This document shows, in pieces, positions 1 to 44,228 of a stretch of DNA of 44,228 nucleotides (its first letter is position 1; the number at the start of each line of letters is the position of its first letter). This DNA is from a virus: the IMG/VR virus record IMGVR_UViG_3300046001_004320, positions 1 through 44,228 of that record; one strand, written 5' to 3'. The notes under the pieces were generated by a model that was not told the DNA's origin, made no database searches, and saw only the letters and a list, made by a program, of their open reading frames with translations. The position numbers and the translations under genes were made by a program.

Positions 1-1
1 A

Positions 2-157
2 GAATTAAAGATATCTGGAGAAATAAAAGTTACTTTACCAGATGGTTCAAATATTGGTCAAGAATTAATTAAAAGTCAAGAATTTAGAGCATCAATTACC
101 AGGATTGTCCAATCTCAATTAGAAAAAAATGATAATGGTGGTAAGCATAAAGGTTAA
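2..157 (+). CDS. C-terminal end of a gene cut by the left edge, possibly tape measure or other tail protein
   Basis: An open frame runs from the window edge to a TAA at 155-157, followed at once by a second in-frame TAA. The visible 51 residues contain GEIKVTLPDG, then a helical stretch (QELIKSQEFRASITRIV) and a short polar tail ending GGKHKG. A glycine/proline strand followed by a terminal helix resembles the ends of some phage tail tape-measure proteins, and the tail genes downstream fit that. This is inference from a short fragment and I do not firmly recognise the family. The gene is followed by an intergenic region with its own promoter, so it is probably the last gene of an upstream unit. 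Confidence 0.6.
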   Translation, partial: ELKISGEIKVTLPDGSNIGQELIKSQEFRASITRIVQSQLEKNDNGGKHKG

Positions 158-209
158 TAAAAAATAATTAATTGATTTTCAATAACTTATAAATTATTTT
201 TATAAAAAC

Positions 210-240
210 TTGACTTTGTGGAAAAAAAACCGTATTTTTG
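210..240 (+). promoter_or_regulatory. Bacteroidota-type promoter
   Basis: TTGACTTTG at 210-218 and TATTTTTG at 233-240 are separated by 20 bases counted from the TTG. This matches the known Bacteroidota arrangement of a -33 TTG and a -7 TAnnTTTG. Transcription should begin just after 240, in a stretch with no ORF that ends in a terminator at 333-354. Confidence 0.65.
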
Positions 241-268
241 TATATATAAAATTATAAAATTATAAAAT

Positions 269-306
269 AATAATAAATAAAATATATTAATAATAAATAA
301 AATATA
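269..306 (+). repeat. Two 18-base AT-only direct repeats, period 20
   Basis: The sequence AATAATAAATAAAATATA occurs at 269-286 and again at 289-306, and a shortened third copy follows before 330. It lies between a promoter and a terminator. It may be only low-complexity DNA, or a protein-binding or unwinding site. Confidence 0.5.
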
Positions 307-332
307 AATTATAATAATAATAAATAAAAATT

Positions 333-354
333 GGCACTAATAGTGTCTTTTTTT
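333..354 (+). terminator. Intrinsic terminator upstream of the 1399-aa tail gene
   Basis: GGCACT (333-338), loop AAT and AGTGTC (342-347) form a 6-bp stem with one G-U pair, followed by seven T residues (348-354). It lies about 95 bases after the promoter at 210-240 and about 75 bases before the next start codon, so it would end or attenuate transcription coming from that promoter or from the upstream gene. Confidence 0.6.
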
Positions 355-405
355 GTTTTATAACAACTTCAACCATTTATTTTTATAATTTTTTTGGTAG
401 TTTAA

Positions 406-413
406 TATTTATA
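406..413 (+). promoter_or_regulatory. Candidate phage late promoter motif TATTTATA
   Basis: TATTTATA sits 15 bases before the ATG at 429 and just after a terminator, so the tail gene needs a start signal here. Similar octamers stand before 12254, 22160, 37223, 39731 and 41557. T4 late promoters use TATAAATA; the match in role is inference. Confidence 0.4.
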
Positions 414-428
414 TATAAAAGAAATATT

Positions 429-3400
429 ATGCCAATTTTCTACAACTCAGGTTATCCAACACCTACATCAAAAAATACTATTAACAGTGTAACTGTTGGT
501 GGTGGAATTAGAGACTTTTTATTAAACTTAAATTTATCACCACAATACCCACAAATAGCAACAAACATAAACGGTTCACCTAGAATTGGTGAACCAGTTT
601 TAGATACAACTGTTGGTACTGGAAATATCCTTATACCAATTGGTTTACCTTTGGAGACCAATGGTATTATATGGAAAGACTTAAATGTTATTTATAATAC
701 ATTTCAAAACGACCCAAACGTTTCCAATATATTAGAAGAAATTGATTATATTCCCGCATTATCAAATCCAGAGTTTGTTGGGGCTATTTGGCCAACAAAT
801 ACACAATATCCAACAGGTGCTAACACACAAGTTGAACAATATGGTATTAAAGGAAAATCAGAAATTGCTCAATACAGAATTGATAATGTAACTAGGAATT
901 TATATTTAGATTATGGAAGTCAAATAGATGTTGCTGATTTTATAACCTTGAACCCATTAAATATTTCTCAACAATTAGGAAACTATGTTGACGTGTTTGG
1001 TGGATTGAATCAAGGAGGTACTGCTGGAGACCAAGCGATAAACGTAATAGGAAGCGTTTTAAACGGTCAAGGCGTTGGTTTGGGTGCTGGAGGTTCAGTT
1101 ATACCAAATTTTGACTTTAAATCGTCTCTATTGGGTCGAGTGTTGGGTGGTGCTGGTTTTATCAAAGACACTAAGTTAGGTAATATAGGTGCACAACAAT
1201 TAGCGTTGGCGTTGGCAAACAATGCTGCATTCAATGTTCAACAAGATATATTAGGTGCTTTAAATTTAAAAGAAAATATTTATTCGCTTATTAAAGATGG
1301 GGAGTTAGCTGGTTTTAGACCTAGTTATAAAATTACAGTACCAAAATCAACGGGTGGTCAAATCCTTAATGGTATTACAAGAGTTTTAGGTTTTCAAATT
1401 CCAAGAAGTTATTTGGATGAATCTGGTTCAATTTTTCAATCTGAAAATGGGGATATTGGTAATATAGATAGAGCCAATGCTATGATTGAAAATACAGGTA
1501 AAGGTCAAGTAAAATCACTTATAAATAGCATGCTTTTAAACCTATCTGTAAATTCAGAAACTTTAAATTCGTTTAGAAGTGGTTACGCACCAGCTTTTGT
1601 TGATAAAGATGGTGAGCCAATGAGTAACCCTAAAATATATGCTTATTATTTTAGTAGTGGTGAAGGTACATCTAATGGTGATATAAATAAAATACTTGGT
1701 AATATAGGTGATGTAATACCAAGTATTAGTTACAATAGAGAGGCAGAAACGGAAAACGCTGACTTCTTTGACCCAACCTTAGCTTCTAGCGCTTTGTTTA
1801 AAGATTACAGCAATAGACAACCTAGTGACGTTACATTTTCTTGGGTTTCTGAACCATTTGGTGATTTGGTCAACGCAGTTGGTGATGGTAGTGATAGACA
1901 ATTATTAGGTGATAAAAAATCTTTATTGGTTAAAACTCAAAAATTATTTAACAATAAAGGTATGAAAACTATCGTTAGTGTTAAGGGAGATATGGATAAA
2001 ACTTCAACACAAACACAAACAGCTAATGGTTACGGTTTTTCTAAAGGTAGTGCTGTGATGTCTAAAAATATGTTTGATTTAGAATCTGGTGTTTGGAAAG
2101 GTGAAAAAAATAAAACAGCTGATGAAACATACTGTAGAAGTTGGACAACACTTGATAGATATGACTCTATTTCTAAACTAATAAGAAATAAACCACTATA
2201 TAATGATAAGCTTGCACCTTATAGATTTAGAACAAAAGGAAGTGTGTTGGATGGACCTTTTGTTAAAATAGGACCATATTCTGATGATTCACCAGACGAC
2301 CCAAAGAAATTTATGTTTAGTATTGAAAACCTTGCGTGGAAAGACAACCTTTTAGCTTTAGCACCTTGTGAAATAGGTCCAGGTGATTTAGTTTCAGGGG
2401 AAAAAGGTAGAATTATGTGGTTCCCACCATATGATATACAATTTAGTGAAAATAATTCTGTTAATTGGGAAGAAACCAATTTTATAGGTAGAGGAGAACC
2501 AATTTATACATACAATAATACAAAAAGAACAGGTCAATTATCTTTTAAAATAATTGTAGACCACCCAAGTTATTTTAATGCTTTTAATGCTAGAAAAAAC
2601 GCCAGTGGTTCACCAGACGATAATTATATTGCTTCATTTTTTGCTGGTTGTGTTGATATTGATAAAAGATGGTCTGATAAATTAACTAAAACACAATTAG
2701 AAGAGATTAAACCAAGAATAATAGAAAAGCCACAAATAAAACAAGAACCTAAAAACCCACCTACACCAGACACCATGAGCGTTTATTATCCAAATGACGT
2801 TAAAATATATAATCCTGAGTATGAAGATGCAAAATGTGGTGATGGTAGTAATATTGATTATGAACAAAACCCTAACGGTTTTCTTTGTGGATTATTTTTA
2901 ATTAAAGCTGACGTAACACAAAAAGATGTTAATGGTAAAACTGTTGAATGGCCAGATAGATTCGACTATGGGTTGAACTCTGGCAGAAATAGTACAGCAG
3001 ATTTTCCAACATTTGTTATTAACAAAGAAAACGCGGCATTTGGTTTTAACGACTCAGCATATGGTGATGACATGGTTACTTTTTTAAAAGAATACCCTTG
3101 GGCTGTTGTTAACTTTAAAGGTTTTGCAAGTCCTCAAGGTAACCCAAATTCAAATACAAAATTAGCTGAAGAAAGAGCTAAACTTTTAAGAGAAAAATTA
3201 ATCGAAGAATGGGGTGGACAATTAGGTGTTAGTAAAGATGTACTTGAAAAAAGGTTTAAATTGTTGGACGCTGTAGCCTTAAAAGAAAGCGACACACCAG
3301 GTTGTATTGTTGAATCAAGTGAAAACCCTAACCCTCCAGTTGATTTTGATGCGTGTAAAATAGCTAGAAGGGTTGAAATTAGTGTTACTTTTGATTCCAC

Positions 3401-4628
3401 ATTAAAAGCCGAAAAAGAAAAAAGTTTATTACCTTTTGATAAACCACCATTTAATACTGGAGAAAATGTTAGAATTCGTAAAGAAATTACCAATAAATTT
3501 TACTCTGAATGTGATTATTTTGAAAGAATGGTATCTGATTATGAAGATGAAAACGGTGATGTTATACCTGGTAATAAATTTGTGTTTGATTCTATTAGAG
3601 AAAAAATTAGATATTTTCACCCAGCTTTCCATTCAACAACACCTGAAGGTTTGAATTCAAGGCTTACTTTCTTGTTACAATGTACTAGACAAGGACCTAC
3701 CTTAGAAAAACAAGGTGCAAATAATTTAGCGTTTGGTAGACCACCTATATGTATTCTTAGAATCGGTGATTTTTATAACACCAAAATTGCTATAGATAGT
3801 GTTAATATTAGTTATGAGCCTTTGGTTTGGGACCTTAACCCAGAAGGTATTGGTGTCCAACCAATGATTGCTAACGTTGATATGTCGTTTAGTTTCCTAG
3901 GCGGTTCAAGTCTTATGGGGCCAATAAATAAATTACAAAATGCGTTATCTTTTAACTATTTTGCCAATACACATGTTTACGACCCTAGAGCTGATTATAT
4001 CTCTAAAGATATGTATGCGACCGTAACTGTAAAGGACGGTGTTGAAACTTCAGAATTTGGTTACCATATTGCTGATGGTAATTTAAATTATCTTGATAAT
4101 ATAGAAGAAAAAATCATTAGTGAAGAAATTTTAGCATCAGAGGCTTTATCTATTGACCAGATAAGTGAAGAAGAATTTGTAAACTTTGGTATTGACAATA
4201 TAACTGATGAACCACCAAGCACAGGTTCAACATATATTATAATAACAAATATGACATGTGACCAAGCTAATATAGTTAAAACTGATAGTAATTGGTTATT
4301 ACCTATTAAATTAACATATTTGCCAGAATTGGAAGGTGGTGCTGAAGAAGCTGTTGAAAAACTAGAAAGCGGTTATGGAAACTATAAAATTAAAGTTAAA
4401 GATGTCAACTCAAACGAAATGTACGAAAATTTTATGACAAAAGATAAATTTGTTAAATTTTTCACGTTAAACGATTTTTCAGATGATTCTAAATTTGTTG
4501 TACCAATAAAAGGTGAAGGGATTAGCGACGCTGAACAGGGTATAAAAGATAATTTACTTAAAGAAAATTTCTATGTATCGTTGATTAAAGACGGTAATGA
4601 ACTATATAAAATAAATATAAAACTATAA
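429..4628 (+). CDS. Large tail/baseplate protein with an OmpA-like peptidoglycan-binding domain
   Basis: This is a 1399-aa protein. Its N-terminal two thirds are unrecognised. Residues roughly 855-990 look like an OmpA C-terminal domain: GFASPQGNPNSN near 898, then the KLAEERAKLLREKL helix and CKIARRVEIS near 978, matching the family's GxASxxG, LSxxRAxxV and RRVEI motifs. Such domains bind diaminopimelate-type peptidoglycan. A following section (about 1050-1200) contains RPPICILRIGDFYNTKIAIDSVNISYEP in two short strands and then WDLNPEGIGVQPMIANVDMSFSF. This resembles the domain of contractile-tail initiator and baseplate proteins that caps the tail tube, where a G-x-I-x-S-x-x-x-x-Y strand precedes a 'DP.G.P..a.v..sf' motif. 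The next two genes are also baseplate-like and follow after 3 and -8 bases. I infer a virion protein near the tail tip that touches the cell wall. The OmpA call is fairly secure; the tube-initiator call is tentative. Confidence 0.75.
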   Translation: MPIFYNSGYPTPTSKNTINSVTVGGGIRDFLLNLNLSPQYPQIATNINGSPRIGEPVLDTTVGTGNILIPIGLPLETNGIIWKDLNVIYNTFQNDPNVSNILEEIDYIPALSNPEFVGAIWPTNTQYPTGANTQVEQYGIKGKSEIAQYRIDNVTRNLYLDYGSQIDVADFITLNPLNISQQLGNYVDVFGGLNQGGTAGDQAINVIGSVLNGQGVGLGAGGSVIPNFDFKSSLLGRVLGGAGFIKDTKLGNIGAQQLALALANNAAFNVQQDILGALNLKENIYSLIKDGELAGFRPSYKITVPKSTGGQILNGITRVLGFQIPRSYLDESGSIFQSENGDIGNIDRANAMIENTGKGQVKSLINSMLLNLSVNSETLNSFRSGYAPAFVDKDGEPMSNPKIYAYYFSSGEGTSNGDINKILGNIGDVIPSISYNREAETENADFFDPTLASSALFKDYSNRQPSDVTFSWVSEPFGDLVNAVGDGSDRQLLGDKKSLLVKTQKLFNNKGMKTIVSVKGDMDKTSTQTQTANGYGFSKGSAVMSKNMFDLESGVWKGEKNKTADETYCRSWTTLDRYDSISKLIRNKPLYNDKLAPYRFRTKGSVLDGPFVKIGPYSDDSPDDPKKFMFSIENLAWKDNLLALAPCEIGPGDLVSGEKGRIMWFPPYDIQFSENNSVNWEETNFIGRGEPIYTYNNTKRTGQLSFKIIVDHPSYFNAFNARKNASGSPDDNYIASFFAGCVDIDKRWSDKLTKTQLEEIKPRIIEKPQIKQEPKNPPTPDTMSVYYPNDVKIYNPEYEDAKCGDGSNIDYEQNPNGFLCGLFLIKADVTQKDVNGKTVEWPDRFDYGLNSGRNSTADFPTFVINKENAAFGFNDSAYGDDMVTFLKEYPWAVVNFKGFASPQGNPNSNTKLAEERAKLLREKLIEEWGGQLGVSKDVLEKRFKLLDAVALKESDTPGCIVESSENPNPPVDFDACKIARRVEISVTFDSTLKAEKEKSLLPFDKPPFNTGENVRIRKEITNKFYSECDYFERMVSDYEDENGDVIPGNKFVFDSIREKIRYFHPAFHSTTPEGLNSRLTFLLQCTRQGPTLEKQGANNLAFGRPPICILRIGDFYNTKIAIDSVNISYEPLVWDLNPEGIGVQPMIANVDMSFSFLGGSSLMGPINKLQNALSFNYFANTHVYDPRADYISKDMYATVTVKDGVETSEFGYHIADGNLNYLDNIEEKIISEEILASEALSIDQISEEEFVNFGIDNITDEPPSTGSTYIIITNMTCDQANIVKTDSNWLLPIKLTYLPELEGGAEEAVEKLESGYGNYKIKVKDVNSNEMYENFMTKDKFVKFFTLNDFSDDSKFVVPIKGEGISDAEQGIKDNLLKENFYVSLIKDGNELYKINIKL

Positions 4629-4631
4629 AAC

Positions 4632-4949
4632 ATGGCACAGTATTACGATAGGTATAAACCATTCAGAGTTGGTTCAGAAATAGAACCTGTAGCTGGTATA
4701 ATAATACCACAATCCAGTAATGATAAGTCAGTTGTTTATAAAAAAGGACAAAGTAGACTTGACATAATAAGTAATGATTATTATAATAACCCATACAGCG
4801 GATGGTTAATTATGCAAGCTAACCCACAATTTGGTGGGTTAGAGTTTAATATACCAGATGGAGCACTTATTAGGGTACCATATCCTTTTAGTGAAGCTGT
4901 TAGTCGTTATATAACACAAGTTACAAGATATAAACAATTGTATGGATAA
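4632..4949 (+). CDS. gp53-like small baseplate wedge protein (LysM-like fold)
   Basis: This 105-aa protein contains QSRLDIISNDYYNNPYSGWL, then IMQANPQFGGL and IPDGALIRVPYP. That order (a 'D.Ia...Y.dp..ww.I...N', then 'l..G..l.iP' pattern) is typical of LysM-like tail proteins such as T4 gp53 and phage tail protein X. In T4, gp53 is a baseplate wedge subunit and its LysM-like fold links the wedge to the hub. The gene lies between two large baseplate proteins, 3 bases after the first, and overlaps the second by 8 bases, which suggests coupled translation. The family assignment rests on pattern and context, not on a search. Confidence 0.6.
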   Translation: MAQYYDRYKPFRVGSEIEPVAGIIIPQSSNDKSVVYKKGQSRLDIISNDYYNNPYSGWLIMQANPQFGGLEFNIPDGALIRVPYPFSEAVSRYITQVTRYKQLYG

Positions 4950-7900
4950 TACAAATCAAAACAGAATTGGGTGTAGGTTAGGTGAAAAAATAGGAGGTAA
5001 TAATGGTTCTAGAACTAAAATTATAGACCCAAACGCCTTCTATGGTGAAACAGATTCATCTAGAAACATTCCAGTTAGATTAGAGGATTTAACGATATCA
5101 GTTAAGTTAACAACAAAAAAAAGAGGTAGAACATCTATAACAAATGATAGTGATAAAAATCAATCAACTGTAAAAGAACAACAAGGCGCTACAATAAATT
5201 TTATTGAAGGTTCTGATATAAACGGTAAAAAAGTTTTAACAACAAAATTTACTGAATTAACGACATCTTTTGAAACCGATACTTTTAACCCTGAGACTTT
5301 TGGTATTACTAATATAGATATAGATTTTAATTCATCTTACACTCCGATGATTAAAATAGATTTTATAGATGTTAGAGGTTCTTCTATTTTTCAAAATGAA
5401 GAAGAGTTATTAAATGACTCAGGAAATAAATACGCTACTTTTTTTGAGTTTCCATATCCGTTGTTTGAATTAGAAATCAAAGGGTATTATGGTTTACCAG
5501 TAACTTATTGTTTACATATGTTAAAATTTAACTCTAAATTTAATTCACAAACAGGTAATTTTGAAATAAGTTGTGAATTTATTGGTTATACTTACGCTAT
5601 GTTATCTGATATGCTTATAGGTGTATTAAAAGCTATACCTTTTACAAAAATTGGTGGTGATAAATTTAAAAAATATAATGAAAATAAAGACCCAAAAATT
5701 TTAAATTTGGTGGAATTAAAGAATAAGATTTCTTTAATTCCAGAATCAATTAAAAAAGCTGCGTTAAAATCAGAGGAAGCTAAAGATATAAATTCGTTTA
5801 AAGAAGCTCTAGAAATATTAAATAATTTAGAAGCGGCGATAAATAGCTTTGGTCTTGAATACACAACAACTAAAGACGAAACAACAACAACTATAACCAT
5901 ATATGATTTTGTTATTATGGAAAATCTTTCTTTTTCCGCAGAACGACAAGAAAAATATAATGATTTTGATAAAACGATAAAAGAATTAATAGTACAATAT
6001 AATAATTTAAATATAGGTGGTGCAAAAATAAATGAAATTGATTTAGCGACCCCAATAATTTTAAATGATTTAACTAAAAAATTATTGGAACCAGAAAGCA
6101 CGCTAACAATAGTTGAAGATTCTAAATTAAAAGACATAGCAGCTTTAGAAAGTTTTAAAAAAGACTTATTAAATTATTTAAATACTAATTTTACAGCAAT
6201 TGCCTCAGATTATGTGTTTAGGTTAATGGATTTAAGGTCTAGATTTAAACTAATAAAAGACCAAAGGGAGTTGATTGAAAAAACGTTAAACGACACAAAT
6301 AAATACTTAGCTAACGAAATTAAAAACTCAATTACAGAAACTTTAGGGTTTAACCCAACAGTTAGGAATATGATTGAAGTTTTCACATGTTTAATTGAAG
6401 TTTTTATGGAAACGGTTTATGAGGTTTCTAGAAAAGCTGAATTAAATCAAGTTAGAAAAGAATTGTTTACAACTGTTTTTAGTGGTAAAAAAGAAGGTAG
6501 TGATTATAACAAAGACGACCCTAATTTCTATCCATGGCCAGCTTATAGTGAAAAAGAAACTCAATCAAATAATTATAGTGACAAATACTTAGGCGCAAAC
6601 ACTATTTTAAAAAATAGAATAAGTGATATACCTGAATTAGAATTTATTGACGATTTATTACAAGCGTTTTTAACGGCAAGCAGGTTAGAACAAAGTTTAG
6701 ATTTGCTTAACGCTGGTAGTGGGACTTTATTTTTTCCAGTTAACCCTTTAGACACTAAATTATTTAACGATAAAGCTGGTAACCCATACGCTGTAAAAGA
6801 ACTACAAAATATCGAACAAGTAAAACGTTTAATGATAATTAGAGGTATGATATATCTATCATATACTAACAACCCACTATACATGTCAAGAGGTGAAAAT
6901 GGTGATATACGAAAAATGGCTATTTTAGAGGCAAACACTATGTTATCAGCGATAATTAACCCAACTTTAAAGGTTTCGTTAAAAAATTTAAAAATAGATG
7001 ATTTAGTTAAAACTTTTGGTACTATAAATGGTGTTGATTCAAAATTAATGTTTTATGATGCAACCGATAAAAAATATTACTATGATTATTTTTTTAGTAA
7101 CGGTGAAAAAACAGAAACTAAAGTTCTACCAATAAATTCAGATTTAAATGACTACGTACCAATAGCTTTAGGTAACCCTAGAATACCCAACACTCTTTCT
7201 AATATGGTAGATGATGGTATTTTATTTTTAACAAATTATAATTCGGGTGTTAATTACACTAAAACAGTAAACGAATTAACGAAACAAGAAGATTATGGTA
7301 TATATGTTAAAATGTTTACCAACGTTGAATATGCGACAGATTTAACTTTAGTAGACACATCTATCGACACAAATAGTGTGATAGATTTAATAAACTTATC
7401 AACAGGTAATATAGCTAACGCTGGGTTTAATTCTTTTGGTGGTATATTCGGTATTCAAGATTTTGGTAAAATAACTTTTGGGCCAGAAAATGCTCCAGAA
7501 AACACTCCAGCTATGTACATTTTTTATAGAAACGATAGTAAAAATAGAAATGGGTTGGCTGATTCTAGAGCACAATCAGCGTCAATAAACGGATTTAAAA
7601 ATAATAATAGTGTGTTCGATGGTGTTTGGAAACGAAACACCTTAATACCGACACCTAATGATTATTCAGAATTTATGAAAACTAAAAAAAATGGTAGGTT
7701 AATTCATGAAAGTGTTGGGTCTAGTAGGTTTAAAGCAATAGATATAAACACAGCACCAAACAATATATCATACCCTTATATTCAACAATTAACGAGTATC
7801 GTTCAAACTTTTAAAATTGGTGGTTTGGCCACTGGTTTTAGTTTATTTGGTAGTAAGTGGTACTATTTACAAAAAAATGCTGAATGTACTTATAATGATA

Positions 7901-10900
7901 ACCTAAGAAAACTTAATGTTGAAAAATATGCTAAAGCTCTTTTGTTTTTAAACACATTACCGTTTAATATATCTTATGATAATTATGACCCTTTTGGTAG
8001 TTTAGAAATAAAACATTTATTCGATATTAAAGGTGGGTTTGTTCACGCACCAAGATTTTGGGTTGCTTATGTGGGTGCCGTGTTATGGTGGTTATCTGAA
8101 GAAGACCCTATTATTGTCGATGGTAAAATTGTAGGTGGTGGTCGTGGAATCAAAGACCCAGTTATATGGAAAAAAACATGTGGGGTAAATGCTTCATCAT
8201 TTAAAGCACCAGCACCTGGTTATTATTTTCCTAGAATTATAGATGAAAACATTATAATTGAAAACGACTCTGTTATTAGAGCGTTACCAGAACAAGTTAA
8301 AAATGAGTTTCAAAAAGTTTTTTTTGATTTTGTAAACGGAACCAGTGTTTATGTTTCTTGGGAAACTATATATAATGGTTTAGAAATAACCAACCAAACA
8401 CCAACTGAGTTTTGTGGTTTTTTAGATAGAATGAGATATAAAACCACAGAAACTACACCAAATGGTCAAACTGGTTTTTTAGGGTATGATGGGACAAATA
8501 ATAACTATAATTTTTATAGCGATAAAATAATTGATAACTTAATAAATTACGACAATTATAACATAATAACAACCCTAGCAGAAGGTGCTAGTTTTAGTGA
8601 AGTAGATAAACATCAGTTTTTATTAGAATTAAACGGTGGTTCTGATGTTGGTAAAGCTCTAATTAAAGCGTTTGATGAAGAAATTATAATAGCAAACACT
8701 GGTTACGGTATATGGCTTGGTAAAGACAGAATTAATGTTAGAGGTGATGGTGATATTAATAGTGGTGAAGATTTAGATTTATTACGTAGACCTATCGGTA
8801 TTTCTGAAGGTTTTTTTAAAGAATATTACGAAACATATATATCTGTTATATCCAACGCGGTTAGTGGTTTAACATTAACCAATCAAGTGGAAAATGAAAT
8901 AAATCAAGTATTTGGCACAAACAATAAAGATGATGTAAAACTAATGCTTTATAGACATTGTAAAAATATCTATGATAAATGGCTTGGTGGTATAACAGAT
9001 GAAAGTAATATCATATTTCAATGTGGTGATAATAATAGAGATGGTAGCAATAGAAAAAAAATTGATGCTGCTATGGCTAAAAAATATAACCCCCTTTCAA
9101 GTTCCCCTAGACTTATAGATAGTTTTAGGTTTGTAACTAGGTCATTTAAAGATATTGGTAATGAATTATATATTGACCCAACACCCTTAGGTGAAACTAT
9201 ATCAGATTTTCCAAATACATCAGCAACTGGTGTGATAAGTGGGTTATTAAGTGATAATAAATTTGAATTTTTAGCGTTACCAACATTTATTAATTATCGT
9301 GATGACGAAATGTTACAATCAGTGTTTACACCATTTGCTTATGATGAAGCAATAACCACATGTGGACCAACATTTGTATGTGTTTATACTGGTCAAAAAT
9401 CTAATAAATTAGATTTAAAATCAGGTAAATACCCAAATGATGGTTTTGATATAAGATGTGACAAAGATGGTAATCCAGATGTGTCAATACCTTCAGATTA
9501 TGCCGAACCATTAAACGATAACGAAGACCCAGTTTCAGTGTTTGTTGTAAATTATTCACAACAAAACCAAAACATTTTTAAAGATATTACATTGGACCAA
9601 AGTGAATTCACCGAATCAGAAGAATCTTTAAAAATAGTTCAAGATATATCAACTAAAGGTTTTGAAAATAACCCTTCAATTGGTGGTCAAAATATGTATA
9701 ACATATATGCGGTTAGAAGTTATTCCGCGGAAATTGAAATGTTAGGTAACCCAATGATTCAACCTATGATGTATTTTCAATTAAACAACGTACCAATGTT
9801 TCATGGTGCTTATATGATTATTAAAACAAGGCATAATATAAAACCAAATTACATGTCAACATGGTTTACTGGTACTAGAATAAAATCGATTGAATCACCA
9901 ATAATAGATATTGCTGAAGCCTATATGAGTTTAATTGAAACCTTAGATTTAAGTACTGCTGGTAAATCTAAAGCGTCTAATGTTCGAGCAACTGAAGGTA
10001 AAAATTATGTTACTGATTTTTATTCTGATTTGAAGAGTTCAATTCCTAGTGATAAAACCATAATAGGTGTACCATTACAAAATCCAAAAGTTTTAACTCA
10101 AACAGCTGAAAATGAAATTACTGCTTGGAAAAACGGAACTTTAGACGAAAAAGATGCGGTTACTATATTGAAAAAATATGCTGATAAAACACCAGGAGTT
10201 GGTGCTCAAGAATATAGTTCTAATGCACAACCATGGAGTGCTGTGTTCATTTCGTATGTAATGTTAGCTGGTGACCCTAACTTTATGAAATCTACATTAC
10301 ATTATAGTTATGTATCATCTGCTATGAAAGGTGTTAATGGTTACGAAGCGTTCCCATTAAAATCTGGATTAAAAATAAAACCAGAAGTTGGTTGTCTTTT
10401 TTGTAAACCTAGAAGTGGTGCTTATACATCAAGTCACTGTGATGTTTTGTATAAAATAGATGGTAACACAGCGTTTTTGGTTGGTGGTAATTTAAGTGAT
10501 TCTATAAAAACATTTAAAATAGGTTTGTTTGATGGTTATATAACAGATTCTTCAGATGTTAAAGATTATATTTTAATAATTTTAAAAACAAATAATAAAT
10601 ACTACAATAAGAAAAATATTATTGGTGTTGCTGATTTTAACACTGGTGGTGAAAATGAAAAAACGGTGGTTGGTCCAACAGCAGATTATTGGTCTTTGGT
10701 TGCGATATGTGCGGCTGAAAACTTTAAAGAAAACCAACAAGGTATGGCAGATGTTGCGCAAAGTATTTACAATAGATTAAACACACCAGGAAAACCGTAT
10801 GGTAACTCTATTAAAGAAATCATTACCGCACCAAAACAATATGAACCTACGTTTAAAAATATTTCTGATTGGAAAAAAATTAATAGTAAGGCTACTTCGA

Positions 10901-11178
10901 TTGTTGCTTTAAGAAATAGTAAAAATATATCAGCTATAAATGCCGAAGAATACATAAATAACTCAGTTGAAGGTATAAATAATACTCAATATCGTCAAAA
11001 TTCTTTAGATTTTGTCGGTACTAGAACGGAGTTTTTAGCTAATGCACCAACTAGTTCACAAGCTAAAGGTGTTGTTCAAAGAACACCAGACAAAACAAAC
11101 AATGCGTTCTATTGGAGATATGCTGGTATTGCTTTAATTAATAGTCAACCAATAGCTGGACCTAATTTTTTAGTTTAA
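4942..11178 (+). CDS. Giant baseplate hub protein with two C-terminal cell-wall hydrolase domains
   Basis: This 2078-aa protein starts within the last 8 bases of the preceding gene. The N-terminal region (to about residue 240) is strand-rich and looks like a tail hub domain (FEFPYPLFELEIKGYYG). Around 1590-1655 the pattern IEMLGNPMIQPMMYFQLNNV, then FHGAYMII and a conserved H, resembles the hub/late-control (gp27, gpD-like) barrel. Residues about 1750-1885 resemble DUF2272-type peptidase-like domains: QPWSAVFISYVM with W1765, S1766, F1769 and S1771, then H1832 in SSHCD, then LVGGN. Residues about 1915-2078 resemble SleB/CwlJ cell-wall hydrolases: AICAAENF with candidate catalytic E1926, followed by GMADVAQSIYNRL and a PKQYEP segment. 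T4 keeps its hub (gp27) and lysozyme (gp5) separate; here they seem fused. The protein probably sits at the tip of the tail tube and opens the cell wall during infection. Domain calls are by motif; catalytic activity is inferred. Confidence 0.75.
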   Translation: MDNTNQNRIGCRLGEKIGGNNGSRTKIIDPNAFYGETDSSRNIPVRLEDLTISVKLTTKKRGRTSITNDSDKNQSTVKEQQGATINFIEGSDINGKKVLTTKFTELTTSFETDTFNPETFGITNIDIDFNSSYTPMIKIDFIDVRGSSIFQNEEELLNDSGNKYATFFEFPYPLFELEIKGYYGLPVTYCLHMLKFNSKFNSQTGNFEISCEFIGYTYAMLSDMLIGVLKAIPFTKIGGDKFKKYNENKDPKILNLVELKNKISLIPESIKKAALKSEEAKDINSFKEALEILNNLEAAINSFGLEYTTTKDETTTTITIYDFVIMENLSFSAERQEKYNDFDKTIKELIVQYNNLNIGGAKINEIDLATPIILNDLTKKLLEPESTLTIVEDSKLKDIAALESFKKDLLNYLNTNFTAIASDYVFRLMDLRSRFKLIKDQRELIEKTLNDTNKYLANEIKNSITETLGFNPTVRNMIEVFTCLIEVFMETVYEVSRKAELNQVRKELFTTVFSGKKEGSDYNKDDPNFYPWPAYSEKETQSNNYSDKYLGANTILKNRISDIPELEFIDDLLQAFLTASRLEQSLDLLNAGSGTLFFPVNPLDTKLFNDKAGNPYAVKELQNIEQVKRLMIIRGMIYLSYTNNPLYMSRGENGDIRKMAILEANTMLSAIINPTLKVSLKNLKIDDLVKTFGTINGVDSKLMFYDATDKKYYYDYFFSNGEKTETKVLPINSDLNDYVPIALGNPRIPNTLSNMVDDGILFLTNYNSGVNYTKTVNELTKQEDYGIYVKMFTNVEYATDLTLVDTSIDTNSVIDLINLSTGNIANAGFNSFGGIFGIQDFGKITFGPENAPENTPAMYIFYRNDSKNRNGLADSRAQSASINGFKNNNSVFDGVWKRNTLIPTPNDYSEFMKTKKNGRLIHESVGSSRFKAIDINTAPNNISYPYIQQLTSIVQTFKIGGLATGFSLFGSKWYYLQKNAECTYNDNLRKLNVEKYAKALLFLNTLPFNISYDNYDPFGSLEIKHLFDIKGGFVHAPRFWVAYVGAVLWWLSEEDPIIVDGKIVGGGRGIKDPVIWKKTCGVNASSFKAPAPGYYFPRIIDENIIIENDSVIRALPEQVKNEFQKVFFDFVNGTSVYVSWETIYNGLEITNQTPTEFCGFLDRMRYKTTETTPNGQTGFLGYDGTNNNYNFYSDKIIDNLINYDNYNIITTLAEGASFSEVDKHQFLLELNGGSDVGKALIKAFDEEIIIANTGYGIWLGKDRINVRGDGDINSGEDLDLLRRPIGISEGFFKEYYETYISVISNAVSGLTLTNQVENEINQVFGTNNKDDVKLMLYRHCKNIYDKWLGGITDESNIIFQCGDNNRDGSNRKKIDAAMAKKYNPLSSSPRLIDSFRFVTRSFKDIGNELYIDPTPLGETISDFPNTSATGVISGLLSDNKFEFLALPTFINYRDDEMLQSVFTPFAYDEAITTCGPTFVCVYTGQKSNKLDLKSGKYPNDGFDIRCDKDGNPDVSIPSDYAEPLNDNEDPVSVFVVNYSQQNQNIFKDITLDQSEFTESEESLKIVQDISTKGFENNPSIGGQNMYNIYAVRSYSAEIEMLGNPMIQPMMYFQLNNVPMFHGAYMIIKTRHNIKPNYMSTWFTGTRIKSIESPIIDIAEAYMSLIETLDLSTAGKSKASNVRATEGKNYVTDFYSDLKSSIPSDKTIIGVPLQNPKVLTQTAENEITAWKNGTLDEKDAVTILKKYADKTPGVGAQEYSSNAQPWSAVFISYVMLAGDPNFMKSTLHYSYVSSAMKGVNGYEAFPLKSGLKIKPEVGCLFCKPRSGAYTSSHCDVLYKIDGNTAFLVGGNLSDSIKTFKIGLFDGYITDSSDVKDYILIILKTNNKYYNKKNIIGVADFNTGGENEKTVVGPTADYWSLVAICAAENFKENQQGMADVAQSIYNRLNTPGKPYGNSIKEIITAPKQYEPTFKNISDWKKINSKATSIVALRNSKNISAINAEEYINNSVEGINNTQYRQNSLDFVGTRTEFLANAPTSSQAKGVVQRTPDKTNNAFYWRYAGIALINSQPIAGPNFLV

Positions 11179-11204
11179 AAATACTTTTATTAAAATTTAT
11201 TTAG

Positions 11205-11212
11205 TATATTTG
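11205..11212 (+). promoter_or_regulatory. Bacteroidota-type -7 element directly before the 198-aa gene
   Basis: TATATTTG lies in the context TTAGTATATTTG (11201-11212), the same 12 bases found at both gp32 promoters. No good -33 TTG is present at the expected distance. It ends only 4 bases before the ATG at 11217, so the transcript would begin at or next to the start codon. Confidence 0.5.
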
Positions 11213-11216
11213 CAAT

Positions 11217-11813
11217 ATGAAATTTGCCAATATAGTTTCGAAAACACAAATCAACGTTTCAGAAGATTTTAATGTGGTTGAATCCATGGACGAGATAATC
11301 CATGGGTTGCCTACATTAATTATTGGTTTTGATTTAACCGATAGTATTTTTCCAAACTATGATGTTGGTAAGATAAAAGTAACTGATAACGTTTATTGGA
11401 CAACAAAAAGAACTGAAAGTAGAGACAAACACAACATTGAAATTGAATGGTTTAAACACTTTGCATATCATGAATTGATAAAAAATATAAACTACATATT
11501 TGTTGACCCAATACAATACAAGAAAAAATCTTTTTTAAAAATACTCAAAAAAATATATTCGTCACCTAATAAAATCACTTATCAACACAAAGATATGATA
11601 TATATTTATAGTGATGATTTTATTTTTGGTATTGATTTAAAATTATTAAAATATCTACGTTTAAATACTTCAAAGATAAAAGATAAAATTATTAACATAA
11701 GCTCAGTGTTTTTGCGGGATACTGACATATTTATAGAATATAAAAGTATAATCGAAGACATGGAAAACCAAGTCAGATTTTTACCCTATTTGTATTCTAT
11801 AAAAAATGAATAA
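11217..11813 (+). CDS. Unknown 198-aa protein
   Basis: I do not recognise this protein. It has no signal peptide or membrane segment. The sequence is rich in lysine, isoleucine and aromatic residues, with a mixed helix/strand look and a central HELIKNINYIFVDPIQYKKK stretch. The ATG follows a -7 promoter element by 4 bases; a second in-frame ATG at 11286 (codon 24) would leave room for a leader, so the start is uncertain. The gene overlaps the next by 8 bases, which suggests a two-gene unit. It sits between the hub gene and the acidic-repeat gene, so it could be an assembly factor or a regulator, but nothing in the sequence decides this. Confidence 0.75.
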   Translation: MKFANIVSKTQINVSEDFNVVESMDEIIHGLPTLIIGFDLTDSIFPNYDVGKIKVTDNVYWTTKRTESRDKHNIEIEWFKHFAYHELIKNINYIFVDPIQYKKKSFLKILKKIYSSPNKITYQHKDMIYIYSDDFIFGIDLKLLKYLRLNTSKIKDKIINISSVFLRDTDIFIEYKSIIEDMENQVRFLPYLYSIKNE

Positions 11814-12201
11814 AACAATATTATTAGCCTCATTTATATTTCCAGAAAGAGTTGATTGGTTTTTAGATTATCTAAAAACAAAATTTAACGTGGAAAAAGT
11901 TTTTTGTTATAAAAACCTTGATGATGAATCAAAAAATATTCTTACTTTTAAATTAACAATAAACCCAGAAGAACCAATCAACCTAAAAAATTTATTTCCA
12001 AACGCTGTCATTATACATAAAAAAGGTGATGCTTTATATACAATAAATGCTTTGAATTTATTGATACAAGAAAAGTACCCAGAATCCATAGGAAATATAG
12101 ACAATAAACAAATAAAAATAAATTGGGTTGAATATCAAAATAAATTTATTTTGATTAATAATAAAGAACTTTGTATTTTTAATATAAAACGAGTTTTTTA
12201 A
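11806..12201 (+). CDS. Unknown 131-aa protein
   Basis: This soluble-looking protein is not recognised. It begins MNKTILLASFIFPERVDWFL, has alternating strands and helices, and includes GDALYTINALNLLIQEKYPE near the middle. The short hydrophobic start could suggest a signal sequence but lacks a clear cleavage site, and the pattern (strand then helix) fits a small alpha/beta domain equally well. The start overlaps the end of the 198-aa gene by 8 bases, so the two are probably translated together and may act together. It is followed by a 52-base gap with a TATTTATA motif, which suggests a new transcription unit after it. Confidence 0.7.
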   Translation: MNKTILLASFIFPERVDWFLDYLKTKFNVEKVFCYKNLDDESKNILTFKLTINPEEPINLKNLFPNAVIIHKKGDALYTINALNLLIQEKYPESIGNIDNKQIKINWVEYQNKFILINNKELCIFNIKRVF

Positions 12202-12212
12202 TTACTTTATGA

Positions 12213-12220
12213 TATTTATA
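12213..12220 (+). promoter_or_regulatory. Candidate late promoter motif TATTTATA
   Basis: TATTTATA occurs in the context GATATTTATAACTAAAC, 33 bases before the ATG at 12254. It occupies the only gap between the two-gene unknown unit and the next two genes, and resembles the motif before 41557 (GGATATTTATAATTAAAA). Confidence 0.4.
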
Positions 12221-12253
12221 ACTAAACATAAGATATTATAAATTATTTTCATT

Positions 12254-12442
12254 ATGGAAACCAACAAAGAACAAAACAAAAAAGCTGAAGATTTGAACAA
12301 AGCTTTAGAGGGATATTTAAACACTGAAAACCAAGACATGGATTGTACTTCAGGTGTTTGTGTTATCAAAGGTGATAAAAGCCTTATAGAAAGAATCAAC
12401 AAAAAAATTATAACAGAAGACGGTAGACAATTATTATTCTAA
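12254..12442 (+). CDS. Unknown small protein (62 aa)
   Basis: A small, charged, soluble protein that I do not recognise. It starts METNKEQNKKAEDLNKALEGYL, likely a helix, followed by DCTSGVCVIKGDKSL with a C-x5-C pair, then ERINKKIITEDGRQLLF. The start is preceded by an AT-rich leader with a candidate late-promoter motif. Its stop codon shares one base with the next ATG (TAATG), so translation of the two is probably coupled and they may form a pair, for example a virion or scaffold protein with a small partner. The role is not determined. Confidence 0.7.
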   Translation: METNKEQNKKAEDLNKALEGYLNTENQDMDCTSGVCVIKGDKSLIERINKKIITEDGRQLLF

Positions 12443-13284
12443 TGAGAAAAAAAATTACGTTTGACCCACAGTTAATCAAAGAGGAAGCTAAACGCTTTAA
12501 ACTATTGACCGAATATGATTTTTACCCTGAGGAAAATGTGATAGCACCTTCAGGTAACCCACAAAAACCTATTATATTAGGTAATGAATTAGGTAATGAA
12601 TTAGAAGAAGCCGAAGAAGAACCAGTAGTGGGCAACGAACAAGACCCAGAAGGTTTTGACCAAGCAGGTGAAATGGAGGATGATACACCAGTAGATATTG
12701 GAGCAGAAGAAATGCCAGCACCAGAAGGTGGTGAAGAAATGCCAGCGGAGGAACCTATTCCAGCACCAGAAGGTGGTGAAGAAATGCCAGCGGAGGAACC
12801 TATGCCAGCAGAAGAAATGCCAATAGAGGAACCTATGCCAGCTGAAGATGAAGTTGAGGTAGATGTAACTTCAATTGTTAAAGGGGCTGAAGAAGCTAAA
12901 GAAGCTGCTATTAGAGCCATGAAAGTGTCTAAAAGCACTGGAGAAGAATTAATGAGTAAATTAGCTAACTTAGAGGCTAAATTAGCTAAAATGGATTCAG
13001 TTGCTAGCAAAATTGAAGGGTTAGAAAAAGAGATTGTGAAAAGAAACCCAACACCAGTTGAAAAACTTGAAATGCGTTCTTTAAGTTCTTTTCCTTATAA
13101 TATAAAACTTAGTGATTATTGGTCTGACAAAGAAGGTGCTTATGATGTTATGGGTAATAAAGACAAAGAAAAAGAATACGTATTAACTAAAGACGATATT
13201 GATGACGATTATAGTTATTCACAAATACAAAATAGTTTTGATAAACCTTCGGAAGAACAAGGTTATGAAGAAGAAGATATTTAA
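12442..13284 (+). CDS. Unknown acidic protein with Pro/Glu repeats and a coiled coil (280 aa)
   Basis: Not recognised as a family. The N-terminal 25 residues are basic and helical. Residues about 50-140 are very acidic and low in complexity, with a 15-residue unit (PAPEGGEEMPAEEPM) present twice and a shortened copy after it, so this part is probably disordered. Residues about 145-200 (GAEEAKEAAIRAM ... SKLANLEAKLAKMDSVASKIEGLEKEI) look like a coiled coil. The C-terminus is acidic again. Strong acidity with a helical part would fit a scaffold or prohead-core type protein, or a virion decoration, but this is inference. It is the last gene before a strong terminator at 13304-13329. Confidence 0.8.
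   Translation: MRKKITFDPQLIKEEAKRFKLLTEYDFYPEENVIAPSGNPQKPIILGNELGNELEEAEEEPVVGNEQDPEGFDQAGEMEDDTPVDIGAEEMPAPEGGEEMPAEEPIPAPEGGEEMPAEEPMPAEEMPIEEPMPAEDEVEVDVTSIVKGAEEAKEAAIRAMKVSKSTGEELMSKLANLEAKLAKMDSVASKIEGLEKEIVKRNPTPVEKLEMRSLSSFPYNIKLSDYWSDKEGAYDVMGNKDKEKEYVLTKDDIDDDYSYSQIQNSFDKPSEEQGYEEEDI
12715..12804 (+). repeat. 45-base tandem repeat, two copies, inside the acidic protein gene
   Basis: Copies at 12715-12759 and 12760-12804 differ only in the last base. Each encodes 15 residues rich in Pro, Glu and Gly. A shorter related segment follows to 12837. The near identity suggests recent duplication or slippage. Confidence 0.85.
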
Positions 13285-13303
13285 TAAAAAAAAAAATATT
13301 ATT

Positions 13304-13329
13304 AAACCCCGATTTATTCGGGGTTTTTT
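13304..13329 (+). terminator. Strong intrinsic terminator after the acidic protein gene
   Basis: AAACCCCGA (13304-13312) pairs perfectly with TCGGGGTTT (13318-13326) around a 5-base loop, and the T tract runs to 13329. It separates the first structural block from the replication block. Confidence 0.9.
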
Positions 13330-13355
13330 ATTTTAAATAATTTTTAAATAAAAAT

Positions 13356-13386
13356 TTGTTAACTTTAAAATTTATTAGTATATTTG
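13356..13386 (+). promoter_or_regulatory. gp32 distal promoter, Bacteroidota type
   Basis: TTG at 13356-13358 (within TTTG) and TATATTTG at 13379-13386 are spaced 20 bases apart; the -7 box lies in TTAGTATATTTG. It would give a leader of about 150 bases before the gp32 start. Confidence 0.7.
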
Positions 13387-13462
13387 TAAAACAAGATTAA
13401 ATATACTGTGTAATAACACGAAAAGTTTAAAAAATAAACATTATTTTTTTAATAGTAAAGAC

Positions 13463-13493
13463 TTGACTTTTTATTTTTTTGTTAGTATATTTG
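13463..13493 (+). promoter_or_regulatory. gp32 proximal promoter, Bacteroidota type
   Basis: TTGAC at 13463-13467 and TATATTTG at 13486-13493 have the same 20-base spacing and the same TTAGTATATTTG context as the distal promoter. Transcription would start close to 13500, giving an AT-rich leader of about 40 bases. Confidence 0.8.
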
Positions 13494-13539
13494 TGTAACT
13501 TTTAATTAGTAAATAACGTAATATATATATATTTTAAAA

Positions 13540-14433
13540 ATGAGTGAACAAAAGAATGCTTTAGAGGCTATGTTAGCGCAGTACGAGAAGAATAGTTCTC
13601 CTAAGTACGAAAAACAAGAAGCCAAAACTTACGATTTGAAGAATTACTTCAATACGTATATTCCTGAGAATATTAAGTCTGGGACTAAAATTATCAGAAT
13701 CCTACCATCTCAAAACGGTAGTCCATTCGTGGAAATGCATGGTCATAAAGTAATGGTTGACGGTGAATGGAAAACATTCCCATGTCTTAAACATGAAAAA
13801 AATGAGGCCTGTCCTTTTTGCGAAGCTCGCGAACAATTATTGTCTACTGGTAAAGACTCTGACAAAGAATTGGCGAAAAAATACAATGCACGTTTAATGT
13901 ACGTTGTAAAAGTAATCGATAGAGACAACGAAGCAGATGGTGTTAAATTTTGGAGATTTAATCATGATTACAGAAAAGAAGGGGTGTACGACAAATTGTA
14001 TGCTATGATTGCAGCTTTGAAAAAAGATGTAACTAGTCCAGAAACTGGTCGTGATATCGCAATCACAATTAACAGAAACCAAAACGGTATTCCAGTTGTA
14101 TCTGGAATTCAAGCGTTGGACCCAACACCTTTGTCTGAAGACAAAACAAAACTTGATGAATGGTTAATTGACCAAAGAACTTGGGAAGATGTTTATTCTG
14201 TAAGAACCTATGATTACTTAGAGATAATCGTAAAAGGTTATACACCAGTTTGGGATAAAGAAGAAAAATGTTTTGTTGCCAAAGAATTAGTTAAAGAGGG
14301 TGAAACCAAATCTAATTTGGAATCTGAATTAACTATGGGTTTAGAAAATGTAAAATCTAACATCCAAGCTCAAACTACAGATTCAGTACCAGCAATGGCC
14401 ACTGAAGAAGAAGATGACGATTTGCCCTTCTAA
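13540..14433 (+). CDS. gp32: gp32-like single-stranded DNA-binding protein
   Basis: This 297-aa protein matches the T4 gp32 family (T4 protein 301 aa). It should coat ssDNA at forks and recombination intermediates and work with UvsX and the helicase encoded downstream. A basic N-terminus precedes the core. The zinc site is visible as H67/H69, C82, C91 and C94 (CPFC), the same layout as H64, C77, C87 and C90 in T4. Aromatic-rich core segments follow (KFWRFNHDYRKEGVYDKLYAMI). The C-terminal tail is acidic and ends EEEDDDLPF, which is like the DDDIPF tip of bacterial SSB and unlike the T4 end. Two promoters upstream and a terminator directly after mean it can be made as a single-gene, high-level transcript. 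Confidence 0.92.
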   Translation: MSEQKNALEAMLAQYEKNSSPKYEKQEAKTYDLKNYFNTYIPENIKSGTKIIRILPSQNGSPFVEMHGHKVMVDGEWKTFPCLKHEKNEACPFCEAREQLLSTGKDSDKELAKKYNARLMYVVKVIDRDNEADGVKFWRFNHDYRKEGVYDKLYAMIAALKKDVTSPETGRDIAITINRNQNGIPVVSGIQALDPTPLSEDKTKLDEWLIDQRTWEDVYSVRTYDYLEIIVKGYTPVWDKEEKCFVAKELVKEGETKSNLESELTMGLENVKSNIQAQTTDSVPAMATEEEDDDLPF

Positions 14434-14482
14434 AATGGTAAAATAATTCTACCTTTTTAATAACAAGAAGGTTTAAACAAAC

Positions 14483-14511
14483 AAAAAGAGCTTAGAAATT
14501 GGCTCTTTTTT
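14483..14511 (+). terminator. Intrinsic terminator after gp32
   Basis: AAAAAGAGC (14483-14491) pairs with GCTCTTTTT (14502-14510), with a 10-base loop and one further T. The GC core is only 4 bp, so some read-through to uvsX is likely. Confidence 0.75.
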
Positions 14512-14545
14512 GTTCTAAAATAACAAAATAAAAAATAAAAAAAAA

Positions 14546-15658
14546 ATGACTAAAAAACCAGAGAAAAAACCAATTGAGAAAAAAACATTTGATAACAAAG
14601 CGTTTAAAAAAGATTTAGGTCTAGGGGCACAAGTTGTTAAAGAAAAAGAATTAACATGGATACCTTTTAAAAAAGCTTTTCATGATGCGGTTGGTTTGCC
14701 TGGAGTACCAAGAGGGTATACCACACAATTTAGAGGTTTTTCAGATGTAGGTAAATCAACAGGTATTTACGAATCATTAGCTGGGGCTCAAAAATTAGGT
14801 GATTATTGTATCATTATCGATACCGAAGGTAGTTTTAATTGGGAACACGCTAAATTAGTTGGTTTTAAATTTGAAGAAGTTGCCGACGAAGAAACTGGTG
14901 AAATTGTTGATTATGACGGTCCAGACTTCATGTATTTTGGCGGTAGTGATTTATTAGCTTTATATCAAAATTTTGATTATAAAGATGCTAAGATGAAAAC
15001 AACACCACAAAGATATATTCCAGTTGTTGAAGATATTGCTCGTTTAATTAATGAAATATTAGACAAACAAGAAAAAGGTGAGTTTCCACACAACATAACG
15101 TTCCTTTGGGATTCAATTGGCTCGATAGGTTGTTATCAAGGTGCTGTGTCTAACACAAACAACAATCAATGGACTGCTGGAGCTTTAAAAAGAGAATTTG
15201 AATCTATTTTAAATTTTAGAATACCAGCATCTAGAAGAGAAGGTGCACCTTATATCAATACATTTGTTACTGTACAAAAAATTTGGTTAAGACCCAACGC
15301 TGTTGGTCAACCTACTATCATGCACAACGGTGGTGAAGGATTTAAATATGGTGTTAGAATGATATTCCACATGGGTGGTAAATCAACATCATCAGCTAAG
15401 AAATTAGACGCTGTTAACGGTGGTAGAACATTTAATTTTGGTGTTAGAACTGACATTGAATGTGTTAAAAATCATGTTAACGGTATTGAAAGAATGGGAA
15501 GTATCTGTTCAACACCACACGGTTTTGTTAACCCAGACGAAAAAAATGCTTACGTAAAGGCAAACAACGCTTTTATTAATGCAAAGTTAGGAACTAATTT
15601 TTCAGATTTTGATATAAAAGAAGAAGACTTGGATGCTAATGCATACGAAAAAGAATAG
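14546..15658 (+). CDS. uvsX: UvsX, RecA-like strand-exchange recombinase
   Basis: This 370-aa protein is of the T4 UvsX type (391 aa in T4). It forms filaments on ssDNA and drives recombination repair and recombination-dependent replication. The Walker A loop is G64-F-S-D-V-G-K-S-T72, and Walker B is ITFLWDS with D189. The acidic residue region after Walker A (IIDTEGSFNW) matches the RecA motif carrying the catalytic Glu. An N-terminal basic stretch and an acidic C-terminus (EEDLDANAYEKE) frame the core. The ATG follows a run of nine A residues and no Shine-Dalgarno. No promoter is obvious in the 112-base gap, so expression may depend on read-through of the terminator after gp32 or on an unrecognised middle promoter. 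Confidence 0.92.
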   Translation: MTKKPEKKPIEKKTFDNKAFKKDLGLGAQVVKEKELTWIPFKKAFHDAVGLPGVPRGYTTQFRGFSDVGKSTGIYESLAGAQKLGDYCIIIDTEGSFNWEHAKLVGFKFEEVADEETGEIVDYDGPDFMYFGGSDLLALYQNFDYKDAKMKTTPQRYIPVVEDIARLINEILDKQEKGEFPHNITFLWDSIGSIGCYQGAVSNTNNNQWTAGALKREFESILNFRIPASRREGAPYINTFVTVQKIWLRPNAVGQPTIMHNGGEGFKYGVRMIFHMGGKSTSSAKKLDAVNGGRTFNFGVRTDIECVKNHVNGIERMGSICSTPHGFVNPDEKNAYVKANNAFINAKLGTNFSDFDIKEEDLDANAYEKE

Positions 15659-15681
15659 TATTAATCTTTAAAAAGTTCAGA

Positions 15682-16734
15682 ATGAACAAAAGACCACCAA
15701 AAAATGGTGAAATAATTAAAAAAACACAACACACTCTACTGGTTGACGGAAACGCCCTGTTTAAGACAGGGTTTTTCGGCGCCAAAGACTCCTACAACAT
15801 TCACGGCCACCACATAGGTGGTTTATATCAATTCATGACAACTCTTAGGATGTTGTTAACTGAAGATTTATATCACAGAGTTTACGTATTTTGGGATGGT
15901 AACTTTAGTGGTAAATTAAGATATGAAATTTACAAGCCATATAAGAGCGGTAGAGGCAAAGATTATGAAAATGGTACACAACCCATAGATGAATCTGAGT
16001 TATCGCAAAGAGCTAGGGTTTATGAGTATTTAAACGAACTATATGTTAGACAATTAAAACATGAAGTTATTGAAAGCGATGATTTCATAGCTTATTACTG
16101 TTTAAACAAAAAAGAAAATGAGAAAATCACAATATGTACCAATGATAGTGATATGGCTCAGTTAGTTGACGAAAATGTTAGAATTTATTTTTTAAATTTT
16201 AAAAAATACGTTGATAAAACCAATTTTTCTTCGTATTTTTGCTATAACCACCAAAATGCTGCGGTAGTCAAATTGATTACTGGGGATACAGCTGATAGTA
16301 TAAAAGGTATTAAAAATGTTGGTACCAAAACATTGGTCAAAATTTTCCCAGAATTGACCGAAAGAAAAGTAAGTTTAACCGAAATTTTAACAAAAGCAGA
16401 ACAACTACAAACAGAAAGAAAAACAAAAAAACAAAAACCGCTTGTCGCACTTGACAACATTATTAACCGAGTAACCGATGGAGTCCAAGGAGATGATATC
16501 TACGAAATAAATTACACTCTGGTTAATCTAAAACAACCCATGATGACCGAAGACGGTATTGAGGAACTACAAAATCTAATGGAAGGTACTTTACATGAAC
16601 CTAATAGAGATATTCAAAAAGTTTTCAAATACATAAACGACGATGGGTTAAGAATAACTATTGGTGAATATAGATATGAAGATTATCTATCACCATTTAA
16701 ACAACTAAAACAAAGAGAAGATTTAATATTTTAA
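15682..16734 (+). CDS. rnh: 5'-3' nuclease of the FEN / T4 RNase H family
   Basis: This 350-aa protein (T4 RNase H is 305 aa) should remove RNA primers and flaps during lagging-strand synthesis. All metal-binding acidic positions of the family are visible: D22 (LLVDGNALF), D72 (VFWDGN), E131, D133 and D134 (IESDD), D155 and D157 (TNDSD), D202 and D205 (GDTADSIKGI). The helix-hairpin motif GIKNVGTKTL follows at 209-218. KPYKSGR near 85-91 fits the helical arch. It lies 23 bases after uvsX and 4 bases before the next gene, so it is part of the replication unit. Codons 20-45 are unusually G+C-rich and contain a terminator-like hairpin (15755-15776). The start is at 15682; a later start would lose D22. 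Confidence 0.9.
   Translation: MNKRPPKNGEIIKKTQHTLLVDGNALFKTGFFGAKDSYNIHGHHIGGLYQFMTTLRMLLTEDLYHRVYVFWDGNFSGKLRYEIYKPYKSGRGKDYENGTQPIDESELSQRARVYEYLNELYVRQLKHEVIESDDFIAYYCLNKKENEKITICTNDSDMAQLVDENVRIYFLNFKKYVDKTNFSSYFCYNHQNAAVVKLITGDTADSIKGIKNVGTKTLVKIFPELTERKVSLTEILTKAEQLQTERKTKKQKPLVALDNIINRVTDGVQGDDIYEINYTLVNLKQPMMTEDGIEELQNLMEGTLHEPNRDIQKVFKYINDDGLRITIGEYRYEDYLSPFKQLKQREDLIF
15755..15776 (+). other. Terminator-like hairpin inside the nuclease coding region
   Basis: CCCTGT (15755-15760) and ACAGGG (15766-15771) flank the loop TTAAG, followed by five T residues. The surrounding 80 bases (15741-15820) are about 52 percent G+C, far above the window. It could pause or end transcription, or be a chance result of the codons. 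Confidence 0.5.
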
Positions 16735-16738
16735 AAAA

Positions 16739-17254
16739 ATGAGCGACTATAACAAAAATGAAGAATTGAGATTTCAATTCGTACTGTATATCAATAACAA
16801 TATTATTTGTCAAAGATATTTTAATATTATAGGTTTTGACGAATCGTCAATTGATTCTTTAGAGATTAAAGAATTGATGGAATCTATTGGTGGGATGAGT
16901 AATTGTGACCATGGTTCTTTAGGTATAATTCCTAGATACCTGCAAAAAAAATCCATAACTTATTTATGGGACAATTATAACCCGTACTCACTTCAAAATG
17001 ATGAGAACCCTAAGAGTATTTTCGAAAGAAAAGATAACTTTCAGTTTGAAATCAAAGTTGATGAAAAGACAATCGGTAAGACTGAATTTAGTGGGAATTA
17101 TTTTCCGCCAAAAATCAGATACGCTGTTGATGTTAGGGAAATTATACCTGAAATAATGAGTGAGATTAGAAGTCATTTAACTCAAAAGAAATACACTTTT
17201 GATGCTAAAACAAAGGCTTGGAGAGAATCTCAAAAAGAATTTTTGGTAAAGTAG
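16739..17254 (+). CDS. Unknown 171-aa protein in the replication unit
   Basis: Not recognised. Two similar-looking halves can be seen: FQFVLYINNNIICQRYF near the start and FQFEIKVDEKTIGKTEF near residue 100, each beginning a beta-rich segment, so an internal duplication is possible. The C-terminal part (REIIPEIMSEIRSHLTQKK) is helical and basic. There are no membrane segments and no nuclease or ATPase motifs. It starts 4 bases after the nuclease gene and is followed by the helicase gene, so a role in replication or helicase loading is plausible, but no similarity to gp59 or UvsY is evident by eye. Its stop codon lies inside a long hairpin (17245-17274). Confidence 0.8.
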   Translation: MSDYNKNEELRFQFVLYINNNIICQRYFNIIGFDESSIDSLEIKELMESIGGMSNCDHGSLGIIPRYLQKKSITYLWDNYNPYSLQNDENPKSIFERKDNFQFEIKVDEKTIGKTEFSGNYFPPKIRYAVDVREIIPEIMSEIRSHLTQKKYTFDAKTKAWRESQKEFLVK

Positions 17255-17274
17255 TAGTTCCATACTACTTTACC
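17245..17274 (+). terminator. Perfect 12-bp hairpin overlapping the stop codon, possible attenuator
   Basis: GGTAAAGTAGTA (17245-17256) pairs perfectly with TACTACTTTACC (17263-17274) around the loop GTTCCA. It is followed by ATATTTATTATAA, not a clean T tract, so it may be a weak terminator, an RNA-processing or stability element, or a palindromic binding site between the 171-aa gene and the helicase gene. Confidence 0.55.
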
Positions 17275-17275
17275 A

Positions 17276-17283
17276 TATTTATT
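17276..17283 (+). promoter_or_regulatory. TATTTATT, variant of the candidate late promoter motif
   Basis: It occurs in CATATTTATTATAAC, 26 bases before the helicase ATG. It differs in the last base from the TATTTATA boxes before structural genes. Because this gene is not structural, chance occurrence is quite possible. Confidence 0.2.
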
Positions 17284-17309
17284 ATAACACAGTTTCAAAA
17301 ACTATATAA

Positions 17310-18740
17310 ATGGCAAAACTATTAAAACAAGATTTTTCGTATTTAGGCGCAGAATATCAATATAAATTGATATTACAAATGCTTACAGACCAAAAATTTG
17401 CAAATTCAATTATAGAGATAATTGACCCAAATTATTTTCAAGAACAACACTTAAAAGCTATTGTGAAAACAATAAAAGAGGCTAAAGAAGAGTTTGAAAT
17501 CATAATAGATAAACAAGCTTTAGAATACCGTCTTTTAGAGAACGTAACAGAAGAATACGCTAGAAGAAGTTTAATCTCAGAACTTAGAAAAATTGAAGAA
17601 TCCGCTTTAAACGACAGTGAATATGTTCAAAAAACAGCTTTAAAATTTTGTAAACAAAAAGAACTTAAAAAGTCTTTAGATAAAATTACTATCATTATAG
17701 ATAGAGGTGATATTGATGGCTACGATGAGTGCGAACAAATCCTAAGAAAGGCTTTAGAATATGGAAACACAAGCGACGATGCTATGGATGTTTTAGAAAA
17801 CATGGAAAGTGTATTGTTAGATGATTTTAGAAACCCAATACCAACTGGTATTTCAGGTTTAGACGAAGTTATGGATGGTGGTTTATCCAAAGGTGAGTTG
17901 GCTGTTATATTAGCACCTTTCGGTGTTGGTAAAACAACCATGATTACAAAAATAGCCAACACAGCGATGGGGTTAGGTAAAAATGTTTTACAAATATTCT
18001 TTGAAGATAACCCAAAAGTTATCCAAAGAAAACACTTAGCGTGTTGGTCAGGATTAGAATTAAACGAGTTATCAGCACACAAAGACTTGCTTAGAGATAT
18101 TGTTGCTGAGTTAAAAACTAAAAAAGGTAAACTAGTACTTAAAAAATTTGCTAGTGATGGGACAACAATTCCAATAATTAGAAATTATATTAGAAAACTT
18201 ACAGCACAAGGTTTTAAACCAGATATCGTGTTATTAGATTACATAGATTGTGTGGAACCATCTAAAAAATTTACAGATATCAACGCTGGTGAGGGTAGTG
18301 TAATGCGTCAATTTGAAACTCTTTTATCAGAATTTGAAATTGCTGGTTGGACTGCTGTACAAGGTAATAGAAGCTCAATTAAAGCTGAAGTGGTTGAAGC
18401 GGACCAAATGGGTGGTTCGATTAAGAAAGGTCAAATTGGTCACTTTATCGTATCGATAGCAAAATCTCTAGACCAAAAAGAAGAGGGTACCGCAACTATG
18501 GCTATCCTTAAATCTAGATTTGGTAAAGACGGTATCATATTTAAAGATATCAGATTTGATAATGCTAGAATTCAAATAGATATGGGTGAAAGTGTTGGGC
18601 CTAGAAGTTACTCTCAACAAAAAGAAGATAAAAAGGATGGGGAAGCGTCAAGAGTTAGAGAATTACTTGAAGCTTCAAAAAACAGAGACAACATGTTAAA
18701 TAAAGCAAAAACTTTAAATGCCTTATTAGATGAAGAATAA
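17310..18740 (+). CDS. gp41: Replicative DNA helicase, DnaB / T4 gp41 family
   Basis: This 476-aa protein (T4 gp41 is 475 aa) should be the hexameric 5'-3' helicase unwinding the fork. The N-terminal 150 residues are helical, as in the DnaB N-terminal domain. The RecA-like core begins near PIPTGISGLDEVMDGGLSKGEL; Walker A is in APFGVGKTTM with K208 and T209, and Walker B is DIVLLDYID with D310. The later segment AVQGNRSSI resembles DnaB motif H4, and KSRFGKDG is the usual region before the C-terminal arginine motif. The C-terminus is charged and helical. It is expressed after a 55-base gap containing a hairpin and precedes the reductase genes by 25 bases. A primase (gp61) is not in this window. 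Confidence 0.9.
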   Translation: MAKLLKQDFSYLGAEYQYKLILQMLTDQKFANSIIEIIDPNYFQEQHLKAIVKTIKEAKEEFEIIIDKQALEYRLLENVTEEYARRSLISELRKIEESALNDSEYVQKTALKFCKQKELKKSLDKITIIIDRGDIDGYDECEQILRKALEYGNTSDDAMDVLENMESVLLDDFRNPIPTGISGLDEVMDGGLSKGELAVILAPFGVGKTTMITKIANTAMGLGKNVLQIFFEDNPKVIQRKHLACWSGLELNELSAHKDLLRDIVAELKTKKGKLVLKKFASDGTTIPIIRNYIRKLTAQGFKPDIVLLDYIDCVEPSKKFTDINAGEGSVMRQFETLLSEFEIAGWTAVQGNRSSIKAEVVEADQMGGSIKKGQIGHFIVSIAKSLDQKEEGTATMAILKSRFGKDGIIFKDIRFDNARIQIDMGESVGPRSYSQQKEDKKDGEASRVRELLEASKNRDNMLNKAKTLNALLDEE

Positions 18741-18765
18741 AAAATAACAAAAAATAAATAAAAAA

Positions 18766-19719
18766 ATGAACGAACCGATATTAATTAACAATCCAAATAG
18801 ATTTGTTTTATTTCCAATAGAACACCAAGACCTTTGGGAGCATTATTTGAACCAGAAAGCGGCTATGTGGACAGTAGAAGAAATTGATTTATCAAAAGAC
18901 ATTGCCCACTGGGAAACTAAATTAACAGATAATGAAAGATATTTCATAACAAATATCTTAGCGTTTTTCGCAGCTTCAGATGGTATAGTAAATGAAAACT
19001 TAGCTATTAACTTTCTAAATGAAGTACAATACACTGAAGCCAAATTCTTTTACGGTTTTCAAATAATGATGGAGAATATTCATAGTCAAATGTATTCTCT
19101 ACTTATTGATACGTATATTAAAGATACGAAAGAAAGACAAGAATGTTTTAACGCTATCGAATACATGCCGCCAGTTAAAAAGAAAGCAGAATGGGCTTTG
19201 AATTGGATTGAATCTGATTCTTTTGTTGATAGACTCATAGCATTTGTTGCTGTTGAGGGTATTTTCTTTTCTGGGTCATTTTGTAGTATTTTTTACCTTA
19301 AATCTAGAGGTCTTATGCCTGGTCTTTGTGATTCTAATGTTTTTATCTCTAGAGATGAAGCTATGCATGCTGATTTCGCTATTCATTTGTTAAACAACCA
19401 TATTGTTAATAAACCAAGTGAGGATAGAATAAGAGAAATCTTTTTATCTGCTTTGGAAATAGAGAAAGAATTTATTACTGAATCTTTACCTGTGTCACTT
19501 ATTGGTATGAATGCTGAATTGATGAAACAATATTTAGAATTTGTTGTTGACGGTTTGCTAAGTCAAATGGGTTGTGAGAAAGAATTTAATTCAAAAAATC
19601 CTTTTGAATTCATGAACCAAATTGCTTTGAAAACAAAACAAAACTTTTTTGAGGGTCGCTCAACAGAATATAAATCGGCTGACTTAAGTGGTCCGATATC
19701 ATTTGATGAAGAAATTTAA
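18766..19719 (+). CDS. nrdB: Ribonucleotide reductase class I small subunit NrdB
   Basis: This 317-aa protein holds the di-iron centre and tyrosyl radical that start reduction of ribonucleotides in NrdA. All iron ligands are visible: D72 ([10 protein letters not shown]), E103 and H106 (MENIHSQMY), E164 (VEGIFFSG), E198 and H201 (SRDEAMH). Y110, four residues after H106, matches the radical tyrosine (Y122 in E. coli). It is shorter than the E. coli protein (about 375 aa). The C-terminal SFDEEI is an acidic tail that would dock on NrdA. nrdA follows after 12 bases, so the two are co-expressed. No intron or homing endonuclease interrupts it, unlike nrdB in T4. Confidence 0.95.
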
Positions 19720-19731
19720 TAAATAAATAAA

Positions 19732-22053
19732 ATGCAGGTAATAAAAAGAAACGGTAGTAAAATTGATTTCAACCCCAATAAAATTTTAATGAGAATTAAG
19801 AAACAATCTGAGGGTTTTAAAGTTAACGCAGATGAAGTGTTTATCAAAGTAACCCAAGGGATTGCTGATGACATGACCACAAACGAATTGGATGATTTAA
19901 TATCAGTAGTTGCTGAATCATTAGCTATGAATCATCCAGATTATTCAAAATTAGCGGCCAACATCGCTATAACAAAACTTCATAAAGAAACGGAAGATTC
20001 TTTTATGAAAGCGACTAAAAAATTATATAACGCTGGGTTATTAAATGATTTTTACTATAATAGAGTAAAAGAAAACATTGAAATGATTGAGTCCTATATC
20101 GACTATAAAAGAGATTTTCATTTTGATTATTTTGGGTGGAGTTCTTTGAAAGATATTTATCTTTTAAAATTAAAAGACGGTACAATCGTTGAAAGACCAC
20201 AACAAATGTATATTAGAGTTGCTCTAATGGTAACAAACACACCAGAAGATTTTATCGAGAAATACAACGATTTAAGTTTTCAAAGAGAAAGTCCAGCAAC
20301 ACCAATAAAAATGAATATTGGTACTAATATTGGACAAATAGCTTCTTGTAATTTATCTATTGTTCCAGATGATTCAACTGATGGGTTATTGGATATCTTA
20401 GGCAGGATTGCAATATCTTCTTCGAAAGCGGAAGGTATAGGTTTAGCCATCTCAAATATTCGTTCTAGAGAAAGCAATGTCGGAAATTCTAATGGAAAAG
20501 CTGGTGGTATTTTAAAATATCTTAAAGTTGTAAATGAAACTCTAAGGTTTTGGAATCAAAGAGGTAAAAGACCTGGTTCTTGTGCCGTATATATCGAACC
20601 ATGGCACAAAGACATATTTGATGTTTTGGATATTAGAAAGAAAACGGGTGATGAAACACTTAGAGCACGTGATTTATTTTCAGCTCTTTGGATTTCTGAT
20701 AATTTTATGAAAGCTGTTGAAACAAATGGTGATTGGTATTTATTTTGCCCTCACGACATAAAAGAAGCTGGTTTAAAGCCTTTTTATGAAATTTATGGTA
20801 CTGAGTTCGAAGAAGAGTATAATAAGGCCGTAGAGATGAATTTAGGTACCAAAATAAAAGCACATGACTTATGGTTAAAAGTTATTGAATCACAAATTGA
20901 AACAGGTATGCCTTACATGTGTTTTAAAGACCATGCAAACAATAAGTCAAACCAAAAAAATATGGGTGTTATTCACTCAAGTAATTTGTGTGCCGAAATA
21001 TTTCAAATAACTGATGCCAAAACAACGGCGATTTGTACTCTAACAAGTATTCCAGTGCAAAAATTTGTTACAAACACAATTGTAGGTGGTTATGACTATG
21101 AAGAATTAGGTCGTGTTGCACGTTCAGTAACAAAATCGTTGAACATAGCTATTGAAGTAAATGAATACTCAACACCAGAAGGAAGAAAAGGTGGTTTAGA
21201 ACAAAGAGCTCTAGGTATAGGTATTCAAGGGTTGGCTGATGTTTACGCGATGTTAAAATTACCATTCGTTTCAGAAGAAGCTAAAAAACTTAACAAAAAT
21301 ATTTTTGAAACAATTTATTTCAATGCGTTGAAACAATCTTGTGATTTAGCAAAAGAATCTGGACTGACTTATGATGGTTATGAGGGTTCACCAATTTCAC
21401 AAGGGATTTTCCAATGGCAAATGTGGGGTATCAAAGAAGAGGATTTGTCTGGAATGTATGATTGGAAACAATTACGTAAAGACATCAAAAAATATGGTGT
21501 TAGAAATTCTCTAGTAACAACATGTCCACCAACAGCAAGTTCTGCTCGTGTAATAGGTTCAAACGAAGCTTTTGAACCATTCACATCTAATTTATATGTT
21601 CGTAGAGTAACTGGTGGTGAATTTGCAATGGTGAATAAACATTTGGTTAGAGATTTAGAATCTGAAGGTTTATGGAATAGAGAAATTTTACAAGAGTTGA
21701 TAAAAAATGAGGGTAGTGTTCAAAATATTCCAGTTATTAGTCAAGAACTAAAAGACGTTTACAAAACAGTTTGGGAGATTTCACAAAAATCACTTATTGA
21801 AATGTCAGCAGAGAGAGGTCCATTTATTGACCAATCACAAAGTCTCAATATATTTTTTCAAACACCAACTGTTGGTAAATTAACAACATCACATATGTTG
21901 GGTTGGAAATTAGGTCTTAAAACTGGACAATACTATTTAAGAAGTCAACCAGTAGACATGAAAGCTAAACACTTGGCAATTGATATGACAAAACAAAAAC
22001 ATAATGAAAAACCAACTGACAGTCAATTTGAATGTTTCGGTTGTTCAACATAA
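19732..22053 (+). CDS. nrdA: Ribonucleotide reductase class I large subunit NrdA
   Basis: This 773-aa catalytic subunit converts ribonucleotides to deoxyribonucleotides. An ATP-cone domain for allosteric control spans about residues 1-90 (VIKRNGSKIDFNPNKI). The active-site cysteine pair is C206 (ASCNLS) and C435 (AICTLTS). The catalytic N418, C420 and E422 lie in SSNLCAEI. The C-terminal redox pair C768 and C771 (ECFGCST) should accept electrons from thioredoxin or glutaredoxin. Length is as expected (E. coli 761 aa). A terminator at 22070-22099 follows 16 bases after the stop, so this is the last gene of the replication and nucleotide block. A full ATP cone suggests the enzyme remains regulated by dATP. 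Confidence 0.96.
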   Translation: MQVIKRNGSKIDFNPNKILMRIKKQSEGFKVNADEVFIKVTQGIADDMTTNELDDLISVVAESLAMNHPDYSKLAANIAITKLHKETEDSFMKATKKLYNAGLLNDFYYNRVKENIEMIESYIDYKRDFHFDYFGWSSLKDIYLLKLKDGTIVERPQQMYIRVALMVTNTPEDFIEKYNDLSFQRESPATPIKMNIGTNIGQIASCNLSIVPDDSTDGLLDILGRIAISSSKAEGIGLAISNIRSRESNVGNSNGKAGGILKYLKVVNETLRFWNQRGKRPGSCAVYIEPWHKDIFDVLDIRKKTGDETLRARDLFSALWISDNFMKAVETNGDWYLFCPHDIKEAGLKPFYEIYGTEFEEEYNKAVEMNLGTKIKAHDLWLKVIESQIETGMPYMCFKDHANNKSNQKNMGVIHSSNLCAEIFQITDAKTTAICTLTSIPVQKFVTNTIVGGYDYEELGRVARSVTKSLNIAIEVNEYSTPEGRKGGLEQRALGIGIQGLADVYAMLKLPFVSEEAKKLNKNIFETIYFNALKQSCDLAKESGLTYDGYEGSPISQGIFQWQMWGIKEEDLSGMYDWKQLRKDIKKYGVRNSLVTTCPPTASSARVIGSNEAFEPFTSNLYVRRVTGGEFAMVNKHLVRDLESEGLWNREILQELIKNEGSVQNIPVISQELKDVYKTVWEISQKSLIEMSAERGPFIDQSQSLNIFFQTPTVGKLTTSHMLGWKLGLKTGQYYLRSQPVDMKAKHLAIDMTKQKHNEKPTDSQFECFGCST

Positions 22054-22069
22054 TTAAAAATAAACAAAT

Positions 22070-22099
22070 AAAAAAAGGGGCTTAATGGCTCCTTTTTTT
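22070..22099 (+). terminator. Strong intrinsic terminator after nrdA
   Basis: Seven A residues plus GGGGC (22070-22081) pair with GCTCC plus seven T residues (22088-22099), with one G-U pair and a 6-base loop. The symmetrical A and T runs mean it could work in both directions. Confidence 0.9.
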
Positions 22100-22136
22100 A
22101 TTTCATATATTTACTTATAAAAACTAAATACTATAA

Positions 22137-22144
22137 TATTTATG
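22137..22144 (+). promoter_or_regulatory. TATTTATG, candidate late promoter motif before the gp25-like gene
   Basis: It occurs in AATATTTATGAAATAAAAG, 15 bases before the ATG at 22160 and directly after the nrdA terminator, where the baseplate operon must start anew. Confidence 0.35.
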
Positions 22145-22159
22145 AAATAAAAGAGATTT

Positions 22160-22546
22160 ATGGCTAACAAAGTATACATTAATATAAATTATCCCTTCAA
22201 AGATAGTCCCAAGGGTTTTTTCTTAGATTTGACAGAAACTGACAACAAAGCTATAAAGGCAGATTTGTTACATTTATTGTTAACTAGAAAAGGTCAAAGA
22301 CTTTATAACCCAGAGTTTGGAACTAGATTACTAGAATATATCTACGAACCATACGATGAATTGACATTTTCTGATATTAGAAATGAAATTGATAACGCGG
22401 TTAACATTTACTTACCACAAGTAAGATTAAATGATTTAGCGGTTGAACCCTCACCATTAAACGAATACGCTGTTTTACTTACAATAGATTACACAATAAC
22501 AGACGATATATTTGAAGTGTCTGATTTAATACAAATAAATTTATAA
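22160..22546 (+). CDS. gp25: gp25-like baseplate wedge protein
   Basis: This 128-aa protein is close to T4 gp25 (132 aa) in length. The family core is visible: KADLLHLLLTRKGQRLYNPE, FGTRLLEYIYEP and the following helix DIRNEIDNAVNIYLPQV, then alternating strands. The LLLTRKGQR...P.FG..L segment is the typical GPW/gp25 signature. In contractile tails gp25 sits in the inner baseplate and starts sheath assembly. The gp6-like gene follows with one base between, the same neighbour pair seen in many contractile tail clusters. A terminator and a TATTTATG motif upstream make this the first gene of the second structural block. Confidence 0.9.
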   Translation: MANKVYININYPFKDSPKGFFLDLTETDNKAIKADLLHLLLTRKGQRLYNPEFGTRLLEYIYEPYDELTFSDIRNEIDNAVNIYLPQVRLNDLAVEPSPLNEYAVLLTIDYTITDDIFEVSDLIQINL

Positions 22547-22547
22547 A

Positions 22548-24368
22548 ATGGCCAACCAAGGAATAAATTACGGTTACAGGAATTTTGCCGATATAAGAGC
22601 TGCGTTAGTAGATATGTCCAGACAATACTATCCAGATATTTTTAACGATTTTAACGATGCTTCTGTAGGTATGATGTTATTGGAATTAAACGCTGCTGTT
22701 GGGGATATGTTATCCTTTAACACCGATAGAATGTTCCAAGAAACTCAAATTGATTATGCACAACAAACTAAATCAGTTTTATCGATGGCTAGAACTTTTG
22801 GTTTAAAAATACCAGGAAATAGACCATCAGTTACAATAGTTGATTTTAGTGTTACAGTACCAGTTATTGGTGATACTTTTGATATTTCATATTGCCCTAT
22901 AATACAAGCAGGTTCTCAAGTAACTGGTGCTGGTAAAATTTTTGAGAATTTATATGATATAGATTTTTCAAACCCTTTTAATTCCAACGGTATCCCAAAT
23001 AGATTAGTTATACCAAACTTTAATTCAAACGGTACACTAACTAATTATACTTTAACAAAAAGAGAAATAGTTACAAATGGTTTTACCAGAATATTTAAAA
23101 GAGTTATAAACATTTCAGATGTTAGACCTTTTTTAGAAGTAATATTACCAGAAGATAACGTTTTATCTATTGATTCTATTATAACACTAGAAGGAACTAA
23201 TTTTAATTCGGTACCTACACTTAACCAATTTTCAAATCAAGGTCTTAAATGGTATGAAGTTGATGCTTTGGCTGAAAATAAAGTATTTGTTGAAGATTTA
23301 AATAGAATAACGGATGATGCTAGTGTAAAACCTGGTAAATGGATAACAGTAGATAAAAAATTTATTACGGAATACACAGACTTAGGTTTTTTAAAAATAA
23401 TCTTCGGTTCTGGAACTAAAGACACTAGTAGTTTATGTGATTTCGATTCAAACATACCATTGGTTAATCAAATAGGTGATTTCATTAACAATAACTCCCT
23501 AGGTCAAACACCGACAGCCAATACAACAATGTTTATAAAATACAGAGTTGGTGGTGGTGGTGACACAAATGTCGGTCCTAATGTATTAAAAAATGTTGGA
23601 TTGTTAAACTTTAGTATTAACGGCATTAACCAAAACATAAATAATGCTGTTAAAAACTCACTTACAGTAAATAACTCATTTCCAGCTCTTGGTGGTAGAA
23701 ATACCCCTTCAGTGGATGAAATTAGATACATGGTTAAATATAATTTTGCATCACAAAATAGAGCGGTTACTATAAAAGATTACCAAGCTGTTATTTCAAA
23801 AATGTCAGGTCAATTTGGTACCCCATTTAGAATGGGTATTATGGAAGAACAGAATAAAATAAAAATTTATGTTATCGGTTTAGACCAAAATAGTAAACTT
23901 AGCAACAACTCAACTAGTGCTTTAAGAGAAAATATATCGGCTTATTTATCTGATTATAGGATGATTAATGATTACGTTCAAGTTACGAATGGAAAAGTTA
24001 TTAATTTAAGTTTTGAGGTTGATTTATATATTGATAAAAAACAACCACAAGCTCAAATAATTGCTGAGGTTATCAATAATGTCAAAACATATATGGATAT
24101 AAATAAATATGATATGGGTGATAACATTTATTTATCACCGCTTATTGAAACAATTAACAATGTTGGTGGTGTACTAAACGTTATTGATGTTAGAGTGTAT
24201 AATAAAGTTGGTGAAGGAAAATATAGTCTTAATGAAATATCACAACCTTATTTAGATACTGACACTAGACAAATAGATGTTAGTGAAGATTATACTTTAT
24301 TTGGAGAACCAACATCTATGTTTGAAGTCAAATACCCAACACAAGATATATTAATTAGGGTAAAATAA
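22548..24368 (+). CDS. gp6: gp6-like (baseplate J family) baseplate wedge protein
   Basis: This 606-aa protein (T4 gp6 is 660 aa) should form the iris-like ring of the inner baseplate with gp25 and gp53. The N-terminus INYGYRNFADIRAALVDM, then DASVGMMLLELNAAVGDML and the YAQQTKSVLSMARTFGLKIPG helix are typical of the gp6/baseplate J fold. The C-terminal half has KDYQAVISKMSGQFGTPFR (the 'dy.a......v....V' pattern) and LRENISAYLSDYRMINDYV followed by VTNGKVINLSFEVDLYI, as in baseplate J proteins. The gp25-like gene ends one base before it. A 63-base gap follows, with a promoter-like element. Confidence 0.85.
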   Translation: MANQGINYGYRNFADIRAALVDMSRQYYPDIFNDFNDASVGMMLLELNAAVGDMLSFNTDRMFQETQIDYAQQTKSVLSMARTFGLKIPGNRPSVTIVDFSVTVPVIGDTFDISYCPIIQAGSQVTGAGKIFENLYDIDFSNPFNSNGIPNRLVIPNFNSNGTLTNYTLTKREIVTNGFTRIFKRVINISDVRPFLEVILPEDNVLSIDSIITLEGTNFNSVPTLNQFSNQGLKWYEVDALAENKVFVEDLNRITDDASVKPGKWITVDKKFITEYTDLGFLKIIFGSGTKDTSSLCDFDSNIPLVNQIGDFINNNSLGQTPTANTTMFIKYRVGGGGDTNVGPNVLKNVGLLNFSINGINQNINNAVKNSLTVNNSFPALGGRNTPSVDEIRYMVKYNFASQNRAVTIKDYQAVISKMSGQFGTPFRMGIMEEQNKIKIYVIGLDQNSKLSNNSTSALRENISAYLSDYRMINDYVQVTNGKVINLSFEVDLYIDKKQPQAQIIAEVINNVKTYMDINKYDMGDNIYLSPLIETINNVGGVLNVIDVRVYNKVGEGKYSLNEISQPYLDTDTRQIDVSEDYTLFGEPTSMFEVKYPTQDILIRVK

Positions 24369-24394
24369 TGGTTTCCTTATATAATTTTTTTAAT

Positions 24395-24402
24395 TATATT
24401 TG
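24395..24402 (+). promoter_or_regulatory. Possible Bacteroidota -7 element before the small membrane protein
   Basis: TATATTTG matches TAnnTTTG, but upstream bases lack a clear TTG and the TTAG extension seen at 11201 and 13375 is only partly present (TTAATTATATTTG). It lies 29 bases before the ATG at 24432. Confidence 0.35.
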
Positions 24403-24431
24403 GAGATAACAAGTTATAAAAAAATAAAAAT

Positions 24432-24809
24432 ATGGGTTGTGGATGCAAAACAGGAAACAATTACGAACCAAATACAGAAGGTTCAGATAACAATAAATCA
24501 TTAAGTAATACAAAAAGCGGATATTCTATTTTTCTTATTAGAGTATTAGCTTTTTCATTATCTCTTTTTTTATTACCTATAATTATGATAGCTGTTATTT
24601 GGTTTATGTTTGAATTATTTATTTTAAATAAAGAAATTGACATGAAAAAAATTGTAACAGTACTTTCATCAAAAATAAAATCATTTAACGAAGATTATGT
24701 AAGTGAAGATTATGATGAAGATGATGAAGATGATGAAGATGATGAATTTACAGAGGAAAATTATGAAATGGTAGATGTTGAAGACATAACACCAATAGCA
24801 AGCAAATAA
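24432..24809 (+). CDS. Small membrane protein with an acidic tail (125 aa)
   Basis: Not recognised as a family. It starts MGCGCKTGNN, with two Cys residues near the N-terminus but no signal peptide before them. Residues 33-65 form a long hydrophobic stretch with one Arg at 37, enough for one long or two short membrane helices. After a basic joint (EIDMKKI) the last 40 residues are extremely acidic, encoded partly by a 9-base repeat. It lies between gp6-like and the giant tail gene, 2 bases from the latter. It could be a holin-like or membrane-anchoring assembly factor; this is inference. Confidence 0.75.
   Translation: MGCGCKTGNNYEPNTEGSDNNKSLSNTKSGYSIFLIRVLAFSLSLFLLPIIMIAVIWFMFELFILNKEIDMKKIVTVLSSKIKSFNEDYVSEDYDEDDEDDEDDEFTEENYEMVDVEDITPIASK
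24714..24746 (+). repeat. 9-base tandem repeat, about 3.7 copies
   Basis: GATGAAGAT repeats from 24714, coding the Asp/Glu-rich tail of the membrane protein. It is prone to slippage, so tail length may differ among relatives. Confidence 0.8.
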
Positions 24810-24811
24810 AA

Positions 24812-27800
24812 ATGTCGAACAACAGTATAAGAATAAGAACAACACCAGATGGTAAAGATAAATATGTTAAAATAAAATTAGACCAAGAATTTGATTTTAT
24901 TGAAATTTTATCTTTAAAAATAACTCAAGCAGAAACCTATAGAAACTTTTGTGCTGATTATGGTGTTGTTGTTGGTAGAGTTTTCATAAACAATGGTTTT
25001 GGTATACCAAATGCCAGAGTTAGTATTTTTATACCTATAGACGACGTAGATAAAGGTGACCCAATTATAAATGGTTTATACCCTTATGAAGTTGTTACCG
25101 ACAAAGACATAGACGGTAAAAGATATAATCTACTACCAAAAAGTAGCGAAACCGACAATGAATGTTATACACCAGTTGGTACATTTCCAAATAAACGAGA
25201 AGTTTTAGATGACCCAGAAATGGGTCATGTTTATTGTAAGTATTACAAATTTACCACATCAACAAATTATGCTGGTGATTACATGATATTTGGCGTACCT
25301 ATTGGTAATTATACAGTACACGTTGATGTTGATATTTCAGATATAGGGATAGCATCACAAAGACCATATGACAGTATAAGTCAAGGTGCTCCGTTGCAAA
25401 TGTTCGATAGCCCAACAAAATTTAAAGACAATACAAATTTAGATAGATTAGCTCAAGTTAAAACAATCAACGCTGGTGTAAACGTACAACCATTTTGGGG
25501 TTCTGTTGAAAACTGTGAAATAGGTGTTAGTAGAATTGATTTAGATTTAAATTATGAAATAAAACCTTCAGCTATTTTTACGGGTGGTCTTTTTGGTGAT
25601 ACTGATAATAACAGTGTTAACAAAAATTGTAGACCTAGACGTAAAATGGGTAAAATTTGTGAACAAAACACGGGTGAAGGTACCATTGAAATGATTAGAA
25701 AAACCTTAAATGGTGATATTGAAAAATTAGATATAGAAGGTGGTAGATTGATAGATGATAATGGTGCGTGGGCCTACCAAATACCTATGAATTTAGATTA
25801 TTATTATACCAACGAATTTGGTGAATTAGTTTTATCTGAAGACCCAAACAAAGGGATACCAACTAGGGCTAATGTTAGATTTAAAATATCCATGGATAGT
25901 ACTGGTGGTGAAGGTAGGTTAAGAACAAGAGCAAATTATTTAGTACCACACAATCCAAATAACGTAGATGAAATTGACTATGAATTTGGTGAGTTAACAA
26001 AAAAAGATGTTAGTTTTAGAGATTTATATTGGAATAAAATATATTCAGTCTCTAATTTTATTTCAAGGTACCAAAGTAGCACATCAACATTTTCTAAGCC
26101 AGTTAACAATAGGAATTTTGTTGGGTTAAAAGATGTTGATGATTGTGTTGGTGGTAAAACACCAGCACCTTTTAATAGGGTTAACACAGTTTTTAATCCA
26201 TTATTTACTATAATTTGTTTAATAATGAAAATAATTGAATTTTTAATATGGATTATCAATACAATAGTGGTTCCTATATTAAATATTATTATGGCATTGG
26301 TAAATGCTGTAAAAAGAACTATTTGTGGTATATTAAGAAAACTTAGACGAATACTTGGAAAAATAGGTTTAGGTAGAGCTGTACCTAAATTTCCTTTTTG
26401 TAAGGACCCAAATTATTGGATTCCTTGTGTCGGTTCGTTTTGTCCAGAAAAAAGTGATGAAGATTCAAAACTATATGCACCAGGATGTAGTGGTAAGTTA
26501 AACGTAAGAGGTAGGGAAGAATTAGTATCAAATTCAGGTAGACCAATATTTACAACTAAATTAGGTGCGTTATCAGATTGTGTCGCATTTCAAATGGCTA
26601 AGTTGTTAAATTTATTCCAATTTGATTTTTATAATGATTGGTTAAATGGTTCTTTATATTACTATTTAGTAAAATACAAAAAAAGAAGACGTAGAGAAAA
26701 ATACTGTAATTATGATTGTTCAGGTGGTAATTGCAAATCTTCAATATTAATTGATACGTGTTATTCTGATGAAAAGGATAGCGAATCGATAGGTATTAAT
26801 GAGGGTTTAATTAAAAAATATAATAATGAATTATATTACGCACCTATCAAAAAAAATGGTCTTTCTAAATTATATGCGACTGAACTTATTAACCTAGGTT
26901 CAGTCTTCAAATGTGATTGGCAAGGAGTACCAAAAATACAAGAATTTTTGGTACCAACAACTTATATAATACCACCAACAACGGATATTTTATTAGATAA
27001 CTCAACAACTGTAGATACCAGTGGCCAAGTAGAAATAGGTAGTGTGTCAAAGGGTTTGTTTTTCAAAATCGATTGTATAGGTATAAAATCAACTAAAAAA
27101 CAAACTTTAAATATTAGACACGCATGTGAATTTGGTGTTGATTTAGACGAGATAGATTTTGAAGACGATGGTACTGAAATAAGTGCGAATCATATTATTG
27201 GTGTTCAAGAAATAAATTCACAATATGGTAAATACGCTAGAGATGTGTTTTTTGGTTTAAATAACGTAATAAATAATGTAAATATATCATTGCCATACAC
27301 AACTGATTTTAATCTATGTAATATTGGCGATTATAACTTTGCTAGCGACTCAATTTTAAATTCATCTGTCTGTACGTTAGGGCAAAATGGTACTGATTAT
27401 GTTAACTTTAGAGGTTACTTAAATAATAGTTCATTTTCACAACCTAAACATTCTTTTTATTTTTATTTTGGTACAATTCCTGGTGCAAGTGGTTTAGAAA
27501 AAATGAATAGTAAATTTTTTACAAAGTGTTCCCAAAAATTAACTGTTGAATTTTTTATACGTATAGATGATACAACAGCTATTAGTGAAGATGGGGTTCT
27601 AGATGGAATAGTAACCTTTACGATTATATCAGGTGTTGGGCCTTTTAGCTACGTAGTTAGCGGTCCAAATGGTTACAATACGTCTGCTACTGTAGAAGAA
27701 TCAAACACACCAATAACGTTGGATGGTTTAGGAGAAGGAACTTACACTATAAACGTAACAGATTCTTCTGGTGTTATAATATCTCAAACATTTGAAATTC

Positions 27801-29377
27801 CACCTCAAATAGCTTTATACGCTTCAGCTTCAGTTACAGGTTCTAATTCAGCATTAGCACCACCTTATAATGGTGAAATAACTTTGTTTAGTGTTGGTGG
27901 TGGTAATGGTACTTATAATGCAACTCTTTATAATTCTAGTGGTGTTATAGTAACTAACGTGACTTGTAATGGTAATGCGAATAGTGCTAACGGAAACCCA
28001 ACACAAATAACGCAAGTACCAGTCACTTTCTGTGGATTACTACCAGACAATGCACCAAATACTAACCCACAATTATCTGGTTTTACTGGGTATTACATTG
28101 TGGTTACAGATACAAGCTCACCACCTCAAACATTTCCTATTTATAATTTAAGTGTTGACGGTGTCACTGGTCTTAGTGCGATTGTCACAACATTACCACC
28201 AGTGTGTTATGATTCAAAAAACGGTAAAATAACAATCACACCAAGTGGTGGTGTTGAACCATATGAATTTGAAACAACGCTGTTAGAACCAGCTCAAAGT
28301 TTTTCTAGTCCAAACATAATAACAGCACCTATTGGTCAATATACTATTACTGTTACAGATAATAGTTCACCACCACAGACAACACCACCAATACCAGTAG
28401 AATTAAAGTCAGAATTTCCACAAATGAAATTAATCAGACCATCTCAAGAGGTTTTGGCGAATCAATGTGACCCAACTCAATATAAAATAAAACTTAAAAT
28501 TGAAAATGGTGGTGCTGATATTAACGGTTTGAATTATACTGGAAGATACCCACTCCCAAACGGGGGTTGGTATCAACTTAATTTTAATGAAACAGTTGAC
28601 GCAAATGATGAACTTATTTGGGGTTTGCCACAACAAGCGGTGTATGATTCTAATAAAGAGTTTGATGTTACAATTCCTAGCACTCAATCATTTACATCTG
28701 TTATTGTTAGATTATCTAATTCACAAGGTACGTGTGGAAGCGATGATAACGAAGATGATACAGAATTTAGTGTAACAGAAATAAGATTACCACCAAACGA
28801 ATTATTAATTGATGTGGATAATATCAATAATGGAAAACAATGTTTACCAAATAAAGTTTCCTTTAAATTTAATGTAAGTCATTTAAATTTATTAGCGACT
28901 TACAGGTCACCATATCGTTTGGAGTATCAAATAGCTAACAATAGTGGTGTGTATGGCAACACAATTAACCCAAACCCACCAATATTAATTACTGAAAACC
29001 AACAGTTGGTTACATTAAATGTACCTCTATTTTTTGGTAACGCATCAACAATAGCTAAGGTAAAAGTAAGGGTAACTGATAACGTAGGGTGTATATCTCC
29101 TTGGTTAACAATAGGTCCAATAGCGATACCAACACAAGTGTTAAATGTCAATTGGAGTAGCCAATTTGTTAGTGGTACTGTAGGGGCACCAAATGCAATA
29201 TATACCAAATCATATCAAATTGTGGGTGGTATTCCATCATACACAACACCAGCTGGTCAACCATTATTATCAACACCAACTTCAACGTCAGCTAGTGCCA
29301 ACGTTGCACTTAATAACGGTTTAACTATAACAGTTCAAGACAGTGTTGGTTGTTTAATCACAAAAAATTCAGGTTAA
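24812..29377 (+). CDS. Giant tail protein with SprB-like repeats and an internal hydrophobic segment
   Basis: This 1521-aa protein has an unusual mix of parts. Residues about 49-180 look like a carboxypeptidase-regulatory-like beta sandwich (VVVGRVFINNGFGIPNARV ... GDYMIFGVPIGNYTVHV). Residues about 460-500 are strongly hydrophobic (LFTIICLIMKIIEFLIWIIN and the next 20), followed by a basic helix (VKRTICGILRKLRRILGKI) and a Cys-rich section to about 660. Residues about 926-1000, 1000-1115 and 1120-1197 contain SprB-type modules (GGVEPYEFE, then IGQYTITVTD; LGEGTYTINVTD), and the C-terminus has a related one ending ITVQDSVGC. SprB repeats are known from a Bacteroidota surface adhesin used in gliding. 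Context indicates a baseplate-associated or fibre protein contacting the host. It begins 2 bases after the membrane protein gene and ends 9 bases before the next gene. Confidence 0.75.
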   Translation: MSNNSIRIRTTPDGKDKYVKIKLDQEFDFIEILSLKITQAETYRNFCADYGVVVGRVFINNGFGIPNARVSIFIPIDDVDKGDPIINGLYPYEVVTDKDIDGKRYNLLPKSSETDNECYTPVGTFPNKREVLDDPEMGHVYCKYYKFTTSTNYAGDYMIFGVPIGNYTVHVDVDISDIGIASQRPYDSISQGAPLQMFDSPTKFKDNTNLDRLAQVKTINAGVNVQPFWGSVENCEIGVSRIDLDLNYEIKPSAIFTGGLFGDTDNNSVNKNCRPRRKMGKICEQNTGEGTIEMIRKTLNGDIEKLDIEGGRLIDDNGAWAYQIPMNLDYYYTNEFGELVLSEDPNKGIPTRANVRFKISMDSTGGEGRLRTRANYLVPHNPNNVDEIDYEFGELTKKDVSFRDLYWNKIYSVSNFISRYQSSTSTFSKPVNNRNFVGLKDVDDCVGGKTPAPFNRVNTVFNPLFTIICLIMKIIEFLIWIINTIVVPILNIIMALVNAVKRTICGILRKLRRILGKIGLGRAVPKFPFCKDPNYWIPCVGSFCPEKSDEDSKLYAPGCSGKLNVRGREELVSNSGRPIFTTKLGALSDCVAFQMAKLLNLFQFDFYNDWLNGSLYYYLVKYKKRRRREKYCNYDCSGGNCKSSILIDTCYSDEKDSESIGINEGLIKKYNNELYYAPIKKNGLSKLYATELINLGSVFKCDWQGVPKIQEFLVPTTYIIPPTTDILLDNSTTVDTSGQVEIGSVSKGLFFKIDCIGIKSTKKQTLNIRHACEFGVDLDEIDFEDDGTEISANHIIGVQEINSQYGKYARDVFFGLNNVINNVNISLPYTTDFNLCNIGDYNFASDSILNSSVCTLGQNGTDYVNFRGYLNNSSFSQPKHSFYFYFGTIPGASGLEKMNSKFFTKCSQKLTVEFFIRIDDTTAISEDGVLDGIVTFTIISGVGPFSYVVSGPNGYNTSATVEESNTPITLDGLGEGTYTINVTDSSGVIISQTFEIPPQIALYASASVTGSNSALAPPYNGEITLFSVGGGNGTYNATLYNSSGVIVTNVTCNGNANSANGNPTQITQVPVTFCGLLPDNAPNTNPQLSGFTGYYIVVTDTSSPPQTFPIYNLSVDGVTGLSAIVTTLPPVCYDSKNGKITITPSGGVEPYEFETTLLEPAQSFSSPNIITAPIGQYTITVTDNSSPPQTTPPIPVELKSEFPQMKLIRPSQEVLANQCDPTQYKIKLKIENGGADINGLNYTGRYPLPNGGWYQLNFNETVDANDELIWGLPQQAVYDSNKEFDVTIPSTQSFTSVIVRLSNSQGTCGSDDNEDDTEFSVTEIRLPPNELLIDVDNINNGKQCLPNKVSFKFNVSHLNLLATYRSPYRLEYQIANNSGVYGNTINPNPPILITENQQLVTLNVPLFFGNASTIAKVKVRVTDNVGCISPWLTIGPIAIPTQVLNVNWSSQFVSGTVGAPNAIYTKSYQIVGGIPSYTTPAGQPLLSTPTSTSASANVALNNGLTITVQDSVGCLITKNSG

Positions 29378-29386
29378 TATTAAAAC

Positions 29387-31183
29387 ATGAGCACAGAAAG
29401 AACTAAACAAAGATTAGGAAGTCAAACTTCTAAAGAATCGGTAAATACAAACACATACCTCAATATAAACCTTGAAGGTAAAGAAAGGTTGTTACCCAAC
29501 AATGAAATAAACCATATAATAGACGTTGCAGAACAATTCAACAAAGAAAGACAAGCATGTTCGTTTTATAAAATTTTGGGTACTATAAACCCTACGATTA
29601 GTAATTGCTTATTTAACTTAAGTGATTCGTCTAACCAAGATGCTTTCACGTATGCTGTGTTTAACACATTAACTTTTTTAAGTAGGTCATACCCACAAGA
29701 TTTTGATTTAAATGATGATGAAGATTTAACTTATGCTAAATCTATAGATTATTATTTAAAAGAAAAAGATGGTTGGTTTGGTTATTATGACCCAATTATA
29801 GCTGGGCAATCATTATGTAATTTTTTTGATATGGAACCAAAAAGAGAAAGATTTTCTTTTTTGTTAGATTATAACCCATACAAAAGTACAAATAATTTAG
29901 ATAGTGTTAAAAATTGGGAGTTAACAATCACATACCCATCATCTTCAGTTACTGGTCATACAATGGTTCAAAATGGTTTATTAATTATCGATGTTAAGAA
30001 CATAACGTTATCAACTAGAGAAATGATAGTTTTTGGTGTGGCTTGTAAACACAATTTATCTTCAGGTGATATTGTTAGTTTAAATAATATAACTGGTTTA
30101 GCAAATGGGGAGTATACTGTTTATAGTGTAGGTTTAGAAAATGGTGATTTAAAAGATTATTATTTTGTTATCGATTCACCAAATAATACATCTATAACTG
30201 CAAACAGTAGAATGAGTAAAATTGTTGATGGGAAAAGTGTTAATTATTATTTCAGAATATTTTCAAAGATAAAAACGAAATCAACACCTGTGATTGAAAC
30301 CGATGATTATGAAACATACCAAGCTGGGTTTAGTGAAAACTTTTTTAATGACCCAATAATTCAATTCGTTTTCAATGAAGAAATTGACGTGTTAAATTTA
30401 AAAGACAATTTAGGCAGACCTTTGTCTGAAATTTATTTAACCATATTAAAAACTGATAGTAAAAAGCTTTTTACCGAGGTTAAATCTGGTATTGAAACAC
30501 CTTATATTGCAAATTTGAACAATAGCGATGTTATACCTCATTTATTACAAATTCCTGTAATCCAAAAAATTCACAATGGGGGTAATTTACCGTATACTTC
30601 TCATCTTCCATTAGAAACTTTTCAATCCTCAGGTCTTCCAAATACGTTTTATGGTGACATTGTCGAATATAATAACACAACGTTGTTAGAAACAGTATTA
30701 GCAGATATTCAACATAGATTTAATACTTTTAACAGACAACAAGTTAATACAATACAAGAATATATTTCAACAACAACAGACACAGGTGAAATAGCGCAAC
30801 AAAGAACACTAAGTTTAGGGCCAAGACAAGAAGGTTATTATTATAAAGCACATCATATAATAAAAATTAGAGATTTTTCAAATTACATTGAAACAGCTAA
30901 TAACCTTATTGATGAAGTACCTTCATATGCGACACTTAAAGAGGACGGTACATATGCATGGCGTGATTTACTTTCAATAGGGTTTAATGATGGTGATATA
31001 AGAACGTTGGATTATCCATTTTTAAATGGTTCACATTATAGTTACCAGAATTATTGTTTTATTTTAAAAAGACAAGACCCATATGCACAATGGGGTTTAT
31101 TATACACTAATTTCCCATCAGATGCAACTGGTGATAGAATAACAGATAGATTTACAGTAAAAAGTTCCGACGATGTTTGCTAA
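29387..31183 (+). CDS. Unknown tail/baseplate-associated protein (598 aa)
   Basis: Not recognised. It is mostly beta-rich and soluble, with a helical N-terminal part (EINHIIDVAEQFNKERQACS) and a short KAHHIIKIRDFSNYIET segment near residue 490. HNLSSGDIVSLNNITGLANG near 220 resembles the small beta-barrel insertions seen in many phage virion proteins. There is no signal peptide, no membrane helix and no recognisable enzyme motif. It is embedded in a tail gene run, overlapping the following gene by 11 bases, so its product is probably a structural partner of the 286-aa and 292-aa proteins downstream. Confidence 0.8.
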   Translation: MSTERTKQRLGSQTSKESVNTNTYLNINLEGKERLLPNNEINHIIDVAEQFNKERQACSFYKILGTINPTISNCLFNLSDSSNQDAFTYAVFNTLTFLSRSYPQDFDLNDDEDLTYAKSIDYYLKEKDGWFGYYDPIIAGQSLCNFFDMEPKRERFSFLLDYNPYKSTNNLDSVKNWELTITYPSSSVTGHTMVQNGLLIIDVKNITLSTREMIVFGVACKHNLSSGDIVSLNNITGLANGEYTVYSVGLENGDLKDYYFVIDSPNNTSITANSRMSKIVDGKSVNYYFRIFSKIKTKSTPVIETDDYETYQAGFSENFFNDPIIQFVFNEEIDVLNLKDNLGRPLSEIYLTILKTDSKKLFTEVKSGIETPYIANLNNSDVIPHLLQIPVIQKIHNGGNLPYTSHLPLETFQSSGLPNTFYGDIVEYNNTTLLETVLADIQHRFNTFNRQQVNTIQEYISTTTDTGEIAQQRTLSLGPRQEGYYYKAHHIIKIRDFSNYIETANNLIDEVPSYATLKEDGTYAWRDLLSIGFNDGDIRTLDYPFLNGSHYSYQNYCFILKRQDPYAQWGLLYTNFPSDATGDRITDRFTVKSSDDVC

Positions 31184-32033
31184 CAAATACACATTAAATA
31201 TAAATAATTTTAATACTGGTACAACAGAACAGTATATTAGTGGTGTATCTTTGAGTACTCAATTTCAAATAGTTGATAACGACGAATTGATAAAAAGAGT
31301 TTTTGTGGATACTGAAGTTGAAAACGCTATAAATGAAATATTAGATTATGATAGAGTAAGATATATGCCATTGCTACCTAGTAATGATTTAGTGTCTTCA
31401 ATAACATACGATTTAAGTCTATTAGACGTTAACAATCAATATACAACGAACTACGGTGGTATTGGTTTTCAATATGATGATGTTAAATTTAGAAAAAATT
31501 CATTCACAAATAGTTTTCTAAGGTTATCATTTTATGATAGTAACGACCCAATGGTTCAAAACTTAGTTGGTTTTGCAACACTATATAGTCGCCTAAGAAC
31601 GATTGATTTAATTAGCGGAGCATTTGGTACTGTAGTTGGTTTACCAAAACCAATTAATGATATACCTATTAATTTCACCTTGGAAAACCCAATTATCAAC
31701 AGGCGAGGGTTTGCTGAAGGTTTTCATATTTATTATTACAAAGATGCTCTAAGAATTGGAGAATCAAAGAGTTTATATATGAAAGCTAGTTTTAATAACG
31801 CTAAAACTGGTAAGTCTGATAACTTAATGGTAAAAAACACACCACAATTTGTTGATAAATTAATAAACGAATTGTATGTTAAGATAATTATAAGTAGAAC
31901 ACTAACTGGGTATTATTATAAATTTGATGAAACATATCAAGGAAATCAAGGTTTTCCACCCAACACACCTAATAACATAACATTTATTGGTACAAACGTA
32001 AACGTTAAACTATATCAAGTAGCGGCATTATAA
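31173..32033 (+). CDS. Unknown tail/baseplate-associated protein (286 aa)
   Basis: Not recognised. It starts inside the last 11 bases of the previous gene and ends one base into the next (TAATG), showing tight translational coupling across three genes. The chain is beta-rich with a helical piece near residue 45 (EVENAINEILDYDRVRY) and a segment reading LVGFATLYSRLRTIDLI. It lacks membrane segments and catalytic motifs. The surrounding genes make a structural role likely; exact position in the virion is unknown. Confidence 0.8.
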   Translation: MFANKYTLNINNFNTGTTEQYISGVSLSTQFQIVDNDELIKRVFVDTEVENAINEILDYDRVRYMPLLPSNDLVSSITYDLSLLDVNNQYTTNYGGIGFQYDDVKFRKNSFTNSFLRLSFYDSNDPMVQNLVGFATLYSRLRTIDLISGAFGTVVGLPKPINDIPINFTLENPIINRRGFAEGFHIYYYKDALRIGESKSLYMKASFNNAKTGKSDNLMVKNTPQFVDKLINELYVKIIISRTLTGYYYKFDETYQGNQGFPPNTPNNITFIGTNVNVKLYQVAAL

Positions 32034-32911
32034 TGGAGGTAATAAAAAGAAAAATATTATTAGAAGAAGCTACGGATAGAAACTATGGTAGTGAAAAATG
32101 GGGTGTTGTTACCGCTACAACGTTTTATTTAAATATTCAGTTAAATCAAACCATAGACGATATGGGTTTATTTACTGATATAGATTATATATTAAAACCA
32201 AGCGAAGTGCCAGTTGATTACACTATATTAACAAATAAATTGGAAGAAGAAGGTTTTTCTTTTCCGTTTATGAATGGGATAACACCAATAAATTTTGACA
32301 ATTATCTTACACCGACTGATAAACTTGTGTTACGTTTACCAAATAAAACATTAACACAATATTATTATTATGGTAATAACCCTTTAACTGGTTCTACTGA
32401 CTCTAAAATTGATGATGTGCGTTCATATAAACGAAATGTACCTTATATTGCTGGATTTAACATAAATGAAGAATCGTATTTAAATTATCAAGGTAATAAC
32501 ACAATAGACGGTGTTAATAGGGTAACAAATATTGGGGAACCTAAGGTTTATGTTTTTGATGCTATTGACGATTTAACTATTGGTATGCCGAATCAAACTA
32601 CTGGTATACAATACAAAGATTTTTCAGCATCAACAATAAATGGTGATTTATTACCAGCAGGTATTGACTTACCACCAACAACCTTTAGATTTATATCTGA
32701 AGGGTGGAACCAAACAAATACCTCATTATCGGCTTTGGTTAAAGAAGAATTTTTATTTGGTATAATTTCTCGTCCAGAAGTTGAAAACGATGTATTTATT
32801 GATAGAGGTGTAGTATCAGTGTTAGACTATCATTTAAGATTGTCTGAAATTAAGAATTTAGGTCAATTACAACAATATGGTAATGGCTATTATAGAATAG
32901 ATAGAATATGA
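32033..32911 (+). CDS. Unknown tail/baseplate-associated protein (292 aa)
   Basis: Not recognised. The ATG shares its first base with the preceding stop, and its own stop overlaps the start of a 43-codon ORF (ATGATG). The N-terminus IKRKILLEEATDRNYGS is charged and helical; the rest is rich in Asn, Thr and Tyr with short strands and looks like a virion protein. The end (LHLRLSEIKNLGQLQQYGNGYY-type region) alternates helix and turn. The tight coupling to the 598-aa and 286-aa genes suggests that the three products form one complex. Confidence 0.8.
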   Translation: MEVIKRKILLEEATDRNYGSEKWGVVTATTFYLNIQLNQTIDDMGLFTDIDYILKPSEVPVDYTILTNKLEEEGFSFPFMNGITPINFDNYLTPTDKLVLRLPNKTLTQYYYYGNNPLTGSTDSKIDDVRSYKRNVPYIAGFNINEESYLNYQGNNTIDGVNRVTNIGEPKVYVFDAIDDLTIGMPNQTTGIQYKDFSASTINGDLLPAGIDLPPTTFRFISEGWNQTNTSLSALVKEEFLFGIISRPEVENDVFIDRGVVSVLDYHLRLSEIKNLGQLQQYGNGYYRIDRI

Positions 32912-33039
32912 TGGAAAAACTTAACAAATATTACGCTTTAATAAAATATCTCAACTTATCAATTGAAGATTTAAATGAAATGTCAGAATATGAAATGGAT
33001 TACACGTATAACAAATTAAAAGAAAAAATAAAAAAATAA
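32908..33039 (+). CDS. Small ORF, 43 aa, charged helical peptide
   Basis: This short ORF fills the gap between two tail genes. The ATG at 32908 overlaps the preceding stop (ATGA), with a second ATG at 32911. The product starts MMEKLNKYYALIKYL, continues SIEDLNEMSEYEMDYTYN and ends with a Lys-rich stretch; it looks like two short helices separated by a turn. The stop at 33037-33039 is one base before the next ATG. The overlap on one side and one-base spacing on the other indicate that it is translated. Function is unknown; it could be a small assembly helper or chaperone. Confidence 0.65.
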   Translation: MMEKLNKYYALIKYLNLSIEDLNEMSEYEMDYTYNKLKEKIKK

Positions 33040-33040
33040 T

Positions 33041-33952
33041 ATGGCAAGTGGAACATACGGAATTGTAAGACCAGCAGATATTTTACCAGAAGATGTGCAA
33101 ATTTTTTACACTTATTCTCCAACTAGAGATGTGCAAGGCACAACATTACAAGAATTACCAGCAACTGATGTTTTAATACCAACAAGTAACCCAAACAATA
33201 CTGGAACTGGTTTTGAGATATTTGGTGGTTTATATACACTTAAATTACCAGTAACAACTTTTGGTATTAAAGGGTATTATACAATTATGATTAAACCTAT
33301 TGAAATTAGAACTACTATTGTTGATGTTGGTGTATTATCAGCATATCCAGACATAAAAGGTTTGGTGTTTGATTTATCGACAATAGATGCTAAATTTTTA
33401 CCTAAATTTGAGAATGATGGTTTAGTAGGTTATAGAATTGAGTATTTAAACCCAACTCCGATAGGTGATAATTTAAAATTTAATAATTTTTTTAGGGTTA
33501 TTACATCTAACAATAGAACCGAACCAGTTAACCAAAATTTATCAGATACAAACCAAAAAGCGATAAGATATAGATTTAACGATAATTCAACATTAACGTT
33601 CTGTACTGTGTCACCAGCTTCTGCATCAAACGTAAAACCTAACGTTTTACCGTTTATTGGTCAACCAAATCAAAATGTTATTATTACAAATACTTTCTTT
33701 AACCCAGTTATGATTGAAGTTGAAATGGTTGAACACGATATTGAAACATTAGCGTTTGCGTTGTTCGGAAATCAATCTAAATCTCTTGAGGATGGTATTT
33801 ACACAATATACAATTTTACAAATCAAATTTACAAACAATACAATTTGTATGAAGTTAAAGACCAATTTTCTGGAAAACCATTATTTGAAGTAAGGGAACA
33901 AAGAAACAATATTGATTTTTCTAAGAATTTTAATAATATAAGACAAGCGTAA
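33041..33952 (+). CDS. Unknown tail/baseplate-associated protein (303 aa)
   Basis: Not recognised. A beta-rich protein with no signal peptide: it begins ASGTYGIVRPADILPEDVQI, has TFGIKGYYTIMIKPIEIRTT around residue 80, and a polar C-terminus (EVREQRNNIDFSKNF). A section near 235-260 (MIEVEMVEHDIETLAFALFG) is helical. It begins one base after the 43-aa ORF and ends 8 bases before the 1071-aa gene. Its place in the tail run suggests a wedge or fibre-attachment component, which is inference only. Confidence 0.8.
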   Translation: MASGTYGIVRPADILPEDVQIFYTYSPTRDVQGTTLQELPATDVLIPTSNPNNTGTGFEIFGGLYTLKLPVTTFGIKGYYTIMIKPIEIRTTIVDVGVLSAYPDIKGLVFDLSTIDAKFLPKFENDGLVGYRIEYLNPTPIGDNLKFNNFFRVITSNNRTEPVNQNLSDTNQKAIRYRFNDNSTLTFCTVSPASASNVKPNVLPFIGQPNQNVIITNTFFNPVMIEVEMVEHDIETLAFALFGNQSKSLEDGIYTIYNFTNQIYKQYNLYEVKDQFSGKPLFEVREQRNNIDFSKNFNNIRQA

Positions 33953-33960
33953 TATAAGAA

Positions 33961-36900
33961 ATGGCTGATATAAGTTTAACTGGGGCTACAAAAATTGCAG
34001 GATATGCAAAAAAAACCGTATACAACGGAAATATAGAATATAGGAATTATAGCCCAGACTTAGTTGGTTTACAATTAACTAGCGCTGGAGGTACCCCATT
34101 ATTTACAATGGGGAATTTCAATATTACAACAAATTTAGACCCAAAATCAGATAAATTTTTTGTTACAAAACAATTTTCTGATTTTGTTACTCTTGAAGGT
34201 TTAAACTTAACAGTAAGCCAAACTGAAACATTATTAAATGATAACGCTACAGTATTTTTAAATATTGATAAATCTAAATTATCTTACTATGCTAAATTCG
34301 GTTCATTAACTGAATTCATGCGTGTCGGTTTAGAAAACATAATAATAAATTGGCCAGCATCAATATACATGCGACCAATTAAAAACATGTCTAATGGTGA
34401 ACAATTAATTGGTAATACTTATGAAAATTATATTTACGATGAATTAACAAACACAGCCTCATTTAGAATCCCAACAAATTTTATAAACAACCCATATAAT
34501 GTCAATTTTTTGACTAACGGTGATATAGGTGGGACCTTTAACGAATCAAATACATTGCGTAATATCTTAACTGATTATAATTCTTACGCTTTATTAATTG
34601 GTTCAGTTGAATATGACGTTGTTAGTTTTACTGGTTCAAGTAGCGCAACCAATGATTATGTTTATTTTGAGGTGAAAAATAATCCGTTTACTGGAAATAG
34701 CAGCGCAATATCTTATCATATAAAACCTAAGTCTATTGTATGCGATAATTTTTTTAACACTTTAGATGAATTTGAATATTATTTATTAAATAGACAATCA
34801 TTTCCAATATTTACATCAACCTTTACTTACCCACTTAGAACTGATTTTGGTGTTTTACTTTACACCGAAACAATAGTTACTTGGCCAACTAGTGATGGTT
34901 ATAATTTAGATTACAATACATCAGCTTATGATGAATATGCTACCAATTTATTCAACTTAGCCAACGATAGTGATTTGATAAATAGTAACATCATGACTAG
35001 ATTTTTAGTTAGTGAATCGATTACAGGTTTTGATACGTTACCATATTATTTATCGGATGAAGACCAAGATACTTCTGGTGGAAAGGTTAACAAACTATTA
35101 AACATTTATGGTGTTGCTTACGATGATTTAAACAGATATATAGAAGGGTTAGCTTTTGCCAATACTGTTAGTTATAATAAATTAGATAACACACCAGATG
35201 TTTTCTTAAAAAATATAGCTAGAATTATGGGTTGGGATTTAATAGATTCTGTTATAAGTAACGATTTATTAACCGATTATGTCCAATCTAGCCAATCATC
35301 ATATAGCGGTCAATCAGTTGGTTTAACACCAGTTGAAGCTGATACTGAACTTTGGAGACGAATAATACTAAATACCCCATGGCTCTGGAAATCTAAAGGT
35401 ACTAGAAAAAGTATAGAATTTTTACTTAGGTTTATAGGTACACCAACTGGTTTAATAACTTTTAATGAATACGTATACAAAGTTGATAAACCAATAGATG
35501 TTGAACTATTCATTACTTTATTAGAATTAAATGGATTGGATACAGATTTATCTGTTTACCCAATTGATAATGATGGGTACCCTAGATTTCTTGAAGATAC
35601 TGATGATATGTATTTTCAAGGAAATGGTTTGTGGTATAGAGAAACTAGTGGACCAAATTCACTATTAGATATAACTGCTGGTAATAACCCACATGTTGGA
35701 CCATATGATAGAGGTTTCAAATACTTTAATCAATTAAGTTCTCTTATACCAAATTTTTCGGCAGTTACTATTAGCTCAGAAACAGTGAATTCAACGTCAC
35801 AAGATTTGTTCACTAATTATAATACTGGGGAAATTACAGATTATGATGGGGAAACATATGTTGATTTGATGTATTCAGATGGAACACAATTACCCAATTG
35901 TATTGTAACAACAACTGAAATAATTACAGACCCAAAACCAAAACCTATGACAACTGACTGTGGTTGTGTTTTTGGTCAAAATGATGAATCTTTGAGTGTT
36001 TGTTTTGAAAAAAAACCAGAGATTATAGTAGATGAGTGTAAGGATGTAAACATAAAAGGGTTAAATGGTTTAACTAATTTATATATTTTTGAACAATTTT
36101 ATGATGGTGAAAATGGTAACCCAACTTCATCGACATATGCTACTAATTTTGTTGATATAGAATGTTGTGATAGATTAGTCGAAGGTCTACCAATGTATAA
36201 CGATGTTTTCACTCCAGATACTATCAATTCAGGTTTTGTTTGTTGTAAAAGACAAACAAATTGCGCGTGTAATGTTTCATCTGATTGGGTGATAACTCAA
36301 AACCCAACAATTATAAGCGATTTACCGTTTATTACTTTTGTTACTTTAAATGGTTTGATTTTTGGGGGTTCATTAGCTGGTCACGAAGTTGTTGTTGGTG
36401 CTGATGCTAGTTTATGCCCACCATCATTATGGTCTACACCTGTTAACGATATAATAGACCCAAATACAGGTTTAGTTGGGGTTGGTTGTAAGTTAACACA
36501 ATATGGTTTAACAAATATTGGTATTTTGTATAACGCTTTTATAACAAGAGTTGAAGAAAATTCTGGTTGTAATTTTGTTTTCCCAACTATACCTACCGAC
36601 CCAATTGACCCAATTGACCCAATTGACCCAATATCACCAACATGTATTCCTCCAGTATTGGTATCAGCAGTTATAGACACTATGTTTAATAGCGTAATAT
36701 TTAATTGGACTTTGGGTAACGTTCCATGTAGTAGTGGTATAGTTGTTGTACAATTCTCTTTAGATGGTACAACATGGGATAATTTAACATTAACTAACCC
36801 ATCTGTTTCCGTTTCTACTCTAACTGCGACTTCAACAGGTGGTTTACCTTTTGATTCTACTGTTTTCTTTAGAATTAAATTAGTGTATAGTTTAAGTAAT

Positions 36901-37176
36901 GATTGTAACTCACCTTTAATAGAGTGTGATGTGGTTTCTAACATATTAAATGTTGATTTCACACCAGTTTCTGAACCAACCTCATGTCTTTTTTTCACAT
37001 TTGGTGCAAAAGGTGTGGATGAGATAGCTTTTACGTATACCCCATGTGGCTCCTTTGGAGAAATACCTATTTTGTTAGGAAATTATGCTTCCATAACTGC
37101 ATGTTGTTACGGCTCTCCACAGACTAATAACCCCGATGACACCAAATCATTCATAGAACCTGGAGACCCTTGTTAA
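33961..37176 (+). CDS. Large baseplate/tail protein with a P2 gpI-like part and FN3-like C-terminal region
   Basis: This 1071-aa protein starts with a beta-rich section of about 370 residues. Residues about 382-500 resemble phage tail protein I (P2 gpI type): LLNIYGVAYDDLNRYIEGL, FLKNIARIMGWDL and, at 480-493, GTRKSIEFLLRFIG, the family's 'GT...l...l...g' motif. Such proteins join the baseplate wedge to the fibres. After a Cys-rich region (DCGCVFG, CCKRQTNCACN) and a DPI repeat linker (near 880-891), residues about 895-1000 look like one FN3-type domain. The C-terminus is again Cys-rich (CCYG, GDPC). I infer a wedge protein carrying a receptor-facing extension. The gpI-like call is tentative. 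Confidence 0.75.
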   Translation: MADISLTGATKIAGYAKKTVYNGNIEYRNYSPDLVGLQLTSAGGTPLFTMGNFNITTNLDPKSDKFFVTKQFSDFVTLEGLNLTVSQTETLLNDNATVFLNIDKSKLSYYAKFGSLTEFMRVGLENIIINWPASIYMRPIKNMSNGEQLIGNTYENYIYDELTNTASFRIPTNFINNPYNVNFLTNGDIGGTFNESNTLRNILTDYNSYALLIGSVEYDVVSFTGSSSATNDYVYFEVKNNPFTGNSSAISYHIKPKSIVCDNFFNTLDEFEYYLLNRQSFPIFTSTFTYPLRTDFGVLLYTETIVTWPTSDGYNLDYNTSAYDEYATNLFNLANDSDLINSNIMTRFLVSESITGFDTLPYYLSDEDQDTSGGKVNKLLNIYGVAYDDLNRYIEGLAFANTVSYNKLDNTPDVFLKNIARIMGWDLIDSVISNDLLTDYVQSSQSSYSGQSVGLTPVEADTELWRRIILNTPWLWKSKGTRKSIEFLLRFIGTPTGLITFNEYVYKVDKPIDVELFITLLELNGLDTDLSVYPIDNDGYPRFLEDTDDMYFQGNGLWYRETSGPNSLLDITAGNNPHVGPYDRGFKYFNQLSSLIPNFSAVTISSETVNSTSQDLFTNYNTGEITDYDGETYVDLMYSDGTQLPNCIVTTTEIITDPKPKPMTTDCGCVFGQNDESLSVCFEKKPEIIVDECKDVNIKGLNGLTNLYIFEQFYDGENGNPTSSTYATNFVDIECCDRLVEGLPMYNDVFTPDTINSGFVCCKRQTNCACNVSSDWVITQNPTIISDLPFITFVTLNGLIFGGSLAGHEVVVGADASLCPPSLWSTPVNDIIDPNTGLVGVGCKLTQYGLTNIGILYNAFITRVEENSGCNFVFPTIPTDPIDPIDPIDPISPTCIPPVLVSAVIDTMFNSVIFNWTLGNVPCSSGIVVVQFSLDGTTWDNLTLTNPSVSVSTLTATSTGGLPFDSTVFFRIKLVYSLSNDCNSPLIECDVVSNILNVDFTPVSEPTSCLFFTFGAKGVDEIAFTYTPCGSFGEIPILLGNYASITACCYGSPQTNNPDDTKSFIEPGDPC
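36598..36633 (+). repeat. 9-base tandem repeat coding Asp-Pro-Ile, four units
   Basis: GACCCAATT occurs three times and a fourth unit ends ATA. It encodes a rigid proline linker between the Cys-rich part and the FN3-like domain. Confidence 0.9.
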
Positions 37177-37201
37177 AACTAATAATAAATAAAAATAAAT
37201 A

Positions 37202-37209
37202 TATTTATA
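37202..37209 (+). promoter_or_regulatory. Candidate late promoter motif TATTTATA
   Basis: It occurs in ATATATTTATAATAAAA, 13 bases before the ATG at 37223, in one of the few gaps of the tail run. Confidence 0.35.
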
Positions 37210-37222
37210 ATAAAATAAAAAA

Positions 37223-39715
37223 ATGCCAATAACATCAAATGAGTTTCAAAATGTTTTATTAAATTGTGATAAAATATGGGATGAAATATTTAATACTACT
37301 AGTGGGGTTATAAATTTCACCCCAGATGGTACAATATATGCTTTTAATGGTCAAATTTATAATATAACACAAACATGTTGTAATATATTAAAAGATAGGT
37401 TATTGGCACAAAATCCGCCACAATACCCTACAAACGTTGACCCAAATAACATTTATTTTGATTTAAACGAACAAAAATGTAGGTGGTCACAACCAATTAA
37501 TAATTCTTGTGGTATACCTGACAAAGAAATTAAAATTGTTTTAAACCCAGTTGGTAATGATGGGGCTTTTTTTACGTTGACAGAAAATGATACATGTAGA
37601 TTAGAAATAAAATTTGATTATTTATTTAAAATAAAATGTAAAACTTTAGAAGACGTTATAAAAGTTAACCCAGTAGCGCTCCTTAACCCAGAAACTGGAT
37701 TAAGACAAGAGTATTTTAAAAAAGAATCTGAGTTATTAGACGTTAACATTCAATTAGAGGGGTTATCTAAGCAAGCCGCTAGTACGTCTTATTCGATTGT
37801 ATGTAACGATTTCCCAACCAATCAAGAAGTTTCAACCTCTTCACCTACAACAGAAATAACTCAAACACAAAAATTACCTTTTTTAAACACTGGATTTGGT
37901 TCGTTAACTAATAATACTGAGTTAAGTGTTGCAAACACAAAAGTAGCACCAATTTATGTAACAAAATCTGTTAACTTTTGTTTAACAGATTTTGGTTTAA
38001 TTAGTTGGCAAAATATTATAAGTGAAAACAACTATGCTAGGTTTATAAATGGTGGCCCAGATAGTTATACATGTTTAGATGTTATAGAAATTGAAAAATT
38101 AAACCAAGATGCTATAATAAATAATAAAGAAAAACTAATTTTTGATTGTACAACACCTTTTGGTGAAAAAACTATTTTGTTAAATAAAATTTCAGAATTG
38201 ATAGTAATTCAAAAAACTTTAATCAATGAAATTGATACGATAAACACTAACATTAAAGCTATTGGTGGGGTAGTAAACCCTTGTTCAACAATATTAGGTC
38301 AATTTGAAAATTTAAGTGCTACGGTAACTTTGGATATGATTGATGAAAATAATGTGACAACACCAAACATCTTTTTTTCAACTTTTTTTGGGGTACAACA
38401 AAATTTATATTCACATCTAACAACTAATCAAAATAATAGTGGTTTTTTTGTTTGTGGTGAACCAACAAACAACGAATCATGGGCATCTGGTTGTACAGGG
38501 TTAGTTTACCCTGAATTTACTTTTGGTGGTATAGTAGAAGATTCCTCTGAACTTAACGTGTCAATTTGTAATGGTATTAAAGATATATTATACCAAGAAC
38601 TTTATAACTCTTCTGGTACACAAACAGAGCAAGAATTTAATGATTCGTTATCACCAAATGTATTCAATTCAAATTGGTTAACATACACAAATACTATAGA
38701 TGTAACATCTGGTTTTACAAATAATCAGATTAAATTAAACATCATAGTCGATGGTTCATGTGATAATTTTTGTTTGTTAATCGACCAAATTAGTTTGACT
38801 AAAGTTTGTGAGGATGCGAATAGAGAAAATATTTTTATTAGTCAATCACCAGGTTTTAATTTAACTAGAGTGATTGATAACAAAAAATCTTGGTTACAAT
38901 CAGACAGTTATACAGAAAGAGATTTTTATATAGCTAGGTACGATGATGTGAACAAGATACGTCAAACAGAATATAGTGTTGATGATGATAGACTTATTCT
39001 AAACTCAAAAGAAATAGATTTGACTATGAATATGGCGTCAGCTGTTGAAAACGATGTTTGGTGTTATTTATTAGATAACCCTAATCTATTATCTGGTACA
39101 ACAAATCTAACACCATGCATACCGACCTGTGGTGATAATACCTTAATTATATCTGCGTTAACGACCACCGATATTAACACAGCCAATACGTTAGAAACAT
39201 TTGAACAGATATTAGTTTCTGAATTAACTGACGCTAAAAACAGAAAAATATTATCAGGTTATCCAACACTTAGAGCTTTGTATGATAGATATATGAATGC
39301 GACACAATACGGTTCCCCATCTAGCAATGAGTTTGATTATGAAAAAATGGATGAGTTTACTGGGTTGATAAAAACATATTGGGATGATTTAATTGAACAA
39401 GTAGTTCCAGCAACAACTCTTTGGGGTAGTGTTAAGGTTTACACCAACACAATGTTTGACCAACAAAAATATGTGTATAAAAGTTATACGTCATTATTTG
39501 ATTATAATTTATTTGAAAATATTAACATACCAAGTCCAATAAATGGTATGTCTGGCCAATGTGAAAATGTGGAAATAGTAACAACTTTGGTTAGGTCAAA
39601 AAAGGGTAATGTAAAAAAATATAATTATTTGTGTATATCTCAAATGAATTACGGTTCAGAATTCATTGGTAGTGTACAAATAATAAATGAAAATAATACT
39701 TTATTTAATGGTTAA
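37223..39715 (+). CDS. Unknown large tail/fibre-region protein (830 aa)
   Basis: Not recognised. Several short Cys-containing segments are spread along the chain (TQTCCNIL, CRWSQPINNSCGIPD, TPCIPTCGD), unusual for cytoplasmically assembled virion proteins. A helical section near residue 290-345 (EIEKLNQDAIINNKEKL ... NKISELIVIQKTLINEIDTI) may be a coiled coil. Two sections (about 360-435 and 445-530) contain Thr/Asn/Gly-rich strands and look like separate beta domains; the second ends with SCDNFCLLIDQISLTKVC, reminiscent of carbohydrate-binding-like beta sandwiches, but this is a weak resemblance. It has its own upstream TATTTATA box. A fibre or wedge-associated role is inferred from neighbours. 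Confidence 0.8.
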   Translation: MPITSNEFQNVLLNCDKIWDEIFNTTSGVINFTPDGTIYAFNGQIYNITQTCCNILKDRLLAQNPPQYPTNVDPNNIYFDLNEQKCRWSQPINNSCGIPDKEIKIVLNPVGNDGAFFTLTENDTCRLEIKFDYLFKIKCKTLEDVIKVNPVALLNPETGLRQEYFKKESELLDVNIQLEGLSKQAASTSYSIVCNDFPTNQEVSTSSPTTEITQTQKLPFLNTGFGSLTNNTELSVANTKVAPIYVTKSVNFCLTDFGLISWQNIISENNYARFINGGPDSYTCLDVIEIEKLNQDAIINNKEKLIFDCTTPFGEKTILLNKISELIVIQKTLINEIDTINTNIKAIGGVVNPCSTILGQFENLSATVTLDMIDENNVTTPNIFFSTFFGVQQNLYSHLTTNQNNSGFFVCGEPTNNESWASGCTGLVYPEFTFGGIVEDSSELNVSICNGIKDILYQELYNSSGTQTEQEFNDSLSPNVFNSNWLTYTNTIDVTSGFTNNQIKLNIIVDGSCDNFCLLIDQISLTKVCEDANRENIFISQSPGFNLTRVIDNKKSWLQSDSYTERDFYIARYDDVNKIRQTEYSVDDDRLILNSKEIDLTMNMASAVENDVWCYLLDNPNLLSGTTNLTPCIPTCGDNTLIISALTTTDINTANTLETFEQILVSELTDAKNRKILSGYPTLRALYDRYMNATQYGSPSSNEFDYEKMDEFTGLIKTYWDDLIEQVVPATTLWGSVKVYTNTMFDQQKYVYKSYTSLFDYNLFENINIPSPINGMSGQCENVEIVTTLVRSKKGNVKKYNYLCISQMNYGSEFIGSVQIINENNTLFNG

Positions 39716-39719
39716 TCGA

Positions 39720-39727
39720 TATTTATT
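39720..39727 (+). promoter_or_regulatory. TATTTATT, possible late promoter variant
   Basis: It occurs in CGATATTTATTTATATGG and ends only 3 bases before the ATG at 39731, too close for a normal leader. It may be coincidental or lead to a leaderless transcript. Confidence 0.2.
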
Positions 39728-39730
39728 TAT

Positions 39731-39973
39731 ATGGTAGAATTAATAAAAAATATACAAGGTAATTTTATAACCGAAATCAAGGGTAATGTAAAATATGTGC
39801 ATTCAATACAAGGTGAGGTACAAAGAGAAGACTATATTAATATATATGGTCTAACTGCTTTTTTACAAAATTTTTCTAAAACACCAATAACTAGAAATAT
39901 AACAAACCCAAATTTATTTGGTTATAAACCACCAATAGGTGTAACACAAAAAACTATAGAGATTAACTATTAA
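39731..39973 (+). CDS. Unknown small protein in the fibre region (80 aa)
   Basis: Not recognised. The N-terminal half has a repeated strand pattern: IQGNFITEI, IKGNVKYVH and IQGEVQRED, three short units spaced about 10 residues apart, as in small beta-helical or beta-prism elements of fibre-associated proteins. The second half is polar with PITRNITNPNLFGYKPPIG. It begins 15 bases after the 830-aa gene and ends 2 bases before the 507-aa fibre gene. It could be a connector or assembly helper for a fibre; this is inference from position. Confidence 0.7.
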   Translation: MVELIKNIQGNFITEIKGNVKYVHSIQGEVQREDYINIYGLTAFLQNFSKTPITRNITNPNLFGYKPPIGVTQKTIEINY

Positions 39974-39975
39974 TA

Positions 39976-41499
39976 ATGAGATATCAAGAAAGAATATACC
40001 CACAGACAAATGTAAGCGCGCTTAGAAACAAAGATATCAACATTTTTAATACAAGTTCTGATATTTGTATTTTTAATGCTCCATCATATTATGTAAGTGG
40101 TGCAACAACCTTAGACTGTAGTGTGTTAAGCGCTACATCTATAAGTGGTTATTCTCACATAATTACAGGTGATTCTCAAAATATACCACTTAAATTTGTA
40201 TTTACCGCAAATACAAATACGTTTACAGCAAATACAGCGATTTTTAATTATAAATTATACCAATATCAAGATAACACAAGCACATTTACGGCAATCCCGA
40301 CTTATGTTTCTGAAGCAATAACCTACACTTCATTAACCAACAGTGCCACAACACAATTAATACCTTCTAGTGGTTTAACTTTGGATAATGAATACATGAT
40401 AAAGGGGTTTTTTAAGTTTTCAGCTTGTACCGAATACATGGGTAAATTAGGTATTATTATAGATACTTCAAGGTATATCGGTGGGTTAGAATATGGTATT
40501 TATAATAAAAATTTTGATTATTATTTATCAGTAGTTAGAAGCGCCGCAACACCTGAGTTTAATTATAACGCTAGTAATAGTGTCGCTAGCGGTGGGTTAC
40601 AACAAAGTTATTTACCAATAAATTATTACACTATTTACCCAGATATAGACCAGTTAATATTCGATGAAACGGAAGAAGATTTCTTCAATGAAACCTATGG
40701 TCAACAAGACAATACAATTATAGGTATACCAATAAACATTGACACACCTTTTATTTTAACTTTAAACGGTTTGGTTTTAGCAAATGATGTTGACTATACA
40801 TATTCTGGTGGTAGTATTGTTTATATGAACGCACCGTTAGTGCCAGAAGATATAGTAACGATAATATATACCTCTTCATCACCAAATACCCTCCAAAATG
40901 ATATATTTGAAGTGTTGTCAGTTATACCTAGTGGTGCTACGGACAATCAAGGTGGTTATTCTGTTTATTACAACACAACAACTAGCAGATACGAATTGTT
41001 CACTTCAACCAAACCAATAGATTTTAGTAAAGTTTTAGTTATGGTTAATGGTGTTGTATTAGCCAACGGTATTGATTTTTATCAGTCCACATCAAACCCT
41101 AAAAGAATAATACTTAATGGTGATTTAATATTAAATGATGTGATAACTATATCATATTTTCCTGACGGTGTTGTTGGTGATGTAATAACACAAAGCCCGT
41201 CAGCTTCATGGTCTATTACCCCACCACCAACAAAGGTTAACGGATATTTTACATTTCAAATAGCGACAGATATTGGTTTTGCTAATATTGTTTATTCATC
41301 AACAACTGATTATTATGTTGGAGCATCTTTCTACAGTATAGACTACCCAGTTTCTGGTTATACCTATGGTGATAGAGTGTTCTATAGAGTAAAAAACGAT
41401 AAAAACTACAAAACAATTTGTGGTAATATAATCAATAGTTATGCGTATAGTGAAATAATACCAATAACAATTGCAACTAATACGATAAATTCATATTAA
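39976..41499 (+). CDS. Probable tail fibre protein (507 aa)
   Basis: The N-terminal third is Thr/Ser/Asn-rich and beta-like. Two modules of a type common in phage fibres can be seen: residues about 258-298 (ILTLNGLVLANDVDYTYSG, then IVYMNAPLVPEDIVTIIY) and about 352-400 (VLVMVNGVVLANGIDFYQS, then IILNGDLILNDVITISY), both with the pattern V-x-x-NG-x-x-LxxxxDY, then a strand ending in a D-x-V-x-I-x-Y. The C-terminal 90 residues look like an FN3-type domain. It follows the 80-aa gene by 2 bases and precedes a TATTTATA box. A role in host contact is likely; which receptor is unknown. Confidence 0.7.
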   Translation: MRYQERIYPQTNVSALRNKDINIFNTSSDICIFNAPSYYVSGATTLDCSVLSATSISGYSHIITGDSQNIPLKFVFTANTNTFTANTAIFNYKLYQYQDNTSTFTAIPTYVSEAITYTSLTNSATTQLIPSSGLTLDNEYMIKGFFKFSACTEYMGKLGIIIDTSRYIGGLEYGIYNKNFDYYLSVVRSAATPEFNYNASNSVASGGLQQSYLPINYYTIYPDIDQLIFDETEEDFFNETYGQQDNTIIGIPINIDTPFILTLNGLVLANDVDYTYSGGSIVYMNAPLVPEDIVTIIYTSSSPNTLQNDIFEVLSVIPSGATDNQGGYSVYYNTTTSRYELFTSTKPIDFSKVLVMVNGVVLANGIDFYQSTSNPKRIILNGDLILNDVITISYFPDGVVGDVITQSPSASWSITPPPTKVNGYFTFQIATDIGFANIVYSSTTDYYVGASFYSIDYPVSGYTYGDRVFYRVKNDKNYKTICGNIINSYAYSEIIPITIATNTINSY

Positions 41500-41516
41500 T
41501 ATTCTTTACAATTGGA

Positions 41517-41524
41517 TATTTATA
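41517..41524 (+). promoter_or_regulatory. Candidate late promoter motif TATTTATA
   Basis: It occurs in GGATATTTATAATTAAAA, 32 bases before the ATG at 41557, within a 57-base gap. It closely resembles the box at 12213 (GATATTTATAACTAAAC) with nearly the same distance to the start. Confidence 0.4.
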
Positions 41525-41556
41525 ATTAAAATAAAGACAAAACATAAAACAAAACT

Positions 41557-43695
41557 ATGAGTTACATTATACCAAGTACCAGCCCGTTTGTTAGTATAAA
41601 ACTGACACAAAAAGGTAGAGAACAATTAGCCCAAGGAAAATTAAATTTTTCATACTGGGCGATAGGTGATTCTGAAATAAATTACGTTAGAGAAGCTACT
41701 GTTGATGCAAACCCAACAGATGTTTCATTATCAGCAACTAGTGTTGTTATGAGACCCGTTGATAGAGAACCAAACTTAAAATATTTCATAAAACCTAGCA
41801 ACACAACAAACCCTTTACGTACAATAGATGCTAGTGTTTTAAATGTGATTAAAGCTGATGTTAACAATGCTGCAATTGAGAGAGGTTTTTTCTCTAATTC
41901 TAGCGGTGTTTATACAACACTAACAGGTAACACATACACACCTTTTACTTCTACTATTAGTAATACAGTGTTAACTGGTGGTACCACATTACAACTAACT
42001 GGGGCAACTGTTAACGTTGGTGATTTAATACTTTTAAAAGTATCTAATACTACAGCTGGAAATATTACAGTAAACGCTAATACGGTACCTTTACCTAATC
42101 TATGGTTCAAGGTCCAATCTCTTGGTACAAATTCGGTAACTTTAGATAGAAATTTACCTAATTTTTCATCACAAACAATTAATAGTCAAGTTATTGTTTA
42201 CAGAGGTGGTGAGGTTTATAACACAATAGCTACTGGTAACACAACAGCTTATTGGGATACTGGTACTTTGTCTTTTGATTCTGCAAATAATATTACTTGT
42301 TCAGATGTTCCAGTTTGGAATATGAACAATGTTTGGTGTGAAAATATAGCTGGTATAACTGGTTTAACATCAACAAATTTATATGAAGACTATACAAAAT
42401 TTGGTTCGTTTAATTTCTTAGGTCAAAAACAACCATATTTTAATATTGATTGTGAATCAGACCCAACTTTAGGTCCTTCAACGTGTGATGGTGTTGGTTT
42501 AAGTTATTTGGATGATGTTTCTAAATCAATATCGATAATCCACTTTACCAACAATACAATATCAAATCTTTATGGTGAGTATTTCTATACTGATGTTAAT
42601 TCTAATAAATACTTAAAAGTTACAATACCAGATTTAATGTACCATAGAATTAGTGGTTCAACAGGTAGTGGTACAACAATGGGTATGTCGTTTGTTGGGT
42701 CTGGTGCTACACAAAATATATTAAATACTGATATCCAATATATTAACTTGATAGAAGAACCAACAATGATTAATTCTGGTTTGACATCAAACATTGTAGG
42801 TAAAGTTTTCCCACAATTAAAAATGGTGGTCTTTACAGATGATGAAATTGTTACATCTATGTCATATAAGTCTAATAGAAATTGGACGTTACCAGAATTG
42901 GCGGCTGTTTTACAAGCACCTTCAGGTGGTACTTCAACGGGTGTTTTAGGTGTCAACGAAACTATGTATTTAACATATACTTTGGAAAATAATTTTGTTA
43001 GTGGTTTAACATCTTCTTTATCGTGCCAAAAATATGTAAAAATAACCAACAACACATCATCACCTAAGGACGTTGCGTTTAGAATAAACGGTACTGACTT
43101 ATTAACTTACATGCGTAAATTAGAAGACCCTAGCTATAATGGTTTCGGTTTCTATAGTGATACATTCAAACTGTTATATCAAATTGTTGCTGAGTCAACA
43201 ACAAGACCAGCATCAGGTAGTTGGAAACAATATGATTTTACATCTACTGCGATAACTTCAGTGGTAAATAAAACTATAGACCCTAAATTACTGGAAAATC
43301 AAACGCCAACAATAACAGGGTTTATATTAGACAAGTTAAAAGATAATAACGCTACAACATACAGCGCTATTCAATCATTAAATTTGGCTGCTAACACTAC
43401 ACCAAGTTATTTACAATTTGGTGATGAAAGATTTTTCTATGGTAATTTAACAACATATATTGGGGCTACGATTTATAAAACATTATTTAATGTTTCAGTA
43501 AACGCTGGTGAATTTAATTCTACCACTAACCCAACTAGAAGCACAAACCCTGCAACAAACCCATCAGTGATAAAAGTTACAGAAGTGGGTATTTATGATT
43601 CTAGTAATAATTTGGTTTGTATAGGTAAATTATCAAACCCAATCCCTTTAACTGGGGGTAATCAAATAATGCTTGAATTAAGTATGGATTTTTAA
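41557..43695 (+). CDS. Tail fibre/collar-like structural protein (712 aa)
   Basis: The first 40 residues hold SIKLTQKGREQLAQGKL and then YWAIGDSEINY. A motif of this form (LT..G...l..g, then f....iGd) is found at the N-terminus of phage tail-collar and fibre proteins that attach to the baseplate. The next gene, cut by the window edge, has the same motif (LTPIGRQRM, SLGDSDANYY), so the two are probably paralogues. The remainder is beta-rich, Thr/Asn/Ser-rich and looks like repeated strands. The end has VTEVGIYDSSNNLVCIGKL and a Pro/Leu strand, as in fibre proteins where this 'vtEvGiyd..g.lv.ig' segment occurs in the attachment domain. Role as a fibre or baseplate-fibre connector is inferred. 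Confidence 0.75.
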   Translation: MSYIIPSTSPFVSIKLTQKGREQLAQGKLNFSYWAIGDSEINYVREATVDANPTDVSLSATSVVMRPVDREPNLKYFIKPSNTTNPLRTIDASVLNVIKADVNNAAIERGFFSNSSGVYTTLTGNTYTPFTSTISNTVLTGGTTLQLTGATVNVGDLILLKVSNTTAGNITVNANTVPLPNLWFKVQSLGTNSVTLDRNLPNFSSQTINSQVIVYRGGEVYNTIATGNTTAYWDTGTLSFDSANNITCSDVPVWNMNNVWCENIAGITGLTSTNLYEDYTKFGSFNFLGQKQPYFNIDCESDPTLGPSTCDGVGLSYLDDVSKSISIIHFTNNTISNLYGEYFYTDVNSNKYLKVTIPDLMYHRISGSTGSGTTMGMSFVGSGATQNILNTDIQYINLIEEPTMINSGLTSNIVGKVFPQLKMVVFTDDEIVTSMSYKSNRNWTLPELAAVLQAPSGGTSTGVLGVNETMYLTYTLENNFVSGLTSSLSCQKYVKITNNTSSPKDVAFRINGTDLLTYMRKLEDPSYNGFGFYSDTFKLLYQIVAESTTRPASGSWKQYDFTSTAITSVVNKTIDPKLLENQTPTITGFILDKLKDNNATTYSAIQSLNLAANTTPSYLQFGDERFFYGNLTTYIGATIYKTLFNVSVNAGEFNSTTNPTRSTNPATNPSVIKVTEVGIYDSSNNLVCIGKLSNPIPLTGGNQIMLELSMDF

Positions 43696-43706
43696 TATAT
43701 CAAAAA

Positions 43707-44228
43707 ATGGGATATAACAACACAGCAACGACAATCACATTAACTGCAAGGTTAACACCAATAGGTAGACAAAGAATGATTTCAACAAACAATGGGTTAA
43801 TAAAAACCTTTAGTCTTGGTGATTCAGACGCTAATTATTACACAAATTTACCTTTATTAACTGGACAAGTTCCTAGCGTTTCTGGTAACATAGGTGTTAA
43901 TAGCACCAACAGTAATAGTACGGCAAAAGCCATTGGTATTAAAAATCCGATAATTGTAAATTCTAGTGGGTTACTAACAAAAGCTGTTGGTACTCAATCA
44001 ACTAGTATTTTATCTGAATACGAAACTATTGGTTACACAACAATAAGCGGTAACAATTTAACTTATTCAGTAATAAATAGAACTGATTATACAACAGACG
44101 AAAAAACGAACTTATATTATTCGTTTGGTTTACCAATCACAGATGCTAACATTACAACTTTTACGGCAACAACTTCTACTAAAGGTGGTTATGCTGACAC
44201 AGCATTCAGCGGATTTGCGCAGAATTTC
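43707..44228 (+). CDS. Paralogue of the 712-aa fibre-like protein, cut by the right edge
   Basis: An ATG at 43707, 11 bases after the previous gene and preceded by AAAAA, opens a frame that remains open for all 174 codons to the window end. The first 45 residues repeat the pattern of the preceding gene: ITLTARLTPIGRQRM and FSLGDSDANYY. The next part is Thr/Ser/Asn-rich. The C-terminus lies outside the window. It is probably another fibre or baseplate-fibre connecting protein, created by duplication of its neighbour or the reverse. Confidence 0.75.
   Translation, partial: MGYNNTATTITLTARLTPIGRQRMISTNNGLIKTFSLGDSDANYYTNLPLLTGQVPSVSGNIGVNSTNSNSTAKAIGIKNPIIVNSSGLLTKAVGTQSTSILSEYETIGYTTISGNNLTYSVINRTDYTTDEKTNLYYSFGLPITDANITTFTATTSTKGGYADTAFSGFAQNF

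Follow-up and report, generated by a model that had tools for sequence, protein, structure and literature searches.

A probable wall-penetration cassette, exchanged at three joints, on the giant hub-like protein of an uncultured T4-like phage

Here we describe two cell-wall enzyme domains of different families that lie in tandem at the C-terminus of a 2078-aa hub-like protein encoded by an uncultured virus (IMG/VR record IMGVR_UViG_3300046001_004320; the whole stretch analysed, 44,228 nucleotides, is referred to here as the window). Comparison with related loci revealed that this domain pair represents one combination among many in a cassette system, exchangeable at three joints: the end of the hub core, the linker between the two domains and the hub stop codon. 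The reading we favour, and consider likely, is that of a wall-penetration cassette carried by the giant hub of an uncultured T4-like phage with a probable Bacteroidota host, and swapped at these three joints.

The protein is encoded by a single unbroken ORF at 4942-11178 on the plus strand, within a 44-kb viral record that has a T4-like gene set, including a UvsX-like recombinase, a DnaB-like helicase, ribonucleotide reductase and baseplate wedges. Directly upstream of the hub ORF lies a gene for a baseplate wedge-like subunit (4632..4949, plus strand; phrog_7145, E 2.2e-4). A second contig, L002, holds an identical copy of the 2078-aa ORF, and all of the relatives compared are assembled metagenomic sequences. 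When the hub was searched by tblastn against 50,697 phage records, the sole match was a Synechococcus phage, in the SleB part only (28.9%); the matched protein is 954 aa long. By one baseplate gene, the nearest isolated phages are Flavobacterium phage immuto and a Microcystis phage; neither hub profile matched in immuto. A Shine-Dalgarno motif was found in none of the 26 window genes, one adhesin-like window protein contains a SprB repeat, and the only hub relative in bacterial genomes was located in a Bacteroidales MAG, on a contig of 287 kb whose genes follow the corresponding order. On these grounds the host is probably a member of the Bacteroidota.

The original prediction called the protein a hub. 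The C-terminal position of wall enzymes on a hub-like protein was confirmed, but the hub identity draws on several weak matches and synteny rather than on one strong match. A similarity to tail-tube and hub barrels, among them lactococcal p2 and Neisseria tail proteins, was seen for residues 50-216 (Z 6.5-7.3; weak). At the other end of the core, a C-terminal motif was matched by Foldseek to Mu gp44 and to the monocin tip (probabilities 0.87 and 0.94; each weak singly), and the core end also matched the 80alpha baseplate. All hub matches had E above 0.006 and Z under 8. The hub end is modelled at low confidence in the AF2 model of residues 1420-2078, and an AF2 model of residues 1-1200 yielded no single hub match with confidence. 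Flagellins occupied the top VIA rows for the latter model; they covered its helical region only and were read as a common helical arrangement. Weak as each is singly, the matches from both core ends and the synteny converge on a hub.

IMG/VR searches returned 244 and 428 related loci, which have in common the hub core at residues 1 to about 1680-1685 (4942..9997, plus strand), the rest of the protein being variable. From these, 98 distinct tails were collected, and removal of one truncated at the end of its contig left 97. Across these relatives, conservation of the core reaches about residue 1680, beyond which the sequences diverge. Pfam searches of the 90 sufficiently long tails identified VanY (43), Phage_lysozyme2 (20), Hydrolase_2 (12), DUF2272 (11), GH24 (8), M23 (8) and M74 (3). 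These domains occupy two slots, with VanY, DUF2272, M23 and M74 in slot A, and tail lysozyme, GH24, SleB and others in slot B. Using profiles built here, a peptidase-type domain was found to precede a glycosidase-type domain in 38 of 38 recognised pairs, with no instance of the reverse. DUF2272 domains were partnered with SleB, tail lysozyme, GH24 and one unnamed family, and with further partners in a wider scan. The pair is not obligatory, since some relatives have one domain and 7 of 97 have none; an apparent cassette loss in L091 proved to result from a frameshift, the underlying sequence being 99% identical to that of L032. Furthermore, the wider scan found SleB preceding M23 or VanY beyond this hub family, and because the SleB-M23 order exists there, the slot order characterises this family but does not hold generally.

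The final ~390 residues of the window protein consist of a DUF2272 domain followed by a SleB/Hydrolase_2 domain. A domain pair had been predicted at 10190-11178; its C-terminal location holds, but by fold it begins at about 10075. Slot A (10075..10600, plus strand; Pfam core 10210-10521) is occupied by the DUF2272 domain (PF10030), which has a predicted CHAP/NlpC-like fold. As originally assigned, the domain belongs to this family by profile search, scoring 36 bits in the whole protein (residues 1757-1860, E 8.4e-9) and 41 bits when the tail is scanned alone, against a Pfam cut-off of 27; a TIGR02594 match to the protein fell below the NCBIfam threshold (E 8.2e-6). The AF2 model of residues 1420-2078, with pLDDT about 90 across most of this domain, likewise matches CHAP/NlpC hydrolases. 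Using VIA-align, residues 1712-1886 were matched to PlyGRCS (8xyf, Z 9.3), the LysK CHAP domain (Z 8.3), the endopeptidase of the diffocin hub-hydrolase (Z 8.2) and the phage 812 hub CHAP domain (Z 5.9); with several others at Z 8-9, the alignment ranges place slot A in the papain-like NlpC/CHAP fold.

The PWSAVF motif begins at residue 1764 and H1832 lies, as first placed, within SSHCDV. S1766 (10237..10239), H1832 (10435..10437) and N1850 (10489..10491), all on the plus strand, form a putative triad. In alignments of the 12 hub DUF2272 domains, the predicted catalytic His and the predicted third residue, Asn, are invariant (12/12 each), and the nucleophile position is Ser in 11, with Cys in L056. 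The wider scan also found Ser predominating among distinct related ORFs, a count biased by one search pattern that required Ser. Two related phage ORFs retrieved with the DUF2272 profile have PWCG in place of the window's PWSA. Thus the window has Ser1766 where CHAP and NlpC/P60 peptidases have their catalytic cysteine, and it shows the PF10030 traits of Ser in the papain-type Cys place with the His kept; Ser for Cys is a trait of the whole family (PMC10318531). Described DUF2272 members are mostly proteobacterial (PMC10318531). The window domain is like them in exceeding the Pfam cut-off and in its Ser and conserved His, and unlike them in being part of a phage hub.

It had been proposed that one of the two domains cuts peptides. 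The CHAP/NlpC fold, with its amide-cutting relatives, agrees with this proposal, but because the nucleophile position holds Ser and not Cys, we infer peptide cutting rather than assert it. Slot A is predicted to cut peptide or amide bonds, a role supported by the zinc peptidases VanY, M23 and M74 with which sister phages fill the same slot. It is also possible, although we think it the lesser chance by a clear degree, that the CHAP-like DUF2272 domain has no catalytic activity and acts as a peptidoglycan binder or spacer, and that SleB alone cuts. Ser stands in place of Cys in all but one of the 12 hub relatives and across the Pfam family, and the related papain-like family DUF1175 has been described as inactive and peptidoglycan-binding (PMC10318531). 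However, His and Asn are invariant down to 35% identity to the window, residues that a dead domain would not need; L056 carries Cys at the nucleophile position; and the slot otherwise holds active-type zinc peptidases. In addition, a negatively charged pocket may permit Ser catalysis in PF10030, as has been argued from pocket charge alone (PMC10318531).

Slot B (10669..11120, plus strand) is occupied by a SleB/Hydrolase_2 domain (PF07486) of the lytic transglycosylase type. In the whole protein the profile matches residues 1930-2009 with E 8.9e-6 and 26.7 bits, 0.3 bit below the cut-off of 27, and rises above it to 31.3 bits when the 393-aa tail is scanned alone. The AF2 model of residues 1420-2078 has high confidence across most of both domains, and VIA-align matched residues 1910-2060 of it to SleB (4fet, Z 8.0; 4f55, Z 7.7; 114 of about 125 residues). 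Foldseek gave 4f55 a probability of 0.98, with no E-value below 0.001 for this multi-domain model, and searches of PDB sequences with both domains yielded no credible match. The profile and fold together uphold the SleB/CwlJ-like assignment. Moreover E1926 (10717..10719, plus strand), in AAENF, was correctly placed: it is the sole invariant Glu in the 12 hub-family SleB domains (12/12) and lies at the end of the model's first helix, a position from which we take it to be the probable equivalent of the SleB catalytic Glu. SleB enzymes are lytic transglycosylases for which a Glu is essential (PMC12331253). The proposal that the other domain cuts glycan strands is consistent with the SleB-type assignment, "hydrolase" being the family name only (PMC12331253), and is supported by the lysozymes that fill slot B in sister phages. 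The window domain is like SleB in profile, fold and invariant Glu; Bacillus SleB, however, carries a binding domain at its N-terminus and serves spore germination, whereas here the SleB catalytic domain is a tail-hub module.

Exchange of the cassette was evident in close relatives. Of 22 locus pairs whose flanks both show at least 80% DNA identity, 12 carry different cassettes, representing roughly eight independent events, as some loci recur. Near-identical genomes differ in slot A, in slot B or in both, and identity breaks either where the core ends or, between the domains, some 770-815 nt beyond that point. The first joint, at the core end and cassette start, maps to 9955..9998, and near-identical genome pairs lose their DNA identity within a span of -17 to +12 nt around the core end. 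The second, in the linker between the slots, maps to 10600..10690 and is seen between the window (L002) and L028 as well as in L017/L061, L193/L202 and L195/L196. The third is the hub stop codon (11176..11200), where genomes that differ by full or slot B swaps regain identity, at -1 to +22 nt relative to the stop; all three joints are given on the plus strand. After slot A swaps, DNA identity resumes inside the tail. The window and L028 differ in slot B, SleB versus tail lysozyme, with identity extending to L002:13685 (window 10626) and resuming at L002:14249 (window 11190). A full exchange separates L003, with lysozyme-like and SGNH domains, from L007, with DUF2272 and tail lysozyme, on cores and flanks about 98% identical.

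Since every one of these sequences is an assembled metagenomic contig, and L091 is visibly frameshifted, the swaps might be assembly chimeras; we regard this as extremely improbable, as several architectures recur on separate IMG/VR contigs, the joints fall at domain borders with reading frames open, and identity resumes at the stop codon.

When the slots were mapped on the hub-core tree, slot A required 30 changes versus 32-35 in the ten shuffles listed, and slot B 28 versus 36-40 in the ten shuffles listed. The hub tree thus hardly predicts slot A and only partly predicts slot B, so the ancestry of a hub is a poor guide to its cassette. Spare cassettes were sought as VanY and Phage_lysozyme2 copies in 26 long related records; each family had at most one copy, nearly all in the hub ORF. 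For these two families within-genome shuffling is accordingly unsupported, and the cassette donors are probably other phages.

Recombination at domain borders is frequent in phage tails and endolysins. The swaps may therefore reflect ordinary mosaicism at domain boundaries, devoid of adaptive or mechanistic meaning, a reading to which we give not quite an even chance. The flanks do hold other variable patches, for example L003:2810-3149, and the 26 long records searched yielded no spare VanY or Phage_lysozyme2 copies, both of which fit ordinary mosaicism. Several independent pairs, however, break at the same three joints, and slot A shows hardly any correlation with the hub tree; together, the shared joints and this near-independence suggest unusually frequent exchange at the cassette site.

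In the mechanism that we favour, the hub core leads into two enzyme slots whose order is constant, one predicted to cut peptides or amides and then one predicted to cut glycans, represented here by the CHAP/NlpC-like DUF2272 domain with its putative Ser1766-His1832-Asn1850 triad and by a SleB-type lytic transglycosylase with Glu1926 as predicted catalytic residue. Tail contraction would cause the hub to carry both enzymes into the periplasm, where they would breach the peptidoglycan locally. Phages exchange the cassette by recombination at the core end, the inter-domain linker and the stop codon, a process by which one hub type comes to carry many enzyme pairs. Some tail PHROG matches do bear an endolysin label, and the domains might instead serve lysis from within or competition against phages, the protein not being an entry device. 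This we consider very unlikely: the domains belong to the same chain as a large hub-like core, encoded beside baseplate genes, and the same arrangement has been proposed as a working hub-hydrolase in diffocin (PMC11329794).

In T4, the hub (gp27) and the lysozyme (gp5) are separate proteins. T4 gp27 and gp5 resemble the window in combining a contractile baseplate with a wall-cutting enzyme at the tail tip, but T4 has a single glycan-cutting enzyme, gp5 (PMC6116005), and the window two domains on one hub-like chain. A complete wall-opening tool in one chain had been proposed for the window. The two domain families are present as proposed, but the design has already been described in diffocin CD1368 (8v3w_H), which joins a gp27-like hub, a lytic transglycosylase and a papain-fold NlpC/P60 endopeptidase in one chain and is proposed to act as scissors upon contraction (PMC11329794). 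Both proteins carry two different wall-enzyme families in a chain with a hub-like core, that of the window being recognised by weak hub matches. CD1368, from Clostridioides difficile, has a Gram-positive target and 581 aa, with the transglycosylase preceding a peptidase with a Cys-His-His triad; the window protein, by contrast, has 2078 aa, the peptidase-type slot first, a predicted Ser triad, SleB and a probable Gram-negative host. CHAP-fold wall enzymes on virion proteins are also found in the hub of staphylococcal phage 812 (9eum) and in HydH5, which combines CHAP with a glycosidase-type LYZ2 domain and has no hub part described (PMC3150257); both have a Gram-positive host and a cysteine nucleophile, unlike the window.

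Two wall enzymes on one hub are thus already known. The present system departs from these in its probably Gram-negative host, its inverted domain order, the Ser of its slot A domain, the use of SleB and, above all, the exchange at fixed joints; targeted searches of the open-licence literature yielded no description of such a system. Two-domain virion lysins are common for Gram-positive hosts, whereas a virion lysin from a phage of a Gram-negative host usually carries just one catalytic domain, and endopeptidase types occur almost only in Gram-positive systems (PMC6116005); such lysins have been said to be absent from contractile systems that target Gram-negative bacteria (PMC11329794). A swappable two-enzyme hub set in phages of Gram-negative hosts looks to be new.

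In a still wider interpretation, which is speculative and in our judgement unlikely, the hub would be a standard three-joint socket for swappable peptidase and glycosidase blocks in Bacteroidota phages, with the pair tuned to host wall chemistry as a second host-range determinant and DUF2272 acting as a serine-nucleophile papain-fold wall peptidase. The DUF2272 slot would offer a way of testing directly whether peptidoglycan can be cut by a papain-fold domain that uses serine, a question raised previously (PMC10318531). Additionally, the natural swap series provides many enzyme pairs on one hub with which to test the need for two bond types, and also allows a test of the limits on module exchange. 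If true, hubs bearing a peptidase and a glycosidase in a large, Bacteroidales-linked phage family that lacks Shine-Dalgarno motifs would overturn the generalisation that Gram-negative phages use single-domain virion lysins.

The SleB domain of the window hub, which fills the second, glycan-cutting slot of the C-terminal enzyme cassette, carries a two-residue insert (AENFKENQQGM; compared over window 10717-10770) that is also present in the metagenomic loci L339, L346, L347 and L348. The proteins that share it are long phage proteins with SleB domains in which no hub core was detected, and not most of the SleB hubs; this distribution suggests that the window SleB was imported from a different tail-gene family.

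Beside the hub, the 1399-aa product of ORF 429-4628 has a weak OmpA-like peptidoglycan-binding motif (window 3030-3650; PF00691, E 0.24, below the cut-off), which could be a wall anchor. Elsewhere in the window, a 1521-aa adhesin-like protein (24812-29377) contains a CarboxypepD_reg-like stretch as well as a SprB repeat that scores 28.1 bits against a cut-off of 28; the two features are typical of surface proteins in Bacteroidota.

Among the related loci, several hubs (L003, 13161-14243; L016, L040, L074, L178, L180 and L184) have an SGNH/GDSL-type domain, which may be a peptidoglycan O-acetyl esterase; the domain in front of it is VanY or lysozyme-like. In some relatives (L048 and L271), the core forms the last part of the hub, and DUF2272 and the tail lysozyme are encoded on a separate 370-aa ORF, which in L048 starts at 12682 and overlaps the hub ORF (7983-12713); thus, a free-standing gene may be a further form of the cassette. 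Finally, three second-slot families in the tails of L057, L015 and L034, for which Pfam matches were absent, were given the working names WNPLN, KSAGGYNY and NPGNLR and, judged by position, may constitute new families of wall glycosidases.
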